NCBI RefSeq assembly: GCF_000212735.1
Contig: NC_015510.1
Location: 6,697,001-6,761,000, forward strand
Source: Haliscomenobacter hydrossis DSM 1100
Lineage (GTDB): Bacteria; Bacteroidota; Bacteroidia; Chitinophagales; Saprospiraceae
DNA length: 64,000 nucleotides
Reading direction: 5' to 3'
This document shows positions 1 to 64,000 of the stretch, piece after piece (the stretch's first letter is position 1; each line of letters begins with the position of its first letter). The position numbers and the translations under genes are program-made. The notes beneath the pieces were generated by a model. The model ran no database searches. It was not told the origin of the DNA and saw only the letters and a list, made by a program, of their open reading frames with translations.

Positions 1-30
1 AATCTGCGCAAATCTGCGTGATCTGCGGGC
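1..30. repeat. right arm of a word-type intergenic hairpin, cut by the window edge
   Basis: Three near-copies of the word AATCTGCG follow each other with about 10-base spacing. The same word family forms a complete hairpin at 19095-19186, so this is probably the distal arm of a similar hairpin whose other arm lies before the window. Confidence 0.5.
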
Positions 31-50
31 TACTTTATTTTATTAAAACT

Positions 51-63
51 CCGCCGCAGGCGG
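51..63. repeat. short dispersed palindrome CCGCCGCAGGCGG
   Basis: This is a 5-bp GC stem around a 3-base loop. Similar copies occur in gene-free DNA at 42215-42229, 44660-44672, 44808-44820 and 62693-62705, with a degraded one near 42504-42515. It could fold as the terminal hairpin of the minus-strand gene that follows. It is reported as a dispersed motif because every copy is intergenic and most sit next to larger word-type hairpins. Confidence 0.55.
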
Positions 64-68
64 GTTGA

Positions 69-1715
69 TCAATTTCCAATGCTGCGGATTTGTGCATCCA
101 CCCCCGTCATCTCCCAATGCCCCAAGGAAACCGGAATGTTCCCCATTGCATTAAGCTGATCCAAAAAGTCTTTGATCTGAAAAGGCGCTTTGTTACTTTC
201 TTTTATCCTGGCAAAATCCGTCATGGCGCTTTCGATCAGGTATTTTCCGGTGAGGTAACTGGTGCCGTAACCGGGTTGGCGCAGGTAGAGGTGTTGTTCA
301 AAAATTCGCAATTCTGGTTCTGTTTTCATCCAGCCACGTGGGGTGTATTCCGAGTGAATGCCTCCCGCTTCCTCCATGGTCATTTCGTTGGCATGCGCAT
401 AAAGGGAGCCTAAACCTCGGGCGGCCCGCTGGGCAAGCATGATGTACACAATCTCCCGAACCCGGGGATTGTCATCGTACAAGCCTGCCTGCATGAACAT
501 TTCTTCCACAGCGGTAGCGATGCCTTCGTTGTGGGAGTCAAAAATGTTGTACAACAAGGGAGCGCGGCGAATCTCGTCCCGGTGCGGCTCCTTATCCATC
601 AACGCCAATTCAAACCAATGGTAAAAATGCGAATACAGCGGGCGTGGGTCATAATGCACGGTGATCCAGAAAAAATTGCGTTGCTCCGCCGGGATAAATT
701 TGCCCAAATGCACCTCCAGCGCAGGCGCAAAATAATCCTTAAGGGTCATCATTTCTGCTTGCTCCAAAAAAGTCATCAGACTTTGGGCGGAACGTTTGGC
801 CAGGGCATCGTAGGCTTCTGGAGAGTCAACAGCCACTAGTTCCGGTAATTTCCGGTTGCGGTGTTCTTCCAGTTTCAGGGCAGACCAGGCGCGGGCGAGT
901 TCACGTTTCAGGAGCATGACCTCGTCTTCCCAGGTCAGTGGAACGAGGTGTACATTTTGCTGGTACCAGGTATAATTTTCTTTACCGATGCCAGAAGGGC
1001 CGGTTTTAGTTTTGGCCTCTTTTTCCAGCCAAGCAGTCAAATCATCAGTGGAAGTGATGGCCGTCTGGATGGTGGACTCCAACTCCTTGTCCCCTTTAAC
1101 GCCGGGCAAATCCAGCATGGCCTTGAGGTTTTCGCTCTGGGTGCGGATGTCGCGGATACCGGCCATCCAGAGGTCTTTGGCATTACCCGTCAGGTTGTTT
1201 TTGGCCTGTTCATTTAGGGGCTGGATCACCCGCAGGCTGGTCAGTAAGCGCTTTTTATCGGCAGGACTCAGCGGAAAAGTATAGGTCCAGAGGTCGGTGA
1301 CTCCATGATGGGTAGGGCCTTCGTGGCCAGGAACGTCACTGCGATCGGTATACAGGGATTGATAAAAGGCGGGGTCGCGGGCCCAGGGCTGGAGCACCCG
1401 TTCGTTGAAGTCGTAACCATTCATTTCAGCCCACACGATGTGCCAGTCTACCCGTTGCGCAATGGTCCAGTTAGACGTATCCATCGCCAGGAGTTGTGCT
1501 TGGAGTTTTTTGAACTCCGGTTGGCGCTTTTGGAAGGTTGCCGCGGTGTAATCGGGCGCTCCCTCGAGTAGGGGAGGGTTTTCGAAAGCGCGCCAGGTTT
1601 TAAAGAGGGTGACGAGGTCGGGGTAGTCGGTAGAACCTGTGACTTGGTTTTTTTCAGGTTGACAAGCAGAAAACAGGCAAAATGTGAGGAGGAGGGCAAA
1701 TGAGTGGCGAATCAT
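69..1715 (-). CDS. DUF885-family lipoprotein
   Basis: Encodes about 548 residues. The chosen start gives a basic MIRHSF n-region, a hydrophobic stretch and the lipobox-like FSAC, so the protein is probably a lipoprotein anchored at a membrane and facing the periplasm or cell surface. An upstream ATG at 1751 would add 12 residues in front of the signal and is less likely. The C-terminal half has features I associate with DUF885, notably [15 protein letters not shown] and a glutamate-rich helix [13 protein letters not shown]885 proteins are thought to be metallopeptidase-like, but no substrate is known. Whether a full metal site is present cannot be judged by eye. It is followed on the same strand by nothing else in the window; the upstream neighbour is the esterase at 1767-2621, about 50 bases away, so the two may be co-transcribed. 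Confidence 0.6.
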
Positions 1716-1766
1716 GTTCTTGTTTTTGACCTGAACAAGATACAGATTCAATGGAATTGTATAGGC

Positions 1767-2621
1767 CTATTTTTTTCCAAACCACAATTTAAATGCATTG
1801 CCTACCGCCGGGTGCAAAATGGTGCCATGATCTTCATCTGGCAGGTATTCGAAAAACACCTGCTCGGGTACATGGTTTTTTTTGATTAAACGGGCGAGTT
1901 TTTTGGCATCACCCACCATCATTTTTCCTTCTTTTCCGACGGCGATATAGACCCTGGTGTTGGGGGCAGGTGCAACTGGCATTTGGGTCAATAAGGATGC
2001 ATTGTCCCACCACAAGCTGGGGCTCATGATGACGTAGTCCTTGAACAATTGGGGCTTTTTGAGCAAAATTTCCGTAGCAAATAAACCTGCCAGAGATTGG
2101 CCGATCAACATGTTGGACCCATTGATTTTGTAGGTTTTAGCTATAAAGGGCTGCAATTCTTTTTCCACAAAAGCCATAAATTTACTCGACCCACCGGAGT
2201 TGTGAAAAGCTTCCTTAAACGCGGCAGCAAAATCAGGCAATTGATAATCTTTGGCTGCTGGAAAGGTAAAATCCCGCCTGCGTTCAACATTGGCGATGCC
2301 TACCAAAATGGAGGGAGGCAGCCGTTCCACCCAGGGAAAACTACAAAACTGCACCAAGCCCGCAATGTGGATGAAATCCTCGTCGGCTGCACCATCCAGC
2401 AGGTAAATGACGGGGTAGGTCGCTGCTGAGTCGGGAGAATAGCCATTGGGAAGATAGATGTTCAATACCCGGTTTTCGCCCAATACTTCGGAATAAAGGG
2501 TGTCGATATGGCCCAGAATGAAAGGTTGAGGATGAGCTGCAGATTCAGCCGGATGGTTTTGACTGAACATGCAGCTCACGCGGAGTACCAAAAACAACAG
2601 GAGTAATGAGCGATTTTTCAT
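1767..2621 (-). CDS. secreted alpha/beta-hydrolase esterase (Fes/IroE/esterase D type)
   Basis: About 284 residues. The start at 2621 gives a clean signal peptide (MKNRSLLLLFLVLRVSCMFS), while the longer form begins eight residues earlier without adding a sensible n-region. The mature part has the putative-esterase fold: NIYLPNGYSPD and PVIYLLDGAADED near residues 55-85, the nucleophile elbow GQSLAG with Ser at about 176, and a late DEDHGTIL segment that should supply the acid and histidine. This family cleaves esters such as siderophore trilactones or acyl and feruloyl esters; the substrate here is unknown. It lies between the DoxX-like genes and the DUF885 lipoprotein, all on the minus strand. 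The cysteine in VSCMFS could make it a lipoprotein, but the context around it is weak. Confidence 0.75.
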   Translation of the reverse strand: MKNRSLLLLFLVLRVSCMFSQNHPAESAAHPQPFILGHIDTLYSEVLGENRVLNIYLPNGYSPDSAATYPVIYLLDGAADEDFIHIAGLVQFCSFPWVERLPPSILVGIANVERRRDFTFPAAKDYQLPDFAAAFKEAFHNSGGSSKFMAFVEKELQPFIAKTYKINGSNMLIGQSLAGLFATEILLKKPQLFKDYVIMSPSLWWDNASLLTQMPVAPAPNTRVYIAVGKEGKMMVGDAKKLARLIKKNHVPEQVFFEYLPDEDHGTILHPAVGNAFKLWFGKK

Positions 2622-2646
2622 GGTCAATTGAGATAGAATTCCCACA

Positions 2647-2985
2647 TTATTTTATGGATACAATAAAAATATACAAATTCAATCCCATTAATAACAAGGC
2701 TGGCAGTGAAACGAAAAGGCTATCTTTTGATTTTATCCGTACCAGCACGCCAAAAAACATCAACAAGGCCAGTCCTCCCGAAGAAAGTACCAAAATCGGG
2801 TTGTAGCGTAAACCGAAAAGAAGACCGGCAGCCCCCAGTAATTCCAAGACGATCGTAAGCAGTCCTATTCGCTCCAAACCAAAGCGTTTGAATTCGCTTT
2901 TCATGTGAGAAGAAGTAAAATAAGATAGGCCGTAAGCGAAAAAAAAGAAACTTGAAATGAAAATGCACAGTTTAAATAAACTCAC
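2647..2985 (-). CDS. DoxX-like small membrane protein
   Basis: 112 residues with four predicted membrane helices: around residues 5-25, 42-60, 65-85 and 92-111. The segment GLLTIVLELLGAAGLLFG followed by GLALLMFFGVLVRIKSKDS matches the DoxX/DoxX_2 type of four-helix protein. Its start overlaps the end of the upstream gene at 2982-3332 by four bases (ATGA), so translation is probably coupled and the two chains may form a heterodimer. Family members have been linked to thiosulfate:quinone reduction and to redox or stress functions, but most are uncharacterised. No residue pattern visible here narrows the function. Confidence 0.7.
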   Translation of the reverse strand: MSLFKLCIFISSFFFFAYGLSYFTSSHMKSEFKRFGLERIGLLTIVLELLGAAGLLFGLRYNPILVLSSGGLALLMFFGVLVRIKSKDSLFVSLPALLLMGLNLYIFIVSIK

Positions 2986-3332
2986 AATTTAAGGATATTT
3001 GATGAAGCCAAAGCAATGAAAATGCACAACAGTAAAAGGATTAAAGAAGGTAAATGTTTCACCCAAGGGTTACTTATTTTGAAGTGAAAAAATTGTGCGG
3101 CTACCATCATTAAACCCATCAGCAAAGATGGGATGAGAACCAAGGACGGATACCAAATGCCTGCAATGAGTAATGTAGCCAGTGCTATTTTGGTGGCACC
3201 AACGGCGCTGCGGGTTACATCACTTAGTCCAAATTGTTTAAATTCCAGGATGACGTTGTGAAATCTAAATATCCAAACATAAGCCACTGAGAATGCTACA
3301 ATGATTTGACATGCTGTTGTGAAGTTGATCAT
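2982..3332 (-). CDS. DoxX-like small membrane protein, first gene of a pair
   Basis: 116 residues, four predicted membrane helices, and the same plan as its downstream neighbour: a first helix, a short conserved loop FKQFGLSDVTRSAVGATK, then two helices and a charged loop before the last helix. The neighbour has FKRFGLERIGLLTIVLE at the equivalent place, which suggests the pair arose by duplication. The four-base overlap with 2647-2985 points to one transcript. The function is unknown beyond membership of the DoxX-like group. Confidence 0.65.
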   Translation of the reverse strand: MINFTTACQIIVAFSVAYVWIFRFHNVILEFKQFGLSDVTRSAVGATKIALATLLIAGIWYPSLVLIPSLLMGLMMVAAQFFHFKISNPWVKHLPSLILLLLCIFIALASSNILKL

Positions 3333-3685
3333 TTTGTTTTTGTTTTGTCCTATTCATCTGGTCTTTCGGAAATTGCCCCATGTTTAGAGATGCTAACATG
3401 ACATCTCTTAGATAAGCGTCAGGTCCGTGCTGTAGAATAGTTAATACTCAAATGTAGTAAAATTGTGTAAGAGTTTGGCATTCACTAGTGGCAGCTGCTA
3501 AACTATCACACATTTAAACAATGCAGCATAAATTTTGGCTCGTTTGTACAGCGATTGTTTTTCGTTCAGTTTCCTAATGACTTCAAAGCCCTCAATTTCA
3601 AAAAACTGTGTTGCCCGGACAAAACCGAGCCATAGGAAACCCAGCCGAATGTCAACCATTTTACACTGCCAGCGTTCTTAATCTT
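3333..3685. other. 353-bp divergent intergenic region
   Basis: Lies between the minus-strand DoxX-like operon and the plus-strand dehydrogenase, so it should hold both promoters. The only clear structure is an inverted repeat AGAGATG (3386-3392) / CATCTCT (3402-3408) with a 9-base loop. No exact TAnnTTTG element was found in a convincing position. Confidence 0.4.
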
Positions 3686-4405
3686 ATGAAAAAACTTGAT
3701 GGAATGACCGCCCTCGTCACGGGGGGCAGCAAAGGCATTGGCTACGGTATCGCCGCCAGCCTGCTCAAAGAAGGTGTGCAGGTAGCCTTCACCAGCCGCC
3801 GCCAGGAAGATGCAGACGCGGCAGCAGTGGAACTCTCCAAGATAGGCCCGGGTAAGGTCATCGGCATCGCCGCCGATGTGCGCGATTTTGATGCGCAGCA
3901 AAAAGTGGTGGCCAAAACCCTGGAAACTTTTGGTCGCCTCGACGTGCTCATCGCCAATGCGGGGGTTGGGCATTTTGCACCCATTACGGAATTGACTCCC
4001 GCACAATGGCAGGATACGATCGACACCAACCTCACCGGGGTATTTTACAGCCTTAAAGCAGCGTTGGATGCACTGATTGATGCCAAGGGTTATTTCATCA
4101 GCATCGCCAGCCTGGCCGGAACCAATTTTTTCGCCACAGCATCGGCCTATAACGCCAGTAAGTTTGGCCTGGTTGGCTTCACCCAGGCGGTTATGCTCGA
4201 CTTGCGGAACGCCGGGGTCAAGTGTTCCACCATCATGCCGGGTTCGGTAGCCTCCCACTTCAACAACCACGAACCGAGTGCCGACGATGACTGGAAAATA
4301 CAACCCGAAGACCTGGGCCAGATGGTCGTGGACTTGCTGAAGATGAACCCGAGGACCTTGCCTAGTAAAATTGAGGTGCGGCCAAGTCAGACGAGCAAGA
4401 AGTAA
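3686..4405 (+). CDS. short-chain dehydrogenase/reductase (SDR)
   Basis: 239 residues from the ATG at 3686. An in-frame ATG at 3608 would add 26 residues before the Rossmann fold, which is unusual for the family, so the later start is preferred. Classical SDR marks are all present: the NAD(P)-binding motif TGGSKGIG at residues 12-19, NAG at 91-93, and the catalytic Ser142, Tyr155 and Lys159 in YNASK. The sequence RR after the second strand (SRRQED) favours NADP(H). This is a cytoplasmic oxidoreductase acting on an unknown alcohol or ketone; the family resembles 3-ketoacyl-ACP reductases, but nothing nearby supports fatty-acid synthesis. It converges with an AraC-type regulator that may or may not control it. 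Confidence 0.85.
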   Translation: MKKLDGMTALVTGGSKGIGYGIAASLLKEGVQVAFTSRRQEDADAAAVELSKIGPGKVIGIAADVRDFDAQQKVVAKTLETFGRLDVLIANAGVGHFAPITELTPAQWQDTIDTNLTGVFYSLKAALDALIDAKGYFISIASLAGTNFFATASAYNASKFGLVGFTQAVMLDLRNAGVKCSTIMPGSVASHFNNHEPSADDDWKIQPEDLGQMVVDLLKMNPRTLPSKIEVRPSQTSKK

Positions 4406-4465
4406 AGACTTTCCTTCTTGCTGGTGCCGTGGAAGTGTTCAAAACGGAGTTGAGGGGTCATGTTC

Positions 4466-5341
4466 CTAATCCCGAATGTATATTTTTTGATATTGCTTCG
4501 GGCTTATTCCCTTCATCGTTTTGAATTGGCTATTGAAATTAGATACGGTATTGAAGCCGCTTTCGTAGCACACCTGCGCGATGGACATTTTGCCCACCAG
4601 CAAAAGTTTGCAGGCGTGACCGATCCGAATTTCCCGCACAAAATCTGAAAAAGTTTTGTTGGTGCGGCTTTTAAAATAGCGACAAAAAGCGGCTTCCGTC
4701 ATATTTGCCAAAGCGGCAACCGCGGATAAGCTGATTTTTTCTTTGTAGTGTTTGAGCACATATTCGTGGACCAGTCGCATGCGTTCCGTTTCAGAAATTT
4801 TATGCGTGTTTGCGTAATTGACACTGGCAATGAATTGGTAGTCTGTGCAGGTGGATAGTTTTTGTAAAATTGACAAGAGTTTCAGGACGCCCTCAAAACC
4901 ACTTGTGGTATCCAATTCGATTAAGTCAGCAATGATGTCTGTTTTCAGGCTATGGCTATGGGTCAGGTCCAGGCCCCGTTCGCTGGAGGCAAGCAGTTGT
5001 TTAATGGTATACATTTCAGGCTTTTCAAAGAAATCTTTGCCTAAAAAATCTTCGGTAAAGTAGACCACAATGCCTTGCGTTTGCAGGGTCGAATCCCGCT
5101 CAAAATAGGCGCGGTCACTGCGCCACAGATGGGGCACATTCGGGCCTAAAAAAACGGTATCCCCTGCTTCAAAATGACGAATGTCGTCGCCGATAAAACG
5201 GGTTCCACTGCCCTCCACGACCGTGAACAATTGATAATGGGGGTGAAAATGCCAGTTGGGGTCAAAATGTGCCTCTTTCAGGTTCCGCACGATGTAGGAC
5301 TGATTGAGGCTTTCCAGCGACTTTTTGAGCAGTGGTTTCAT
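4466..5341 (-). CDS. AraC-family transcriptional regulator with cupin sensor domain
   Basis: 291 residues. Residues about 25-90 form a cupin (HFHPHYQLFTVVEGSGTR, then EAGDTVFLGPNVPHLW), the usual ligand-sensing half of regulators that respond to sugars. Residues about 190-288 hold two helix-turn-helix units typical of AraC (SLSAVAALANMTEAAFCRYF and SIAQVCYESGFNTVSNFNSQF). It is transcribed away from the sugar-oxidation operon that starts at 5482, with a 140-bp shared promoter region. The divergent layout makes that operon its most likely target. It ends 60 bp from the stop of the convergent SDR gene. Confidence 0.88.
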   Translation of the reverse strand: MKPLLKKSLESLNQSYIVRNLKEAHFDPNWHFHPHYQLFTVVEGSGTRFIGDDIRHFEAGDTVFLGPNVPHLWRSDRAYFERDSTLQTQGIVVYFTEDFLGKDFFEKPEMYTIKQLLASSERGLDLTHSHSLKTDIIADLIELDTTSGFEGVLKLLSILQKLSTCTDYQFIASVNYANTHKISETERMRLVHEYVLKHYKEKISLSAVAALANMTEAAFCRYFKSRTNKTFSDFVREIRIGHACKLLLVGKMSIAQVCYESGFNTVSNFNSQFKTMKGISPKQYQKIYIRD

Positions 5342-5448
5342 GCACTATTTCCTGAATATTAACAAAAATTCTACCTTGTTTACATAAAAATATCAAAATA
5401 CAGTCAAAAATAGTAAAAACACGCCTATTTTAAATTGTCGATTCCAAC

Positions 5449-5456
5449 TAGATTTG
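5449..5456 (+). promoter_or_regulatory. -7 element TAGATTTG
   Basis: Exact match to the Bacteroidota -7 consensus TAnnTTTG, 25 bases before the ATG of the isomerase gene at 5482. No convincing -33 TTTG lies at the right distance, so an activator such as the divergent AraC protein may be needed. Confidence 0.45.
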
Positions 5457-5481
5457 TTTATCAGTCTCTTAAACAGATCGC

Positions 5482-6306
5482 ATGCAAATTGGAATGAATC
5501 TTTTGCTTTGGGGTACCGACATCACCCCGGCACTCTTCCCCATACTCGATGAAATCAAATCCCTGGGTTTTGCCGGGGTAGAAGTGCCTATTTTCAATTT
5601 TAACCCCGCCGATTGGCACGTTTGGCGTCAAAAACTGGACGATCTGGGCTTGCAACGCCTCGCAGTGGCCATCAACGGCCCCGATGCCAACCCGCTCAGT
5701 GCCGACGCATCCATGCGTGCGCATGCCCTGGACAACAACAAAAAAGCCCTGGACTGCGCCGCGGTGATCGGCGCAAAATTGCTGATGGGGCCAATTCACT
5801 CCGCCTTGGGGGTCTTCACCGGGCAACCCGCTACCCAAGAAGAATGGCAACGCGGTGTGGCGCACATTCGTGCCCTGGCTGAATACGCCGCGACCAAAAA
5901 CATCACCTTGGGCATCGAATATTTGAACCGTTTTGAAACCTACCTTTTCACTTGCACCGACGACATGTTGCGCTTTGTAGACGAGGTCAATCATCCGCAC
6001 TGCAAGATCATGTTTGATACCTTTCATGCCAACATCGAAGAGAAGGACATCCCCGCCGCCCTGCAAAAGTGTGGGGATCGGCTCGTGCACGTACAACTTT
6101 CCGAAAACGACCGGAGCACTGTCGGCCAAGGCCATGTTGATTTTGAAAAAATCATCGCCACATTGAAATCGATGGACTATCAAGGCATGCTGAGCATTGA
6201 AGCCTTCAGCATGAAATTGGCCGCGGCGAATATTTGGCGCCCCATGTTTGAATCCGAAACCCAACTGATGCGAGACAGCATCACTTACCTTAAACAATTA
6301 CTCTGA
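5482..6306 (+). CDS. sugar phosphate isomerase/epimerase (AP endonuclease 2-type TIM barrel)
   Basis: 274 residues, soluble, with no signal peptide. The metal-binding signature of the family is visible in order: Glu in LGIEYLNRFE (about residue 150), Asp and His in KIMFDTFHANIEE, His in GQGHVDF, and Glu in LSIEAFSM. Members include D-tagatose/D-psicose 3-epimerases, xylose-isomerase-like enzymes and 3-keto-sugar processing enzymes. It is the first gene of a plus-strand run, followed after 20 bp by a Gfo/Idh/MocA dehydrogenase. That pair commonly works together in 3-keto-glycoside or inositol-type sugar catabolism, so epimerisation or isomerisation of an oxidised sugar is the likely job. The exact substrate cannot be read from the sequence. 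Confidence 0.82.
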   Translation: MQIGMNLLLWGTDITPALFPILDEIKSLGFAGVEVPIFNFNPADWHVWRQKLDDLGLQRLAVAINGPDANPLSADASMRAHALDNNKKALDCAAVIGAKLLMGPIHSALGVFTGQPATQEEWQRGVAHIRALAEYAATKNITLGIEYLNRFETYLFTCTDDMLRFVDEVNHPHCKIMFDTFHANIEEKDIPAALQKCGDRLVHVQLSENDRSTVGQGHVDFEKIIATLKSMDYQGMLSIEAFSMKLAAANIWRPMFESETQLMRDSITYLKQLL

Positions 6307-6326
6307 TCCTATAACACCTGCACAGC

Positions 6327-7448
6327 ATGAAAAAAATAAACATCGCAATCGTTGGACTCGGCTTCGGGGCTGAGTTTATCCCGATTTATCAGCGCCATCC
6401 ACATGTAAATATGTATGCGATTTGCCAGCGCAATGAAACCAATTTGCACAAAATTGGCGACGCATTCAACATTGAAAAACGCTATTCCGATTATGATGAA
6501 TTGCTCAAAGACCCCAACATTGACGCAGTCCACATCAATTCGCCCATCCCCAACCACGCAGAACAAACCCTGAAAGCCCTGAAAGCCGGCAAACACGTGG
6601 CCTGCACCGTGCCCATGGCCACCTCGGTGGAGGAGTGTATGGAAATTGTGAAATTGAGCAAAGCCACGGGCAAAAAATACATGATGATGGAAACGGTGGT
6701 GTACAGCCGCGAGTTTTTGTTCGTCAAGGAATTATACGAGCAAGGCGAATTGGGCAAAGTTCAGTTCCTCAAAGCCTCGCATCAGCAAGATATGGACGGT
6801 TGGCCCGATTATTGGCCTGGTTTGCCGCCCATGCATTATGCCACGCATTGTGTGGGGCCGGTGGCCGGTTTGTTGAAATTGGAAGCGGAATACGTTTCCT
6901 GTTTTGGTTCGGGTACGATTCGGGAAGAATTGTCAAAAATCCACAATTCTCCTTTTGCCGTTGAGTCGGCACACATCAAGTTTAAAGACAGCGACTTGAG
7001 TGCGTATGTGTACCGTTCCTTGTTCGATATAGCCCGGCAGTACCGCGAAAGTTTTGAAGTGTACGGCACCAAAAAATCGTTTGAATGGCCGCTCATTGAA
7101 GGGGAAGATGCCGTAATTCACACCGCCAAAAAGGAAGAGCACGAAATCCCAGAACGGGTGAAAGTACCCGATTTTGCCCATTTGTTGCCGGAAAGCATCC
7201 AACGCTTTACCACACAAGGAGTGTACGATGTGGCCGAAAATACGCACCTGAGTTTCACCCAGGGCGCAGGCCATGGCGGCTCACATCCGCATTTGGCACA
7301 CGAGTTCATCATGGCCTTGATTGAAGACCGCGATCCTTTTCCCAATGCCTGGGAATCCGCCAACTGGACTTCGGTGGGTATCCTCGCCCATGAATCGGCG
7401 ATGCAAGGTGGTAAGATTTTGGCTTTGCCCGATTTTAAAAATGCGTGA
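6327..7448 (+). CDS. Gfo/Idh/MocA-family NAD(P)-dependent sugar dehydrogenase
   Basis: 373 residues. The Rossmann fold starts at once (INIAIVGLGFGAEF, residues 3-17), followed by the family's NSPIPNHAEQ and the lysine region KAGKHVACTVP near residue 90-100, where the catalytic EKP-type motif usually sits; here it reads CTVPMA, a common variant in the family. The C-terminal half is the mixed beta-sheet substrate domain with a histidine-rich end (GAGHGGSHPHLAHEF, about residues 310-325). It probably oxidises or reduces a hydroxyl of a sugar or cyclitol in the cytoplasm. It sits 20 bp after the isomerase/epimerase and about 100 bp before the secreted dehydrogenase, all on the same strand. Confidence 0.85.
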   Translation: MKKINIAIVGLGFGAEFIPIYQRHPHVNMYAICQRNETNLHKIGDAFNIEKRYSDYDELLKDPNIDAVHINSPIPNHAEQTLKALKAGKHVACTVPMATSVEECMEIVKLSKATGKKYMMMETVVYSREFLFVKELYEQGELGKVQFLKASHQQDMDGWPDYWPGLPPMHYATHCVGPVAGLLKLEAEYVSCFGSGTIREELSKIHNSPFAVESAHIKFKDSDLSAYVYRSLFDIARQYRESFEVYGTKKSFEWPLIEGEDAVIHTAKKEEHEIPERVKVPDFAHLLPESIQRFTTQGVYDVAENTHLSFTQGAGHGGSHPHLAHEFIMALIEDRDPFPNAWESANWTSVGILAHESAMQGGKILALPDFKNA

Positions 7449-7549
7449 TTTTTGTTCCGGGTATTGTCGGCGTAACTTCAAGTCACGCCGACAACACGCC
7501 ACGGAATCCACAAAAATTCTTTCTCAATCCATATCCAAATTGGCCCTCA

Positions 7550-10500
7550 ATGAAAAAGCTAATAGTTCTTTCTTTACTTTTCTGCGTGTTCAGCGCTTCC
7601 GCCCAAAAGGCTCGCCGTCTGGAGATCCTTTTTCTGGGTGACAATGGACACCACCGACCAATAGAGCGTGTTCCCTCAATCATGGCCGCTTTGGGCGATA
7701 AAGGAGTCAATTTCACCTATACCGATCAATTGGCCGATCTCAATTTGGCCAACCTCAACAAGTACGATGCCTTGATGATCTACGCCAATTGGGACAGCAT
7801 TCCTCCGGCCGCAGAGAAGGATTTATTGGCCTATGTCGCGGCGGGTAAAGGGATTTTACCGATCCATTGTGCTTCCTATTGTTTTCGCAATTCAAGTGAA
7901 TACGTCAAGATGGTCGGTGGGCAGTTTTGGCGACACAGGATGGACACCGTCGAAACCCAAACGGTTCAACCCGATCATTTCATCATGCAGGGTTTGAAAC
8001 CTTTCAGAGCGTTTGATGAAACCTATTTGCACAGCAAGTTACAAGCAGACAACAACGTCTTGGCCGTACGCGAAATCAAAGCAGACCAATTCAAAGACAA
8101 ACCCGATACCAAAACCGAACCGTATACCTGGACCCGCAGCTACGGCAAAGGACGGGTTTTTTATACCGCTTACGGACACGATGAAAACACCTGGCAAAAC
8201 GAAGGTTTTCACGCCTTGATCTTGCGTGGAATCCTCTGGGCGGTCAACGAGGAAGCCAGACAAGCACACGCGGCTTTGAAGCCCGAACCTTTTGTGTATC
8301 GGGAAGCCAAACTGCCGAACTATGAAAAGCGGCCCGGCATTCAATACCGCCAAGATCCCCTGTCGCCCGAAGAAAGTATGAAGCACATTCAAGTGCCGGT
8401 TGAATTCAATATGGAGCTTTTTGCTGCGGAACCCAATGTGATGCACCCCATTGCCATTTCCTGGGATGAACGGGGCAGAATGTATGTATTGATTACCAAA
8501 GACTATCCGAATGAGCGGAAACCCGGTGGGGGCAGCGACTACATCCTCATCTGTGAAGACACCAATAAAGATGGGAAAGCCGATAAATTCACCCGTTTTG
8601 CCGAAGGCCTGAGCATCCCCACGGGCATGGTGTTCAGCAATGGCGGTCTGGTGGTATCCCAGGCCCCCGATATGTTGTTTTTGAAAGATACCGATGGCGA
8701 CGATAAAGCCGATGTGCGCCAAGTGCTCTTTACGGGGTTTGGCACCTTTGATACCCACGCGGGGCCTTCAAATTTGCATTATGGTTTTGACAATTGGCTC
8801 TGGGGAAGTGTGGGGTATTCTGGATTTAAAGGCCTGGTAGGAGGCAGTAGCGATACCATCCGCTTTAGCCAGGGTTTTTTCCGCTTCAAACCCGACGGCA
8901 GCAAGTTGGAGTTCATGACCAGAACTTCGAACAACACCTGGGGCCTCGGTTTTAATGAAACCGGCGACGTGTTTGGTTCAACGGCCAACAATGCCCACGG
9001 TTGGTACATGGCCATTCCGAACCAATTTTACCCCTCTGCAAATGGTGTGGACAATGGCAGCACCAGCACCGATACCCACAAAGACATGAAAACCATCACG
9101 CCCAAAGTGCGTCAGGTGGATGTATTTGGGGGATTCACCGCCGCAGCCGGGCACAATGTGTACACCGCCAGGGCTTTCCCAAAAAAATACTGGAACAACA
9201 TCGCCTTTGTTGCGGAACCCACCGGACACGTTTTGCACCAGAATGTGCTGGCCAAAAGTGGCACCAATTACAGCGATGTGGAGGGATTCAACCTTTTAGC
9301 CGGGGCGGATGAATGGTTTTCACCCGTATTTGCCGAAGTTGGCCCCGATGGAGCGGTGTGGGTTGCCGATTGGTACAGTTTCATCATTCAGCACAATCCA
9401 CGCCCCGATGGCTTTGTAATGGGGTCAGGGAATGCGTACGAAACCGATTTGCGGGATTATACCCACGGGCGAATTTACCGCGTGAGTCACAAAACAGCTC
9501 CGTCGTATCAAGCCCTGGCATTGTCCAAAGACAAGCCCCAGGAACTACTGGCAGCGCTGAAAAACACCAACATGTTTTGGCGCAGCCATGCCCAACGACT
9601 TTTGGTGGAAAGGAACCAAAAAGACGTTGTACCCGCACTATTGGCCTTGATCCGCGACAAATCGGTGGATGAAATCGGCATCAACGCCCCAGCCATTCAT
9701 GCGCTTTGGACTTTGCAGGGATTAAACGCCATCGAAGGTGAAGCCTTGAACGTCGTTGTGGAGGCTTTAAAACACCCTTGTCCCGGAGTTAGAAAATCGG
9801 CGGTACAACTTTTGCCCCGCAATAAAGAGGGGCTTGCTGTTCTGGTGAACAACAAAACCCTGGAGGACCAGGAACCCCTGGTCGTACTGAATACCCTTTT
9901 GACCATCAGTGAAATGCCGATGAATGAGCAAATAGAATCGATTATTTTTCAGGCACTAGAAACTTCAAAAGACCTGAATGACCGCTGGTTACCCGACGCT
10001 TATGCGGGAATTGTGGCCAAAAATCCAGGATTGTTGAAAAAGGTATTTGCCAAACTACAGGAGAAGGCTGCTACAAATGCCAATACCATGAATCCGGCTG
10101 GACATCATGACCATGCCGCGATGATGGCCAAAACCGAGCCAAAAACCCAGCCCGCTGCCACCTTGACCAAACCTGATCTGATGGTCAGCAACATCAAAAT
10201 TGAACCGACCAATCCCATGCCCCGCGAGCGGGTAGCGATTACTATTGATGTGCGCAACCAAGGTGGGGTGGACGTTCCTAAAGGTGTTGTTTTGCCCTTG
10301 AATATCCGCTTCGCGGGCAAAGGCCAGGTGGTCGACATGGTTAGTCTGGTTCATACGGAGGGGCTCAAAGCCGGGGAAACCGTAACCATCACCAAAGTGT
10401 CAAATGGTCCCTGGACCGGCAACATCTCCGTCAGCGGCGAACAAGCCGGAGAGTACAATTTTACAGTGGTGGTTGACAAAGCCAACACCATTGTGGAAGG

Positions 10501-11224
10501 CAATGAGGCAAACAACACACTGGCTACAAAAATAACCTTCGCTTTGTCGCAAAGCATGGCGCAGTATGTGTTGACAAAAGCCATTCGGAGCAATGTTTCG
10601 CTGGCTACCGTGTCGGCGGTAGTGGATTATTTAAAAAATGCACAGAAACTCGATACCGAAGGCTTTAATGCCATCTTAAAAGGGATCAGCGAAGGCTGGA
10701 ATTATCGGAAAAAGGTGACGGTTGCCGACGCCGATAAAACCTATTTGAATACACTTTTGGCGGCAAGTACGGGTGTGAACAAAGACCGCTTAACTCGCCT
10801 GATGCAAGCATGGGACATCCTGAAGAAACAGGAAGAAAATGATCCTAATGTTCAGACTGTAAAAATCAAGGCGATTCGGGAAATGTTGCAATTTGATGTA
10901 AAAACATTCACCGTCAAAGCAGGCAAAACGGTAGAAATTTTATTTGAAAACCCCGATGCCATGCAACACAACCTGGTCATCGGCAAACCCAAATCGCTGG
11001 AAAAGATTGGCAAAGCGGCAGATAAAATGATTACCGACCCAGAGGGGGCAAACAAAAACTATGTTCCGGATGTGGCCGATGTATTGTTTTCGTCGGTTTT
11101 GGTCAATCCAGATCAAACGATCCGTTTGCGCTTTACGGCGCCAACCAAAGCTGGGGATTACCCTTACGTGTGTACTTTCCCTGGGCATTGGCGAATCATG
11201 AATGGGGTGATGAAAGTGGAGTAA
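7550..11224 (+). CDS. secreted ThuA / PVC-type dehydrogenase with CARDB and azurin-like copper domains
   Basis: 1,224 residues from the ATG at 7550, which begins a signal peptide (MKKLIVLSLLFCVFSASAQ). An in-frame ATG at 7445 overlaps the previous gene and would bury that signal. Domains in order: ThuA-like (about 20-250, sugar-related glutamine-amidotransferase fold); a membrane-bound-dehydrogenase-type beta-propeller (about 290-690, with DTNKDGKADKF and DTDGDDKADV calcium-like loops); a HEAT-like helical region; a CARDB adhesion-type domain (about 875-1000); and a C-terminal cupredoxin. The cupredoxin keeps a full type 1 copper set in azurin spacing: His1140, then Cys1208, His1213 and Met1217 in CTFPGHWRIM. 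No CxxCH heme site is present, unlike many propeller dehydrogenases of this class. It is likely a periplasmic sugar or alcohol oxidase passing electrons to copper. Its operon partners are the isomerase and the Gfo/Idh enzyme. Confidence 0.82.
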   Translation: MKKLIVLSLLFCVFSASAQKARRLEILFLGDNGHHRPIERVPSIMAALGDKGVNFTYTDQLADLNLANLNKYDALMIYANWDSIPPAAEKDLLAYVAAGKGILPIHCASYCFRNSSEYVKMVGGQFWRHRMDTVETQTVQPDHFIMQGLKPFRAFDETYLHSKLQADNNVLAVREIKADQFKDKPDTKTEPYTWTRSYGKGRVFYTAYGHDENTWQNEGFHALILRGILWAVNEEARQAHAALKPEPFVYREAKLPNYEKRPGIQYRQDPLSPEESMKHIQVPVEFNMELFAAEPNVMHPIAISWDERGRMYVLITKDYPNERKPGGGSDYILICEDTNKDGKADKFTRFAEGLSIPTGMVFSNGGLVVSQAPDMLFLKDTDGDDKADVRQVLFTGFGTFDTHAGPSNLHYGFDNWLWGSVGYSGFKGLVGGSSDTIRFSQGFFRFKPDGSKLEFMTRTSNNTWGLGFNETGDVFGSTANNAHGWYMAIPNQFYPSANGVDNGSTSTDTHKDMKTITPKVRQVDVFGGFTAAAGHNVYTARAFPKKYWNNIAFVAEPTGHVLHQNVLAKSGTNYSDVEGFNLLAGADEWFSPVFAEVGPDGAVWVADWYSFIIQHNPRPDGFVMGSGNAYETDLRDYTHGRIYRVSHKTAPSYQALALSKDKPQELLAALKNTNMFWRSHAQRLLVERNQKDVVPALLALIRDKSVDEIGINAPAIHALWTLQGLNAIEGEALNVVVEALKHPCPGVRKSAVQLLPRNKEGLAVLVNNKTLEDQEPLVVLNTLLTISEMPMNEQIESIIFQALETSKDLNDRWLPDAYAGIVAKNPGLLKKVFAKLQEKAATNANTMNPAGHHDHAAMMAKTEPKTQPAATLTKPDLMVSNIKIEPTNPMPRERVAITIDVRNQGGVDVPKGVVLPLNIRFAGKGQVVDMVSLVHTEGLKAGETVTITKVSNGPWTGNISVSGEQAGEYNFTVVVDKANTIVEGNEANNTLATKITFALSQSMAQYVLTKAIRSNVSLATVSAVVDYLKNAQKLDTEGFNAILKGISEGWNYRKKVTVADADKTYLNTLLAASTGVNKDRLTRLMQAWDILKKQEENDPNVQTVKIKAIREMLQFDVKTFTVKAGKTVEILFENPDAMQHNLVIGKPKSLEKIGKAADKMITDPEGANKNYVPDVADVLFSSVLVNPDQTIRLRFTAPTKAGDYPYVCTFPGHWRIMNGVMKVE

Positions 11225-11247
11225 TGAGATAGAGATGTTTAAATTTT

Positions 11248-11285
11248 AGGGGCTGTCTCAGAACGCAGATTTTGAGATAGCCCCT
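11248..11285 (+). terminator. hairpin after the dehydrogenase operon
   Basis: AGGGGCTGTCTCA (11248-11260) pairs with TGAGATAGCCCCT (11273-11285), with one mismatch in 13 and a 12-base loop. It lies 23 bp after the stop codon. There is no strong U-run, so it is a terminator or an mRNA-stabilising stem. Confidence 0.6.
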
Positions 11286-11311
11286 GACATAGGGTTGTCA
11301 CTCCCCCTATT

Positions 11312-11319
11312 TAACTTTG
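11312..11319 (+). promoter_or_regulatory. -7 element TAACTTTG
   Basis: Exact TAnnTTTG match 21 bases before the ATG at 11341 and just after the preceding hairpin, so the small gene downstream probably has its own promoter. The -33 box is not clear. Confidence 0.5.
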
Positions 11320-11340
11320 CGCTACACCAACACAACCGCC

Positions 11341-11904
11341 ATGCCCGAAAAGGAAATAGAAACATTTTGTCCGAGAAGTCGCCAGGAATGGCGGCAATGG
11401 TTACAAGAAAACCACCAGACCAAACAGTCGATTTGGCTAATTTATTACAAAAAGAAAACGAACATTCCTTCCATCACCTGGAGCGAAGTCGTAGATGAAG
11501 CCCTGTGCTTTGGCTGGATCGACAGCACGGCCAAACCCCTGGATGAGGAAAAATACATGCAGTTCATCACCCGCAGGAAACCCAAAAGTGTTTGGTCGAA
11601 AATCAACAAGGAGAAAGTTCAGCGTTTTATTGACGAGGGGCTGATGATGCCCGCAGGTTTTGCCAGCATCGAAATTGCCAAAAAAAATGGCTCCTGGAGC
11701 ATTTTAGACGAGGTGGATGCCATGATTATCCCGCCCGATTTAGAGATGGGATTTGCAGCCCAACCGGGCTCAAAAGAGGCCTTTTTGAGTTTGAGTAAAT
11801 CGGCACAAAAACTCTTGTTGTATGGGTTGGTTATGGCCAAACAGCCTGCGACGAGGGAGAAACGGATTGGGGAGATTGTGGCGAAGGTTGGGCAGAAAGG
11901 TTGA
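11341..11904 (+). CDS. YdeI/OmdA-family protein
   Basis: 187 residues from the ATG at 11341. Starting at 11317 would place the start over the -7 element, so it is rejected. The sequence matches the YdeI or bacteriocin-protection (OmdA) group: WRQWLQENHQTKQSIWLIYYKK, then the hallmark WSEVVDEALCFGWIDSTAKP and a conserved FITRRKPKSVWSKINKEKV. Members are small cytoplasmic proteins whose biochemical role is unclear; some have been linked to resistance to peptides. The gene stands alone on its strand with its own promoter. Confidence 0.8.
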   Translation: MPEKEIETFCPRSRQEWRQWLQENHQTKQSIWLIYYKKKTNIPSITWSEVVDEALCFGWIDSTAKPLDEEKYMQFITRRKPKSVWSKINKEKVQRFIDEGLMMPAGFASIEIAKKNGSWSILDEVDAMIIPPDLEMGFAAQPGSKEAFLSLSKSAQKLLLYGLVMAKQPATREKRIGEIVAKVGQKG

Positions 11905-12325
11905 CGCCAACAAGCGTTGCCTTTCCACAAGGGGGTATTTCATTCAAAAAAACAGGGCAAACAAATCTACGCTGTCCACCCTCCAAAAAACTCTCGCCTA
12001 GTTTTCTCCTTGTTTTTACAATTTATCGTACTTTTTAACATCCGCCCCGAACCTAGGTCTGGTAACCTTTTGCCCTATGTCAACGTATAAGGGTGTATAA
12101 AACCCAAATCACGGAACTCGACAAACAAGACACGATTTGAGTGAGGGGAATGAAATTTCTAACCTAGACTTTATCCTTTTTTTTTGACAAATCAAAAATT
12201 GGGAGCCTAATGAAAACAAGGAGCTTGAATTTGAAGTTCTTTAACGCCCTCAAAAGGGATAAAGTCCAGCTAAGGAACGGAATAACGTTAGTTAACGTAA
12301 GTTCTGAATTAACGAGCAATATTGT
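11905..12325. other. gene-free stretch before the HNH gene
   Basis: No credible coding sequence. One inverted repeat is visible: GACTTTATCC (12167-12176) and GGATAAAGTC (12257-12266), extended by T and A runs, with about 80 bp between. This could mark the ends of a small decayed insertion, but no transposase remnant or target duplication was recognised. Confidence 0.35.
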
Positions 12326-12468
12326 GCGACTTCTCCGAAGTCGGAATCACTGATGGTCAATATTTTCTATAAACATGTGACCTCTCCGAGGTCATTCGAC
12401 GGACTTCGGAGAAGTCGCAAGTTTGTAGCATTTGCATTTACGCGTTTTTCCGACTTCGGAGAAGTCGC
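12326..12468. repeat. cluster of four palindromes of the type GACTTCTCCGAAGTC
   Basis: Copies at 12326-12343, 12379-12393 (variant GACCTCTCCGAGGTC), 12402-12418 and 12452-12468. The first two read TCTCCGA on the plus strand and the last two read TCGGAGA, so two copies face each way. The variant copy changes on both arms together (TT/AA to CC/GG type), so pairing is kept. They lie 70-210 bp before the HNH gene. Confidence 0.75.
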
Positions 12469-12535
12469 ACTTCTCTGATTATCAACAGGATTTATTCAGC
12501 ACTCACTTTGTTTAGTAAATTTTAAATCAAGTTTT

Positions 12536-13489
12536 ATGGCAAATCTGGAAGTAATCAAGCAGTTAATTATACATCCATTCTTAAAAATACTGATCGAACT
12601 GGGATTAGAGATTGACAGAATTAAAAAGATTTATCCGTTGAAAACAGAGGGCGTAACTTTTTATGTGGATAACAAAAAAAACGTTTTATTAAGCATAGAC
12701 TATCTTGAGTATCCCAAAGATGAGATTCCTGTTAAAAGCAATACTATAGGTCAATTATTTTTTAACAAAATTCATAACAAGGAAATACTAGAAGATATTG
12801 TGGCCGGGCTTCCGGATTCGATTAAAAGCAAAATAATAGAAATTGATTGGTTTAATAACGGCAGTAAAGGGTTGTGTTTTATTAAATGCACTATTGAGAC
12901 TATGGAAAAGCTTTTCCAACATGATTGTATTCTCGGATATTTTCAAACCCATTACAATAATATTTTTTCCAAAGAAATTGACTTTCATGATTTTACAAGC
13001 GCCATTGAATTAGGCGATGAACTAAAGGATTTAAAGGATGCACGGGATGAAGTAAGAGACAAAGTATTTGATCTTTTAAAATACAAACTAGACACTACAG
13101 ATGATATCAAAGACTTAGAAGAAAAAATAAAAAATGAAGCCCCTTTGATTAAGGAAATTCTATCTCGTCACATAGAAAGAGGAACCATTGCAAACAAAGT
13201 TAAAGCCTTGACAGGCTATAAGTGCTTAGTGTGCGAGAAATTAGATATGCATCCCTATGGATTTAAAAAAAAGAACAGCGAAGAACCCTACATTGAAAGT
13301 CATCATGTGACTCCTGTTTCATTACGGAAAAAAGGATCACTTAGTGTCACCAACATCATTACACTATGTGCGAACCATCATCGGCTAATGCATTACGGGA
13401 ATGCACCACTCTTGGAGGAGAATGAAGTTTCTTTTGTCTTTCAAATAGAATGCAAAGAGGTTGAGATACAAAAAATACAAATCCATTAA
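12536..13489 (+). CDS. HNH endonuclease-domain protein, AT-rich
   Basis: 317 residues. The C-terminal 90 residues form an HNH nuclease with a zinc knuckle: Cys230 and Cys233 (CLVC), His256-His257 (ESHHVTPV), then Cys278, Asn280, His281 and His282 (LCANHHRLMH). The N-terminal 220 residues match nothing I recognise; they include a charged helical part (residues 165-200) rich in Lys, Glu and Asp. The gene is clearly more AT-rich than its neighbours, uses many AAA and ATT codons, and follows a cluster of palindromes. These signs suggest acquisition by transfer. It could be a restriction or anti-phage nuclease, but no methylase or partner gene is adjacent. The function is therefore only a DNA nuclease by domain. 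Confidence 0.75.
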   Translation: MANLEVIKQLIIHPFLKILIELGLEIDRIKKIYPLKTEGVTFYVDNKKNVLLSIDYLEYPKDEIPVKSNTIGQLFFNKIHNKEILEDIVAGLPDSIKSKIIEIDWFNNGSKGLCFIKCTIETMEKLFQHDCILGYFQTHYNNIFSKEIDFHDFTSAIELGDELKDLKDARDEVRDKVFDLLKYKLDTTDDIKDLEEKIKNEAPLIKEILSRHIERGTIANKVKALTGYKCLVCEKLDMHPYGFKKKNSEEPYIESHHVTPVSLRKKGSLSVTNIITLCANHHRLMHYGNAPLLEENEVSFVFQIECKEVEIQKIQIH

Positions 13490-13551
13490 AATGCTAAATA
13501 TCAACAATTAAAACCTATTTTAGCAAATTATGGTTTTTAGAAAACGAACAG

Positions 13552-13585
13552 TTTTTAAACCCGTCGAATTCGACGGGTTTAAAAA
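13552..13585. terminator. perfect 34-bp palindrome, probable bidirectional terminator
   Basis: Both 17-base halves are exact reverse complements, centred between 13568 and 13569. The inner part is CCCGTCGAATTCGACGGG, flanked by TTTAAA-type steps and T/A runs. As RNA it would give a GC stem ending in U on either strand. It lies 62 bp after the HNH stop and 31 bp before the next ATG. Confidence 0.65.
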
Positions 13586-13616
13586 TAGCTTTTGAAGGAA
13601 ACCACTCTCTAGACAT

Positions 13617-13964
13617 ATGGCACTGACCGAAAAACAAATACAAGAAATCCAAGTGGCTGGAGAAAGCTTTTTACAGCTCCGCAGACCACCGGAAGCAATC
13701 AGATCAAAACTCGATCTGATCTACCGCATTGAAGGCCAAAACGTACTCGTGTACGAAGTCCGCCCCCAATGGGATGATCCTGCTAAAATTACGGAAACGC
13801 CAATAGCAAAAACCACCTTTGTACAAACCCAAAACGTGTGGAAAATCTATTGGATGCAGGCCGACCTGAAATGGCACAGGTATTCACCTAAGCACCAGGT
13901 AAAGTCCATAAAAACCTTTTTTGAAGTTGTAGCTGATGATGCGTTTAGCTGCTTTTTTGGATGA
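13617..13964 (+). CDS. DUF3024-family small protein
   Basis: 115 residues, soluble. The segment RRPPEAIRSKLDLIYRIEGQNVLVYEVRPQWDDP followed by IAKTTFVQTQNVWKIYWMQADLKWHRY fits what I recall of DUF3024, a short domain of unknown role found in many bacteria. No catalytic motif is evident; the conserved aromatic and charged residues suggest a small beta-rich nucleic-acid or protein-binding unit, but that is a guess. It stands alone between a palindrome and the convergent monooxygenase gene. Confidence 0.65.
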   Translation: MALTEKQIQEIQVAGESFLQLRRPPEAIRSKLDLIYRIEGQNVLVYEVRPQWDDPAKITETPIAKTTFVQTQNVWKIYWMQADLKWHRYSPKHQVKSIKTFFEVVADDAFSCFFG

Positions 13965-14004
13965 AAAAGAAGTTGAATTCCGTCGGCTAATAAGGTTCCA
14001 GCAC

Positions 14005-15147
14005 TTACCTCAGTTTAAACAACAGCTCCAACTGCTTTTCTGCCACCCCACTCGGCGTAGCACTCAACAGCCAATTCCGCAAGCGGTGACCAATCTCCCC
14101 GCCCAGGTTGCTGATTTTGCCAATCATGAACGAGGTGTTTACCACGTAATTCACTTTGGGGCGTCGAAACTGTTCGTACGCCGCAAAAGCTCCCGCATAA
14201 TCCGGGTAACGCTCCAGGTAATCGGCCAGGTACCAGGCGTCCTCAATGGCCTGGCAGCCACCTTGCCCCATATTAGGGGTAGTGGCGTGGGCGGCATCAC
14301 CCAGCAACATAACAGGACCACGATGCCAAGAGGAGAGGGGCTTTAAATCGTAGAGGTCATCGTGGAAAATTTCCTCAGGTTTCGCCAAGGCGATCAGTTC
14401 GGCGTATTGAGGGGGGAAATCTTGCAATTGTTTGCTCAAATACGCAATCTGCTCCGCTACGGGTACTTTGAAACCCGGCTGGCGTTTTTCGGTGTAATAA
14501 AAATACACCCGCTCGGGGTCAACCTGAATCATGGCGATTCTTTTGCCCCCGGTTTTTGCCCAAAGCTCCAGACCTTTGCTTGGGGTTTCCATGTGGTACG
14601 GAATAATGCCCCGCCAGCAGGTATGTGAGGAATAGCGCAGTGGTTTTTCACCCAAAATGGCTTTACGGGTGGCCGAACGCAGGCCATCAGCACCAATCAA
14701 CAGGTCTGATTCGGAACTGCTGCCATCCATAAAAATGGCTTTTACCCGGCCATTGGGTAGTTGCTCCACGCTGCTCAAGCGTTTGTTGAGTTGGATGGCG
14801 GGGTTGGGCAAATGTTGCAGCAAAATCTGTTGCAAAGCGCCCCGGTGGATGGCTACACTGGATTCGCCGTATTTTTGTCGCACGGCTTGGATGTCCATGA
14901 GTTGCAGTGGATTGCCGTGGTGGTCGCCGATGCCAAAACGCTCTAAAACGATGCCTGTACTGGAAATGGCTTCGGCAAAACCCAATCTGCGGGCAATCTG
15001 CATGGCATTGGAAGCCATAATGATGCCCGCGCCAACGGGACGTAGTTCAGCGGCTGCTTCAAAAATTTCTACCTGGTGGCCTTTGTGTTGGAGGGCGATG
15101 GCTGCGGTTAAACCGCCAATTCCTGCACCAATGATGTTGATTTTCAT
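14005..15147 (-). CDS. FAD-dependent aromatic-type monooxygenase
   Basis: 380 residues. It has the flavin-binding GAGIGG near residues 7-12 with EIFEAA closing the Rossmann unit, the DG-type motif GADGLRSATRKAI (about 155-168), and the second FAD motif GDAAHATTPNMGQGG (about 281-295). This is the salicylate/3-hydroxybenzoate hydroxylase plan of class A flavin monooxygenases, which use NAD(P)H and oxygen; related enzymes modify tetracyclines or other drugs. The gene is divergent from a TetR regulator with likely operators between them, so it is probably a repressed, inducible detoxification or catabolic enzyme. The substrate is unknown. Confidence 0.85.
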   Translation of the reverse strand: MKINIIGAGIGGLTAAIALQHKGHQVEIFEAAAELRPVGAGIIMASNAMQIARRLGFAEAISSTGIVLERFGIGDHHGNPLQLMDIQAVRQKYGESSVAIHRGALQQILLQHLPNPAIQLNKRLSSVEQLPNGRVKAIFMDGSSSESDLLIGADGLRSATRKAILGEKPLRYSSHTCWRGIIPYHMETPSKGLELWAKTGGKRIAMIQVDPERVYFYYTEKRQPGFKVPVAEQIAYLSKQLQDFPPQYAELIALAKPEEIFHDDLYDLKPLSSWHRGPVMLLGDAAHATTPNMGQGGCQAIEDAWYLADYLERYPDYAGAFAAYEQFRRPKVNYVVNTSFMIGKISNLGGEIGHRLRNWLLSATPSGVAEKQLELLFKLR

Positions 15148-15151
15148 AATA

Positions 15152-15220
15152 ACAGTTCTAGGTGATTGTAAATTTAGAACAAATGTACTAACTTTGTGTA
15201 ATTAGGTCAAGTGTTCTAAA
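15152..15220. promoter_or_regulatory. divergent promoter with three GTTCTA/TAGAAC half-sites
   Basis: Half-sites are GTTCTA (15155-15160), TTTAGAACA (15173-15181) and TGTTCTAAA (15212-15220); the last two are exact 9-base inverted copies. The -7 box TAACTTTG of the TetR gene (15189-15196) lies between them, with TTG at 15166-15168, 20 bases upstream. A bound dimer would block both the regulator and the divergent monooxygenase. Confidence 0.6.
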
Positions 15221-15235
15221 AAATATTTTCAAAAA

Positions 15236-15871
15236 ATGTCCAAAACAAAAGAACGGATTTTGGAGAAAGCCTTGGAATTGCTGAACGAAAGGGGCGTAGC
15301 GCAGGTTTCCATCCGCAGCATCGGAGATGCCTTGAGCATGAGTCCGGGCAATTTGTGCTACCATTATCCCAATGTGGATGCCATCGTGGAGGCGCTGTAT
15401 TTCCGTTTGGTCGCCGATCTGGACGCCCTGATTTTGGAAAGTATGCAACTGGCCAGCATACAGGGCATTGATTTGCATTTTACGTTTCAGTCCATTGAGC
15501 GCAGCTTTACAACCTTTCAACACTACAAGTTTTTAATGCTCGATTTTGCCGACATCATGCGGCGGCACGAGACTTTAAAAGCTCATTTTCGGCAATTGGC
15601 TGGACAGCGACAGGTGCAATTTATGCAGCTGATCCAGGCCTTGCAGGCGGGAGGCTGGGTGCAAACCGAGCGTTACCCAAATCAGTTTCAGGACTGGATT
15701 CAGCAGGCTTCACTTCTGGGTGATTATTGGATGGCGAGTGCGGAAATCATGCTGGAAGGGGATGAAGAATACAAACGCAAGTACCATCAAGGACTGTTTT
15801 TTTCCACTTTGGCCCCGCATTTGACGGCAAAAGGGCTGGAAAGCTATCAGGAGCTACTCAATAAAGGTTGA
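15236..15871 (+). CDS. TetR-family transcriptional regulator
   Basis: 211 residues. The N-terminal helix-turn-helix is typical (KERILEKALELLNERGVAQVSIRSIGDALSMSPGNLCYHYPN, about residues 4-46), followed by an all-helical ligand domain. The recognition part SPGNLCYHYPN matches regulators of the family that control membrane or detoxification genes. It is transcribed away from the flavin monooxygenase with 88 bp between starts and three related half-sites in that gap, so it most likely represses both genes until a ligand appears. The stop codon TGA lies inside the first word of the hairpin at 15866-15986. Confidence 0.88.
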   Translation: MSKTKERILEKALELLNERGVAQVSIRSIGDALSMSPGNLCYHYPNVDAIVEALYFRLVADLDALILESMQLASIQGIDLHFTFQSIERSFTTFQHYKFLMLDFADIMRRHETLKAHFRQLAGQRQVQFMQLIQALQAGGWVQTERYPNQFQDWIQQASLLGDYWMASAEIMLEGDEEYKRKYHQGLFFSTLAPHLTAKGLESYQELLNKG

Positions 15872-15986
15872 GAAGTTGAGGAGGTTGAGAAGGTTGAGGC
15901 TACCGCAAGTGACAAACCAAAGCGACAAGTGATTATTTTGTCAAAATCGTTCGCGGTAGCCTCAACCTTCTCAACCCCCTCAACTT
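15866..15986. repeat. word-type hairpin, GTTGAG words
   Basis: Left arm 15866-15907 is made of GTTGAG-type words spaced 9-11 bases and ends in GGCTACCGC. The right arm 15952-15986 begins GCGGTAGCC and reads the words back in complement. The loop is about 45 bases. The TetR stop codon is part of the left arm. Compare the same core with GCTGCCGC/GCGGCAGC at 54601-54695, where both arms changed together. Confidence 0.8.
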
Positions 15987-16028
15987 TTACAATAAGGCAT
16001 TATCTTCGCCAAAATTTTCAACACCAAC

Positions 16029-16514
16029 ATGATCCGCATCCAAACCTATCGCCCCGAATATTGCCAAGGCATCATCGATTTGATTTTGCCCATCCAGCAA
16101 ATCGAGTTCCAAGTGCCCATTACGCTCGAAGATCAGCCCGATTTGCTCCAGATTCCAGCGGTGTATCAGCACGGGAACGGCAACTTTTGGGTGGCCACCA
16201 ATGCCGAAAATCGAGTGGTAGGTACCATTGCCTTTATTGGTTTTGGAGGCAATCGGGTGGCCTTGCGCAAGATGTTTGTAGCAGCAGATTACCGGGGTAA
16301 AACGTACGGTTTGGCCCAAAAATTAATGGATTTGAGCCTGGATTGGTGCCATGAAAAACAAATAGAAAGCATTTGGCTGGGCACCATTCCGCGTTTAGAA
16401 GCAGCGGTGCGTTTTTACCAAAAAAATGGCTTTGATGAAGTCGCGGCGGAGAACCTTCCCTTGGAGTTTCCACGGATGCCAGTGGATACCCTCTTTTTTT
16501 GCAAAACCGTCTGA
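16029..16514 (+). CDS. GNAT-family N-acetyltransferase
   Basis: 161 residues. The acetyl-CoA motif A is clear: VALRKMFVAADYRGKTYGLAQKL, with the pyrophosphate loop RGKTYGLA near residues 95-102, followed by the helix LMDLSLDWCHEK and motif B ARFYQKNGF-like sequence (AAVRFYQKNGFDEV, about 125-138). It is a small cytoplasmic acyltransferase of unknown acceptor. A near-consensus -7 element TATCTTCG lies at 16001-16008, directly after the word-type hairpin, so it likely has its own promoter. Confidence 0.85.
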   Translation: MIRIQTYRPEYCQGIIDLILPIQQIEFQVPITLEDQPDLLQIPAVYQHGNGNFWVATNAENRVVGTIAFIGFGGNRVALRKMFVAADYRGKTYGLAQKLMDLSLDWCHEKQIESIWLGTIPRLEAAVRFYQKNGFDEVAAENLPLEFPRMPVDTLFFCKTV

Positions 16515-16551
16515 TTGTTCCATTTCCCCCTCATCGTTGTTCCATTTCCCC
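16515..16551 (+). promoter_or_regulatory. direct repeat TTGTTCCATTTCCCC, two copies 22 bp apart
   Basis: Identical 15-base copies at 16515-16529 and 16537-16551, on the same helix face, ending 23 bases before the -7 box at 16575. This is the layout expected for an AraC-type activator such as the hybrid regulator encoded at 19228. Confidence 0.5.
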
Positions 16552-16574
16552 TGCGGGATAATGCGGACAGACTC

Positions 16575-16582
16575 TATCTTTG
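16575..16582 (+). promoter_or_regulatory. -7 element TATCTTTG
   Basis: Exact TAnnTTTG match 33 bases before the ATG at 16616. No -33 TTTG is seen at the expected distance; the direct repeats upstream could replace it. Confidence 0.5.
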
Positions 16583-16615
16583 ACCAAATTAATGATCGCA
16601 AAAGCTCCGCTGCTT

Positions 16616-19057
16616 ATGAAAGGAATTGTTACATTAGCTTTCATGATTTTGACGTCATCATTTCTTGGCGCACAAGCACCTACCATCAACAGCATTAACC
16701 CGCTGAGCAACAGTGTAGGCAAGTTTCAAAAATTTGAAGCGCTGGTAGATCTAAGTGCTTCTTTTTCCAATCCTTACGATTATGACCAGGTCGCCCTCAG
16801 CGGCGTATTTGTTGCCCCCAGTGGCAAACAGGACACCTTGGATGGCTTTTACATGCAAGATTATAGCCTCAACACCAGCAATGGTAGCCTCAGTGCCAAT
16901 GGCAGTGGTGGCTTTCGCATCCGCTTTTCGCCCACCGAAACCGGAACCTGGACTTTCAACCTCAAAGTAAAAACTGCGGCTGGTGAAAGCGTCGTCCGCT
17001 CGGGCAGTTTTGAGTGTGTCGATTCTGACAATCGGGGATTTATCCGCAAAAACACCACCAATTACCTGGCCTTCGACAATGGGGAAGCTTACATTCCGGT
17101 TGGCCAAAACGTGTGTTGGCAAAACGGAAATGCCTATCTCGATTACAAAAAATGGCTGGGCAAAATGGGGGCAGCCAAGGCCAATTTCATGCGTTTGTGG
17201 CTGGCCCATTGGGGTTTGGGCCTTGAATGGCGTAACGGTAATGTTGGGGGTAACGGATTCGAAGGCTTGAAAAAATACCGGCAAAACAATGCCTACTACA
17301 TCGACTGGATGTTGGAAGAATGCGCCAGTCAGGGCATCTACATGATGTTCTGCATCAACCACCACGGGCAGGTTTCTTCCAACGTAAATCCCAACTGGAG
17401 TGAAAACCCCTACAATGCGGCCAATGGTGGCCCTTGTGCCCAAACCTGGAATTTTTTCGACCTGGACGCTGCCAAAAACCTGCACAAAAACCGCCTGCGT
17501 TACATCGTAGCCCGCTGGGGCTACAGCAGCAACGTCATGTCCTGGGAGCTATTTAACGAAGTCAGTTTTACCGATCAATTTGCGAATGCCTCCGTACGTA
17601 ACGCCGTGCGTACCTGGCATGACGAAATGGGGCAATACCTCAAAAAGCTGGACCCCCGCAAACACCTCGTCACCACCAGTTACGGCGGGGATGAAGACCC
17701 CGAGTTGTGGCGCTTGCCTTCAATGGATTTTACCCAAAACCACTTGTACGCGGATGTAGAAAATGTGGAAAAAGCAGTGGCAGGTAAAGGTCTGGACAAC
17801 CTCAGCGCTTTTGGAAAACCTACGTATGGCGGTGAGTTTGGCATCAGTGTAGGCGGCGAAGGCCTGTCAACCATTGATCCCCAAGGCATCCACATCCACA
17901 ATACCATGTGGGCTTCAGCTTTTTCGGGGGCATTGGGTGCCGCAGCGACCTGGTGGTGGGATTCCTACGTGGAGCCCCGCAATTTGTACCCTTTGTTTAC
18001 GCCCCTGAGCAATACCCTGGCTAAGGTGCCCTTGTTGCAAGGCAATTTTAAACCCGCCAGTGCCCGAACCCTCGGGGGTGGGGGAGGAGAGTTGTCTATC
18101 TCGCCCGTAGCCGATTGGGGGCAAGCCACCGACAACAAAATCATTGTAGACGATACGGGTGCGGTGACGCCCGCCAATGCCCGCTTGAGCAAGTTTTTGT
18201 ACGGCTCACAATGGAATACCCAATTGCGCAATCCGCCGACTTTTGAAGTGTTTTTCGCGAATGGGGGCAAGTTCAAAGTTCAAACCGGGAGCAGCAAAGG
18301 GCAAACGCCTTCGGTGGCGATATACCTTGACGATAAACTGGTCAAAGACCATCCCAATGCAGCAGTCAACACGGTTTATAGCATCGATGTGCCGCCAGGG
18401 CTGCACCGCATCAAAGTTGACAATCTGGGCACCGATTGGATGGGCATCAGCGCCTACCAGATTGAAGGCGTGGCCGTATCTCCACATGCGGTATACGCCG
18501 TGCGGGCGGCAAATGGAGCAATGGCCGCAGGTTGGATCCACAATTCCAAATACAATTGGCGACACGTGCGCGAAAAAGGGGAACCTACTGTGGTCGTCAA
18601 TGGCGCGGTAAGCGTGAATGAACTGCAAAATGGCTTGTACAAAGTGAGTTTTTACAATTGTACGACGGGAGAGATCATCACGACCTTCAAAGGACTGAAT
18701 GTACAAAACGGGACCTTGAATTTTGGTGTTCCCGACTTTTTATGGGATCTGGCTTTTGTCGCCGAAAAAGACGATACCACGGTTCCAACATTGGAGATCG
18801 TATTGGATTTGTCCATCAATATTTACCCCAATCCGGTGAACATTGGTGGGGCTTTGCAAATTGATACCCGCAATTTACCCGCTGGAGAATACCGCATCGA
18901 TGTGTTCAACATCAGTGGGCAATTGGTTCAGCAAAAGTTCATCAGTTCCTTTGGTCAGGTGGAATCCATTGCTACGGCGGGGCTTACGCCGGGGGGATAC
19001 TTGCTGCGCTTGAGTCAGGGGGAACGGGCCACGGTGGTACGGTTTGTGGCGCAGTAA
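16616..19057 (+). CDS. GH5-like glycoside hydrolase with DUF5060 and T9SS sorting domain
   Basis: 813 residues from 16616; ATGs at 16580 and 16592 are possible but lie before the signal peptide MKGIVTLAFMILTSSFLGAQA. After the signal comes an immunoglobulin-like DUF5060 unit (about 25-115), then a TIM-barrel of cellulase type. Glu315 in SWELFNEV is the likely acid/base and Glu407 in TYGGEFG the likely nucleophile. A beta-sandwich region (about 515-625) may bind carbohydrate. The last 80 residues are a type A T9SS sorting domain (NIYPNPVN ... GEYRIDVFNISGQLVQ ... GGYLLRLS), so the enzyme is exported through the type IX system. It probably cuts a plant or algal beta-glycan or mannan, but the linkage is unknown. 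The hybrid regulator gene follows. Confidence 0.8.
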   Translation: MKGIVTLAFMILTSSFLGAQAPTINSINPLSNSVGKFQKFEALVDLSASFSNPYDYDQVALSGVFVAPSGKQDTLDGFYMQDYSLNTSNGSLSANGSGGFRIRFSPTETGTWTFNLKVKTAAGESVVRSGSFECVDSDNRGFIRKNTTNYLAFDNGEAYIPVGQNVCWQNGNAYLDYKKWLGKMGAAKANFMRLWLAHWGLGLEWRNGNVGGNGFEGLKKYRQNNAYYIDWMLEECASQGIYMMFCINHHGQVSSNVNPNWSENPYNAANGGPCAQTWNFFDLDAAKNLHKNRLRYIVARWGYSSNVMSWELFNEVSFTDQFANASVRNAVRTWHDEMGQYLKKLDPRKHLVTTSYGGDEDPELWRLPSMDFTQNHLYADVENVEKAVAGKGLDNLSAFGKPTYGGEFGISVGGEGLSTIDPQGIHIHNTMWASAFSGALGAAATWWWDSYVEPRNLYPLFTPLSNTLAKVPLLQGNFKPASARTLGGGGGELSISPVADWGQATDNKIIVDDTGAVTPANARLSKFLYGSQWNTQLRNPPTFEVFFANGGKFKVQTGSSKGQTPSVAIYLDDKLVKDHPNAAVNTVYSIDVPPGLHRIKVDNLGTDWMGISAYQIEGVAVSPHAVYAVRAANGAMAAGWIHNSKYNWRHVREKGEPTVVVNGAVSVNELQNGLYKVSFYNCTTGEIITTFKGLNVQNGTLNFGVPDFLWDLAFVAEKDDTTVPTLEIVLDLSINIYPNPVNIGGALQIDTRNLPAGEYRIDVFNISGQLVQQKFISSFGQVESIATAGLTPGGYLLRLSQGERATVVRFVAQ

Positions 19058-19094
19058 AAAAGGTGTATTTTTCACACACGATGCGGTTTTATTT

Positions 19095-19186
19095 CGCGCA
19101 GATTTCACACAGATTTTTTCACAGATTCCTCACAGATTTTTCTGCGTCAAATCTGTGAGCTAATCTGTGTTAAATCTGCGTGAAAT
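19095..19186. repeat. word-type hairpin, CACAGATTT words
   Basis: Left arm 19095-19142 repeats CACAGATT with spacers; right arm 19149-19186 repeats AATCTGTG and AATCTGCG and pairs with it over most of its length. The loop is under 10 bases. It lies 37 bp after the GH5 stop and 41 bp before the hybrid-regulator start. Confidence 0.75.
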
Positions 19187-19227
19187 GAAGCCCTTGTGGG
19201 GAAGAGTAGTATATGTAGCATCAGATT

Positions 19228-22200
19228 ATGATACACAAGCGATTTTGGATTTTGTTGCTGGTTTTGGTCTTCTGGGGTGGTGTGCAGGCACAAGAACCCT
19301 CTTTCAGCCGTTTGCCCGAAGATATGGTGGTATCCAACGTGGCGGCTACAGCCATGTACCAGGACAAAAAAGGATTCTTGTGGGTAGGTACCTGGAATGG
19401 TTTGTATCGCTATGATGGCTATAACCTGAAAAAATTCAAACTCACGATTACTTCGCCAGACGAAATTAAGGGAGAAAAAATCATCGCCCTGTACGAAGAC
19501 CGGGAGGGCTATTTATGGGTAGGAACTGAAAATACGGGGCTTTACCGCCTGGACCGCACCACCGAGCAATTCAAAGTGTACCAGCATGACCCCAACAACA
19601 AAAAATCACTGCCCGACAACAAGGTCGCCAGCATTTTTCAAGACGATCAGGGCAAAATTTGGGTGGGTACCCTCAAGGGCTTGGCCAGTTTAAACGCCGA
19701 CCACAGTTTTACCCGTTTGGAAAACGCGGAGATCAGCAACATTGAGATTACCTGTACCATTCGGGGGCGCGACGGCTCGTATTGGTTTGGCAGCACCTAT
19801 GGCGTATTCCGGGGTATCCTGACGCCGAATGGTCGGTTTTCCATCACCCGGATGGAAGTAGTGCCTGCGGGTACGCCCAGCAATCTCGCCCCTGCGCACA
19901 ACCACATTTACGACATTAAAGAAGATCCACGCAAGGACAATATCTTTTGGATTGGCAGTCGCAACGGGTTGAAACGCCTCGATTTTGCCAGTAACCAGAT
20001 TCAGCACATTCAAGCTTCACCGGGAGGTTTGTCCAATAATTTGATCACCAGCATTGTGTTTCCTTCGGGGCAAAACGACGGTGGGTTTTTCATCGGAACC
20101 GACTACGGATTGAATTATTATTTGCCCGATCAGGGGCTGTTCAAAAGTTATTTCCATGTGCCCAAACAGACGGGTTCTTTGCACGCCAGTACGGTGCTCA
20201 GCCTGTGTGAAGACCGGGTGGGGCAAATTTGGGTAGGCACCAACAAGGGGGTGGGCAAAATGAATTTTTTGCGCAATCCCTTTTCTGCCCTGCATCTCCC
20301 CGAAGACGTGAGCATCAACAGCATGTCTTACGCCAATGACCGTCTGTGGGCGGGCAGTTTTGGGCAGGGTATTTTTGAGATCATCCGCAACAAAGACCAA
20401 ATTAGCTACCGTAAGATTCCTTTGAATGGGCAGGCCAATTTTATCCACGCCTTACACGCCGATAAAAAAGGCAACATCTGGGCGGGTACCCGGGGCGAAG
20501 GATTGCTGGTGTTTAAAGCCGACAATCCAGCGCAGCGCAAACAATACACCGATGCCAACGGACTGAGCCACAATTACATCATGAGCGTTGGAGAAGACGA
20601 ACGTGGCATCATGTGGCTGGGAACCTGGGCGGGAGGCTTGATTCGTCATGACCCCAATACGGGTGCCTTTAACATTTACAGAACCATCAAAGGCGGGGGC
20701 AATTTGGCGCAATTCCCCATTGTGCTGACTTTTGAATACAAAAATGAAGCCGGGAAGTCGGTACTCTGTGTAGGCACCCGAGGAGGAGGTTTGTTGGAAC
20801 TGGAATTGGACAAAGCGGGCTTTCCGCAAAAACTCCTGCGCAAATCGACCAACAATCCCACCCAAAATCAAACCATTTCCAGCAATTTTATCAATTGTTA
20901 TTGGAAAGATGTTTTTGGCCGCACCTGGATTGGCACAGAAGATGGATTGAACCTCTGGAATCAAAAAACGAACGTATACAAGCACTTTTTTAAAACCGAT
21001 GGGCTACCCGATGACATCATTCAATCCCTGGCCGAAGATGAAAATGGGAACTTGTGGGTTTCTTCCACCAAAGGGGTCAGCCGTTTTTCACCCGAACGCA
21101 GCAAAAAAGATTACTGCCGGGTGTATGACTTGCAGGATGGACTACCCTCCAATTTTTTTAACTCCAATGTAAGCTGTTACACCCAGGATCGCTACGTGTT
21201 TTTCGGCAGCAACAATGGGTTTTTGTATTTCCAACCCCACCAAATTCGCGACAACCCGGTGGCACCAACGGTAGAACTGGTCGATTTTCGTTTGTTCAAC
21301 CATTCTTTGCAAGTTGGTGAAAAAGTACACAACCGGGTGGTGCTCAACCAAAACATTGGCGAAACCCCCGAGCTGCTGCTGCGCCACAGCGACAATTTAT
21401 TTTCCATCGAATTTGCCGCCTTGCATTTTTTAGAGCCCAACAAGAACCAGTACAAGTTTCGCCTGCTGGGGTTCAACGACAACTGGATCCCTTCCGACGC
21501 CAAAGAACGAGTGGCGCATTACAGCAATTTATCGCCGGGCAAATACACCTTTGAAGTCCAGGCCGCCAACAACGATGGTTTGTGGGCAAAAGAACCCGCC
21601 CGTTTGGAGATTCGGGTTTTGCCTCCTTTTTGGTTGACCTGGTGGGCTTACCTGATTTATTTGGGTATCATTGCTGCGGCCATCTGGATGTACCGCCAAA
21701 GTATTTTGGTGCGGGAAAAACTGCGCAACCAGGTCAAAATGGAGACCTTCAAACGGGAGAAGACCGAAGAACTGGGACAAATGAAAATCCATTTTTTTAC
21801 CAACATCTCCCACGAACTGCGCACGCCGTTGACCTTGTTGGTTTCTCCACTGGAAGATTTGCTCAAACAGGAAAATACCGACGCCTCCACCCACGAGATG
21901 TACACCCTGATGCACCGTAATGTGGAGCGTTTGAAAAGTATGATCGACCAGTTGCTGGAGTTTCGGAAAATTGAAGAAGGTTTGTTGCACCTGGAAGTGG
22001 TAGAAACCGATCTCGTCCGGTTTTTCAAAAACATCGCCATTGCGTTCCGCGATTTGGCCCGGCACCGCAACATCCAGTTCAGTTTTGTTTCCAGCGTAGA
22101 AGAACTCAAAGCCTGGGTAGACCGCGATCTGTTGGAAAAAGTGCTCTTTAACTTGCTCTCCAACGCTTTTAAATACAGCGACGACCATGGGCAGATTTTG

Positions 22201-23373
22201 ATGAAACTGGACTGCAATGAGCAACAGGTGGTTTTTTCCCTGGAAGACAATGGCATTGGTATCCCGACGGAGGAAATGCCCCATATCTTCGAACAATTTT
22301 ACCGCGCCCGCTCCAGCCAGCACGGCAATCGCCGCCAGGGTACAGGCATTGGTCTGGCCCTGACCAAAAGCATTGTAGAACTACACAAAGGCTCGATTGA
22401 AGCCTACAGCATGATCAATCGGGGTTCGGTTTTTGTGGTCAAATTGCCGCTGGGGAGTAGTCATTTTCCTCCGGAAGTCATCAAATTGTACTACCGCGAC
22501 CCCGAGGATTCGGACCATTATCCCTACGATCAAAACACCAAACTGGTTGATACGCCACAGGAAGAACTGATCCAATCGGATAACCCGCTGGTGCTGGTGG
22601 TCGAAGACAATGCCGATATTCGCACCTACATCCGGCGCAGCCTGTACCCCGATTATGAGGTGATCGAAGCCGAAAATGGTCAGGAAGGTTTGGAAAAAAC
22701 CCGCAAACTGATTCCTGACATCATCATTTCAGACGTCATCATGCCCGAATTGGATGGGTTTGAATTGTGCCGCACTGTCAAGCAGGAAGAAGCCACGGCG
22801 CATATTCCGGTCATTTTGCTCTCCGCGCGTTCTTCCCAAATGTACCAGGTAGAAGGCTACGATACGGGTGCCGACGACTACATTGCCAAACCCTTCAGCA
22901 TCGACCTGCTGCAAGCCCGCATCCGCAATTTGCTCAACAACCGGGAACGCATCCAACGGCATTTTGACCAGGAATTTGTGCGCAAACACGAGGTCGACAT
23001 CTCGCCCGCGGAATTGAGCATCAACCACCTGGACAAGCAGTTTTTGGAAAAATGCATCGCCCTGGTGGAAAAACACATCGAAGACCCGGACTATTCCGTG
23101 GAGCAAATGAGCCATGAACTTCTGGTGAGCCGCATGCAGCTCTACCGCAAAATTAAGGCCATCACGGGGGAATCTCCCAACCACTTCATCCGCACCATTC
23201 GGGTAAAACGCGCCGCACAACTGCTGGAAAAAGGCTACTCCGTGGCCGAAACCACCTACAAAGTGGGCTTCCAGGATTTGAAGTATTTCCGGGAGTGTTT
23301 TAAGAAGCAGTTTGGGATGAACCCTTCGGAGTTTGTGCAGCAGGTGCCGAAGATTTCGAGTGGCTTGAATTAG
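19228..23373 (+). CDS. hybrid two-component system regulator (one-piece sensor kinase plus AraC activator)
   Basis: 1,381 residues. A signal peptide (MIHKRFWILLLVLVFWGGVQA) precedes a periplasmic sensor made of about 14 Reg_prop beta-propeller repeats (recurring GxLWVGT- and KIWVGT-type strands) and a Y_Y_Y domain ending near residue 795. A membrane helix at about 800-822 leads to a HisKA domain with His862 (NISHELRTPL), an HATPase_c domain with N-box near 968, a receiver domain (about 1127-1245) with phospho-acceptor Asp1169 in ISDVIMPELDG, and a C-terminal AraC helix-turn-helix (about 1275-1375). All catalytic residues are in place. This class senses oligosaccharides in the periplasm and switches on nearby polysaccharide-use genes, so the GH5 gene and the SusC/SusD genes are its expected targets. 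Confidence 0.95.
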   Translation: MIHKRFWILLLVLVFWGGVQAQEPSFSRLPEDMVVSNVAATAMYQDKKGFLWVGTWNGLYRYDGYNLKKFKLTITSPDEIKGEKIIALYEDREGYLWVGTENTGLYRLDRTTEQFKVYQHDPNNKKSLPDNKVASIFQDDQGKIWVGTLKGLASLNADHSFTRLENAEISNIEITCTIRGRDGSYWFGSTYGVFRGILTPNGRFSITRMEVVPAGTPSNLAPAHNHIYDIKEDPRKDNIFWIGSRNGLKRLDFASNQIQHIQASPGGLSNNLITSIVFPSGQNDGGFFIGTDYGLNYYLPDQGLFKSYFHVPKQTGSLHASTVLSLCEDRVGQIWVGTNKGVGKMNFLRNPFSALHLPEDVSINSMSYANDRLWAGSFGQGIFEIIRNKDQISYRKIPLNGQANFIHALHADKKGNIWAGTRGEGLLVFKADNPAQRKQYTDANGLSHNYIMSVGEDERGIMWLGTWAGGLIRHDPNTGAFNIYRTIKGGGNLAQFPIVLTFEYKNEAGKSVLCVGTRGGGLLELELDKAGFPQKLLRKSTNNPTQNQTISSNFINCYWKDVFGRTWIGTEDGLNLWNQKTNVYKHFFKTDGLPDDIIQSLAEDENGNLWVSSTKGVSRFSPERSKKDYCRVYDLQDGLPSNFFNSNVSCYTQDRYVFFGSNNGFLYFQPHQIRDNPVAPTVELVDFRLFNHSLQVGEKVHNRVVLNQNIGETPELLLRHSDNLFSIEFAALHFLEPNKNQYKFRLLGFNDNWIPSDAKERVAHYSNLSPGKYTFEVQAANNDGLWAKEPARLEIRVLPPFWLTWWAYLIYLGIIAAAIWMYRQSILVREKLRNQVKMETFKREKTEELGQMKIHFFTNISHELRTPLTLLVSPLEDLLKQENTDASTHEMYTLMHRNVERLKSMIDQLLEFRKIEEGLLHLEVVETDLVRFFKNIAIAFRDLARHRNIQFSFVSSVEELKAWVDRDLLEKVLFNLLSNAFKYSDDHGQILMKLDCNEQQVVFSLEDNGIGIPTEEMPHIFEQFYRARSSQHGNRRQGTGIGLALTKSIVELHKGSIEAYSMINRGSVFVVKLPLGSSHFPPEVIKLYYRDPEDSDHYPYDQNTKLVDTPQEELIQSDNPLVLVVEDNADIRTYIRRSLYPDYEVIEAENGQEGLEKTRKLIPDIIISDVIMPELDGFELCRTVKQEEATAHIPVILLSARSSQMYQVEGYDTGADDYIAKPFSIDLLQARIRNLLNNRERIQRHFDQEFVRKHEVDISPAELSINHLDKQFLEKCIALVEKHIEDPDYSVEQMSHELLVSRMQLYRKIKAITGESPNHFIRTIRVKRAAQLLEKGYSVAETTYKVGFQDLKYFRECFKKQFGMNPSEFVQQVPKISSGLN

Positions 23374-23385
23374 GAGGTTGGTGTA

Positions 23386-24900
23386 TTACTTTTGATTTTG
23401 TTGATTGTACAAAACCAACAATTGAGGAAAGGTCGATACGCCTTGAACAATCAACTTGGTTACTTCACCGACGGTGTGAAAATAAGAACCCAGGACGATA
23501 TCCACGTCACCGTCTTTGTCAAAGTCACCGGCTTCCATGGTCAACCATTTGCCCAGCGCGGCTTCGGGGGTAGAAAAGGCTTTGAAGAGTAAATTCCCTT
23601 CGTTGGACAAATAAATAAAGCTCTGTGCGGGCTTTTCCAGATCGGCATAAAAAGAGATGGCGGCAATGTCGATATCTCCATCGTTGTCAAAGTCTCGGGC
23701 CATCGCTTTGCTGCAGCCGTAAAGTGGATAAAAAAAAGCTGCTTTAAAATTGTCCCGCCCATCATTCAAATACACCCGAACCCCATGATAAGGTTTCAGG
23801 ATGGCCGAGTAATCCCAATTGTCGCCATTGGTCAGGAGAATATCCTGGAACCCATCCCGATTGAAATCCGCCAATTCGAAATAACTGGATCCATAAACGG
23901 GCGGAAACTGCAAGACTATTTTTTCTTCAAACTGGCCTTTTCCCCGATTGTAAAAAATACTGATCGCTTCATAGGCCTGGGACCGGAGTACCATGAGGTC
24001 ATTTTTTTGATCCCCATTAAAATCTTTGATTTCCACCCTTCTTGAGCCAGGTAAGGCACTCAGGACATGTTCTTTTGAGGTATCTGCGCTTTCATACCAG
24101 GCCAGTTTGCCCCGGTTGTTGCCAAAGCTGCACACCACGATGTCTTCTTTTCCATCCTCGTTGAGGTCACCAGCAGCAAATTGAATGGGCCGGGCGAGCT
24201 CTTGAATGTTCAATGCGTTGGGGTCTCCGTCCAATGAAAGCAACTGGCCTTGTGCTTGGTCGGAAGGGGCAATGCTGCCGATGCTGAGCAAGCGGGGGGC
24301 TTTGTTGCGCGGAAAATCGATATCCGTTGCCGGACTCTTGATGTTGGCTCGATTGATGAGCTGAAAGCGATGGTTGGTGATGAACAATTCATGGTGGGCA
24401 TCGCCGATAAAAAAGTGCAAGGTAGCTGGATCAAATTTGATGAGGGTGGTTTGAGGGTATTGATGATCGGCGAGTGTGGCGGAGTACGCTTTGAATTGAG
24501 GCAATTGATCGGCGAGGGGTAAAGTTGTTTTTTGGGCGGGAAGTTCGTCGGGGGCCTCTTGTTCGAAATAATCAACGATTTGCTTCCACTCGGTTTTTGA
24601 CATTAGCGGCGTTTCAGGATAAATATTCCATGCTTTCAGTATTTTTTCTTCTTCCGGGGCACGCTCCTGCAGCGGAGCAACCATACTTTTTATGCCAAGG
24701 CGCATGCCCATATTGGGCAAAACACTGTTCACCCAGGTTTTTTTATCCAAGAGGGCGGGTTCGGTAAAAAGATGACAGCTTTGGCAATACTTTAGGGCGA
24801 GTTTTTTCCCATCTGGAGGAATGCCTTCGGAATCAATTAGGCCAATTGATACCAGCCATAAACTGATGAGGAACGTCGCCAAAAGTATACCCTTTTTCAT
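23386..24900 (-). CDS. secreted c-type heme / FG-GAP (VCBS) repeat protein
   Basis: 504 residues with an N-terminal hydrophobic export segment (MKKGILLATFLISLWLVSIG). A single heme c site CQSCH lies at residues 39-43, with a possible distal methionine in LPNMGMRLG about 30 residues later. Residues about 200-500 contain FG-GAP/VCBS blades with calcium-type loops: DLNEDGKEDIVV, DFNGDQKNDLMV, DFNRDGFQDILL, DFDNDGDIDIAA and DFDKDGDVDIVL. It is probably a periplasmic or surface electron-transfer or glycan-binding protein. It follows the SusC/SusD genes on the same strand but is separated from them by a terminator and the palindromic element at 24919-25080. Its stop lies 12 bp from the convergent hybrid-regulator stop. 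Confidence 0.8.
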   Translation of the reverse strand: MKKGILLATFLISLWLVSIGLIDSEGIPPDGKKLALKYCQSCHLFTEPALLDKKTWVNSVLPNMGMRLGIKSMVAPLQERAPEEEKILKAWNIYPETPLMSKTEWKQIVDYFEQEAPDELPAQKTTLPLADQLPQFKAYSATLADHQYPQTTLIKFDPATLHFFIGDAHHELFITNHRFQLINRANIKSPATDIDFPRNKAPRLLSIGSIAPSDQAQGQLLSLDGDPNALNIQELARPIQFAAGDLNEDGKEDIVVCSFGNNRGKLAWYESADTSKEHVLSALPGSRRVEIKDFNGDQKNDLMVLRSQAYEAISIFYNRGKGQFEEKIVLQFPPVYGSSYFELADFNRDGFQDILLTNGDNWDYSAILKPYHGVRVYLNDGRDNFKAAFFYPLYGCSKAMARDFDNDGDIDIAAISFYADLEKPAQSFIYLSNEGNLLFKAFSTPEAALGKWLTMEAGDFDKDGDVDIVLGSYFHTVGEVTKLIVQGVSTFPQLLVLYNQQNQK

Positions 24901-24918
24901 GCGTTTAATTTTTCACTT

Positions 24919-25080
24919 AGAGCATGTCTAAAATTTTTCGTTTTGCTGCAAATGGCCCGATTTAGGGTAAATTTCGTTCCGAAAATGCTCATGTAGCGCG
25001 GCTACACTCCGCTTTTCGTGCCTCATTCACCCTAAATCGGCCTCATTTTCGCTTAAAACAAAAATATTTAGACATGCTCT
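24919..25080. repeat. 162-bp palindromic element, copy 1
   Basis: The ends AGAGCATGTCTAAA and TTTAGACATGCTCT are exact complements. Inward, CGATTTAGGGT (24958-24968) pairs with the complement segment around 25028-25038, and GTAGC pairs with GCTAC around the central loop near 24993-25005. A second copy lies at 34675-34835 in the same orientation. Here it sits 18 bp before the start of the minus-strand heme/FG-GAP gene. See the finding for the compensatory changes. Confidence 0.85.
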
Positions 25081-25090
25081 AAAACAAAAA

Positions 25091-25125
25091 TAGACTGCTA
25101 GTGAGTCATCCTCACCAACAGTCTA
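25091..25125 (-). terminator. terminator after SusD
   Basis: Arms 25091-25105 and 25111-25125 pair at 13 of 15 positions (outer TAGACTG, inner GTGAG/CTCAC) with a 5-base loop. Read on the minus strand the stem is followed by a T-rich run (complement of 25081-25090), as expected for a factor-independent terminator. It lies about 80 bp after the SusD stop. Confidence 0.75.
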
Positions 25126-25204
25126 CTTAAAATAATACAAAACACTAAAATCAATTCTGCTAGTATGCTAATGACGCCATCAAAATGGCCAGGGCATTAG
25201 CATG

Positions 25205-26779
25205 CTATTTAACATCCCAGAAGATGCGCGTAGCCAAATTGTCCTTACCACTTACGGCTGTGTAGTTGGTAGGATTGTAAATGGACTCACTGGTTGGATA
25301 AAACCAACGCACCGGTGGTTGTTTTTGAGTATTGGCCGGGTCGTCGCGGAATGTGAATTTAGGCAAATCCAGGCGTCTGATCTCAGACCACAGGTCTACT
25401 GGCTGTACCACGTTGAAGTGGATCCACTTCTGGGTGGCAATCAGATTCAATTTGTCAGTATTGGTCGCCCAGTTCACTGCAGCACTGGTGATGTAGCTGT
25501 TGATCTCGGTATCATTGGTGGCTGCAGGTGCAGGTGTGGTGGCATCGTTGCTCAACTTGCTCACGTTGTAATAAAACTCTACCGACTGCTTGATGGCATT
25601 TTCATAAGCTGCTTTGGCTTGTGCATCATTGTTGGCTTTGAGGTAATATTCGGCCATGAGCAGGCTAACTTCAGCAGCAGTGATCACGATGCCCGGAAAA
25701 AATTGGTTGCGGCTCATGGTTGAACGGTTGTACAAAGACAAGGTACCGCCAGCAACCAGTGCAGTTTGGGCAGAAGCATCCAAGAGCGGATCCAAACCCT
25801 TGTATTCACCGGCAGCATTGAGCCCTGGCTCAAACATGACGCGCAGACGAGGGTCTGCACTTGTTTTCATGTGGTCAATCATCTTTTGGCCAGCAACGTT
25901 GCCATCCCAGTCTTCCAAACCAGAACGGAAGTTCTTGGAGTGGATATCGGTATTCAAATCGTACACATTGATTTGAATGTTTTGTGCATTGTTGCTCACC
26001 ACAGGATACTTGGTTGGATCAGCCAGGATGCTGGCGATTTCAGTGTTGACCCGTCCTTGCAAAGAAGCTACACCCGACACCCGGGTCAACATGCGCAAAC
26101 GCAGGGAGTTGCAATACCGCTTCCACGCAGTAACATCACCTTTGTTGAGGAAATCCTGGGTTTTGAAGCCAACCAGGATACCTGGAGAAACAGTAAGTGT
26201 ATTCAACTCATCCGCCAATGCTTTCAACTCATCCAGCATTTTGGCATAAATAGCCTCTGCTCCATCGTATTTCGCGTAGGATTTTTCATAATCCCCACCA
26301 TTTGTACTCAGCAAAGCTGCGGTAGAAAATGGAATGTCGCCATGCAAATCCACTACCCGTTGGGTATGGTCATAGAGGTAAACGGTAGCGGCAATCATGT
26401 AAATGCGGCGATCTTTTTTGTCGACCTCTTCAAGTTTGCCATAAACCTTTTCCAATTCACGGTACTGTGCCAGGAACCCGTAGTAGGTGTCCCAGCGATT
26501 CCCCAAACCCGCTGATGGGGGAATGTACTGGTTGTCGGAATTCACCCATCCCACTGCCTGGTTCCAGCGCTGTAGGGATGTGCGCAACACGACAAAGTAG
26601 TTCCAATAGTCTGGCAAAACATACCACTTGTTGGCATTCAAAAAGCCGGTGAATTGTTTTTCAACAGTAGTGGCCGTGATTTTAGAAGGATCAGCATAGC
26701 TCGACTCGAAGTCAGCTTTTTGGCAGGCCACCGTAAGCACAACCAGTGCGAAAAACGCTATATAAATTTTTGATTTCAT
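25205..26779 (-). CDS. SusD/RagB-family outer-membrane lipoprotein (SusD-like_2 type)
   Basis: 524 residues from the ATG at 26779 (an ATG three codons earlier is also possible). The signal MKSKIYIAFFALVVLTVACQK ends in a lipobox cysteine. Helical TPR-like SusD features are present: EKVYGKLEEVDKKDRRIYMIAATVYLYDHTQRVVDLHGDIPFS and a C-terminal part with AEVSLLMAEYYLKANNDAQAKAAYENAI and WIHFNVVQPVDLWSEIRRLDLP. It forms the surface lid that hands glycans or peptides to its SusC partner, encoded 38 bp upstream on the same strand. A terminator follows at 25091-25125. Confidence 0.92.
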   Translation of the reverse strand: MKSKIYIAFFALVVLTVACQKADFESSYADPSKITATTVEKQFTGFLNANKWYVLPDYWNYFVVLRTSLQRWNQAVGWVNSDNQYIPPSAGLGNRWDTYYGFLAQYRELEKVYGKLEEVDKKDRRIYMIAATVYLYDHTQRVVDLHGDIPFSTAALLSTNGGDYEKSYAKYDGAEAIYAKMLDELKALADELNTLTVSPGILVGFKTQDFLNKGDVTAWKRYCNSLRLRMLTRVSGVASLQGRVNTEIASILADPTKYPVVSNNAQNIQINVYDLNTDIHSKNFRSGLEDWDGNVAGQKMIDHMKTSADPRLRVMFEPGLNAAGEYKGLDPLLDASAQTALVAGGTLSLYNRSTMSRNQFFPGIVITAAEVSLLMAEYYLKANNDAQAKAAYENAIKQSVEFYYNVSKLSNDATTPAPAATNDTEINSYITSAAVNWATNTDKLNLIATQKWIHFNVVQPVDLWSEIRRLDLPKFTFRDDPANTQKQPPVRWFYPTSESIYNPTNYTAVSGKDNLATRIFWDVK

Positions 26780-26817
26780 TGTTGACAAATTTTCAAGTTT
26801 ACCATAAAAAATAAGGA

Positions 26818-29800
26818 TTAGAAGCTGGCTCTGATCATCACACCCATGGTGCGAGAAGAGGGGTTGGTACCCGCGTTGTTGACCGTTTGAGTCCAGCGAG
26901 AGCCCGAGGTCAACTGTTCAGCGTCAATGTCCTTAATGGTCCGGTAGAAATAGAAGAGGTTGCGGCCAAATACAGACAGGTTCAGCTTGCTGAAGCCCAA
27001 CTTGCTGATCATACTTTGTGGTAAGTTGTAGCCCAGGGTCAACTCTCGCATTTTGATGTAAGAGTTTTTCACGATGTACAACTCATACCGAGACGAACTG
27101 TACTGAGGTCCACCCCAGTTGTACACGTTCCAGTAGTAAAAAGCTTGTGAAATGACATTGGTGTTGGGTTCGCCGTTGGCCAGTACACCGGGCAGCAACA
27201 TTCCATCGTTGTATACTTGTTCTCCGTTTGGACCTTTGTCGCTCGTAGTTTGAACACCTTTTCCACTCGAAACGTAGTAGCTCAAACCACCACTTTCTTT
27301 GTCCATAAACTTGGTGCTTTCTTCCAACAAACCGCGGCTGATCATCCAGTTGATACCCGTCGGCATGACGTGGCCACCGAAGCGGAAATCGGCCAAGGCG
27401 TCCAGGGTAATTCCTTTGAAGGTCAGGGTGCTGAAAAATCCACCAACTGCTTTTGGCATCGCGTTACCTACTTTGATCCAGTTGCGTGAGTCCAATTGGT
27501 ACAGACCGTTGGCATTGACAATTTGCTGACCATTGGCACTTGTAGCAACCGGAGGCACGTAGAAGTCACCCATTGGTTGACCAACGACTGAGCGCAACTG
27601 TGCTGCACTACCATCATAATCGGCGTGCAACAATTCAGTGGCATTGTTCGCCAATTTTTCAACTACGTTTTTGTTGCTGGAGTAGTTGACCCCAATTTCC
27701 CAGAAAAGATTGTCAGACTTGGCAACGGTACCACGCAGCGACAATTCAAGACCTTTGTTGCGCAGTGTACCAATGTTGGTCAGTACGGAAGTTGCGCCAG
27801 AAGTTGAAGCCAATGTCAAAGGCAAAATTTGATCTACGATCTGGGCATTGTAGTAAGATGCCTCAAACGTAATGCGGTTTTTCAGGAAGCGTGCTTCTAA
27901 ACCAAATTCAAACTCTTTCTTTTGCTCAGGACGAATCAGGTCATTGCCAAATGAAGAGGAAATGTTGGTGTACAACACGGGAGTGCCGCCCACTGCCTGT
28001 ATGCCCAGAGTGCCTTGATTGTAAGCGATGTTCGCCCGGTAGATGTCGGGATAGTTACCCACCACGCCATAAGAGCCTCTGAGTTTACCAAAAGAAATAA
28101 AGTCAGGCAGTTTGAACGCATCGGTGAAAATAAAACTGGTATTGACCGAAGGATAAATGAAGCTGTTGTTCTCGGGGTTCATGGTAGAAGTCCGGTCGCG
28201 GCGGAGGGTACCTTCTACAAACAAGTATCCTTTGTAATCGAGGTTAATGGTCCCAATGTAGGCGTCCTTCACGAGGGCAGAACGGCTTGATCCACTATTG
28301 GCTACGTTAATCGATGCCGCAATGTCAAACAGGTTTTCCGTGCTCAAACCACCATTGGTACCCCGGCTAACGAAAGTAGCAACGTCTTTGGTCGCCATGT
28401 AACCACCCATGACATTCAGCTCAAAGCTAGGAGACAAACGTTTGGTATAGGTCAGCAAGGCGTCGCCGTAGAGGATGGAATAGAGGTTGTTTTCTAAGCC
28501 AAAGTAGCCAGAGTTGCCAAATGCCAGTGGTCTCTCGGTGTAGTTTCTGGTTTCGATACGCTCGGAAGTGAAGTCCGTAGAAATTCTACCCCGGAACTTC
28601 AGATCAGGCAAAATCTGGTAGTGGTGCGTCATACTGGCGATCACCCGATTGCTGAATTCATCCAGCAGGTTTTTGTTCACCCGCCAAACGTAATCGGCGA
28701 TGTCACCTTTAAACCCATTGTAAATGATGTTTTCGTTAGGTGTCAAACTCTGTCCGGTACCGGTAACGAAGCGATAGCCCCGGCTGGTTTGGTACTTGTT
28801 GAGGTACCAATCGGCATTGTCAAAACGTCCGATCATCCCGGTAAAGTTGTTGATCATTCGGTCGATGGAGTAAGGGCGGTTTTCGGTCTTTTGGTTGATG
28901 TAGTTAACCAAAAGGTCGGTGGACCATTTTCTGCCCAAACGGAAAGTGCTATTGAGGTTAGCGATGTTTTTCTGGTTGCCCGCATTGAGGCTCAAGCCTC
29001 GGTTGTCCTGGCGGGTCAAGGAAAAACGGATGTTGCTGTTTTCAGATGCTTGCGAAACGGCAACGTTAACATTGGCGGTATGTCCCTGCTGATACAGACC
29101 TCCGTAGTTGTCTTCCTGAGCTTCATATGGGCGTACAATGCCATCCCAGCCCATGATCGGTTTGCCGTCAAATTTTGGCCCAAAGTTGATGGAATAGTTC
29201 AAAATTCCACGGGTATCTTTGGTGCCATCACCATTGGTGTCATAATAAATGAACCCTTCGGCATCCTGGCCACCATTGTTTACGTGAATGGGTGCACCCG
29301 CACCACGGATGTTTTGGTATCGGGGCAAATAGGCCACGTTGTCTACCCCATAGCTGGCGTTGAAGTCCACGTTCATGCCTTTTTTGCCTTTGCCACTTTT
29401 GGTTGTGATCAGTACAACCCCGTTCACTGCTTCAGAGCCATACAGGGCCGCCGCGGAAGCACCTTTCAGGATCGAGATGTTGTCGATGTCTTCAGGGTTG
29501 ATGTCCAACAAACCGTTACCGCGTAGACGCTGGTCACTCCAGTAGTCGTTGTTGCGCACTTCTCCATCGCGGATGGGTACCCCGTCCAATACGATCAGCG
29601 GTTGGCTACGACCAGTGATGGAGTTGACCCCCCGGATGTTGATATTGACTGCACTGGTGGCACCCCCTGGAGTAGCGGCAATGCGCACCCCTGGTGCTTT
29701 TCCATACAAGGCAGTAGCAAGGTTGGGTGTACCGGCATTGGTCAGATCTTCAGCCTTGATGGTACTGCTGGCGTATCCCAGTGCTTTCTGTTGTTTGCTC

Positions 29801-30126
29801 ATACCCAATGCGGTGACGACCACTTCGCCTAGTTGAGCTGCAGTTTCCAACATCACTACATCAACTACACTACGTCCCTCAATCGGTACTTCTATCGTCT
29901 CAAATCCGGTAAATGAAAGAACGAGGGTGTTGGTCAAGGCAGTAGATAGTGAAAATTCTCCTTTTTCATCGGTGACGGTACCAGTGGAAGTACCTTTTAC
30001 AAGTACATAAGCGCCGGGTAGTGGCTCCTTGTCGGCTCCGGTTACCTTACCAGATACCTTTTGAGCGAAAGCGCTGTAGCTTATTGTGGTTAGCAGCACA
30101 ACAAGCATAAGTAGGCTTTTTTTCAT
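26818..30126 (-). CDS. SusC/RagA-family TonB-dependent outer-membrane transporter
   Basis: 1,102 residues. Signal peptide MKKSLLMLVVLLTTISYSAFA, then a carboxypeptidase-regulatory-like beta-sandwich (about 22-100: VSGKVTGADKEPLPGAYVLVKG), a TonB plug (about 115-240, with the SusC hallmark IRGVNSITGRSQPLIVLDGVPI and SILKGASAAALYGSEAVNGVVLITTK), and a 22-strand barrel to the end, finishing in a C-terminal aromatic (MGVMIRASF). It imports oligosaccharides or peptides with the SusD lid encoded next. A ROK regulator gene lies 65 bp upstream on the same strand, and a palindromic site lies between them at 30161-30175. Confidence 0.95.
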   Translation of the reverse strand: MKKSLLMLVVLLTTISYSAFAQKVSGKVTGADKEPLPGAYVLVKGTSTGTVTDEKGEFSLSTALTNTLVLSFTGFETIEVPIEGRSVVDVVMLETAAQLGEVVVTALGMSKQQKALGYASSTIKAEDLTNAGTPNLATALYGKAPGVRIAATPGGATSAVNINIRGVNSITGRSQPLIVLDGVPIRDGEVRNNDYWSDQRLRGNGLLDINPEDIDNISILKGASAAALYGSEAVNGVVLITTKSGKGKKGMNVDFNASYGVDNVAYLPRYQNIRGAGAPIHVNNGGQDAEGFIYYDTNGDGTKDTRGILNYSINFGPKFDGKPIMGWDGIVRPYEAQEDNYGGLYQQGHTANVNVAVSQASENSNIRFSLTRQDNRGLSLNAGNQKNIANLNSTFRLGRKWSTDLLVNYINQKTENRPYSIDRMINNFTGMIGRFDNADWYLNKYQTSRGYRFVTGTGQSLTPNENIIYNGFKGDIADYVWRVNKNLLDEFSNRVIASMTHHYQILPDLKFRGRISTDFTSERIETRNYTERPLAFGNSGYFGLENNLYSILYGDALLTYTKRLSPSFELNVMGGYMATKDVATFVSRGTNGGLSTENLFDIAASINVANSGSSRSALVKDAYIGTINLDYKGYLFVEGTLRRDRTSTMNPENNSFIYPSVNTSFIFTDAFKLPDFISFGKLRGSYGVVGNYPDIYRANIAYNQGTLGIQAVGGTPVLYTNISSSFGNDLIRPEQKKEFEFGLEARFLKNRITFEASYYNAQIVDQILPLTLASTSGATSVLTNIGTLRNKGLELSLRGTVAKSDNLFWEIGVNYSSNKNVVEKLANNATELLHADYDGSAAQLRSVVGQPMGDFYVPPVATSANGQQIVNANGLYQLDSRNWIKVGNAMPKAVGGFFSTLTFKGITLDALADFRFGGHVMPTGINWMISRGLLEESTKFMDKESGGLSYYVSSGKGVQTTSDKGPNGEQVYNDGMLLPGVLANGEPNTNVISQAFYYWNVYNWGGPQYSSSRYELYIVKNSYIKMRELTLGYNLPQSMISKLGFSKLNLSVFGRNLFYFYRTIKDIDAEQLTSGSRWTQTVNNAGTNPSSRTMGVMIRASF

Positions 30127-30160
30127 TGAGTGCAATGTTTAGATTGAGTAAATAGAATGG

Positions 30161-30175
30161 TTTAAGTCGACTAAA
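30161..30175. promoter_or_regulatory. possible operator centred on GTCGAC before SusC
   Basis: TTTAAGTCGACTAAA is an imperfect palindrome. On the coding strand it reads TTTAGTCGACTTAAA. The word TTAGTCG recurs just before the second SusC gene at 57775-57781. Both loci have a ROK regulator beside them, so it may be a regulator site; this is inference. Confidence 0.35.
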
Positions 30176-30191
30176 TTCACTTCATCGGTGT

Positions 30192-31412
30192 TCATAAAGC
30201 TCCTTCGTATCGTGGTGTTTCAATTTTTGGAAGGTGGAGATGTTCGAAATTTTCCATAACTAAAGAGGCAGCGCCAATCATTTCAGCCTGGTAGCCTAAT
30301 TCAGATACTTCGATGGTGGTATTGTGGGCGAGTCGCGGGATGCAGTATTCGTTCAATGCCTGTTGGATCGGAGCCTGCCAGATTCTTCCAGCCATGGCCC
30401 CTCTACCGCTCAACACAATCAACTTGGGATTGAGTAGATGGATCAAAATAGATACCCCTCTACCGATTTTCAACCCAATTTCAGATAGCAATTCAATGGC
30501 AAATTGGTCACCTTCCAGTGCCGATTTGATGATCAGGTTGTTTGCTTCTTCGGGACTATCGTAAGGGATGCCCTGCAAGGAGGATATTCGTCCTGCCTTC
30601 AATCCTTCTTGTGCCTTTTCAACCAATACCAGCAAGGATGTTTCGGTTTCGAGGCACCCATGTTTGCCACAGCTGCACAGTTTATTGTTGTTGAACAGTG
30701 GGATGTGGCTGAATTCTCCGGAAAAACCGATCTCCCCGCGGTAAAGGGCCCCATTCAGGATCATCCCCAGGCCAACTCCCCAGTTCATGTTGATTACCAT
30801 GGCGTTTTTTTCTTTGGCTGCGGCACCAAAGCGCCATTCTGCCAAGGCAATCAAACTCGAATCATTGTCGATCAATACAGGAATCCCTACCGCCTTGGAA
30901 ATGTGTTCAGTGATGCTGCTGTCCGGAGCAGCTTTCAAAAATGAATAATTGATGCCTTTTTGGGGATCAACGAATCCGGGCATCGCGATGCCAATTCCTA
31001 CGATCTTTTTTTTGTCAACAGTACTTGTTTCGATAAAAGTGGCAATTGCTGTGGTTAAAATGGCCAATGATTCGTCATTGCCTTTGAGCACCAAATCTAC
31101 TTTTGCTACTTCTCCGATGTAATTGTTCTGCATGTCCATCAGGGCAATGCGGGTAATGAGTTGGTCCATCGATACCGCCACCACATACTGCATATCTGCC
31201 CTTACCGAATACATCAAGGGGCGTCGTCCACCCGTTGATGGTGCCAATCCGTTTTCAATTACCCGGTTTTCTTCCATCAATTCATTGATCAGCTTGGTGA
31301 CCAATGGCAAACTTTTGTCCATTTTTTCACACAGATCCGCGCATGACAATAAGCGGGAGAAATAAAACTCCTTGATGATGCCCCGTTTGTATTGATTTTT
31401 CTTCTCTGACAT
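30192..31412 (-). CDS. ROK-family transcriptional regulator
   Basis: 406 residues. An N-terminal winged helix-turn-helix (about 15-80: LLSCADLCEKMDKSLPLVTKLINELMEENRV, then GGRRPLMYSV) is joined to a ROK sugar-kinase-like domain with the ATP-type motif GIGIAMPGFVD, the zinc motif CSCGKHGCLE (about 245-254) and GVSILIHLLNPKLIVLSG. The full zinc site supports a NagC/Mlc/XylR-type repressor that binds a sugar or phosphosugar. It is upstream of SusC on the same strand, so it may be co-transcribed with or control the transporter genes. An inverted repeat upstream at 31480-31517 could be its own operator. Confidence 0.9.
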   Translation of the reverse strand: MSEKKNQYKRGIIKEFYFSRLLSCADLCEKMDKSLPLVTKLINELMEENRVIENGLAPSTGGRRPLMYSVRADMQYVVAVSMDQLITRIALMDMQNNYIGEVAKVDLVLKGNDESLAILTTAIATFIETSTVDKKKIVGIGIAMPGFVDPQKGINYSFLKAAPDSSITEHISKAVGIPVLIDNDSSLIALAEWRFGAAAKEKNAMVINMNWGVGLGMILNGALYRGEIGFSGEFSHIPLFNNNKLCSCGKHGCLETETSLLVLVEKAQEGLKAGRISSLQGIPYDSPEEANNLIIKSALEGDQFAIELLSEIGLKIGRGVSILIHLLNPKLIVLSGRGAMAGRIWQAPIQQALNEYCIPRLAHNTTIEVSELGYQAEMIGAASLVMENFEHLHLPKIETPRYEGAL

Positions 31413-31479
31413 AGTGAAAAAAGTAGAAACAGATGGAATAAATTAATAATTCTTATCAAAGTAATAGAACAAATGTAGA

Positions 31480-31517
31480 ATACTTTTCTATTTTTTTATA
31501 AAAGTATGGGTACTTTT
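31480..31517. promoter_or_regulatory. AAAAGTA/TACTTTT operator-like repeats upstream of the ROK gene
   Basis: ATACTTTT (31480-31487) is the exact complement of AAAAGTAT (31500-31507). The latter also pairs with TACTTTT (31511-31517) across TGGG. Three alternating half-sites 68-105 bp before a regulator's start suggest autoregulation. Confidence 0.45.
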
Positions 31518-31604
31518 TTATTTTTTAATCAAATGATTGGGAAAATGACAGAAATCCAGGATAGCGTTTGGTCAAGCAAAGATTGAGGAGATGATGTAAA
31601 ACAA

Positions 31605-31646
31605 TGAAGGCGTAAACAGCAGAATGACTTGCTATTTACGCCTTCA
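31605..31646 (-). terminator. terminator after the AraC gene
   Basis: TGAAGGCGTAAA (31605-31616) pairs exactly with TTTACGCCTTCA (31635-31646), with further pairing of GCA/TGC inside. On the minus strand the stem is followed by a T-rich tract. It ends the AraC/cupin transcript. Confidence 0.7.
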
Positions 31647-31673
31647 GGTGTGCCTTATTTAATGCCTGAGCCA

Positions 31674-32504
31674 CTAGACCTCTACCAAACCAAATTCCCT
31701 TTCTGGAGATTTTCCATCGGCCAAAAGAAAACCATTCGGGGTCATTTTGGTGAATGCTACAAAGTCACGTACCAAATGCTGATAATCGTAATACCCCAAA
31801 TCAAAGGCAATGCGCTGCCAGTCTTTTTGTGGCTGTGCATTTTTTACCTTAAATGCTTTTTCAAAGCGAGCAATCCGATCAAAAGCTTTGGGGCTGATGC
31901 CCATCCGCTCTGCAAACTGCCGTTGAAGTTGCCGAACACTTAAATAAGCCTGTCGGGCAATCCAGTCTACGGATACAAGTTGGGTTTGCTGCAAAATCAA
32001 GCTACTCGCCCGATCCACTCCCAATAGTTCACGTTTGGATTGTTGAACGACTTTCTCTAAAAAACGTTCGGCAATGGCTATGGTTTCTCCTAAATTTTCA
32101 GTGTTGCACATCTGTTCGTGTGCATAGCGTATGGCTTGACCCCATATAGCTTCAGCATCGATAAACGTATTCGTCAATTCATGGGCAGGAATCCCGGTCA
32201 GTCGAAACAAAGCCCCAGGCTGCAAGACGACTTGTAAAGCCCAAAAATCTCGGGCAATTAGCCGATTTTGGAGCAGGGTATGTTGTCCGTAGAGGGTGCA
32301 TTTGTGGTGCATTTGCAGGGGCGAACCATCGAGGTAATCGACGCATTGGAGTTCTCTCAGGTAAAAAACCAAGCAGTGTTCGGGGCGAGGAGCATAGGCT
32401 TTTGCGGGTACCGCTTCATTCGCCCCGAACACAAACCGGATGATTTGATGCTTGCGCACGTGCTCTTGTAAATGGGGGCTGGGTAAGACGTCTTTGAGAA
32501 TCAT
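31674..32504 (-). CDS. AraC-family transcriptional regulator
   Basis: 276 residues. The N-terminal half is the DUF6597-like sensor seen in many Bacteroidota AraC proteins (HVRKHQIIRFVF ... LQVVLQPGALFRLTGIPAHELTNTFIDAEAIWG). The C-terminal 90 residues carry the HTH_18 domain (VDWIARQAYLSVRQLQRQFAERMGISPKAFDRIARFEKAF, then WQRIAFDLGYYDYQHLVRDF). The gene begins at the base next to the stop of the cupin gene, so the two are translated from one message. The cupin is its most likely functional partner. The inducer is unknown. Confidence 0.88.
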   Translation of the reverse strand: MILKDVLPSPHLQEHVRKHQIIRFVFGANEAVPAKAYAPRPEHCLVFYLRELQCVDYLDGSPLQMHHKCTLYGQHTLLQNRLIARDFWALQVVLQPGALFRLTGIPAHELTNTFIDAEAIWGQAIRYAHEQMCNTENLGETIAIAERFLEKVVQQSKRELLGVDRASSLILQQTQLVSVDWIARQAYLSVRQLQRQFAERMGISPKAFDRIARFEKAFKVKNAQPQKDWQRIAFDLGYYDYQHLVRDFVAFTKMTPNGFLLADGKSPEREFGLVEV

Positions 32505-33056
32505 TTACTTCAAAGTTAGTGGCGGGCCAACGTTTTTCATGCCGTGTTCATTCGAGATACGTTGCATTTCTTCAGCAGATGGAGGTACTTTAAAGCTATT
32601 CATTTTTACAAAAAATTCTTCTAGTTTCCCTGCGGGCTGAACCATGTAGAGGAGTTTCCCCTGATCCGACAACTGAATCCAGGTATGAGGGATCTGCCGG
32701 GGCAAAAAAATGGTATCGCCGGCACTTAGCACCTCTTGTTGATCTCCTACTTGAAAGCGGTACTCGCCTTCAATGATACAAAAAATCTCGTCTTGATCAA
32801 AATGAAGGTGCAGTGAAGGGCCAGTCTTTTCAGTGCCAATGTACTCAAAAACAGCCAGTTGACCATTGGTGTCTTTCCCCGAAATTTTTACATCATTCGG
32901 ATTTACACCTCGGAAAGGAGTATGTACCCCAAAACGGGCTTCTCCATTTTTGACGACAAAAGGTTTTTTATCCTTTTTTAATACAAGACTCTTCGCTGAA
33001 ACACCGATAGCGGTAGCGACTAAGGTTGTTGAAGTTAAAAATTTTCTGCGCTGCAT
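32505..33056 (-). CDS. Tat-exported cupin-domain protein
   Basis: 183 residues. The N-terminus QRRKFLTSTTLVATAIGVSA fits a twin-arginine signal, meaning the protein is exported folded and perhaps with a metal. The cupin barrel (about 75-150) keeps both motifs: LHLHFDQDEIFCIIEGEY (His, His, Glu) and GDTIFLPRQIPHTW (His). With three to four ligands in place it can bind iron, manganese or another metal. It may be a small dioxygenase, isomerase or binding protein. It is the first gene of a two-gene unit with the AraC regulator that abuts it. Confidence 0.78.
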   Translation of the reverse strand: MQRRKFLTSTTLVATAIGVSAKSLVLKKDKKPFVVKNGEARFGVHTPFRGVNPNDVKISGKDTNGQLAVFEYIGTEKTGPSLHLHFDQDEIFCIIEGEYRFQVGDQQEVLSAGDTIFLPRQIPHTWIQLSDQGKLLYMVQPAGKLEEFFVKMNSFKVPPSAEEMQRISNEHGMKNVGPPLTLK

Positions 33057-33319
33057 AACAGGTGATGTTTTGGTTTGTTATGCAAATTTTGGCTTTTCCT
33101 GGCTGGGTTTGGTGGTAAAAATCGGACGTTTTTTGGGAAGTAGCGAGTAAAAAGGCTGAGCATGATGTTTGATTAAAATACTCCAGGGGATATTTAATTT
33201 TATAAAAATGTCCCAATACTGACTTGATTCTTACTTATCGGTACTTTTTCAAAACAATCATCCGAATTTTTAGTTTACCTTTAGCAAGTACCATACAACC
33301 TTAACCAAACATCAGCACC

Positions 33320-33748
33320 ATGACGCCACCACGGGCGAACAACGTCCAGTCTTGTGGGTGTAAGCGGCAGGAAAAGCAGCGCAAACGGCAGCGCATGTCT
33401 TTCCTGCTTACAATTATTGTGGCGATTCTACCCAAGTGTCCTTTCTGTGCTTTTGGTTATTCCAGTGTAGTCGTGATGTGTAGTGGAGCTAAAATCCACC
33501 AGTATGAAGCCAACAGCTTGGGCTACCTCTCCATCATTTTGGCTGTTGCCGTTTTGATTTCCCTTTTTTGGAATTACAAAGGAAGAACAACTCTGATTGC
33601 TGCGATGGTAGCCATTTTGGGGATGTTTCCTTTAATATATGCGCAAAGAATTTCCGGCAATCCTTTGGAGTATTTCGCGGGTACGGCACTGATCCTGCTG
33701 GCCGTATTGCTCAATGGGAGGTGGTTCAGGAAATTAAACAAGCTTTAA
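33320..33748 (+). CDS. small membrane protein with Cys-rich N-terminus
   Basis: 142 residues with about four membrane helices (around 27-50, 68-84, 90-106 and 118-134). The N-terminal cytoplasmic part has SCGCKRQEKQRKRQR, and a second cysteine pair PKCPFC lies in the first helix; MCSG follows. It does not match a family I can name with confidence; the layout recalls small MerC-like or redox/metal-handling membrane proteins. It lies 56 bp before the first cox gene on the same strand, so it may be the first gene of that transcript. A near-consensus -7 box (TACCTTTA) lies at about 33277-33284. A role in metal supply for the CO dehydrogenase is possible but unproven. Confidence 0.6.
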   Translation: MTPPRANNVQSCGCKRQEKQRKRQRMSFLLTIIVAILPKCPFCAFGYSSVVVMCSGAKIHQYEANSLGYLSIILAVAVLISLFWNYKGRTTLIAAMVAILGMFPLIYAQRISGNPLEYFAGTALILLAVLLNGRWFRKLNKL

Positions 33749-33804
33749 AATGTGAACAACAAACGAAACCCCATTTGGAATACACAACCTAAATTCAGAC
33801 CTAC

Positions 33805-34677
33805 ATGATTCCGCAGGCTTTCAACTACGAAGCGCCAACTACACTTGCAGGAGCCATTGCCTTGTTGCAAAAATACGGTTCCGATGCCAAGATCATGTCC
33901 GGGGGGCACAGTCTCATTCCCATGATGAAACTGCGCCTGGCAACTCCCGAACACGTGATCGACATCAGTGGCATCAAAGGCATGGAATACATCCATGAAG
34001 AGGGTGGCTACCTCAAAATCGGTGCACTGACCAAAGAGGTTGCACTGGAAGAATCCCAATTGATCCACAGCAAGTACCCACTCATTACCGACGCTACCAA
34101 AATGATCGCCGACCCCTCGGTGCGCAATTTGGCAACCGTAGGGGGAAACCTGGCTCACGGCGATGCCGCCAACGACCACCCCGCAGTGATGTTGGCCCTA
34201 CGTGCAACGGTGCTGGCTTCCGGCCCAAATGGCGATCGGGAAATTTCCATCGATGACTTCTTCCTGGGCTTTTTTACCACCGCCTTAGAAGCGGATGAAA
34301 TCCTCACCGAGATCCGCATCCCGATTCCTCCCGCCAGAAGTGGAGGCGCTTACCTGAAAATGGAGCGCAAGGTTGGGGATTATGCCACCGCAGGCGTTGC
34401 TGTGCAATTGAGCCTGGATGCCAGCGGGCATTGCCAGCAAATTGGTATCGCCCTGACCAATGTCAGTGCCGCGTCACTTCGTTCAAGCCGTGCCGAGGAA
34501 GCCTTGCGGGGACAAATGTTGAGCGACGACTTGATCCAAAAAGCCGCCACCATGGCCGCCCAGGATTGTGATCCCAACGCTGATTTGCGGGGATCAGTAG
34601 CCTACAAACGCTCTATTGTCAAAACCCTGGTGGCTCGAGCCATTCACATTGCCGTCGAACGGGCAGGTGTTCAATAG
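33805..34677 (+). CDS. coxM: aerobic CO dehydrogenase medium subunit (FAD-binding)
   Basis: 290 residues. It has the two FAD-binding signatures of the molybdenum hydroxylase medium subunit: SGGHSLIPMMKLRLA (residues 32-46) and ATVGGNLAHGDAANDHP (about 109-125). The last third is the CO_deh_flav_C domain (GGAYLKMERKVGDYATAGVAVQL). It carries electrons from the iron-sulfur subunit to the acceptor, probably the quinone pool. Gene order M-S-L matches coxMSL of carboxydotrophic bacteria. Assignment to CO dehydrogenase and not another xanthine-dehydrogenase-like enzyme rests on CoxL downstream. The stop codon TAG is part of the palindromic element at 34675-34835, which fills the gap to coxS. Confidence 0.88.
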   Translation: MIPQAFNYEAPTTLAGAIALLQKYGSDAKIMSGGHSLIPMMKLRLATPEHVIDISGIKGMEYIHEEGGYLKIGALTKEVALEESQLIHSKYPLITDATKMIADPSVRNLATVGGNLAHGDAANDHPAVMLALRATVLASGPNGDREISIDDFFLGFFTTALEADEILTEIRIPIPPARSGGAYLKMERKVGDYATAGVAVQLSLDASGHCQQIGIALTNVSAASLRSSRAEEALRGQMLSDDLIQKAATMAAQDCDPNADLRGSVAYKRSIVKTLVARAIHIAVERAGVQ

Positions 34678-34835
34678 CATGTTTAAATATTTTTTGTTTT
34701 GCTGCAAATGGCTCGATTTGAGGTGAATTTCGTTCCGAAAATGCTCATTTAGCGCTGCTAAACTCCGCTTTTCGTGCCTCATTCACCTCAAATCGACCTC
34801 ATTTTCGCCTAAAACAAAAATATTTAAACATGCTA
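34675..34835. repeat. 161-bp palindromic element, copy 2
   Basis: Ends TAGCATGTTTAAATA and TATTTAAACATGCTA are exact complements. It is closely similar to copy 1 at 24919-25080 in the same orientation and differs at paired positions. It lies inside the cox cluster between coxM and coxS, overlapping the coxM stop codon, so it cannot be a complete terminator if the genes form one operon. Confidence 0.85.
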
Positions 34836-34863
34836 AATTCCATCATCGATAACTTTTATTCTA

Positions 34864-35358
34864 ATGGCAAATATTACTGTTCATATCAATGGTGTAGCAC
34901 AAACGCTGGATGTAGAACCTCGTCTGCTGCTGGTACACCTCATTCGCGAAAACCTCAGCCTGACTGGAACCCACATCGGTTGTGATACCTCCAGTTGTGG
35001 CGCTTGTACCGTACTCATGGATGGGCGATCAGTCAAATCCTGTACCGTTTATGCAGTGCAGGCCAATGGCAAAGAAATCATGACCATCGAAGGCCTGGCT
35101 CAGGGCGGTCTGCATCCTTTACAAGAAGGTTTTAAAGAAGAACATGGGTTACAGTGTGGTTTTTGTACCCCCGGCATGATCATGCGCTGCGTCGATTTGC
35201 TGGAACGCAATCCCAACCCTACGGAAGATGAAATCCGCTGGGGCATTTCGGGCAACCTTTGCCGCTGTACAGGATACAACAACATCGTAAAAGCCGTAGA
35301 ATACGCGGCCAAAAAAATGCAAGGGGCTGAAGTGCCTGCTGCGGAAACAGTGGCTTAA
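34864..35358 (+). CDS. coxS: aerobic CO dehydrogenase small subunit (two [2Fe-2S] clusters)
   Basis: 164 residues. The plant-ferredoxin-type N-terminal cluster is held by Cys40, Cys45, Cys48 and Cys60 ([12 protein letters not shown]). The all-helical C-terminal cluster uses Cys98, Cys101, Cys133 and Cys135 (QCGFCTPGM and CRCTGYNN). All eight ligands are present, so the electron path from the molybdenum site to FAD is complete. The gene has a possible weak -7 box (TAACTTTT) just upstream, after the palindromic element, so coxS may have some independent transcription. It is followed after 29 bp by coxL. Confidence 0.92.
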
Positions 35359-35387
35359 GGATTTTTAATCTTTTAAATCGACAATTC

Positions 35388-37766
35388 ATGTTTTGCAATA
35401 CATCCAAAGAAATTGGTGGTTTGGGTCACGGCCTCAAACGTAAGGAGGATGCCCGCTTCATCCAGGGCAAAGGCCATTACGTGGACGACATCAAACTGCC
35501 CGGCATGTTGTACATGGACATTGTACGCAGTCCATATGCTTACGCCAAAATTCTCAACATCGATGCCTCCAAAGCCCTGGAAATCCCGGGCGTATTGGCG
35601 GTCATCACCGGGCGCGATCTGGAGAAGTACAACCTTCACTGGATGCCCACCTTGATGTCGGATACCCAAATGGTGCTCCCAACTGATACGGTAATGTACT
35701 ATGCCCAAGAGGTCTGTGCGGTCATCGCCACCGAACGCTACATCGCTGCCGACGGGGTAGCCGCAGTAGAGGTGGAATATGAGCCGATGAAGCCCATCGT
35801 TGACGCCCACAAAGCCCTTGATCCGGGGATGCCCATCCTGCGCCCAGACAAAGGAAAAACCGACAACCACATTTGGCACTGGGAAGCAGGCGACCGCGAG
35901 GCCACCGACAAACTTTTCGCGAACGCGGAAGTAGTGGTCAAAGAGCAGGTCTACATCCCGCGCATTCACGTGGCCTCGATTGAAACTTGTGGTTGTGTCG
36001 CCGATTTCGACCCGATTGAAGCACATCTCACCATGTACATGACCACCCAGGCACCGCACGCCATCCGCACGGTGATTGCCCTGGTAGCTGGACACGTGGG
36101 TCTTTCTGAAGAAAAAGTTCGGGTCATCGCCTCTGATATTGGCGGAGGTTTTGGGGGCAAAGTTCCGGTGTATCCCGGCTACGTGATTGCCATTGCTGCC
36201 TCGGTATTGATTGGCAAACCCGTGAAGTGGATCGAAGACCGTATGGAAAACCTCCAGGCGGATTCCTTTGCCCGTGACTACGACATGACCTGCGAATTGG
36301 CCGCCACCAAAGACGGCAAAATCCAGGGCTTGCGCATCAAAACCCTGGCTGACCATGGGTATACCGATGCCGCTGCCAACCCGTCCAAATACCCTGCGGG
36401 GATGTTTTCCATCTGTACGGGTTCCTATGATTATGGTGTCGCCTTTACGGAAATGGATGCGGTGTACACCAACAAACCACCCGGCGGCGTGGCCTACCGT
36501 TGCTCTTTCCGGGTAACCGAAGCCGTACACGCCATCGAACGGATGGTGGATCGTCTGGCTTTGGAAATTGGAAAGGACTCTGCCCAATTGCGCATGGAAA
36601 ACTTCATCAAAAAGGAGCAATTTCCTTACCACTCGCCACTGGGTTGGGAATACGACAGTGGTGATTATGGACCTGCCCTACAAAAAGCCATGGACATCAT
36701 TGGTTACGATGAGTTGCGCAAAGAACAAGCCGAAAAGCGCAAAAATGGAGAATTGATGGGGATTGGCATCTGTAGCTTTACGGAAGTGGTAGGAGCCGGG
36801 CCGTCCAAAGACTTCGATATCCTGGGCATCAAAATGTTTGACTCTGCCGAGATTCGGGTCCACCCCACCGGCAAAGCCATCGCACGTTTTGGCACCAAAT
36901 CGCAGGGACAAGGCCACGAAACGACCTACGCCCAAATCATCGCCCAAGAATTGGGCATCCCCGCCGAACACATTCATATCGAAGAAGGGGATACCGATAC
37001 AGCACCCTACGGCCTGGGTACTTACGCCAGCCGCAGTACACCTACTGCTGGTGCAGCCGCCGCAGTAGCTGCGCGTAAACTTCGGGACAAGGCCCGCAAA
37101 ATTGCCGCCTATCTGCTCGAAGTAAGTGAAGAAGACCTCGAGTGGGAAGTGGGCAAATTCTTTGTAAAAGGGGCGCCCGAAAAGTCCAAAACGATTCAAG
37201 AACTCGTTTTTGCGGCGTATACCAATCACCCACAGGGGATGGAAGCGGGCTTTGAAGCCACCCACTATTACGATCCGCCCAACCTGACTTTCCCATTCGG
37301 TTCGTACATCTGCGTGGTGGACATCGATAAAGAAACCGGAAGCATCAAGATTCGTCGCTTTGTGGCCATCGACGATTGTGGTACCATCATCAACCCGATG
37401 ATTGTAGAAGGCCAAATCCATGGTGGTTTGACCCAGGGCCTGGCCCCGGCCATGTTCGAAGAGTTGATCTACGACGAAGACGGCAACATGCTCAATGGTT
37501 CATTTATGGACTACCTGGTTCCTACATCAGTAGAATCTCCAAAATGGGAAACGGGGCATACCATCACCCCTTGTCCGCACCACCCGATTGGGGCCAAAGG
37601 GGTAGGGGAGTCACCTACAGTGGGTGCACCACCGGCCATTGCGAATGCCATCATTGATGCCTTGTCACACCTGGGGGTTACCCACATCGATATTCCAATT
37701 ACGCCGCTGAAGGTTTGGAATATTTTGGTGGAAAAAGGAGTGATTGAAGCTGTAGAAGCGGTTTGA
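35388..37766 (+). CDS. coxL: aerobic CO dehydrogenase large subunit, form I (Mo-Cu active site)
   Basis: 792 residues, the usual length for CoxL. The active-site loop reads AYRCSFR at residues 369-375; Cys372 is the ligand for the copper of the [CuSMo] centre and this motif defines form I enzymes that truly oxidise CO. Generic family members carry AYRGAGR-type loops. Other molybdopterin contacts are visible: GGGFGGK near residue 260 and the catalytic glutamate Glu741 in KGVGESP. The reaction is CO + H2O to CO2, two protons and two electrons. It likely lets the cell draw energy from trace CO. It is followed by a word-type hairpin and coxD. Confidence 0.93.
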   Translation: MFCNTSKEIGGLGHGLKRKEDARFIQGKGHYVDDIKLPGMLYMDIVRSPYAYAKILNIDASKALEIPGVLAVITGRDLEKYNLHWMPTLMSDTQMVLPTDTVMYYAQEVCAVIATERYIAADGVAAVEVEYEPMKPIVDAHKALDPGMPILRPDKGKTDNHIWHWEAGDREATDKLFANAEVVVKEQVYIPRIHVASIETCGCVADFDPIEAHLTMYMTTQAPHAIRTVIALVAGHVGLSEEKVRVIASDIGGGFGGKVPVYPGYVIAIAASVLIGKPVKWIEDRMENLQADSFARDYDMTCELAATKDGKIQGLRIKTLADHGYTDAAANPSKYPAGMFSICTGSYDYGVAFTEMDAVYTNKPPGGVAYRCSFRVTEAVHAIERMVDRLALEIGKDSAQLRMENFIKKEQFPYHSPLGWEYDSGDYGPALQKAMDIIGYDELRKEQAEKRKNGELMGIGICSFTEVVGAGPSKDFDILGIKMFDSAEIRVHPTGKAIARFGTKSQGQGHETTYAQIIAQELGIPAEHIHIEEGDTDTAPYGLGTYASRSTPTAGAAAAVAARKLRDKARKIAAYLLEVSEEDLEWEVGKFFVKGAPEKSKTIQELVFAAYTNHPQGMEAGFEATHYYDPPNLTFPFGSYICVVDIDKETGSIKIRRFVAIDDCGTIINPMIVEGQIHGGLTQGLAPAMFEELIYDEDGNMLNGSFMDYLVPTSVESPKWETGHTITPCPHHPIGAKGVGESPTVGAPPAIANAIIDALSHLGVTHIDIPITPLKVWNILVEKGVIEAVEAV

Positions 37767-37769
37767 TGG

Positions 37770-37926
37770 AGTGACGAATAACGAATGACGAGTGACGAAT
37801 ATGGTGCCTTGCTTTTGGGGTGATCAAAAAGTTCAAGGGCAACGCAGATTCATGAAACCATGAATTAACCACAATGCTCAACATTGCCGACATATTCGTC
37901 ACTCGCCACTCGTTATTCGTCATTTG
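37770..37926. repeat. word-type hairpin between coxL and coxD, GACGAAT words
   Basis: Left arm 37770-37802 and right arm 37891-37926 pair at about 30 of 33 positions; words are GTGACGAAT and TAACGAAT variants. The loop is 88 bases. The left arm starts 3 bp after the coxL stop and the right arm ends 12 bp before the coxD ATG. Confidence 0.8.
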
Positions 37927-37938
37927 TTAACAACAGGA

Positions 37939-38820
37939 ATGGAAACAACCATTAAAGACATCACGGAGCTTATGTCCGGTTTCGACCGTCTGGGCTACGT
38001 CATTGAAGAAGAGCTGGCTACTGTGGTGTTTCTTTTGCTCAAATTGCGGAAGCCCATTCTCGTAGAAGGCAATCCCGGCATCGGCAAAACCGAACTGGCC
38101 AACATGCTGGCGCGTTTGTTGGACACCCAACTCATTCGCCTGCAATGTTACGAGGGTCTCGATGTCAATGCCGCAGTGTACGAATGGAACTACCAAAAGC
38201 AATTATTGGGCATCAAAATCCAGGAACACAGCGAACTGAACGAAGCGGAGAAAGAGAAGAACATCTTCAGCGAAGACTATCTGCTGAAGCGCCCTCTCCT
38301 GCAATCCATTACCGCCAAAGACAAAGCGCCGGTGCTGCTGATCGACGAAATCGACCGTACCGATGAGGAGTTCGAAGCCTTTTTGCTGGAGTTGTTGTCG
38401 GAGTTTCAGATTACGATCCCGGAGTTAGGAACCATCAAGGCACAGCATGTGCCCTACGTGATCCTCACTTCCAACCGCACCCGCGAATTGAGTGATGCCC
38501 TCAAACGCCGTTGTTTGTACCACTGGGTGGATTATCCTTCGATGGAAAAAGAACTGGCCATTGTGTACAAACGTTTCCCGGAGATTGAGCACAAATTGGC
38601 GACGCAAATCGTCCATTTTATTCAAGGGCTGCGCCAAAAGAAATTGCAAAAAACGCCGGGTGTGTCCGAGACGCTGGATTGGGCGTTGAGCCTGATGACA
38701 CTGGGTTATCATACGCTGGATGAGCGGGCAGTTGCCCGTACGTACGGGTGTATTCTGAAATCTACGGATGACATTCGGATGTTGCAGGAAGAAGGAATTG
38801 AAGCCTTGATAATTGGCTAA
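37939..38820 (+). CDS. coxD: CoxD, MoxR-type AAA+ ATPase for CO dehydrogenase maturation
   Basis: 293 residues from the ATG at 37939; a TTG five codons earlier is less likely. Walker A is GNPGIGKT (residues 44-51), Walker B VLLIDEIDR (about 132-140), then sensor-1 VILTSNRTRE and an arginine-rich SDALKRRCLYHW. This is the MoxR branch of AAA+ proteins that work as chaperones with a VWA partner, here CoxE. In Oligotropha, CoxD is needed to insert the bridging sulfur at the molybdenum site. Its place directly after coxMSL and before the VWA gene fits that role. It is cytoplasmic. Confidence 0.9.
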   Translation: METTIKDITELMSGFDRLGYVIEEELATVVFLLLKLRKPILVEGNPGIGKTELANMLARLLDTQLIRLQCYEGLDVNAAVYEWNYQKQLLGIKIQEHSELNEAEKEKNIFSEDYLLKRPLLQSITAKDKAPVLLIDEIDRTDEEFEAFLLELLSEFQITIPELGTIKAQHVPYVILTSNRTRELSDALKRRCLYHWVDYPSMEKELAIVYKRFPEIEHKLATQIVHFIQGLRQKKLQKTPGVSETLDWALSLMTLGYHTLDERAVARTYGCILKSTDDIRMLQEEGIEALIIG

Positions 38821-38828
38821 CGAAGAGT

Positions 38829-38931
38829 AATGGGAACGCGGATGATGCGGATTAAGCGGATTTACGCGGATTTATTTTCGGATAGTTTATCCGCGTAGAT
38901 CCGCTCAATCCGCGTCATCCGCGTTCCCATT
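38829..38931. repeat. word-type hairpin between coxD and coxE, GCGGAT words
   Basis: Left arm 38829-38872 (AATGGGAACGCGGAT, then GCGGATT words) pairs with right arm 38887-38931 ending GCGTTCCCATT. It starts 8 bp after the coxD stop. The same words build the large elements at 41823 and 44462. Confidence 0.8.
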
Positions 38932-38951
38932 GTTGTCGCTTATGGATATTT

Positions 38952-40082
38952 ATGGAAATTGATAAGCCTACTTTTACCAGCGCCCTCATCGGTTTTGCCC
39001 AATTCGCAAGAAGTAAAGGGCTGAATGTAGGCGTGGAAGAAACGTTCAGCGCTTTACGGGCAGTAGATCTGGGTGTTTTTGAAAATAAAGCAGTTTTTTA
39101 CTACGCACTCAAAGCGATTTTTTGTTGCAACAAAGATGACCTACCATTATTTGACCGGATTTTTGGCATTTATTGGGAAACCAAAGATGACGATACCCGC
39201 AGACAATCCCGGCAAAAAATCATCAACCCGCAGCATTTGCCCAAACAGCAGAGCGTGCTCACGGTATGGGGATTTGGCGATGGCCAGCAACAAGAAGAAG
39301 ACAGCAAAACGGTAACCGGAGGCAACGCCACCGTGCGCCTGCGCAAAACCGATTTTTCCAAAGTCGCCGACATGGACGCAGGGATTTTAGAAGACATTGC
39401 CGAAAAACTTTGGCGCGAAATGAGCAAGAGGTTGAAACGGCGCATGAAACGCCGCCAAACCAAAGCAACCATCGACTTGCGCCGGACCATTCGCGCCGGA
39501 TTGCAACACGGTGGCGAAGCCATAGAACTGCGTTACCGGGGCAAAAAGCCCAAAAAGATGCGTCTGGTCATCCTGCTCGATGTCAGCGGCTCGATGGACA
39601 AGTACAGTTTTTTCCTGTTGCGCTTTGTCTGGGCTTTACAATCTTACTTTGAGCAGGTTGAATCTTTTGTCTTCAGTACACACCTGCGTTGCATTACCCA
39701 AGTGCTGAAAACCAAGGGCTTGGAAAAAACGTTACAACTATTGACGCCCCAGGCCGACAATTGGTCGAGTGGAACCAAAATCGGGGAATGCCTGCGGGAT
39801 TTTAACGAACATTTTGCACCCAAAATCCTCACCCGCTCCTCCCTGGTAATCGTGCTGAGCGACGGACTGGATACCGGTGAAAAAGGGATTGTAGCGACGG
39901 AGATCCAAAAAATCCGGCGTAGAACGCGGCGCTTGATTTGGCTCAATCCACTCAAAGGCATGCAGGATTACGAACCCAGCGCCCGGGGCATGAGCGAGGC
40001 TTTGCCTCATGTGGACTATTTTCGCTCAGCCCATAACCTGGAGAGTATCCTGGAATTGGAAGATTTGTTGTGCAGAATTTAA
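38952..40082 (+). CDS. coxE: CoxE, VWA-domain protein for CO dehydrogenase maturation
   Basis: 376 residues. A helical basic N-terminal region (with KRLKRRMKRRQTKATIDLRRTIRAGL near 157-182) leads to a von Willebrand A domain with an intact MIDAS motif, Asp210-x-Ser-x-Ser in LLDVSGSMDKYS, plus TKIGECL and VLSDGLDTG. Such VWA proteins pair with MoxR ATPases, here CoxD. In Oligotropha, CoxE is tied to introducing copper into the active site. The gene is framed by two word-type hairpins, one on each side. Confidence 0.9.
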   Translation: MEIDKPTFTSALIGFAQFARSKGLNVGVEETFSALRAVDLGVFENKAVFYYALKAIFCCNKDDLPLFDRIFGIYWETKDDDTRRQSRQKIINPQHLPKQQSVLTVWGFGDGQQQEEDSKTVTGGNATVRLRKTDFSKVADMDAGILEDIAEKLWREMSKRLKRRMKRRQTKATIDLRRTIRAGLQHGGEAIELRYRGKKPKKMRLVILLDVSGSMDKYSFFLLRFVWALQSYFEQVESFVFSTHLRCITQVLKTKGLEKTLQLLTPQADNWSSGTKIGECLRDFNEHFAPKILTRSSLVIVLSDGLDTGEKGIVATEIQKIRRRTRRLIWLNPLKGMQDYEPSARGMSEALPHVDYFRSAHNLESILELEDLLCRI

Positions 40083-40084
40083 TT

Positions 40085-40169
40085 GGTTGATCAAGGTTGA
40101 TCAAGGTTGATGTGGGTTGATGGTAAAACTTAATATCAACCCTCATCAACCTTTATCAACCCCATCAAC
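40085..40169. repeat. word-type hairpin between coxE and coxF, GGTTGATCAA words
   Basis: Left arm 40085-40128 has four GGTTGAT words; right arm 40133-40169 has four ATCAACC words. The loop is only a few bases. It begins 2 bp after the coxE stop and ends 30 bp before the coxF ATG. Confidence 0.8.
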
Positions 40170-40199
40170 TTTTATTTATCACTTGTGATAATAAAGAAA

Positions 40200-41213
40200 A
40201 TGAGCAACGAAATTTATGAAATGGCTTCTGACCTGATCCTGCAAGGTGAACCCTTTGCCACCGTAACCGTGGTGCGCAATGAGGCACCCAGTTCAGGCAA
40301 AACCGGAGACAAAGCCATCGTCAATAAAACCGGCGTATTAAAAGGTTGGGTAGGTGGGGGCTGTGTGTATTCCATCGTACTCAAAGAAGTCACCGAAGCC
40401 CTGGACGACGGCAAACCCCGTCTCGTACGGGTGAGCCCTACTCCAAGTAACGAGCCCAGCCGGGGGGTCAAAGAATACAAAATGACCTGTTACAGCGGGG
40501 GAGAGGTAGACTTGTACATCGAACCCGTGATGCCCAAACCCCATTTGGTCATCATCGGTAAATCGATCATTGGACGGGCCCTGATGAAGGCGGCCAAAGC
40601 CATCGATTTTCGCCTGACGGTGATCAATGAAGAATCCAATCAGGAGGTGTTCCCCGAGGCAGACCACCATCAGACTGCATTCAACCTGGAGGGCATCAGC
40701 TTCAACAAACACACCTTCATTGTGGTGGCCACCCAGGGCGACAACGATGAACGAGGATTGCAGACCGCATTGGGGGTGAAATGCCGCTATGTGGGTTTCA
40801 TTGCCAGTCGCAAAAAACGGGATGGGGTGTTTGCCAATCTGCTCAATCTGGGCCTTAGCCAGGCACAACTGGACGAAGTACACGCCCCTGCTGGAATCGA
40901 CATCAATGGCAAAACCCCGCAAGAGGTCGCCATCAGCATCCTGGCCGAGATCATTCAGGAATACCGGAGCAAAGAGGTCGCCTTCGAATCCTTTTCGGTG
41001 CCCATTGCGGCAAGTGGACAGCAGCGCAGCGACCTTCAATCCGGAAGACCTCAAATCATCACCAACCCCGTTTGTGGCATGCCCATCTCACTGGGCATGG
41101 CCAAATACATTATTGAACAAAATGGCGAGCCCATTTATTTTTGTTGCGATGGCTGCAAAACTAAATTTGATGCCGAGCCAGAAAAATACTTAATGAAGGT
41201 TGAGAAGGTTTAG
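40200..41213 (+). CDS. coxF: CoxF, XdhC-type maturation protein fused to a YHS domain
   Basis: 337 residues from the ATG at 40200; a GTG at 40185 is less likely. Residues 1-75 are the XdhC/CoxI N-terminal domain (GEPFATVTVVRNEAPSSGKTGDKAIV, GWVGGGC), and about 115-260 the XdhC Rossmann domain (LVIIGKSIIGRALMKAA ... VVATQGDNDERGLQTAL ... GFIASRKKRDGV). Residues about 288-332 form an added YHS domain (NPVCGMPIS ... YFCCDGCKTKFDAEPEKYL), a cysteine-rich metal-binding unit. In Oligotropha CoxF helps load copper, so the YHS part may hold copper for delivery; this is inference. The final residues VEKV and the stop are encoded by the first words of the hairpin at 41196-41273. Confidence 0.85.
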   Translation: MSNEIYEMASDLILQGEPFATVTVVRNEAPSSGKTGDKAIVNKTGVLKGWVGGGCVYSIVLKEVTEALDDGKPRLVRVSPTPSNEPSRGVKEYKMTCYSGGEVDLYIEPVMPKPHLVIIGKSIIGRALMKAAKAIDFRLTVINEESNQEVFPEADHHQTAFNLEGISFNKHTFIVVATQGDNDERGLQTALGVKCRYVGFIASRKKRDGVFANLLNLGLSQAQLDEVHAPAGIDINGKTPQEVAISILAEIIQEYRSKEVAFESFSVPIAASGQQRSDLQSGRPQIITNPVCGMPISLGMAKYIIEQNGEPIYFCCDGCKTKFDAEPEKYLMKVEKV

Positions 41214-41273
41214 GAGGTTGAGTGTCGCTTGCGGCAGCATAAACCTTCTCAACTTTCTCAACCTCCTCAACTT
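41196..41273. repeat. word-type hairpin overlapping the 3' end of coxF, GGTTGAG words
   Basis: Left arm 41196-41222 contains the last four sense codons of coxF and its stop; right arm 41239-41273 pairs with it. A short inner stem GTCGCTTGCGGCAGC follows the left arm. The right arm ends 20 bp before the coxG start. Confidence 0.8.
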
Positions 41274-41293
41274 ATTTCAAAACAACTTACAGC

Positions 41294-41734
41294 ATGACAC
41301 TAAGTGGCACTTATACCGTAAATGCACCTGCCCAAACGATTTGGGACATGATGATGGATCCAGAAGTATTGGCACGGATCACGCCCGCCATCACCAAACT
41401 GGAAAAAATTGATGATGAAAACTTCAAAGCCATTGCCGAAGTGAAAATTGGCCCGGTGGGTGGCGCTTTTTCGGGCAACCTGAAAATGGTGGATAAAATT
41501 CAACCAGAGTCCTTCAAACTGATCATTCAACAAAACAGCAAAATTGGCAATGCCGCTGCGGAAGTCAGCATGAACCTGAAAGCGCTTTCCGAGGCCCAAA
41601 CCGAAGTGAGCTTTACCGGAGATGTAAAACTCTCGGGCATGTTGAACACCATGGGTGGCCGGGTGATTACGCCAGTGGCGAATATGTTGTCGAAGCAGTT
41701 TTTTGAGGCATTGGAGAAGGAGGTGAATGGGTAA
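41294..41734 (+). CDS. coxG: CoxG, SRPBCC-family CO dehydrogenase accessory protein
   Basis: 146 residues with no signal peptide. It fits the CoxG/SRPBCC fold: LSGTYTVNAPAQTIWDMMMDPEVLARITPAITKLEKIDDENFKA at the start, then VKIGPVGGAFSGNLKM and a C-terminal long helix (GGRVITPVANMLSKQFFEALEKEV). The hydrophobic cavity of this fold and work on other CO oxidisers suggest it binds a lipid or quinone and links the enzyme to the membrane. It is the last gene of the cox cluster and is followed by a strong terminator at 41759-41808. Confidence 0.88.
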   Translation: MTLSGTYTVNAPAQTIWDMMMDPEVLARITPAITKLEKIDDENFKAIAEVKIGPVGGAFSGNLKMVDKIQPESFKLIIQQNSKIGNAAAEVSMNLKALSEAQTEVSFTGDVKLSGMLNTMGGRVITPVANMLSKQFFEALEKEVNG

Positions 41735-41758
41735 GGAGAAATCCTGCGTATTATTGTA

Positions 41759-41808
41759 AAAACAATCGAGCGGTTGAAGACTAAGGTGTTCAATCGCTCG
41801 ATTGTTTT
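41759..41808 (+). terminator. terminator of the cox cluster
   Basis: Twenty-base arms (41759-41778 and 41789-41808) pair at 19 positions with a 10-base loop; the arms end in AAAA/TTTT, so the stem is followed by U. It lies 24 bp after the coxG stop and would also work on the opposite strand. Confidence 0.85.
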
Positions 41809-41822
41809 ACGGTGATACCGAG

Positions 41823-42736
41823 CGCTACGTAGGCTCTAAAACCCGCGATCGTCGAGCCTGCTCGCGCAGCGAGCATTTTAGGATCGAGCGCCCACGTAGT
41901 GGCATGTAAAATGGATAATCGACAGGAATTACCTGGTTTGTGCACTGCGCAGGGGTGCGCCAAAGCGAAATAATGGGAGCGCGGATGACGCGGATTGAGC
42001 GGATTTACGCGGATTTTCTTTCGCCTGAAGCAGCGAGCTGTGAAAAGTAATGCCAAGAATTTTTCGCAGCTGCGCTGCTCATGGTTAATTTTACCACGAC
42101 GATTACGTGCTCTGCGCTTTAACGCCTTCGGCGTAGAACGGCATTGATTGGAAAACGGATGAAACGGATGAAACGGATAGGAACGGACTTTGACTCGCCT
42201 TCGGCTCGTCTTTATCCGCCGCAGGCGGAATAAACATCCGTTTTTATCCGTTTCATCCGTTTTATCCGTTTTGCAATCCTGTCGCTTTTAGCAAAAAGAG
42301 GCGAAGCCTCAAAAAGCGCGAAGCGTATAAAACGTTGTGGCTCGTCGTGTACGTCGTAGCTACAAAAAGAGCAGTAAAGCTGCGAAAAGTATCAATATTA
42401 CTTCTTATTACTCTTTGCTATCGTTTGCGCTAACGCGTGTAAACACGAACGAAATGAGTGTTCAATTTGTGGAAATTTGTGCAATTTGTGGCCAGTTCAT
42501 CACGTCGCAGGCGGGATAAAAATCCGCGTCATCCGCCCAATCCGCGTCATCCGCGCTCCCATTATGTCGCTTTGGTACACCCTTGGGAAGAAAGGCAAAA
42601 TCTTGTTCATCATGTCTAAAATCAGTACCTCGCGCTAGATTGGACATCCTACCCCCCACTCCGTGGGCGCTCGTCGATCTTTTACTGCCTCCTGCGTCGG
42701 CAAGCTCGACGATCGCGGGTTCTAGAGCTTGCGTTT
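41823..42736. repeat. large hairpin-rich element A in a 1.1-kb gene-free stretch
   Basis: Nested inverted repeats. Outer tips (CCCGCGATCGTCGAGC at 41842 and its complement ending 42719) enclose arms with CACTGCGCAGGGGTGCGCC and GCGGATT words on the left (to 42027) and the complementary GCGGATT words on the right (42516-42560). The middle holds an ACGGATGAA-word hairpin (42151-42187 with 42235-42272) and the TTTGTGG words near 42460-42491. No credible gene is present between coxG and the SUMF1-like gene. It is closely related to element B at 44462-45043. Confidence 0.75.
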
Positions 42737-42835
42737 TGTTGAATGTTGTTGCAAAGAGGGCAAGCTTGTGCAGCCTTCCGTTTCCAATTTTTTATTATTT
42801 TGCCTCCGCACTTTAAAACCGAAAACGCCAGCACC

Positions 42836-43714
42836 ATGACCAGCACCATCACCATCACCCGCCGTCCCATCACCCTCCCTTCCGGTTTTAGCTTTCACCT
42901 CGTGGAGGTAGCCGGAGGCAGCTTCATGATGGGCAATGACGACGAAGACGCCTATGGTGATGAAAAAATCATCCACGAGGTAAAGGTACCCGGCTTTTGG
43001 ATGGCGGAACACCCGACGACGCAGGCCTTGTGGTTGGACCTGATGGGTGGCGAAAATCCTTCCTATTTTCAGGGTGCCCGCCGCCCGGTTGAACGGGTGA
43101 GTTGGTACGATGCGGCGGCCTTTTGTAATGCCTTGAATGCATTGTTTGGGTACCAGGCAAAGTATTTTGTGGATAAAAAATGTAGCCAGGCGCTGGATAT
43201 CGAACGCGCCCGCTCCGTTGAATACCCCGATAGCATTGCCATTTATGTCGCTTCTAGCCATTTTGGGTTTCGTTTGCCTAGTGAGGCGGAGTGGGAATAT
43301 GCCGCTTCGGCTCCGCTCAGCGACCGCGCTTCGGCTCCGCTCAGGCAGTGGCGCTATGCAGGCAGCAATACATTGGATGAAGTAGGCTGGTATGACCAAA
43401 ACAGTCACGGCCAGACTCAGCCCGTGGGACTAAAAATGCCCAATGAATTGGGACTTTACGACCTGAGTGGCAATGTGTGGGAGTGGTGTGAAGACCAATG
43501 GCATGGCAGTTATGAGGGTGCTCCGTTAGATGGTTCGCCCTGGGTGGATCAGGAATCGGGTGCTTATCGGGTGCTTCGCGGCGGTAGCTGGTTCATCAAT
43601 GCGCGGTACTGCCGCCCCTCGTATCGGTTCAACCATCCACCAGCTTACCGCCTCAACGCTTTCGGTTTTCGGGTGGTGTTGTTTCCCCCTCCAGGCAGCT
43701 GGCCTGGCATCTAA
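42836..43714 (+). CDS. SUMF1/FGE-like protein lacking one catalytic cysteine
   Basis: 292 residues from the ATG at 42836; earlier in-frame starts run into element A. The sulfatase-modifying-factor fold is clear: AGGSFMMGNDDEDAYGDE, VPGFWMAEHPTTQALW, VERVSWYDAAAFCNALN, FRLPSEAEWEYAA, LGLYDLSGNVWEWCEDQW and YRVLRGGSWF. Formylglycine-generating enzymes use two cysteines near the C-terminus; here only Cys259 remains (ARYCRPSYR) and the first is Ile254, so it is probably not a true sulfatase activator. Related domains act in ergothioneine-type chemistry or as binding units. A repeated 17-base unit adds ASAPLSDRASAPLR near residue 160 (bases 43304-43344). The gene sits in a cassette bounded by 58-bp exact inverted repeats. 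Confidence 0.82.
   Translation: MTSTITITRRPITLPSGFSFHLVEVAGGSFMMGNDDEDAYGDEKIIHEVKVPGFWMAEHPTTQALWLDLMGGENPSYFQGARRPVERVSWYDAAAFCNALNALFGYQAKYFVDKKCSQALDIERARSVEYPDSIAIYVASSHFGFRLPSEAEWEYAASAPLSDRASAPLRQWRYAGSNTLDEVGWYDQNSHGQTQPVGLKMPNELGLYDLSGNVWEWCEDQWHGSYEGAPLDGSPWVDQESGAYRVLRGGSWFINARYCRPSYRFNHPPAYRLNAFGFRVVLFPPPGSWPGI
43304..43344 (+). repeat. in-frame tandem repeat inside the SUMF1-like gene
   Basis: GCTTCGGCTCCGCTCAG occurs at 43304-43320 and again at 43328-43344, a 24-base period that keeps the frame. The insert replaces the short loop normally found between EWEYAA and YAGSN in the family. Confidence 0.8.
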
Positions 43715-43775
43715 AATAGCCCGTGAGCAAAAAAGGCGGAGCCCAAAAGAAAAAAGAAAAAGAGGGACAATGGAA

Positions 43776-43825
43776 GCAGCCCGCCGCCAGTCGTGCGAGG
43801 GACGAGCCGACGGGCAGCGGGCTGC
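43776..43825. repeat. hairpin in the leader of the Uma2 gene
   Basis: GCAGCCCGC (43776-43784) pairs exactly with GCGGGCTGC (43817-43825), with inner GTCG/CGAC pairing. It lies 56 bases before the Uma2 ATG, within the 167-bp gap after the SUMF1-like gene. Confidence 0.65.
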
Positions 43826-43881
43826 GGCTTGCTTGCAATCCCCACAAATCTATTGTAACTTGCCTACAAAATCGGAAGATT

Positions 43882-44433
43882 ATGTCCATCCAAATCCAGC
43901 GGCACTTATTCACCATCGCGGACTACCACAAAATGGGAGCGGCGGGTATTTTGCCGGAACGAGGAATAGAATTGATCAACGGAGAAATCATCAAAATGAG
44001 CCCCATTGGAAGTAAACATGCCGCCAAAGTAGATAAATTGGGTCGGCTATTGAATGAACAATTGAGTAAAGCATTGATCGTTCGCTCCCAAAACCCCTTT
44101 ATCGCCAATGACCTCTCCGAACCCGAACCAGACATCGCTTTGTTGAAATACCGCGACGACTTTTACGAAAATGAACTGCCACACGGCACCGATATCCACC
44201 TGATCATTGAAGTAGCCGATACCACCTTTGCTTATGATACCAAAGTGAAATTGCCCTTGTATGCCAGCAGTGGCATCCCCGAGTATTGGGTGATTGATTT
44301 GAACAAAAAACAGGTGCATGTGTATTGGGATGCATTGGAAAACTCCTATCAACTAAGCAAAGTATACCGCAGCGGAGAATTAATTAAAGCGCAGGGAATT
44401 GAGCTGGAACTGGAAGTGGCGCAGGTGATATAA
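43882..44433 (+). CDS. Uma2-family (DUF820) PD-(D/E)XK nuclease-like protein
   Basis: 183 residues from the ATG at 43882; a longer reading from 43723 would translate the hairpin and is rejected. It has the family's opening IQRHLFTIADYHKMGAAGILPERGIELINGEI, the acidic core EPEPDIALL (about residues 78-86), and the nuclease signature LIIEVADTT ... YDTKVKLPLYASSGIPEYWVIDL (about 109-140) with Glu, Asp and Lys in order. Uma2 proteins are often present in many copies near repeats, but their biological role is unknown. Here the gene lies between two related repeat elements. It ends about 30 bp before the start of element B. Confidence 0.85.
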   Translation: MSIQIQRHLFTIADYHKMGAAGILPERGIELINGEIIKMSPIGSKHAAKVDKLGRLLNEQLSKALIVRSQNPFIANDLSEPEPDIALLKYRDDFYENELPHGTDIHLIIEVADTTFAYDTKVKLPLYASSGIPEYWVIDLNKKQVHVYWDALENSYQLSKVYRSGELIKAQGIELELEVAQVI

Positions 44434-44461
44434 AACAGTTTTTTTACGGTCACGTTCAACC

Positions 44462-45043
44462 AGGAGTAGGCTCTGGTGCCCGCGATCGTCGAGCTTGCCG
44501 ACGCAGGAGGCAGTAAAAGATCGACGAGCGCCCACGTAGTGGTGGGTAAAATAGATAATCGACAGGATTTGCCTGGATTGGGCACTGCGCAGGGGTGCGC
44601 CAAAGCGACACAATGGGAGCGCGGATGACGCGGATTGAGCGGATTTACGCGGATTTTATTCGCCTGCGGCGAAAGTTTTTATTTGCCACAAATTGCACAA
44701 ATTTTCACAAATTGAGGCACAAACTTCGTTTGCGCTAACGCGTGCAAACCAGAACGAAGTTAGTATTCAATTTGTGAAAATTTGTGCAATTTGTGGCCAG
44801 TTCATCACGCCGCAGGCGGGATAAAAATCCGCGTAAATCCGCCCAATCCGCGTCATCCGCGCTCCCATCATGTCGCTTTGGGAAAACCTTTGCAGGATAA
44901 GCACCATATTGCCCACGAGTCCCGAAATAAGCACCTCGCGCTAAGCCGCACATCTTACCCGCCACTCCGTGGGCGCTCGTCGATCCTTTATTGCTCGCTG
45001 CGCGAACAGGCTCGACGATCGCGGGAGCCTGGAGCCTACTCCT
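44462..45043. repeat. large hairpin-rich element B in an 0.8-kb gene-free stretch
   Basis: A complete imperfect palindrome: AGGAGTAGGCTC at 44462 pairs with GAGCCTACTCCT ending 45043; inner tips carry CCCGCGATCGTCGAGC (44479) and its complement (to 45025); then GCGGATT words (44618-44655 with 44822-44868) and at the core TTTGTG words (44683-44720 with 44767-44797). Bases 44479-44536 are the exact reverse complement of 42662-42719 in element A. The remaining 45044-45247 shows no gene. Confidence 0.78.
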
Positions 45044-45247
45044 CGCCTGAAAGCAGCAGCATTTTCCCCAAAATGGGGCATCTTGCCCCACACCCTCCAC
45101 ATTTTCGACCAAAAAACCTCAAATCCGCATTTTTTTGGAATGGGAATGCATTTTTAGGTGTTACAAGTGTGACGTTTCTTCGTATAAATACACAAGGTAG
45201 CAGTTCATTCATGTTGATCTGGTACTTGCACCCATAAACATTGTCCC

Positions 45248-45811
45248 ATGCGTATCCTCATCCTGCTTTCTGCTCTTTTGGCATCCACGATTCAACCCAG
45301 TGCGAATGTGGAAAAAGAAGCCAAACCTGAATACCTTGCCTCTGCTACCATCGCGGTTGCCGAGACTAATCCGGCCGAGTCTACTCAAATCCTGGATATC
45401 GACACCGAATACCTGATGAAAGGCAGTTGGCGCATCCTTTCCATCATTGCCGACAAACCTTGTGACGTCGACGGGGACGGCTTCGAAACCACCAACATCA
45501 TGGACGAAACGCCCATCTGTGCGCTCGATGATGTCATGAAAATTTATCCCGACCATACCGTGAGTTTTGAACGCAATCAACGCTGTGTGGCGGGTGAACG
45601 TGCGCTCGAAACCTACCGTTGGAAGTTGGCTAAAGACGGTACGTTCACGATCATCGATGGCACCATCGAAGCAACCATGATCCTGAAATCTGCCAATGCC
45701 AGCCGCATGGTGATGTGGATTCCGATGGAGGAGAATGGCGAGATTTACAATTTTAAAGTGACCTACGGCCAAAGAGTCAAGAACTTGCCTGGTAAAGCAT
45801 TGAAGAATTAA
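45248..45811 (+). CDS. secreted lipocalin-like protein
   Basis: 187 residues with a short signal (MRILILLSALLASTIQPSA). Residues about 55-180 look like a lipocalin-like beta barrel: LMKGSWRILSIIADKPCDVDGDGFETTNI, KIYPDHTVSFERNQRC, TYRWKLAKDGTFTIIDG and ATMILKSANASRMVMWIP. A DxDxDG-type calcium loop (DVDGDGFETT) is present, and two cysteines (PCDV and PICA, NQRC) could form a disulfide. Proteins of this type are common and uncharacterised in Bacteroidota. It stands alone after element B and converges with the next gene, whose stop is only 7 bp away. Confidence 0.6.
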   Translation: MRILILLSALLASTIQPSANVEKEAKPEYLASATIAVAETNPAESTQILDIDTEYLMKGSWRILSIIADKPCDVDGDGFETTNIMDETPICALDDVMKIYPDHTVSFERNQRCVAGERALETYRWKLAKDGTFTIIDGTIEATMILKSANASRMVMWIPMEENGEIYNFKVTYGQRVKNLPGKALKN

Positions 45812-45818
45812 GTCAATT

Positions 45819-46910
45819 TTACTTTTTTAATCCAGACACATTGTACTCAATTTCCTGCAAGAAAAACTTTCCATAAACAAACTCCCCTTCCGGATAATGC
45901 CACACTGCATCCCCTTGTTCCATGAGCTTGTAGCCGTGGAAGTCTTTGTAGCCATATACTGGCGTGGAAAAACGATACTGCTGCATGTCCAAAGCTGAAC
46001 GGTCATCGGAAGTAAAATTGATCAGTTGACCCTCGGGATTGAAGTAAAGGATTGCACTGATGCTGATGCCATTGCTGGTAAAAACGGCTTTGGCCGAAGT
46101 GCTGTCGATGGCTTCCCATTGGATGCTTTTATCGATCAAACTGGCTGGAGCCATTAGGCACATGTCATTGAAAACGGTCACGGTCTCGGCTTTGCTTAAT
46201 ACATCACCTTTGATGTTTACAACGGGAAACAGTCCATACACTTTGATCTGCATGGTTGCCACGCCATTTTTGTAGGCATGGTATCCCGGTACGGTCATTC
46301 CGTACATTTTTCCTTTCATAAAAAACAAACGGGTAGGTTCGTCAAAGCAGTTGTATTGCTCGCTGCGGAACGGAAACCAATCTTTGCCTTTGTCGCGCAT
46401 TTGGCCTGCAAAAACGATGCGCATGTTTTTGACCTTCGGTTTGTTGAGTACCCCCGCGTAGCGCAAATATTGTTGCACCGGAGCGGGCAGGTCTTGGATA
46501 TCGTTTTCGGTCAATAGCTCATCTGGCCGAGCGTTGCTGCGTTCGAGCGCTACTGTAACATCGGTTTGATATGACTTCTCAAATCGCCAGGAACCCCAGG
46601 CCAGGATAGCGGCAAGCAAAATCACCACATTGGCGATACTGCCAAAACGGGCATCTTGCCAACTGCTGAAAATGAGGATTTGGGACAAAACCACCGCAAC
46701 TATGCCCATTGGCCACCATTCTTTTTTCAGCAGGATGAAGACAATCGCCAGCACAAATAAAGCCGCTGCCAACAACCAGAACAATCCCAGCGGTTTGGAA
46801 ATGTCTTTGCTCAGTTGGGCAACGGCTCCCAGGCGAAATGCCTTTACAAAACCAAGTACATGGATCAAACCATGTACGAGCAGCATGAATAGAAGAAATA
46901 AACGTAACAT
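45819..46910 (-). CDS. DUF6544-like membrane protein
   Basis: 363 residues from the ATG at 46910, which starts the first membrane helix (MLRLFLLFMLLVHGLIHVLG). Four helices occupy roughly residues 1-125. The soluble C-terminal part has the conserved DLPAPVQQYLRYAGVLNKPKVKNMRI, GQMRDKGKDWFPFRSEQYNCF, then ISAILYFNPEGQLINFTSDDR and YGYKDFHGYKLMEQGDAVWHYPEGEF. I recognise this as the DUF6544/DUF6920 type, whose role is unknown. The upstream membrane gene at 46959-47429 is on the same strand, 48 bp away, so they may be co-transcribed. Confidence 0.6.
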   Translation of the reverse strand: MLRLFLLFMLLVHGLIHVLGFVKAFRLGAVAQLSKDISKPLGLFWLLAAALFVLAIVFILLKKEWWPMGIVAVVLSQILIFSSWQDARFGSIANVVILLAAILAWGSWRFEKSYQTDVTVALERSNARPDELLTENDIQDLPAPVQQYLRYAGVLNKPKVKNMRIVFAGQMRDKGKDWFPFRSEQYNCFDEPTRLFFMKGKMYGMTVPGYHAYKNGVATMQIKVYGLFPVVNIKGDVLSKAETVTVFNDMCLMAPASLIDKSIQWEAIDSTSAKAVFTSNGISISAILYFNPEGQLINFTSDDRSALDMQQYRFSTPVYGYKDFHGYKLMEQGDAVWHYPEGEFVYGKFFLQEIEYNVSGLKK

Positions 46911-46958
46911 AATTTTTCGTTTTGGGGAGGAAATGGAATGCAGCGTTGTGTTCATTGG

Positions 46959-47429
46959 CTATTGAACACGATAAAACCTCATTACTTTAGGAAACAGGGT
47001 ACAAATGATGAGGACTACGGCGTACAGCCCATAAAAAGGCTGAATTTGGCCAATTGCCCCCACGATGTAAATTTGCACATTGATCCAGATGGCCAGGATG
47101 ATGCCGGTGTACAGGGAAAAAGTCCAGGCCCAATGCTGCTCGGGATAAATGTTGAGTCGCTCGGGCCACTGCCAATTGGGTTGATTCCAAAGGGCAAACG
47201 CCGTGAACAAAGGCAATCCCGCCATACCAATCAGGAGGATGACTCCGGGAATGAAATAATTGGGAAACGGCAATCGCTCAATGGTTTCTGGGGGAAACTG
47301 AATCCTGACACCACTTGGGTCTGCGATCAGTAGTGCACTGCCATACATGCCTCCAACGCCCAGAAAAATGAGCAGGAACCACAACAAATAAACCGCTAGT
47401 GGTCGTCGGGGTGGGCCAGCTGTTTTCAT
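46959..47429 (-). CDS. hypothetical four-helix membrane protein
   Basis: 156 residues with membrane helices at about 12-34, 58-82, 100-122 and 128-148. No motif or family is recognised. The protein has a positively charged start (MKTAGPPRRPL) and few charged residues elsewhere. It is upstream of the DUF6544-like gene on the same strand and divergent from the FNR-like regulator (148 bp between starts). It could be part of the same stress or membrane response, but nothing in the sequence shows this. Confidence 0.6.
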   Translation of the reverse strand: MKTAGPPRRPLAVYLLWFLLIFLGVGGMYGSALLIADPSGVRIQFPPETIERLPFPNYFIPGVILLIGMAGLPLFTAFALWNQPNWQWPERLNIYPEQHWAWTFSLYTGIILAIWINVQIYIVGAIGQIQPFYGLYAVVLIICTLFPKVMRFYRVQ

Positions 47430-47576
47430 CTTTGGAATGTTTACTCAAAATTCCGATGATTTGGGAAATGAGGTAATGATGAATGTCAGGGCAATGGGTG
47501 TGATTTGTTCAGGATGTCGCTGTATTTGGCGTTACCAGCAATGCATCTTATTTTTACGCCCAGATTCAAAGTGATT

Positions 47577-48152
47577 ATGAGCCAAGAATTAAGTCAGTTT
47601 TTACTTGCCATTTTTCCTTTACCCCGCAACGTGTTGGAAGAAGTTTTGGGCGCATTTCAATATTGGGAATACCCCAAAAACCATTACCTGCTCAAACAAG
47701 GAAGACCTTGTTCGTATTTGTATTTTTTGAAAAAAGGGGCGGTTCGCTACATTTTCACCGATGACAATGGCAAGGAAAACAACGTATGGTTTACCTTCGA
47801 GAACGATGTAGTGACGGATGCGACGAGTTTTGTCCAACAACAACCCGCTTTTGAGAGCATTCAACTCCTGGAAGAAAGTGAGCTGTATGGCATTCATTAC
47901 GATGACTTGTCTAATTTACTGCAGCAACATCATGCGTTTGCGCTCTGGTACATCAAATTGGTTGAGCAATTTTATATTGTACAAATTGAAGAGCGAATCT
48001 TTGACCTGCAGTTTCTATCCGCCCGCGAGCGCTATGAAAAGTTATTGCAATACTTTCCCACCATTACCAATCGGGTCAGTTTGGGCCATATCGCTTCTTA
48101 TCTCAACATTACCCAGGAAACTTTAAGTCGGATAAGGGCTGGCAAGATGTGA
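47577..48152 (+). CDS. Crp/Fnr-family transcriptional regulator
   Basis: 191 residues from the ATG at 47577; an upstream ATG at 47505 would add 24 residues outside the fold. Residues about 20-120 are the cyclic-nucleotide-type beta barrel, and the last 35 form the Crp-type helix-turn-helix (SLGHIASYLNITQETLSRIRAGKM). The recognition helix has ETLSR, the same E..SR pattern that lets FNR read TTGAT. Only one cysteine is present, so it is not an iron-sulfur oxygen sensor. Two FNR-box-like sites lie right after its stop at 48157-48192, in front of the desaturase-ferredoxin gene, its likely target. Confidence 0.85.
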   Translation: MSQELSQFLLAIFPLPRNVLEEVLGAFQYWEYPKNHYLLKQGRPCSYLYFLKKGAVRYIFTDDNGKENNVWFTFENDVVTDATSFVQQQPAFESIQLLEESELYGIHYDDLSNLLQQHHAFALWYIKLVEQFYIVQIEERIFDLQFLSARERYEKLLQYFPTITNRVSLGHIASYLNITQETLSRIRAGKM

Positions 48153-48156
48153 AATT

Positions 48157-48192
48157 TTGATCTACATCAAATCCGTTTTTGATCTACCTCAA
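48157..48192. promoter_or_regulatory. two FNR-box-like sites
   Basis: TTGATCTACATCAA (48157-48170) fits the FNR/CRP-type TTGATnnnnATCAA exactly. TTGATCTACCTCAA (48179-48192) differs at one base. Centres are 22 bp apart, two helical turns. The following gene starts at 48260. Confidence 0.7.
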
Positions 48193-48259
48193 AAGGATTT
48201 TGCCTGTCGGCGCAGAACTTTGCAGTATTGATAAACCCAGCTTAAAACTGCAAGGTCTA

Positions 48260-49342
48260 ATGAGCATTTCCCTATTTTCACAGTATTTCTTTCAGGCTTT
48301 TACTGAAATCGTGTGGTACTACGTCATTTTTGCTATTCCCTTTTTTCTGGTTTTTTGGGTCATCTGGAAAAAATATTGGCAACCCAAACGCATTCAGGTA
48401 GTACAACGGGCTACCTCGCATCATTTCAAACACGATTTGGCTTTTTCCTTCAGTAGTTTTGTTGTTTTTGCCATCATGGACGTACTCTTGCTTCACCTGG
48501 AACACAAGGGATATACCCAATTGTATTTCAAAGTAGACCAGTACGGCTGGCCCTGGATTTTCATTAGCCTGGCCCTGGTGTTGTTTGTGGATGATGCGTT
48601 TTTTTACTGGACGCATCGGGCCATGCACCACCCCCGGCTATATAAATTTTTTCACAAAGTTCACCACGAAAGCACCGATCCGTCTCCATTGACTGCTTTT
48701 GCGTTTCATCCCTCGGAGGCGGTCATTGAAAATGCAATGAATGTTGTACTTCCCTTCATTTTGCCGCTCCATTTTGGGGTAATCATTTTTTGGCAAATTT
48801 TTTCCATGCTCAACAATGTGATGGGGCATTTGGGCTACGAGTTGTACCCGGCAGGCTGGACCAAAATCCCATTCCTCCGCTACAAAACGGCCTCCGTGCA
48901 CCACAACATGCATCATCAACTGTTTCATGGCAACTATGCCCTTTATTTTACCTGGTGGGACAAGTGGATGGGCACCGAATTCCAGGATTACGAAGCGCGG
49001 TATGAACAGATTTTTACCCGAAAAACAAAACCCTCCGCTGCTGTTTCCCCAACAATGACCAGTTCATTTAACCGGGTAAAAGTCACTGCCAAGGTGTTGG
49101 AACAAACGTATGTTTTTGAGGTGGATGATCAGCAAAGCATTTTGCAAAGTGCCCTCGATCAACAGATTCCGCTCCCTTATTCCTGTAAAAGCGGGCGGTG
49201 TGGTACCTGTAAAATGAAATGCACGGAAGGGACAGTAATCATGAAAAAGAATGCCATTCTTTCCACCGCGGAACTGGAGGCAGGATATGTGCTTACTTGT
49301 CAGTCTTTTCCCCAAACGGATAAAATTTCTCTCGAAAAATGA
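48260..49342 (+). CDS. fatty acid hydroxylase/sterol desaturase fused to a [2Fe-2S] ferredoxin
   Basis: 360 residues from the ATG at 48260; a start at 48179 would overlap the regulator sites. Membrane helices fill residues about 10-110 and 150-200. The di-iron histidine clusters of the family are present: HRAMHH (119-124), HKVHHES (about 138-144) and HHNMHH (about 213-219). Residues about 270-360 are a plant-type ferredoxin with Cys309, Cys314, Cys317 and Cys347 (CKSGRCGTCK ... LTCQ). The fusion provides its own electron carrier for an oxygen-dependent hydroxylation or desaturation of a lipid. The Crp/Fnr gene directly upstream likely controls it. Confidence 0.88.
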   Translation: MSISLFSQYFFQAFTEIVWYYVIFAIPFFLVFWVIWKKYWQPKRIQVVQRATSHHFKHDLAFSFSSFVVFAIMDVLLLHLEHKGYTQLYFKVDQYGWPWIFISLALVLFVDDAFFYWTHRAMHHPRLYKFFHKVHHESTDPSPLTAFAFHPSEAVIENAMNVVLPFILPLHFGVIIFWQIFSMLNNVMGHLGYELYPAGWTKIPFLRYKTASVHHNMHHQLFHGNYALYFTWWDKWMGTEFQDYEARYEQIFTRKTKPSAAVSPTMTSSFNRVKVTAKVLEQTYVFEVDDQQSILQSALDQQIPLPYSCKSGRCGTCKMKCTEGTVIMKKNAILSTAELEAGYVLTCQSFPQTDKISLEK

Positions 49343-49436
49343 ACACGGTTCGCGGATTTCAGTCCCAACATGATTTGAGTATGAGAATCGCAGAGCGAAA
49401 GGCTAGGGATAAGGAAAATTCGTTTTAGTTTTATCA

Positions 49437-50363
49437 ATGTTCAATTCAAACGGTATGAAAATTTTCCCAAGCTTCATTTTTACTTCGCTTCATTTTTTGC
49501 CAAAGCAAGAACAGCTGCACAAATTGGGACACCCACTTTTCCTTCTGTCCATCACGATTTTGGCCATCAATGACTGGGTTTTGAAGACTACTTTTCACAA
49601 CGCGCTGACTGGAAAACTATCCGATTTTGCCGGGCTTTTTGCCTTGCCTTATTTCCTGAGTACTTTTTTTCCAAAAAGAAAATTACTCATCCACCTGATC
49701 ATCGGGCTTATGTTCATTTTGTGGAAAAGTGAATGCATACAAGCGGTGATTGATTTGGTCAATACCTGGGGCATTGCCCTTGGCCGAACGGTGGATCCCT
49801 CGGACAATATTGCGCTGGTGAGCACCATCATTTCTTATGGACTATTTGAACGAATTCGCGCCTATCCACTTCGACTAATTTTGTACAAAACCATTGCCGT
49901 GTTTTCGGTTTTGAGCTTTTTGGCCACATCTTTCCCCAAACAAACCCTGCAAAAATTTGTATCCATTGACAAAACCTACCGTTTTAATTTTTCACGGCGT
50001 GAGTTGATATCCAGACTCAATATGGTTCAAATAAAAAACATCTACGTCCTCAATCAATACTCGGGTGAAGCCGATTTTGATGCCAGCAAGAATATTTTCC
50101 ATTGGCATGGCCAAAAGGATACCCTGGCCATGATCCTGGACGATGAAAAATTCAGTGCAGGAGATACCATTACGTACAAAACCAGCTACGCTCAAATACA
50201 AATTATCGGAAATGACAGTACGTCGACCTTGAAATTGATCAACCTGTATAAGTTCGTCCCCGCGTTTTCAGATAAAGATTATCGGGAAAAGGCCATTAAG
50301 CAGTTTGAAAAATGGACGGTGAAGAAGATTCGGAAGTATCGAAGAGAGTATCCTGTAAAATAA
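49437..50363 (+). CDS. hypothetical membrane protein
   Basis: 308 residues, or 302 if the ATG at 49455 is used. The first 170 residues contain about five membrane helices with conserved-looking LGHPLFLLSITILAINDWVLKTTF and GKLSDFAGLFALPYFLSTFFPKRK, while the last 130 are soluble and lysine-rich (ending KKIRKYRREYPVK). No named family is recognised. It lies 94 bp after the desaturase-ferredoxin gene and converges with the ImmA/IrrE gene. Confidence 0.6.
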   Translation: MFNSNGMKIFPSFIFTSLHFLPKQEQLHKLGHPLFLLSITILAINDWVLKTTFHNALTGKLSDFAGLFALPYFLSTFFPKRKLLIHLIIGLMFILWKSECIQAVIDLVNTWGIALGRTVDPSDNIALVSTIISYGLFERIRAYPLRLILYKTIAVFSVLSFLATSFPKQTLQKFVSIDKTYRFNFSRRELISRLNMVQIKNIYVLNQYSGEADFDASKNIFHWHGQKDTLAMILDDEKFSAGDTITYKTSYAQIQIIGNDSTSTLKLINLYKFVPAFSDKDYREKAIKQFEKWTVKKIRKYRREYPVK

Positions 50364-50379
50364 AATAGACTGCTAATGA

Positions 50380-50712
50380 TCATCCATTGCTTGATAGGCA
50401 GTAAAACTGCAGCTGCTGTACAAAATCGCCAGCAATTAATTCCTCATCTCGTTTACACTTCCGCCCCATCATCTCCCCAGCAAAATAATGCCCCAATTCA
50501 TGCCCCAATACTTCCGTTAACGGAATAGGCGCGTTCAAATTCAGGCAAATGCTGCGGCTGCGCGAATCGTACTCGCCCCAGCTTAGCGGATGCCAGCGGG
50601 CATAGTCCACTTTTATACCCGCGAGTTCTGCCAAAAGGAAGGGATCCGTAGTGCCGTATTGTTCAACTACCGCTTGAGCCAGTTCCTGTCCGTTCTTTAT
50701 TGTTTTGGTCAT
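50380..50712 (-). CDS. ImmA/IrrE-family metallopeptidase
   Basis: 110 residues, a stand-alone peptidase domain without the usual helix-turn-helix partner. The zinc motif HELGH is at residues 71-75 (EVLGHELGHYFAG) and a downstream acidic ligand is available in DEELIAGDF. Family members cut phage or mobile-element repressors (ImmA) or the DdrO repressor (IrrE). It is the last gene of a minus-strand run and begins 12 bp after the FAD oxidoreductase stop. No repressor gene is visible nearby, so its target is unknown. Confidence 0.78.
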   Translation of the reverse strand: MTKTIKNGQELAQAVVEQYGTTDPFLLAELAGIKVDYARWHPLSWGEYDSRSRSICLNLNAPIPLTEVLGHELGHYFAGEMMGRKCKRDEELIAGDFVQQLQFYCLSSNG

Positions 50713-50724
50713 TCTGCTATTTGT

Positions 50725-52317
50725 TTACCGGGCATGAATATGCGGATCACCTTCCTCTAATACCAAGCCGTCCGGCCACTGCAACTCAAGTCCCTGCTCT
50801 TCCAAATGCTGTTGAAACGCTTGTAAATGTGATGGCGAATTCCGCACTACCCGCGGACTCAAATCATGTTGCAAACAATACCCGACCAAATACCCTACGG
50901 CCTCCCCGATGTTCCATTCAATCGGGTGTAGGCGGTAGCAGCCGTTGGTGATGTGGGTCGTGCCAATATTTTTGCAGGCCGGCAAAAGGTTGTCCATTTT
51001 TTCGGGAATCAGTGCCCCTAACGGAATCTGAAAAGGCAAACTTTCCACATCCACGTAATTGTCGCCACCTACACTCGGGTGCAAATCAATGCGGTAAAAA
51101 CCAATGCCCACCGAATCCTCAAACGTTTCGGCATAAACCTGTCCCGGCCGATGTGCTGCCGAAACATGTTGCTCTTTGATCGTAAACTCAGCTTTGATGC
51201 GCCGCGACTCGCGGATGTAAGGGCGTTTGGCCGGGCCGTCTTGCGTTCCGGTTATATCCGGGCGAAGTTTCAGCCCTTTAAAGCCCAGTTCCGTTTGCAG
51301 GTAATACAGGAACGACAGACTTTGGTTTTTTGCTGCCGCAATCAGGGCTTGTTGTTCCGACGGACTGGCGTGCAATAAATCCCCGAGCAAGTGATCAATT
51401 TGTGGATAATTGACCAGCGTAATGTCCGAGTCAAATGCGCCTGGCGTGAAATTCTCCAGGTGGCGAATGCGGCGGTAGGTCCACAAACCTGCAAACGCCT
51501 GATTGGGCTCCCGATTGGGCTGGAAATTATAGTGTACGGGTTGCAGGGTGCGCGGATTCAGGCCACTCAAGCGCAGCAGCGGTCCACTCCAGGCTGGGGT
51601 AAGCGCGGGCACAAAATCCCGCCAGAATGCGTAATCACTCGGTTTTTCAATGGTCCAATCCTCCCCCTCGTGGTAGCTCAGCGCAAAGCACAAGGAAAAA
51701 GCCTGGTTGTTGCGGGGATCAGCCTGTGCTTTGGCGCTTGGTTCACCTGTCTCTCCCTGGCTTTCCGAACCACTGACCCAGGCGGTTTGGGTGAGGGGCA
51801 ACAAGTCGCCCAATTCGGTCGCATCCACAAAATAACGTGCACGAACCTCAATTTTTTCGCCACTTTCTGCAGCTTGCAGTACAATGTGGTGTACTGCTTG
51901 TGGAGAAAACGCGGCACTCAGCGGGCGCTGATTCAACAAAAGGATCAATTGCCCGGAGGCGATAAACGGTGCTAACGTATCTTGCAACACGGCCAAAAAC
52001 ACCTTCGGCTCAGCGCACAATGGAGAGACCCAGCCATTGCCAGGGTTCAAGTGCGGATTTTCCCGTGCTTCCTGCGTTAAGGGATAATGTTGGCGGTAAT
52101 ATGCGCGCACCTGTTCCCGAAACTGGCGGTAGCTACGCGTACAACCAAATTGTTCGATCCAGCCATGCTCATCTGGGGGCGTGGCCTGGGTGGTAAATTG
52201 CCCGCCAATCCAGTCGGAATCTTCGCTGAGAATGACCTTCAGTCCGGCCTTGCAAGCCGCCAGGGCACAGGCACAACCGCCTACACTGGCACCAACGATG
52301 AAGATGTCTGTTTGCAT
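50725..52317 (-). CDS. FAD-dependent oxidoreductase (FAD_oxidored type)
   Basis: 530 residues. The N-terminal dinucleotide fold is GASVGGCACALAACKAG (8-24), followed by SEDSDWIGGQFTTQ, the family's FAD/substrate loop, and ARYFVDATELGDLLPLTQ in the middle. The C-terminal part has GALIPEKMDNLLPACKNIGTTHITNGCYRLHPIEWNIGEA, typical of PF12831 proteins. Such enzymes often sit in carbohydrate-use or catabolic loci and their substrates are mostly unknown. The upstream gene encodes a hydantoinase A-type enzyme, and a word-type hairpin lies between them. Confidence 0.82.
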   Translation of the reverse strand: MQTDIFIVGASVGGCACALAACKAGLKVILSEDSDWIGGQFTTQATPPDEHGWIEQFGCTRSYRQFREQVRAYYRQHYPLTQEARENPHLNPGNGWVSPLCAEPKVFLAVLQDTLAPFIASGQLILLLNQRPLSAAFSPQAVHHIVLQAAESGEKIEVRARYFVDATELGDLLPLTQTAWVSGSESQGETGEPSAKAQADPRNNQAFSLCFALSYHEGEDWTIEKPSDYAFWRDFVPALTPAWSGPLLRLSGLNPRTLQPVHYNFQPNREPNQAFAGLWTYRRIRHLENFTPGAFDSDITLVNYPQIDHLLGDLLHASPSEQQALIAAAKNQSLSFLYYLQTELGFKGLKLRPDITGTQDGPAKRPYIRESRRIKAEFTIKEQHVSAAHRPGQVYAETFEDSVGIGFYRIDLHPSVGGDNYVDVESLPFQIPLGALIPEKMDNLLPACKNIGTTHITNGCYRLHPIEWNIGEAVGYLVGYCLQHDLSPRVVRNSPSHLQAFQQHLEEQGLELQWPDGLVLEEGDPHIHAR

Positions 52318-52330
52318 AGAAGTTGAAGAG

Positions 52331-52440
52331 TTTAGGGGTTCGAGGGTTCGGGAGTTCGAGGGTTCGGGAGTTCGTAGTTCGAGGGTTTGGGTAGAATTGT
52401 GTGCAACCCCCGAACCCTCGAACTACGAACCCTCGAACCG
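52331..52440. repeat. word-type hairpin, GGTTCGAGG words
   Basis: Left arm 52331-52390 repeats GGGTTCG and GAGTTCG words; right arm 52405-52440 repeats CGAACCCTCGAAC. It fills the gap between the stop of the hydantoinase gene (52442) and the start of the FAD oxidoreductase gene (52317), inside the operon. Confidence 0.78.
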
Positions 52441-52441
52441 T

Positions 52442-54595
52442 TTACGCCCCCCCGAACCCTCCTACAATCACCACCGTCTCCTCCGACGGCAGATGTTCCA
52501 ATTCCGTTCTAGCCAAAGCCAAAGCCTGATTCAATTCTGCCAAACCGTTCAGATGGATAATTCTGCTGCCGACCAACAACTGAATATCTGGCAAACTGCG
52601 GCCTGCATCGCCAAAATCGGTCAATTGGTTGATGAGCTTTTCCAGTTGGGTTAGTGTGCCAGCTACCGTTGTGCTGCACAGCTCTACTTTGGGGCGTTGC
52701 AGACGAATCACTCCACTCCGATCCAACACCCGAACGGCCAGATTCTGGCGTTTGAACAAACCCCAGAAGTGACTCTGGGTCTGCGTGGTACCAAAAACCA
52801 ACAGACCTTTGCTCTCTCCGTGGAGTGCTACTTCTTCCACCGCGCATTTCAGCGAACGGGCTGCGGTGTTTTGACAAGCTTCCAAACTGGCTTTTTGTCC
52901 CGACTCGGCGTCTTTTTTCAATTCGGTGGTACCGAATGCAGTGGCACGTACCAGATTGCGGCGGGTGTCCACTTCTACTTGAACTTCCACCGTTTCGGGT
53001 ACAGCGCCAATGTTGATTACGGCCTCGGCGGCTTCGCGGCGCACTTGCAGGATGTCTTCGGGTTTGGGGTCAACGATGTTGCGCTCTACCGTATCCCGCA
53101 CCATGGCCATGGCAACGCCGATGGTGGAAATCACTTCCGCCTTTTTGGCCAGACGGGCAGGTAAATTCATCATTTGACCAGTGTACAAGACCAGCGCAGC
53201 GGCACCGCCACCGCCGCCTACCAACTCTACCGTATGCCGATCGAGGTGGTATTCCTGGATCAAGGCTTCAATCTGGCGGGCTACTTTGCGGCAGGAAATG
53301 TCCAGCACCTCACGGGCGCATTCCTCGGGAGATTTACCCAGTTTTTCGGCCAGCGCCATAAAACCCTGGCGGGCTGCCTCCGGGTTGCCTTTGGCAAAAG
53401 CCGTTTCCGGCACAATACCCAGTAAATTGGCGGCACAAGTCGGTGTCAGTGCAAAACGTTGACCTCCGGGTGTTTCGATCGCCGTATAATCGTCGGAATC
53501 TTTGGGGCTAGGGCGCAGGTGTACCAATTTGGCACCCCTCAGCAATTCGGGATCTTGAAAACACGCGTAAGCCAAGCCCGCAATGTGTGCCGAACGTGAA
53601 CCTACATCCACCAGTTTGCCGTTTTTTTCCCGAATCATACTGCCTCCGGCAATGGCCAGCGTACGTACATCCAGGGTGTTGAGGTAAGTGCGGTGGCCGC
53701 CTACGCGGGCGGATTTGGTTTGCGGCTGCCCGTCGCGAATCACCGAAATATCGGCGCTGGTGCCGCCTACTTCGATAAAAATAGCATCCGATACCCGTTC
53801 GTGCATGAGCGCCCCGGCAATTCCAGCAGCAGGCCCCGACAACATGGTCATAATCGGGCGGCGTTGTACTTCTTCCACGTTCATCACCCCACCATCCGAA
53901 CGCATGATCATCAGGGGAGCGCTGATGCCCGCTTTTTTAACACAATCATCGGTCATGGTGGCGGTATGGATCATTTTGGGTAAAATGGCACCATTGATCA
54001 CCGCCGTGCGGGTGCGGGTGCGTAAGCCGTAGAGGGAGGATACTTCGTGCCCACTGGTGGTCAAAAAACCTTTGGCGCGGGCTTTTTGGGTGATTACGTC
54101 TTCAATGGTAGGGTCATCTACCCCAAATGCCATGGAACTTACGATGACTTCAATGCCTTGTTTTTGCCATTCATCCAGTTGTTGATCCAGCTGGGCTTCG
54201 GTCAGGTTTTTGCCCGCCAAAAAACGGAATTCGGGGTGTAAAAAACGATTCGGGGCCAACTCCATGCGCGGGATGCGGGTATCGAGTTTGGCCTTGAGTT
54301 GTTCCCATCCATGGCCTACCCCGATGATGCCGACACTGGCCACGTCACCTTCCAGCAGGGCATTGGTGGCCTGGGTAGTAGAGTGGGCGATGAAGACGAC
54401 CTGATCGGGCTGAATGTTCAGTTCACCCAGTGCCCGATTGATGGCATCAATGATGCCCCGAGCGACACCTTCCTCCGCGTCATGGGTGGTCGGTATTTTG
54501 AGTTGGGCAATTACTTCCTGGCTGCGGTGATCGATGACCACTACATCCGTGAAGGTTCCGCCTACATCAATGCCAATGCGTACTTGTTGTTCCAT
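52442..54595 (-). CDS. hydantoinase/oxoprolinase-family protein (HyuA type)
   Basis: 717 residues. The N-terminal Hydant_A_N domain opens with IGIDVGGTFTDVVVID, the actin-like ATP-binding motif, and continues with IAHSTTQATNALLEGDVASVGIIGVGHG. The main hydantoinase A domain has RRPIMTMLSGPAAGIAGALMHERV and EVGGTSADISVIRDG. This family hydrolyses cyclic amides such as N-methylhydantoin or 5-oxoproline with ATP. A B subunit (HyuB) is not encoded in the window. The operon with a permease, a DUF4127 protein and an FAD oxidoreductase suggests uptake and breakdown of a cyclic amide, but no substrate is proven. Confidence 0.85.
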   Translation of the reverse strand: MEQQVRIGIDVGGTFTDVVVIDHRSQEVIAQLKIPTTHDAEEGVARGIIDAINRALGELNIQPDQVVFIAHSTTQATNALLEGDVASVGIIGVGHGWEQLKAKLDTRIPRMELAPNRFLHPEFRFLAGKNLTEAQLDQQLDEWQKQGIEVIVSSMAFGVDDPTIEDVITQKARAKGFLTTSGHEVSSLYGLRTRTRTAVINGAILPKMIHTATMTDDCVKKAGISAPLMIMRSDGGVMNVEEVQRRPIMTMLSGPAAGIAGALMHERVSDAIFIEVGGTSADISVIRDGQPQTKSARVGGHRTYLNTLDVRTLAIAGGSMIREKNGKLVDVGSRSAHIAGLAYACFQDPELLRGAKLVHLRPSPKDSDDYTAIETPGGQRFALTPTCAANLLGIVPETAFAKGNPEAARQGFMALAEKLGKSPEECAREVLDISCRKVARQIEALIQEYHLDRHTVELVGGGGGAAALVLYTGQMMNLPARLAKKAEVISTIGVAMAMVRDTVERNIVDPKPEDILQVRREAAEAVINIGAVPETVEVQVEVDTRRNLVRATAFGTTELKKDAESGQKASLEACQNTAARSLKCAVEEVALHGESKGLLVFGTTQTQSHFWGLFKRQNLAVRVLDRSGVIRLQRPKVELCSTTVAGTLTQLEKLINQLTDFGDAGRSLPDIQLLVGSRIIHLNGLAELNQALALARTELEHLPSEETVVIVGGFGGA

Positions 54596-54600
54596 ATTGG

Positions 54601-54695
54601 GTTGAGAAAGGTTGAGGAGGTTGAGAAAGTTGAGGCTGCCGCGAGCACCGCTGACAATGTCGCTCGCGGCAGCCTCAACTTCTCAACCTTCTCAG
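54601..54695. repeat. word-type hairpin, GTTGAGGAG words with GCTGCCGC core
   Basis: Left arm 54601-54646 and right arm 54661-54695 pair; the inner 18 bases GTTGAGGCTGCCGCGAGC and their complement are exact. It fills the gap between the permease stop (54696) and the hydantoinase start (54595). It is the same family as 15866-15986 and 41196-41273. Confidence 0.85.
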
Positions 54696-55991
54696 CTACA
54701 TATAAAATGAAGCTGCAATGATCAATCCGATGATACAGACCAACATCACGGGCCCAATCGTATCCTTGGTAAACTGTTCCACTCGTACTCCTACAAAGTT
54801 TGCAATCCAAACATTGTGCGTATTCGTGGGATCACAGATGTTTTGTACCTGCACCACACACATGATCGCCGCCAATAGTGCCATGGCTGGCAGGATTTGG
54901 GCACCAAACATGATGCTGAACAACCCAATCCCGATGCCAAAAACATTGAGTGGCCCGCGGTACAGCGCCAGTGGCGACAACAAGCCAAAAAATGCAATAT
55001 AAAAAACAGCAGAACTAAAAGGCAGTGCCTGAATCAGGGGTTCCAGGGCCGTTTTGATGGCGGGTAAGTTCAGGGCGTTGAGCAACATCCCGATGCCCAT
55101 CATCAGTAAGGCTGCCGGCGCACCGTCTTCGATGCCTTTGATGGCCGAGGCACTGAGGGTTTTAATTGAATTGCGCCAATCCGTTGTCCACACGGCGAAC
55201 AAGGATCCAATGATAAAAGCCGCAATAAAGTCCAGTTTTAAGCCAAAATAATTGAAGCCAAAAAACAACAAGAGTGGCAACACGGGTGAAAACAGGGCAA
55301 GAAAGGGGACTTTGGAAGCGCTTTTGCGCTGCAATAAATCGTTGGTACTCTCCGCAGCCATGAGCAACATTTCTCCCGAACGTTTGGCCGCAATCAGTGC
55401 ATAAATGACCATCGTAACCAGCATCAAACCCAACAAAATCAGGGCAAAACTGGAAACCTGCGGGGGCAACATCGCAGTTTCGTCGAGCTGCAACAATTGA
55501 CGGTAAAGGGTGAACAGGATGGGGTTAAAAATGAACCCGGTGCCAAAAGCCAGCAAGAACAAAGTCCCGGCCAGTTTGCGCGGAATCCCCAAACTCATCA
55601 TGATGGGCAACACCAGCGAGCCAACCGTAATGATCGCCCCCAGACCTTGCAGGGTGGTAAACAACACCACCGTAACCAACATCAGCCCAAAAGCCACGAC
55701 CAGAGGACGTTCGCCGCCAAATTCAGCGGCTCGTTTGATGATCTCTTCGGCGATCCCGGTTTGCATCATTACCCTGCCCATCATCGCTCCGGCAAATACC
55801 GCTACGTACACCGGAGCCAGTTTTACTGAGCCCTGGGCAACGATGTGATTGAGCACTTCCGTAAATGGTAATTGCGCCAGCACCGCAATCAGGATGGCCA
55901 TACAGGGCAGGGCCAGCAAAGCGGGCACTTTGCGCGTAAACATGAGCGCAGCAAAGAGAATGAAAATCCCAAGGAGGCCAAGTGCAATCAT
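54696..55991 (-). CDS. CitMHS/DcuC/GntP-like anion permease
   Basis: 431 residues with 10-12 predicted membrane helices. The sequence VAVFAGAMMGRVMMQTGIAEEIIKRAAEFGGERPLVV and LFTTLQGLGAIITVGSLVLPIMMSLGIPRKLAGTLFLLAFGTGFIFNP resembles the ion-transporter superfamily that carries citrate, C4-dicarboxylates or gluconate. I cannot choose between these. It lies 3 bp after the DUF4127 gene stop in transcription order, so it is in the same operon. It probably brings the organic-acid or cyclic-amide substrate of the hydantoinase into the cell. Confidence 0.75.
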   Translation of the reverse strand: MIALGLLGIFILFAALMFTRKVPALLALPCMAILIAVLAQLPFTEVLNHIVAQGSVKLAPVYVAVFAGAMMGRVMMQTGIAEEIIKRAAEFGGERPLVVAFGLMLVTVVLFTTLQGLGAIITVGSLVLPIMMSLGIPRKLAGTLFLLAFGTGFIFNPILFTLYRQLLQLDETAMLPPQVSSFALILLGLMLVTMVIYALIAAKRSGEMLLMAAESTNDLLQRKSASKVPFLALFSPVLPLLLFFGFNYFGLKLDFIAAFIIGSLFAVWTTDWRNSIKTLSASAIKGIEDGAPAALLMMGIGMLLNALNLPAIKTALEPLIQALPFSSAVFYIAFFGLLSPLALYRGPLNVFGIGIGLFSIMFGAQILPAMALLAAIMCVVQVQNICDPTNTHNVWIANFVGVRVEQFTKDTIGPVMLVCIIGLIIAASFYM

Positions 55992-55994
55992 GGT

Positions 55995-57620
55995 TTATGG
56001 CTTTTTGGAAAAAGTCAAGGTAAAATCGATCTCCGCCTCAAAGGTGCGGTTCCAGGGCAAATCAAACCGAAATTGGCTCAGCTTTGCGCGCTGTTTTTTG
56101 CCAAAAAACTGCGCAGCAGTACTTTGGGCCAATGGCAGCATTTTTTCAGAACATAGTTGTTCAGCCGTTTCAGTTTGTTCGGGCGTGAGGCGAAAGGTAT
56201 TCCATTTTTTGTCCCGAATGGCTTGTTGTACTTCGGGGCGTACCAGCGAGTGGTAAGTGTAGTCATCCAACAAACGGTTGAGCATAAACCAGCTTTGGTG
56301 CTCCAATAGCTGTTGACTGAGGGTTTTGCTGGTTTTTGCGGAAATATTTTTGGCCTTGTGCTGAGCGGCGAGTTGGGTTTTGGCCATTCCGTATACGATG
56401 CCATGGGGTAGGGCAGTGCCAATGGTATTCCCTGCGGTATTCCAACAAGCGTAGCCGTAGGTTTTGGCAAATACCCCGTTTTTTTTCAATGCTTCCGTAA
56501 AAGGTACATCACCTCCTTGCACGTCTCCGCGTGGATCGACATCTGCAATGATGATGCCCTTGGGGTTTTTGTCCTTTGTGTTGACTTGTTGCTGGATGAG
56601 CGCAGCAAAATTTTGTGCGGATTGAGGCTCAAAGCGAGAAGCGAATACATAAAAAAGGATATCGGCTTCTTCGACCACATTTACCTCCTGTGCTCCTACG
56701 GCCAAAAGGTGAAAACTGACCGTTTTGCGCAATGGCCGGTCTTCAAACGGCATGACCTGATTGGCCGCAGCTTCGGAAGAGTAGATCACTTTTACCTTGG
56801 GATGGTAGGCAAAACGATCGCTTACCGTGCGGGCAAGCAGGAGCATGGATACCTCGTCGGCTCCGGGTTGCACCGCTACGCGTTCGCTCAATCCCTGAGC
56901 ATTGCTGCTTTCAATCAGGCTTTCGCGTTCCCTGATGTGTACCCCTTTGGGTTTGGCATCGTCCTGTGATAGGATCAAATAATCCAGCACCCCTTCTTTG
57001 ATGAGTTGTAGGGCATAGCGGTTGACCTGCAAATTGCGTCGCCGCGCCGCCTGATAATCGGCCAGTGCTTCGGCAGGTATTTCCTTGACCAGTTGAGCGG
57101 TTTGGACCTGGTTGCTCGGATCAGCCGATACTTCCGCCCATTTGGATATTTTTTCCCGGTAAGCTTCATTTTTGCCATCGGCAGTAGGGGCCAGGCGCAT
57201 GATCACGCTGGAGCCGTAGAGCTTCATCTGGGGGTTTCCTGTCCGGATGGCGCGGATGATTTCTACGCGCTGCATGGCGATGGCTTCGGGCGTGGCGTGT
57301 ACCCGCGAGGCCACCAAACCACCATAGGCCAGCATATCCAAGGATAGGATGGCGGCATCAAATTCACGTAAATCCTGTTGTTTGATCCAGTTGATGATGG
57401 CATCGCATTGTCCAAAGGTAGTAAACCTGCCCAGCAGTTCCCGGGGAGGGCTTACCAAATTTACCTGGCCTATTTGCCCCATGCGCAGCGGAAACTGCAA
57501 ACAAGGGGGACGATCGTCCAGTGGGATGAACAACACCTTGGTGCCCAGGTTTTGTTGAGCCAACAAACCGCCAGCTAGGCAGCACAACAGAAAGAGAAGC
57601 ACAATTGATTTTCTGAGCAT
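55995..57620 (-). CDS. DUF4127-family secreted protein
   Basis: 541 residues with a signal peptide (MLRKSIVLLFLLCCLAGGLLA). The opening VLFIPLDDRPPCLQFPLRMG and the later LSLDMLAYGGLVASRVHATP, LYGSSVIMRLAPTADGKNEAYREKI, LILSQDDAKPKGVHIRERE and VQPGADEVSMLLLARTV match the DUF4127 family. Its biochemical role is unknown. The conserved Asp/Arg/His residues suggest an enzyme acting on a periplasmic substrate. It heads the minus-strand operon and is divergent from the second SusC/SusD pair (213 bp between starts), which links the two in one locus. Confidence 0.78.
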   Translation of the reverse strand: MLRKSIVLLFLLCCLAGGLLAQQNLGTKVLFIPLDDRPPCLQFPLRMGQIGQVNLVSPPRELLGRFTTFGQCDAIINWIKQQDLREFDAAILSLDMLAYGGLVASRVHATPEAIAMQRVEIIRAIRTGNPQMKLYGSSVIMRLAPTADGKNEAYREKISKWAEVSADPSNQVQTAQLVKEIPAEALADYQAARRRNLQVNRYALQLIKEGVLDYLILSQDDAKPKGVHIRERESLIESSNAQGLSERVAVQPGADEVSMLLLARTVSDRFAYHPKVKVIYSSEAAANQVMPFEDRPLRKTVSFHLLAVGAQEVNVVEEADILFYVFASRFEPQSAQNFAALIQQQVNTKDKNPKGIIIADVDPRGDVQGGDVPFTEALKKNGVFAKTYGYACWNTAGNTIGTALPHGIVYGMAKTQLAAQHKAKNISAKTSKTLSQQLLEHQSWFMLNRLLDDYTYHSLVRPEVQQAIRDKKWNTFRLTPEQTETAEQLCSEKMLPLAQSTAAQFFGKKQRAKLSQFRFDLPWNRTFEAEIDFTLTFSKKP

Positions 57621-57765
57621 GGTTTTCCAATTGTCAACAAGTTATGCCAAAATATATTCGCAGTTGAGGATCATCACTGAAAGAATATTCTGAACAAAGG
57701 TGAAAATAATTCTTCAATGTTTTAATTAACTTTAAAAAAAATTTTATTAATAAAAGAATCTTTTT

Positions 57766-57773
57766 TAGCTTTG
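57766..57773 (+). promoter_or_regulatory. -7 element TAGCTTTG before the second SusC
   Basis: Exact TAnnTTTG match 60 bases before the SusC ATG. TTAGTCG follows at 57775-57781 in the likely start region. The same word is part of the palindrome before the first SusC gene. No -33 TTTG is visible. Confidence 0.5.
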
Positions 57774-57833
57774 CTTAGTCGTAAGTAGCGCGAATCAGTA
57801 ATTTAAATACACTCAAAATCAATTCGATACTTT

Positions 57834-60800
57834 ATGAAAAGATACTCACTCCTAGTAGCGCTGTTACTATGCTATGGTGCCCTTATGGCCCAAAACACAG
57901 TAAGAGGTCGGGTCTCTGATGACAAAGGAGAACCCCTTGTTGGCGTAAACATTACAATCAAAGGCACCACCCAAGGTGCTTTTACCGATGGAGAGGGACT
58001 ATTCTCCATACCGGCTGCCCCCGACGCGGTTTTGGTGGCCAGTTACATCGGGTTTGAAACCGTAGAGATACCAGTAGGCAATCAGTCGAACATTGAGATT
58101 ACCTTAAGTGGAGCAGAAGTGTTGGACGAAGTAGTGGTGGTGGGTTTTGGAACCCAGAAGAAAGCCACCCTCACCGGATCTGTGAACCAGTTCAAAACCG
58201 AAGAATTGACCCGTCGGCAGGTGCCTTCGGTCAGCCAATTGTTGCAAGGGATTGCTCCGGGGGTATCCGTATGGCAATCTTCCGGCAAACCGGGTGCCGA
58301 TGGGGCCAATATCCGGATTCGGGGTACGGGATCGATCTTTTCAGGGACCGGACCACTGGTGATCGTGGATGGAATTGTGAGTAGCCTCGATTACCTGGAT
58401 CCCAATTCCATCGAAAGTATGACCGTATTAAAAGACGCTGCATCTACTTCTATTTATGGCGTACGTGGTGCCAATGGGGTCATTTTGGTGAAAACCAAAC
58501 GTGGTGCCGGGAAAGGGGTAAAAATCACCTACAACAACTTTTTTACCCAACAGGAAGCCACCAATATTCCCGAAAAGGTCAGCGCAGTGGAGCACATGGA
58601 GTTGAGCAACATTGCTCAGCAAAACAACACGGGTAACCCCAATGCCGTAGTTTTCCCCCTGGCTTTAATCGACCGCTACAAAACCAGTCCGGCAGATAAC
58701 CTCGAAATATTCAACAACGACTGGGTGGGGCTTTTATTGACCAACAGCGGCCTGATGCAAAACCACAACGTTACCCTGGATGCTGGCAGCGAAAAAGCCC
58801 GGCTGTTTACTTCGGTTTCTTACCTGGATCAACAGGGGTTGATTCAAAACAACAGCTTCCGGCGCTTGGACATTCGGATGAATCCGGATATCCAAATCAG
58901 TAAAAACCTGAACCTGACCGGTACCTTTTTCTTCAACCAGGGCACGCGGATCGAACCGGCTGGGGCCTCCCCAGAATTCATCATCCGCCAGGCGATTGGT
59001 TTACCGGCTACCGGCCCGGCCAAGTTTGGCGACGGACAATACGGCGACGCCGGACAATCGAACCGCCGCAACCCTCTGGGACAAGCCGAAGCAAGTGGCA
59101 TCACCACCACCATCGCGCCTTCGATCATGGGACAGGCTCAACTGAACTACCGCCCCATCAAAGGGGTAGAATTGTCGGCTGCTTATGCCCGCGAACAATG
59201 GACGCCAAATACCAAACGTTTCCAAAAGAACTTTGACATCTACGTGCCGAATGTAGCCAACAAAACTTACGACTTCTCGGGTAGATACCCTGGCACCAAT
59301 GCCCTGAGCGAAACCTATTCGTTCAACTACCGCAATACCTTCCTGGCGCAAGGATCGTACCAGTACACCAAAAATGGCAACGATGCCAAATTGATGTTGG
59401 GTTACCAGACCGAAGAGTTTTCCAACCGCAGTTTGGGCGCTTCCCGCTCCGACTTCGTGAATGAAGACCTGGATTACCTCAGTCTTGGTGGAGCCAACCG
59501 CGACAACTCTGGCGGTGGTACCGAAACCGCACTGATTGGTTACTTTGGCCGTTTGAACTACGCGTTCAAGGACAAGTACCTGCTCGAAGTCAATGGCCGT
59601 TACGATGGTTCTTCCCGTTTTTCGCAGGAACTGGACAAGCAATGGGCCTTTTTCCCATCCGCATCCGCCGCCTGGGTGTTTAGCCAGGAGGGATTTTTGA
59701 AAGACAATGCGATTCTCGAATTTGGTAAAATCCGCGGCTCCTGGGGAACGCTGGGCAACCAAACCTTGCCCGACAATTATCCTTTTGCAGCGACCTACAC
59801 TTCAGGAACGAACTACTACTTCAACAACATCACCAATTCGGGATTTTCCCTGACTGAAGCCGTCAACCCCGGCATTACCTGGGAAAATTCGACTCAAAAA
59901 AACATTGGATTGGATTTGGCTTTTTTGAAAGGCCGCTTGAATGTTACGGCTGATTACTACATTAAAGAGATTTCGGACTTGCTGTTCCGCAAGCCGATCC
60001 CTGCGTACACGGGTTTGAGTCCGGCGTACCTCAACCTTGGGTCGATGGAAAACCGGGGCTGGGAATTGGCCATCACATTCCGCAACCGCGTGGGCAAATT
60101 AAAGTACGACATCACGGGTTTATTGGCCGATGTACAAAACAAGGTCACTTCACTGCCCGGCGTCCCGAACCTGGATGAAGGTTTACTCCGCTCTGAAGTT
60201 GGGCAACCCCTGCGTTCTTACTACGGCTACAAAGCGGTTGGCTATTTCCAAACCGTAGAAGAAATTGCTGCAGCACCGACGCACTTTTTTACCCCCAAAC
60301 CTGGCGACATTCGGTATGAAGACCTCAATGGCGATGGCAAAGTGAACACTGACGACCGCACCTTTATCGGCAACAGTTTCCCACGTTACGAATACAGTTT
60401 CAACCTTAACCTGGAATACGGCATTTTTGACCTGAATGCCTTCATTCAAGGGGTAGGGCAGAAGGAGAACTACATTTCGGGTACAGGTGCCTGGCCTTTC
60501 TTTGCGGCGGATTTTATTCCATCATTACTGGCAGTACACAAAGATTACTGGACGCCCAGCAATCCTAATGCTGCTTTCCCGCGCTTGTTGCCCGCCATCG
60601 GTGTGAATGGAACCAACTCTTCATTTTGGGTAAAAAATTCAGCCTATATCCGCTTGAAAAACGTCAACCTTGGCGTTCGTCTGCCCGAAAAATTGGCCGA
60701 TAAACTGGGGGTTCAGCGGGCACGCTTGTACGTAAGTGGCCAAAACCTCTTCACCCAAACCGAGTTTTGGGAAGGTTTTGACCCCGAAATCAACAACAAC

Positions 60801-60863
60801 ACCGCCGAGTTTTACCCCTTGATGAAAACGTATACCATCGGACTCAACGTAAGTTTTAAGTAA
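57834..60863 (+). CDS. SusC/RagA-family TonB-dependent outer-membrane transporter
   Basis: 1,009 residues. Signal peptide MKRYSLLVALLLCYGALMAQ, then a carboxypeptidase-regulatory-like domain (about 21-95: TVRGRVSDDKGEPLVGVNITIKG), a plug with EVVVVGFGTQKKATLTGSVN (the SusC anchor motif) and SMTVLKDAASTSIYGVRGANGVILVKTKRG, and a barrel ending in TIGLNVSFK. It imports glycans or peptides with the SusD-like lipoprotein encoded next. It is divergent from the DUF4127 operon and is likely under ROK control. Confidence 0.95.
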   Translation: MKRYSLLVALLLCYGALMAQNTVRGRVSDDKGEPLVGVNITIKGTTQGAFTDGEGLFSIPAAPDAVLVASYIGFETVEIPVGNQSNIEITLSGAEVLDEVVVVGFGTQKKATLTGSVNQFKTEELTRRQVPSVSQLLQGIAPGVSVWQSSGKPGADGANIRIRGTGSIFSGTGPLVIVDGIVSSLDYLDPNSIESMTVLKDAASTSIYGVRGANGVILVKTKRGAGKGVKITYNNFFTQQEATNIPEKVSAVEHMELSNIAQQNNTGNPNAVVFPLALIDRYKTSPADNLEIFNNDWVGLLLTNSGLMQNHNVTLDAGSEKARLFTSVSYLDQQGLIQNNSFRRLDIRMNPDIQISKNLNLTGTFFFNQGTRIEPAGASPEFIIRQAIGLPATGPAKFGDGQYGDAGQSNRRNPLGQAEASGITTTIAPSIMGQAQLNYRPIKGVELSAAYAREQWTPNTKRFQKNFDIYVPNVANKTYDFSGRYPGTNALSETYSFNYRNTFLAQGSYQYTKNGNDAKLMLGYQTEEFSNRSLGASRSDFVNEDLDYLSLGGANRDNSGGGTETALIGYFGRLNYAFKDKYLLEVNGRYDGSSRFSQELDKQWAFFPSASAAWVFSQEGFLKDNAILEFGKIRGSWGTLGNQTLPDNYPFAATYTSGTNYYFNNITNSGFSLTEAVNPGITWENSTQKNIGLDLAFLKGRLNVTADYYIKEISDLLFRKPIPAYTGLSPAYLNLGSMENRGWELAITFRNRVGKLKYDITGLLADVQNKVTSLPGVPNLDEGLLRSEVGQPLRSYYGYKAVGYFQTVEEIAAAPTHFFTPKPGDIRYEDLNGDGKVNTDDRTFIGNSFPRYEYSFNLNLEYGIFDLNAFIQGVGQKENYISGTGAWPFFAADFIPSLLAVHKDYWTPSNPNAAFPRLLPAIGVNGTNSSFWVKNSAYIRLKNVNLGVRLPEKLADKLGVQRARLYVSGQNLFTQTEFWEGFDPEINNNTAEFYPLMKTYTIGLNVSFK

Positions 60864-60896
60864 CCCATGACTTTAGTCCTGGGAAAAGAAAAAGAC

Positions 60897-62675
60897 ATGA
60901 AAAACCTACTATATCTCACTTTCATCATCCTGTTGCTCACGGCTTGTAGCGAAGAGTTTCTCGATCGCCAGCCCCTGGATGCACCTTCAACGGCTACCTT
61001 CTATTCCAACGAGGCTGAAATCAAACTCGGCCTGACTGGCGTGTACAACGCCGCCTTTTGGGCCAGAGCGGGCAATGTTCCCGACCTCAAGCGCATCGAA
61101 GGTAGCACCGATTTGGTTATTTCGCGCAAAACCGACCCGGAAGCACAGATTGCCATGGGGGACAATGGTCCATTTATCCCCGGTAATGCCTGGTCGGAAA
61201 ACTCCTGGGGACAGGGTTACCGCGTGGTTGCCCGTGCCAACGACATGCTGGAGGGCATGCAACGGGGGAAAGACGCGACTCCCGCGGCCGCCTATGCCAA
61301 AATGCGGGCAGAGGCATTGACCCTGCGTGCCTGGGCGTATTTCAACCTCATGGTGTGGTACGGCGATCCGGTGTTTTACACCAAACCACTGCTGCCAGAG
61401 GAATACGAAACCCAAGTGCGCACGCCAGTAGCTACTGTAGCCAAAGAATTGTACAAAGACCTGGATGAAGCTTATGCTGCACTGGACGTAGCACCAGCGG
61501 ATAAAGGAAGGATAAACAAGGCTTTTGCCTACGGCCTAAAGGCCCGTTTGGCCATGTTGATCAAGGATTACCCTACGGCATCTGCTGCTTGTAAAACCAT
61601 CATTGATGCCAATCAGCATGGCTTGAATCCCAGTTTCCCCAATCTCTTTACCCTGGCGGGGCAAAATGCCAACGCTGGGAAAGAAATCATTTGGGCCATG
61701 GTGTACCCCTCTGACAATGCCAACATCAGCAGCTGGATTTCGGTAGGGTATACCCCACGACAGACTTTAGGAGCACAGAGCAACAATTTCCCGACGCAGG
61801 CGCTGGTGGATAAGTTTGAGTGTACCGATGGTTTGCGCATCGACGAGTCGCCGCTCTACGATCCAGCCAATCCGGCACTAAACCGCGACAAACGCTTGCG
61901 CTGGACCTTGCATATGCCTGGCGATACCATCGAGACGCGGATGTCGGTCAATGCCAGTTTGCCCTACCAAAATCCGAACCAACGGTTCATTTACACCATT
62001 CACCGCGACTCCATTTACCGCTGGAATTGGAATACGTCCAGGTTCGACATCATCAGGGGCAACCCCGATTTTGTTACTTCTTCCAACAGTGTTTGGCAAT
62101 TTGGATCAACTGGTGCAGTAGGTGGCGTAGGTTACGTGTGGCGTAAATACACTGACCCCGCCCAATACCAATGGGAATTAAAAACGGGATACATCGTCAT
62201 GCGCTACGCAGAAATATTGTTGATGTACGCCGAAGCGCAAATTGAACAGGGACTCGCGGACGCAACGGTGTTAAAGGCCATCAACGATGTGCGTCAACGC
62301 GCTGGGCAGCCCGCTACAACGCAAACCTCTATTCCTAAACTGCGTCAACTCGTGCGGCGGGAACGCGCGGTGGAGTTCGCCATCGAAGGCCTGCGCTTGT
62401 TTGACATTCGCCGTTGGGGCATCGTATTGGATGTGTTGAACACCCAAATTGTAGGGGCAGCGAAAAAACCATCCGATGTGCCGGATAAACCCTCTTTTGG
62501 GGCACCCGGCTCGGTACAGGACCTGAATGACATTCCGGATTACACCACGAGCATTGCCAAACGCATCAGCAGCCGCAACGAGCTTCGCTTGAATACGGCC
62601 AAACACCTCTTGTGGCCCTTGCCACTGGGCGAGTTGGACAAAAACAAAGGATTAAAGCAGAATGAAGGTTGGTAA
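60897..62675 (+). CDS. SusD/RagB-family outer-membrane lipoprotein
   Basis: 592 residues from the ATG at 60897, which gives a lipoprotein signal MKNLLYLTFIILLLTACSEEF. An ATG at 60867 would put ten extra residues in front and is rejected. SusD marks: FLDRQPLDAPSTATFYSNEAEIKLGLTGVYNAAF, AEALTLRAWAYFNLMVWYGDPVFY, YVWRKYTDP, MRYAEILLMYAEAQIEQG, and the C-terminal RRERAVEFAIEGLRLFDIRRWG. It works as the lid of the SusC partner, 33 bp upstream. A perfect 38-bp hairpin lies in the gap to the convergent ROK gene. Confidence 0.95.
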   Translation: MKNLLYLTFIILLLTACSEEFLDRQPLDAPSTATFYSNEAEIKLGLTGVYNAAFWARAGNVPDLKRIEGSTDLVISRKTDPEAQIAMGDNGPFIPGNAWSENSWGQGYRVVARANDMLEGMQRGKDATPAAAYAKMRAEALTLRAWAYFNLMVWYGDPVFYTKPLLPEEYETQVRTPVATVAKELYKDLDEAYAALDVAPADKGRINKAFAYGLKARLAMLIKDYPTASAACKTIIDANQHGLNPSFPNLFTLAGQNANAGKEIIWAMVYPSDNANISSWISVGYTPRQTLGAQSNNFPTQALVDKFECTDGLRIDESPLYDPANPALNRDKRLRWTLHMPGDTIETRMSVNASLPYQNPNQRFIYTIHRDSIYRWNWNTSRFDIIRGNPDFVTSSNSVWQFGSTGAVGGVGYVWRKYTDPAQYQWELKTGYIVMRYAEILLMYAEAQIEQGLADATVLKAINDVRQRAGQPATTQTSIPKLRQLVRRERAVEFAIEGLRLFDIRRWGIVLDVLNTQIVGAAKKPSDVPDKPSFGAPGSVQDLNDIPDYTTSIAKRISSRNELRLNTAKHLLWPLPLGELDKNKGLKQNEGW

Positions 62676-62692
62676 AGTAAAAGTTGAACACC

Positions 62693-62705
62693 CCGCCTGC
62701 GGCGG
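62693..62705. repeat. short dispersed palindrome CCGCCTGCGGCGG
   Basis: Same motif as at 51-63 and in elements A and B. It lies 18 bp after the SusD stop and just before the long hairpin. Confidence 0.6.
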
Positions 62706-62722
62706 AAATTGATAGAGATGAT

Positions 62723-62805
62723 TTCACCACAGATGGCCACAGATTCACACAGATTTTATATCATATCTATAAAATCTGTGTGAATCTGTGGCCATCTGTG
62801 GTGAA
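62723..62805. repeat. perfect 38-bp word-type hairpin, CACAGATT words
   Basis: Arms 62723-62760 and 62768-62805 are exact reverse complements with a 7-base loop. Words are CCACAGATGG, CCACAGATT and CACACAGATT. It lies between the convergent SusD and ROK stops and could serve both as a terminator. Confidence 0.92.
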
Positions 62806-62810
62806 TAATA

Positions 62811-63980
62811 CTAAGGCGACAACACCTGTTCAAACACCATCGCAAAAGCCCCCAACATCCCGGCATTGTCTCCCAAAGTAGATACCTTTATTTCACAATC
62901 TGATGCCAACTGCGGCAAGCTGTGCATACTGATGCCCCGGATGATGGCGTAACGCATCGATTCCATGACCGGGATAAACCCTCCCCCCAAGACCACCAAT
63001 TCTGGATTGAGCAAATCGATCAACACCGCCAGTGAGCGGCCAAGTTGTTCACCCATGTTGTTCAGGATTTCGGCGCTGTTGAACTGACCTTTTTCAGCCA
63101 GAGCGAGGATTTTTTTGTAGGGCAAAACCTGGCCAGTTTGGGCGGTATAGGCTGTTTCGAGCGCCAGGCCAGATACGATCGTTTCGAGGCAGCCTTTTTT
63201 GCCACAAACACAAAGGCGATTGTTGTCGGCGGCGAAAATATGGCCAAATTCTCCAGCAAAGCCCGAATGGCCACTGTGCAACTTACCATTGGAAATCAAA
63301 CTGACGGCCAAACCCCGGTTGAGGTTGACGCAGATGACGTTTTCCTTGTTTTGGGCTGCCCCAAAAGAATTTTCCCCCCAGGCGAGCAGGTGGGTGTCAT
63401 TATCGATAAACACCGGAACACCCCACTCGGCTTGCAGGTATTCGGTCAGCGGGTGTTCAAAATGCAGATAAGAATAACTGATGCCTTTTTTGTGGTTGAC
63501 CCGTCCGGTAATGCCAATACCAATGCCCAGGATTTTTTCTTGCGGAATGTTGCGACTTCCCACAATCTCGGGGACGATGTTGAGCAAAAAACGGAAGGCA
63601 GCATCTTTGTCGGCGATATCAAAGGCATCCGATTCGTATTCATAAACAACCTCGCGTTGGAGGTTGACAATGTTGAGCTTAAAGGAACGCAAAAGCAGTT
63701 CAATCCCAATCACATACCCCATATTGGAGTTCAATGCATACGTCACCGGACGACGGCCTCCACTGGATTCTCTTTTGCCGGCTTTGACCAGCATGTTTAG
63801 TTCTTCAAATTCTTCAACCAGTTTGGTGCCGGTGGGTACACTTAATTCCAAAAATTGACACAATTCGGGTATGCTAAGCTCCTTGTGGTGAAACAGCAGG
63901 CGAATAATTTTCCGTTTCTGGGCATTTTGTTTAGATTGAGTGCCGTACTCAGCAGTTTTTTCCAAAAATCTCCAAGCCAT
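62811..63980 (-). CDS. ROK-family transcriptional regulator
   Basis: 389 residues, complete within the window. An N-terminal winged helix-turn-helix (about 18-80: [39 protein letters not shown], then [15 protein letters not shown]) precedes the ROK domain with [15 protein letters not shown], the zinc motif [10 protein letters not shown] and [16 protein letters not shown]. The plan is the same as the ROK protein at 30192-31412, and both lie beside SusC/SusD pairs, so the two loci may descend from a common unit. It probably represses the neighbouring transporter genes until a sugar binds. Its own promoter is cut off by the window end at 64000. Confidence 0.9.
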
Positions 63981-64000
63981 CGTTTGTTTTTTTAACCGAC

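Follow-up and report, generated by a model that had tools for sequence, protein, structure and literature searches.

According to our analysis, the two palindromic copies found in the window (the whole stretch of 64,000 nucleotides of Haliscomenobacter hydrossis DNA that was analyzed) are members of a family of miniature inverted-repeat transposable elements (MITEs), that is, short non-autonomous transposons, of this bacterium. Their fold is maintained on one strand, whichever way the flanking genes run, and this observation is new here. In our best explanation, which we consider probable, the elements are MITEs mobilized by an IS5-family transposase and carrying a conserved, strand-specific folded module.

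Structure, Distribution, and Mobility of the Elements

The two copies lie where they had been predicted, over 162 and 161 nt, and are 91% identical across 149 nt. Copy 1 is a full element of 160 bp bounded by GAG...CTC (24920–25079, on the minus strand, which is the strand of the maintained fold), with a left terminal inverted repeat at 24920–24944 (plus) and a right one at 25055–25079 (minus). Its conserved hairpin module, covering 110 positions of our covariance model R1 with 117 bits, is located at 24944–25053 on the minus strand (contig positions 6721944–6722053, minus). Copy 2, including its TA...TA flanks, spans 34675–34835 (minus) and its repeats lack the outermost GA/TC; its module is found at 34700–34809 (minus; contig positions 6731700–6731809, minus) with 122 bits for R1. 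Copy 1 is flanked by TTA on the left (24917–24919) and TAA on the right (25080–25082) and therefore has no exact duplication; an exact 3-bp duplication is kept in neither of the window copies. As to gene context, copy 1 is upstream of a minus-strand ORF, 19 bp from its start, and copy 2 extends over the TAG stop codon (34675–34677, plus strand, at the insertion boundary) that ends the ORF at 33805–34677; as predicted, the two are oppositely placed relative to their flanking genes.

The possibility that only these two copies exist was refuted by the search with the covariance model, which revealed 65 places in the H. hydrossis genome; the DNA search gave at least 40, a lower bound with 40 of 79 candidates scored. 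The copies end in GAG...CTC inverted repeats (GAGCWTGTYTAA) that are complementary at a mean of 12.0 of 13 positions, under a boundary rule that excluded copies with fewer than 9 of 13 complementary end positions. After 28 of 158 copies without a clear boundary were left out, 71 of the remaining 130 proved to be flanked by 3-bp TNA duplications, against 26.9 expected from shuffles and a maximum of 39 in 1000 shuffles. TAA or TTA accounts for 60 of these 71 target duplications; 2-bp and 4-bp duplications are fewer than expected among the 130 copies, at least 126 of which are 157–185 bp long. At the single site compared, that of copy 2, the sister genomes G002 and G004 lack the element and have a TAG stop of their own.

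An 880-bp IS5-family element with GAGCATGTCTAAA ends and a TAA duplication was found in sister genome G004. Over 24 nt, the ends of copy 1 agree with its left end at 21 positions and with its right end at 19, and both terminal inverted repeats of copy 1 give the same counts. The potential helper combines the TNA target of 3 bp with an IS5 transposase, which matches NF033580 (IS5 family transposase) above the cut-off and contains the domains PF13340 and PF01609 (DUF4096 and DDE); we assume that it may belong to an IS1031-like subgroup. The H. hydrossis genome itself has four intact IS copies with a transposase of 62% identity, all of them flanked by a duplicated TAA or TTA, and the end of copy 1 agrees with their left end at 19 of 26 positions. 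A regex search for the module motif gave no match in either full-length IS, and among 53 end-pattern sites of the H. hydrossis genome, with spacing judged by eye, none proved to be an autonomous element bearing family B ends.

The family thus shows the features of MITEs: short length with terminal inverted repeats, target-site duplication, dispersed copies together with an empty site, and a matching autonomous element. The original prediction had preferred a DNA-level or mobile element over a fixed-orientation leader, and the inverted ends and 3-bp duplications, together with the empty site in two sister genomes and the matching IS5-family ends, support this preference. We propose that an IS5-family (DUF4096 plus DDE) transposase would act on the GAG...CTC repeats, probably as a helper working in trans on the MITEs, and would insert them into TNA with duplication of 3 bp.

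Paired Changes and Nearly Fixed Loops

Both copies fold far better than dinucleotide shuffles, with z of −11.9 for copy 1 and −11.7 for copy 2 and none of 200 shuffles as good. Comparison of the two copies yielded exactly the five paired changes predicted (C-G to T-A twice, A-T to G-C, G-C to A-T, and G-C to T-A), and two one-sided changes also preserve pairing. In the same alignment ten pairs are broken, none of them outside the outer stem; these were left out of the count, and we attribute them to an artefact of register, due to the 162/161 gap, and to the eroded tips of copy 2.

The covariation within the element family is real. Over the family, 211 double-change cells were counted against 69.6 after shuffling, and 96% were paired, compared with 30–48% when the partners were slid, so that the outcome of no covariation beyond chance did not arise. 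Of five measures, three are strong and two weak, the latter being the pairs with a double change (21 against 15.8, reached in 1 of 500 shuffles) and the pair types (48 against 43.0, reached in 9 of 500); the structure used for the test was derived from the same sequences. Covariation beyond the control is what is asked of a structured RNA, and the RNA itself is putative.

The center of the element is more conserved than its outer arms. The module consists of helices with paired drift; the internal loops between them are rich in G.A and almost invariant, namely 5'-RAGGC ... AACGMA-3' and a GA/GA loop beneath a short tip hairpin. The facings A31.G79, G45.A65, and A46.G64 are Watson-Crick in none of 36 sequences; others turn Watson-Crick in some (A35.G75 in 12, A5.G105 in 13, G4.A107 in 5, and G33.A77 in 1 of 36). 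Non-canonical covariation was also observed among 35 elements of other genera, some of which share one genome: G30 occurs with A80, and A30 with A, C, or T (p 6e-5).

Part of this pattern could be explained if the elements were simple palindromic MITEs whose fold is not under selection and whose arms are kept complementary by template switching during replication or by arm-to-arm conversion. Terminal branches, too, carry perfectly matched double changes (49 from Watson-Crick to Watson-Crick against 137 to a mismatch), differing end sequences still pair (the mean of 12.0 of 13 given above), and four of eight tested loop facings are Watson-Crick in some copies. However, copying between arms should remove facing loop mismatches, and the three G.A facings above are never Watson-Crick. 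This reading is already strained, and the strand polarity described below, which it does not predict, leaves it unlikely.

Strand Polarity of the Fold

On the strand that is the minus strand in both window copies, single mismatches comprise 82 G.U against 35 A.C inferred events (p 1.7e-5 against equality, and p 8e-4 against the per-site ratio of 1.2 at unpaired sites). The ratio of 1.2 is too small for the mutation spectrum to be the cause of the excess. In the combined alignment the outer columns are misaligned, and the counts were therefore restricted to inner pairs; three positions were excluded (two mostly G.T in the top strand and one mostly fixed G-C), and the event tree was built on the same alignment, with ancestral ties resolved toward Watson-Crick. 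Isolated mismatches in 45 further elements, a count that scores G.U and A.C mismatches alike, number 62 G.U against 14 A.C, or 29 against 3 by element; the motif and palindrome filter for this count was passed by 24 of 35 loci (L245–L279) and by 8 of 27 (L332–L358). The ratio of 121:43 in alignment A3 is not evidence, as that alignment was fitted to the model. Stability differs between the strands in the same direction in 36 of 36 and 52 of 55 sequences, which is partly a restatement of the fixed loops.

The polarity did not differ with flanking transcription, at small counts: G.U to A.C ratios were 13:8 and 14:7 for the two orientations and 25:10 for mixed surroundings. Since the mismatch types show that the fold of one strand is maintained, the "DNA-level" character previously proposed for the elements holds for their mobility and not for strand neutrality, and it should not be taken to mean a symmetric cruciform.

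Relation to Neighboring Genes

In a survey of orientation that covered 150 places, the 109 intergenic places with genes on both sides showed no clear bias (p 0.72): the folded strand was co-directional with both genes in 38, opposed to both in 34, and mixed in 23 and 14. These figures and the equal polarity in both orientations argue against a cis-regulatory RNA (a terminator, leader, or stabilizer) acting for adjoining host genes, which we regard as very unlikely. Such a role would agree with the location of copies near gene ends and with the finding that in 17 of 113 cases the 3 bp at one boundary serve as the stop codon for an ORF of at least 100 aa, against 2.7% at random nearby TNA sites. 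However, this excess may be explained by survival, as the 3-bp duplication would restore the stop codon. The same role would also agree with the 34 places that overlap ORFs, where both-co-directional cases exceed both-opposed ones 11 to 1 (p 0.006); we suspect that this excess is due to spurious ORFs, and when these places are added to the intergenic ones the counts are 49 against 35 (p 0.16).

The lack of a clear orientation bias in intergenic places and the independence of polarity from flanking transcription would equally be expected of a single-stranded DNA hairpin that serves the replication or transposition of the element itself. G.T also outpairs A.C in DNA, and DNA folding parameters give the same polarity in 54 of 55 sequences. 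On the other hand, G.A-rich asymmetric loops with non-canonical covariation look like RNA motifs, and we know of no DDE transposase of this kind that requires a strand-specific internal hairpin. In addition, mini-palindromes with the ends and little or no module exist (L073–L077, of which L076 is 20 bp long with TCA on either side), and the module may therefore be dispensable for movement. We consider the single-stranded DNA hairpin possible, at rather less than even chances.

Under the preferred explanation of IS5-mobilized MITEs with a folded module, the one-strand fold would have been selected during the elements' own history and not for the adjoining genes. The folded molecule would be a transcript, by a slight preference over single-stranded DNA, and a factor of the host or of the transposon might bind it and thereby favor the survival or spread of copies.

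Known Repeats and Distribution of the Module

In Neisseria, the Correia repeat enclosed elements (CREE or NEMIS) duplicate TA, and the 127-bp enterobacterial unit is ERIC, an imperfect palindrome. With 3-bp TNA duplications and IS5-family ends, the H. hydrossis elements differ from CREE and, judged by the TA duplication and the Correia end repeat of that group, do not belong to it; their core is a strand-polar G.A-loop hairpin, which is also present in other genera between different ends. CREE resemble our elements in being short, palindromic, MITE-like, and present in many copies, with paired ends, a directional conserved core, and target duplication, and RNase III is described to bind their transcribed hairpins (PMC2649163). 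The enterobacterial 127-bp repeats are likewise intergenic with MITE features (PMC2759123), but occur in another phylum, and we claim no common sequence or module. MITECca01 has ends in common with a full-length IS (of IS982 type), the probable source of its transposase (PMC9769881); the ends of our elements also match a full-length IS, whereas their interior is not a shortened IS.

The Rfam search of the whole window gave nothing at gathering thresholds, and at permissive E copy 1 had miRNA long-hairpin matches on both strands, which we read as chance. The nearest Rfam model was Flavo-1 (RF01705), below threshold and for the cousin L285 only. Flavo-1 is a multicopy Bacteroidota hairpin (PMC2864571), as is our element, and both have GA-rich internal loops; its matches are also reported to be indifferent to transcription direction (PMC9723704). 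L285, a family B element, scored 33.9 bits with letters in common at both ends of the match, but this is below the 42-bit cut-off and stands alongside equally large long-hairpin chance matches. Copy 1 had no match at E up to 10, the best match in its own genome reached 20.1 bits (E 0.46), and R1 matched none of the Flavo-1 places at five loci searched. The Flavo-1 model differs in having 76 positions, and no end repeats or duplications were seen by eye at two of its loci. Identity with Flavo-1 is rejected for the window copies at this cut-off and is most improbable for the element as such. In the open-access literature searches, no title or abstract beginning among the matches listed describes the element.

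The RAGGC/AACGMA hairpin was found in 101 of 248 genomes of the taxonomic family and sparsely elsewhere in the phylum, within palindromes having differing ends; viral contigs gave no match to the module core. Chances are about even, in our estimate, that this hairpin is a structured nucleic-acid module of Bacteroidota that has not been described before, a passenger common to many non-autonomous transposons with differing ends that is retained for helping the element itself, as RNA or single-stranded DNA, and amounts to a payload that transposon families have in common.

MITEs are usually viewed as empty transposon shells, whereas the elements described here have a conserved center, differing ends, and a one-strand fold. 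These features make it testable whether such elements in bacteria serve their own benefit by carrying structured RNAs, or single-stranded DNA hairpins, that are functional. The comparison of G.U with A.C mismatches, oriented by asymmetric loops, is a simple test that separates strand-specific folding from symmetric palindromy, and it could be used on ERIC, Correia, and Flavo-1 elements.

Fold, covariation and copy number

According to our analysis, the two palindromic copies lie where the original prediction had placed them, at window positions 24919-25080 (copy 1) and 34675-34835 (copy 2), and the strong fold claimed for both was recovered (z about -12). The five paired changes proposed between them proved to be exactly five double changes with pairing kept, and at least one kept double change was found at 38 of the 50 predicted pairs among 63 aligned copies. 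Covariation also exceeded chance: when 36 divergent interiors were aligned without gaps and given a 36-pair structure adapted from the RNAalifold consensus, the covariation score was reached by none of 500 shuffles, pairing cells amounted to 96.0% (80.4% shuffled, 30-48% slid) and double-change cells to 211 (69.6 shuffled). Two weaker measures were the number of pairs showing any double change (21 vs. 15.8 shuffled, 1/500) and the number of pair types (48 vs. 43.0, 9/500). These 36 interiors were chosen for divergence and for the pattern core, so the invariance of the core partly reflects this choice of sequences; the BLAST-found set has the same invariant core.

A whole-genome search with the covariance model of the 110-nt interior hairpin (the module) revealed 65 places in H. 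hydrossis DSM 1100, i.e., more than the two copies originally described; 48 scored at least 89 bits and 17 scored 36-65 bits, and one place is plasmid-borne. The DNA search gave at least 40 distinct places (48 matches, eight being the same places on the opposite strand), a lower bound, as 40 of 79 candidates were scored. A core-pattern scan of genome contigs yielded 118 stretches from four assemblies in all, every one (118/118) from Chitinophagales or Saprospiraceae MAGs.

Mobility and putative helper elements

The element begins with GAG and ends with CTC. Boundaries were clear in 130 of 158 copies, and among these 130 an exact 3-bp direct repeat was present in 71, where 26.9 were expected and none of 1000 shuffles exceeded 39; TAA (32), TTA (28), TGA (5) and TCA (4) were the commonest. 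The site of copy 2 is empty in two sister genomes (G002 and G004), where the spacing between the upstream and downstream ORFs is 164 bp below that in H. hydrossis. For 17 of 113 copies, the 3 bp at one boundary serve as stop codon to an ORF 100 aa or longer, compared to 2.7% of 2260 TNA sites within 300 bp in the random control, and nine of the 17 have the same 3 bp on both flanks. We infer that insertions at stop codons do no harm, because the 3-bp duplication restores the stop.

An 871-bp IS, present in H. hydrossis as four intact copies with identical proteins, encodes a 256-aa frame of the IS5 family transposase and has ends GAGTATGTTCAAAATTTT and TAA/TTA duplications. The G004 element (880 bp, ends GAGCATGTCTAAAAATTT, TAA duplication) encodes a transposase 62% identical to it; compared with either end of copy 1, 21/24 positions agree in the left end of the G004 element and 19/24 in its right end. 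A regex search found the interior motif in neither IS, so the interior of this MITE (a short non-autonomous transposon) is not a shortened transposase gene.

Several variants were also observed. Mini-palindromes of about 20-59 bp in H. hydrossis (L073-L077; G000:C1:2174200, 2436400, 3812180, 5213160 and 7528790 regions) consist of two end repeats with little or no interior, and L076 is 20 bp long with TCA on either side. Three copies in H. hydrossis (L018, L022 and L298) share the hairpin-tip insertion TCCCGACAAGCCGGGACA; therefore, a modified copy has probably multiplied. JAAFJY loci, including L095, L098, L103, L108 and L165, carry extra small hairpins (e.g., CCTTT-loop-AAAGG) inserted into the module's internal loop region, on its left or right side.

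The module across families and its relation to known repeats

Of 248 Saprospiraceae genomes, 101 (57/112 genera) carry the module according to the covariance model with strict filters (E<=0.001). In genomes drawn evenly from the phylum, the broader model R2 (E<=1e-4) detected it in 15 of 395 genomes (12/171 genera): three Saprospiraceae, H. hydrossis included, four of another family of the same class and eight outside the class, spanning five families. The surrounding palindromes, read by eye, differ in end sequence: those of the cousin family B have ends TAGACTTGTTG... and are mostly TA-flanked, others have AAGTACCAGATCATAAT..., GAGTGTGTTTGG..., GAAGCTGTTTGAA..., GGGCGTGTTGACA... or TACGAATTACATTT..., and GAGCTTGTTT-like ends recur in several other genera. 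Across 55 modules, in an alignment fitted to the model, the helices vary around loops whose letters, RAGGC and AACGMA, hardly change. G30 stands opposite A80 in 29/30 cases, and A30 opposite A, C or T (10, 12 and 2); among 35 elements of other genera (two each from six genomes), the partner was A for G30 in 15/15 and for A30 in 7/20 (p 5.9e-5). Such a pattern would be the behaviour expected of a non-canonical G.A pair.

No Rfam match at the gathering threshold was found in the whole window. The family B cousin L285 scored 33.9 bits against Flavo-1, short of the 42-bit cut-off, and miRNA long-hairpin noise matched it at equal scores; 17 further module loci gave no Rfam match at E<=0.01, except a tRNA elsewhere in one locus. 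The module (39.1 bits, L319) also occurs beside a Flavo-1 match in a genome of the same order but another family. In how it works, the element resembles Flavo-1 and Correia-type MITEs to some extent, and by the tests made it is a member of neither.

G025, of the same order and another family, has at least 88 Flavo-1 matches at E<=1 (89 candidates scored, a lower bound), 61 of them exceeding the family cut-off; by reading, Flavo-1 loci L300 and L319 are bare hairpins without end repeats. An Acido-Lenti-1 RNA (RF01687) match above the gathering score lies at L260:80-125 in a Saprospiraceae genome. The window itself holds a second dispersed palindromic family with GCGGAT/ATCCGC units, several copies falling inside 6.2 kb (38828-38931, 41829-42296, 42421-42746 and 44452-45025), a perfect inverted repeat of 38 bp around a 7-bp loop (TTCACCACAGATGG..., 62723-62805) and dispersed GGTTGAGGAGGTTGAG-type repeats, some as inverted pairs (15870-15986, 41194-41285 and 54597-54645).

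Strand polarity and orientation

Were palindromy the sole feature maintained, a single mismatch on either strand should be G.U as often as A.C. Parsimony over 165 distinct copies gave 82 Watson-Crick to bottom-strand G.U events vs. 35 to A.C (p 1.7e-5; 15 to 5 per pair, p 0.04), the bottom strand being the minus strand in both window copies. At unpaired sites, where the corresponding substitutions numbered 100 and 96, the per-site ratio was 1.2, and against this ratio the excess persisted overall (p 8e-4), on terminal branches (61:30, p 0.020) and on internal branches (20:5, p 0.014). With an alignment scoring G.U and A.C alike, the 161 genus copies had 108 isolated G.U mismatches to 26 A.C. 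Another 45 elements had 62 to 14; of these, 24 came from other Saprospiraceae genera, ten belonged to family B and one to family C, one was a main-family tip-insert copy, and nine were others. Counted per element, this second set gave 29 to 3, with p 2.6e-6 across elements that include related, non-independent copies. The minus strand folds better in 36/36 and 52/55 cases, which partly reflects the fixed loops.

Orientation relative to neighbouring genes was scored at 150 places with a simple ORF caller. Both neighbours were co-directional with the fold strand in 38 intergenic copies and opposed in 34; 23 and 14 places were mixed, and seven lacked a gene on one side. An ORF was called across the element at 34 places, where co-directional cases outnumbered opposed ones by 11 to 1; all classes together gave 49 vs. 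35 (p 0.16). Terminal-branch polarity, in small counts, was 13:8 with the fold strand sense, 14:7 with it antisense and 25:10 at mixed places. Based on this similar polarity and the balance of orientation, selection appears, within these small counts, to act on lineages of the element rather than on its insertion context.
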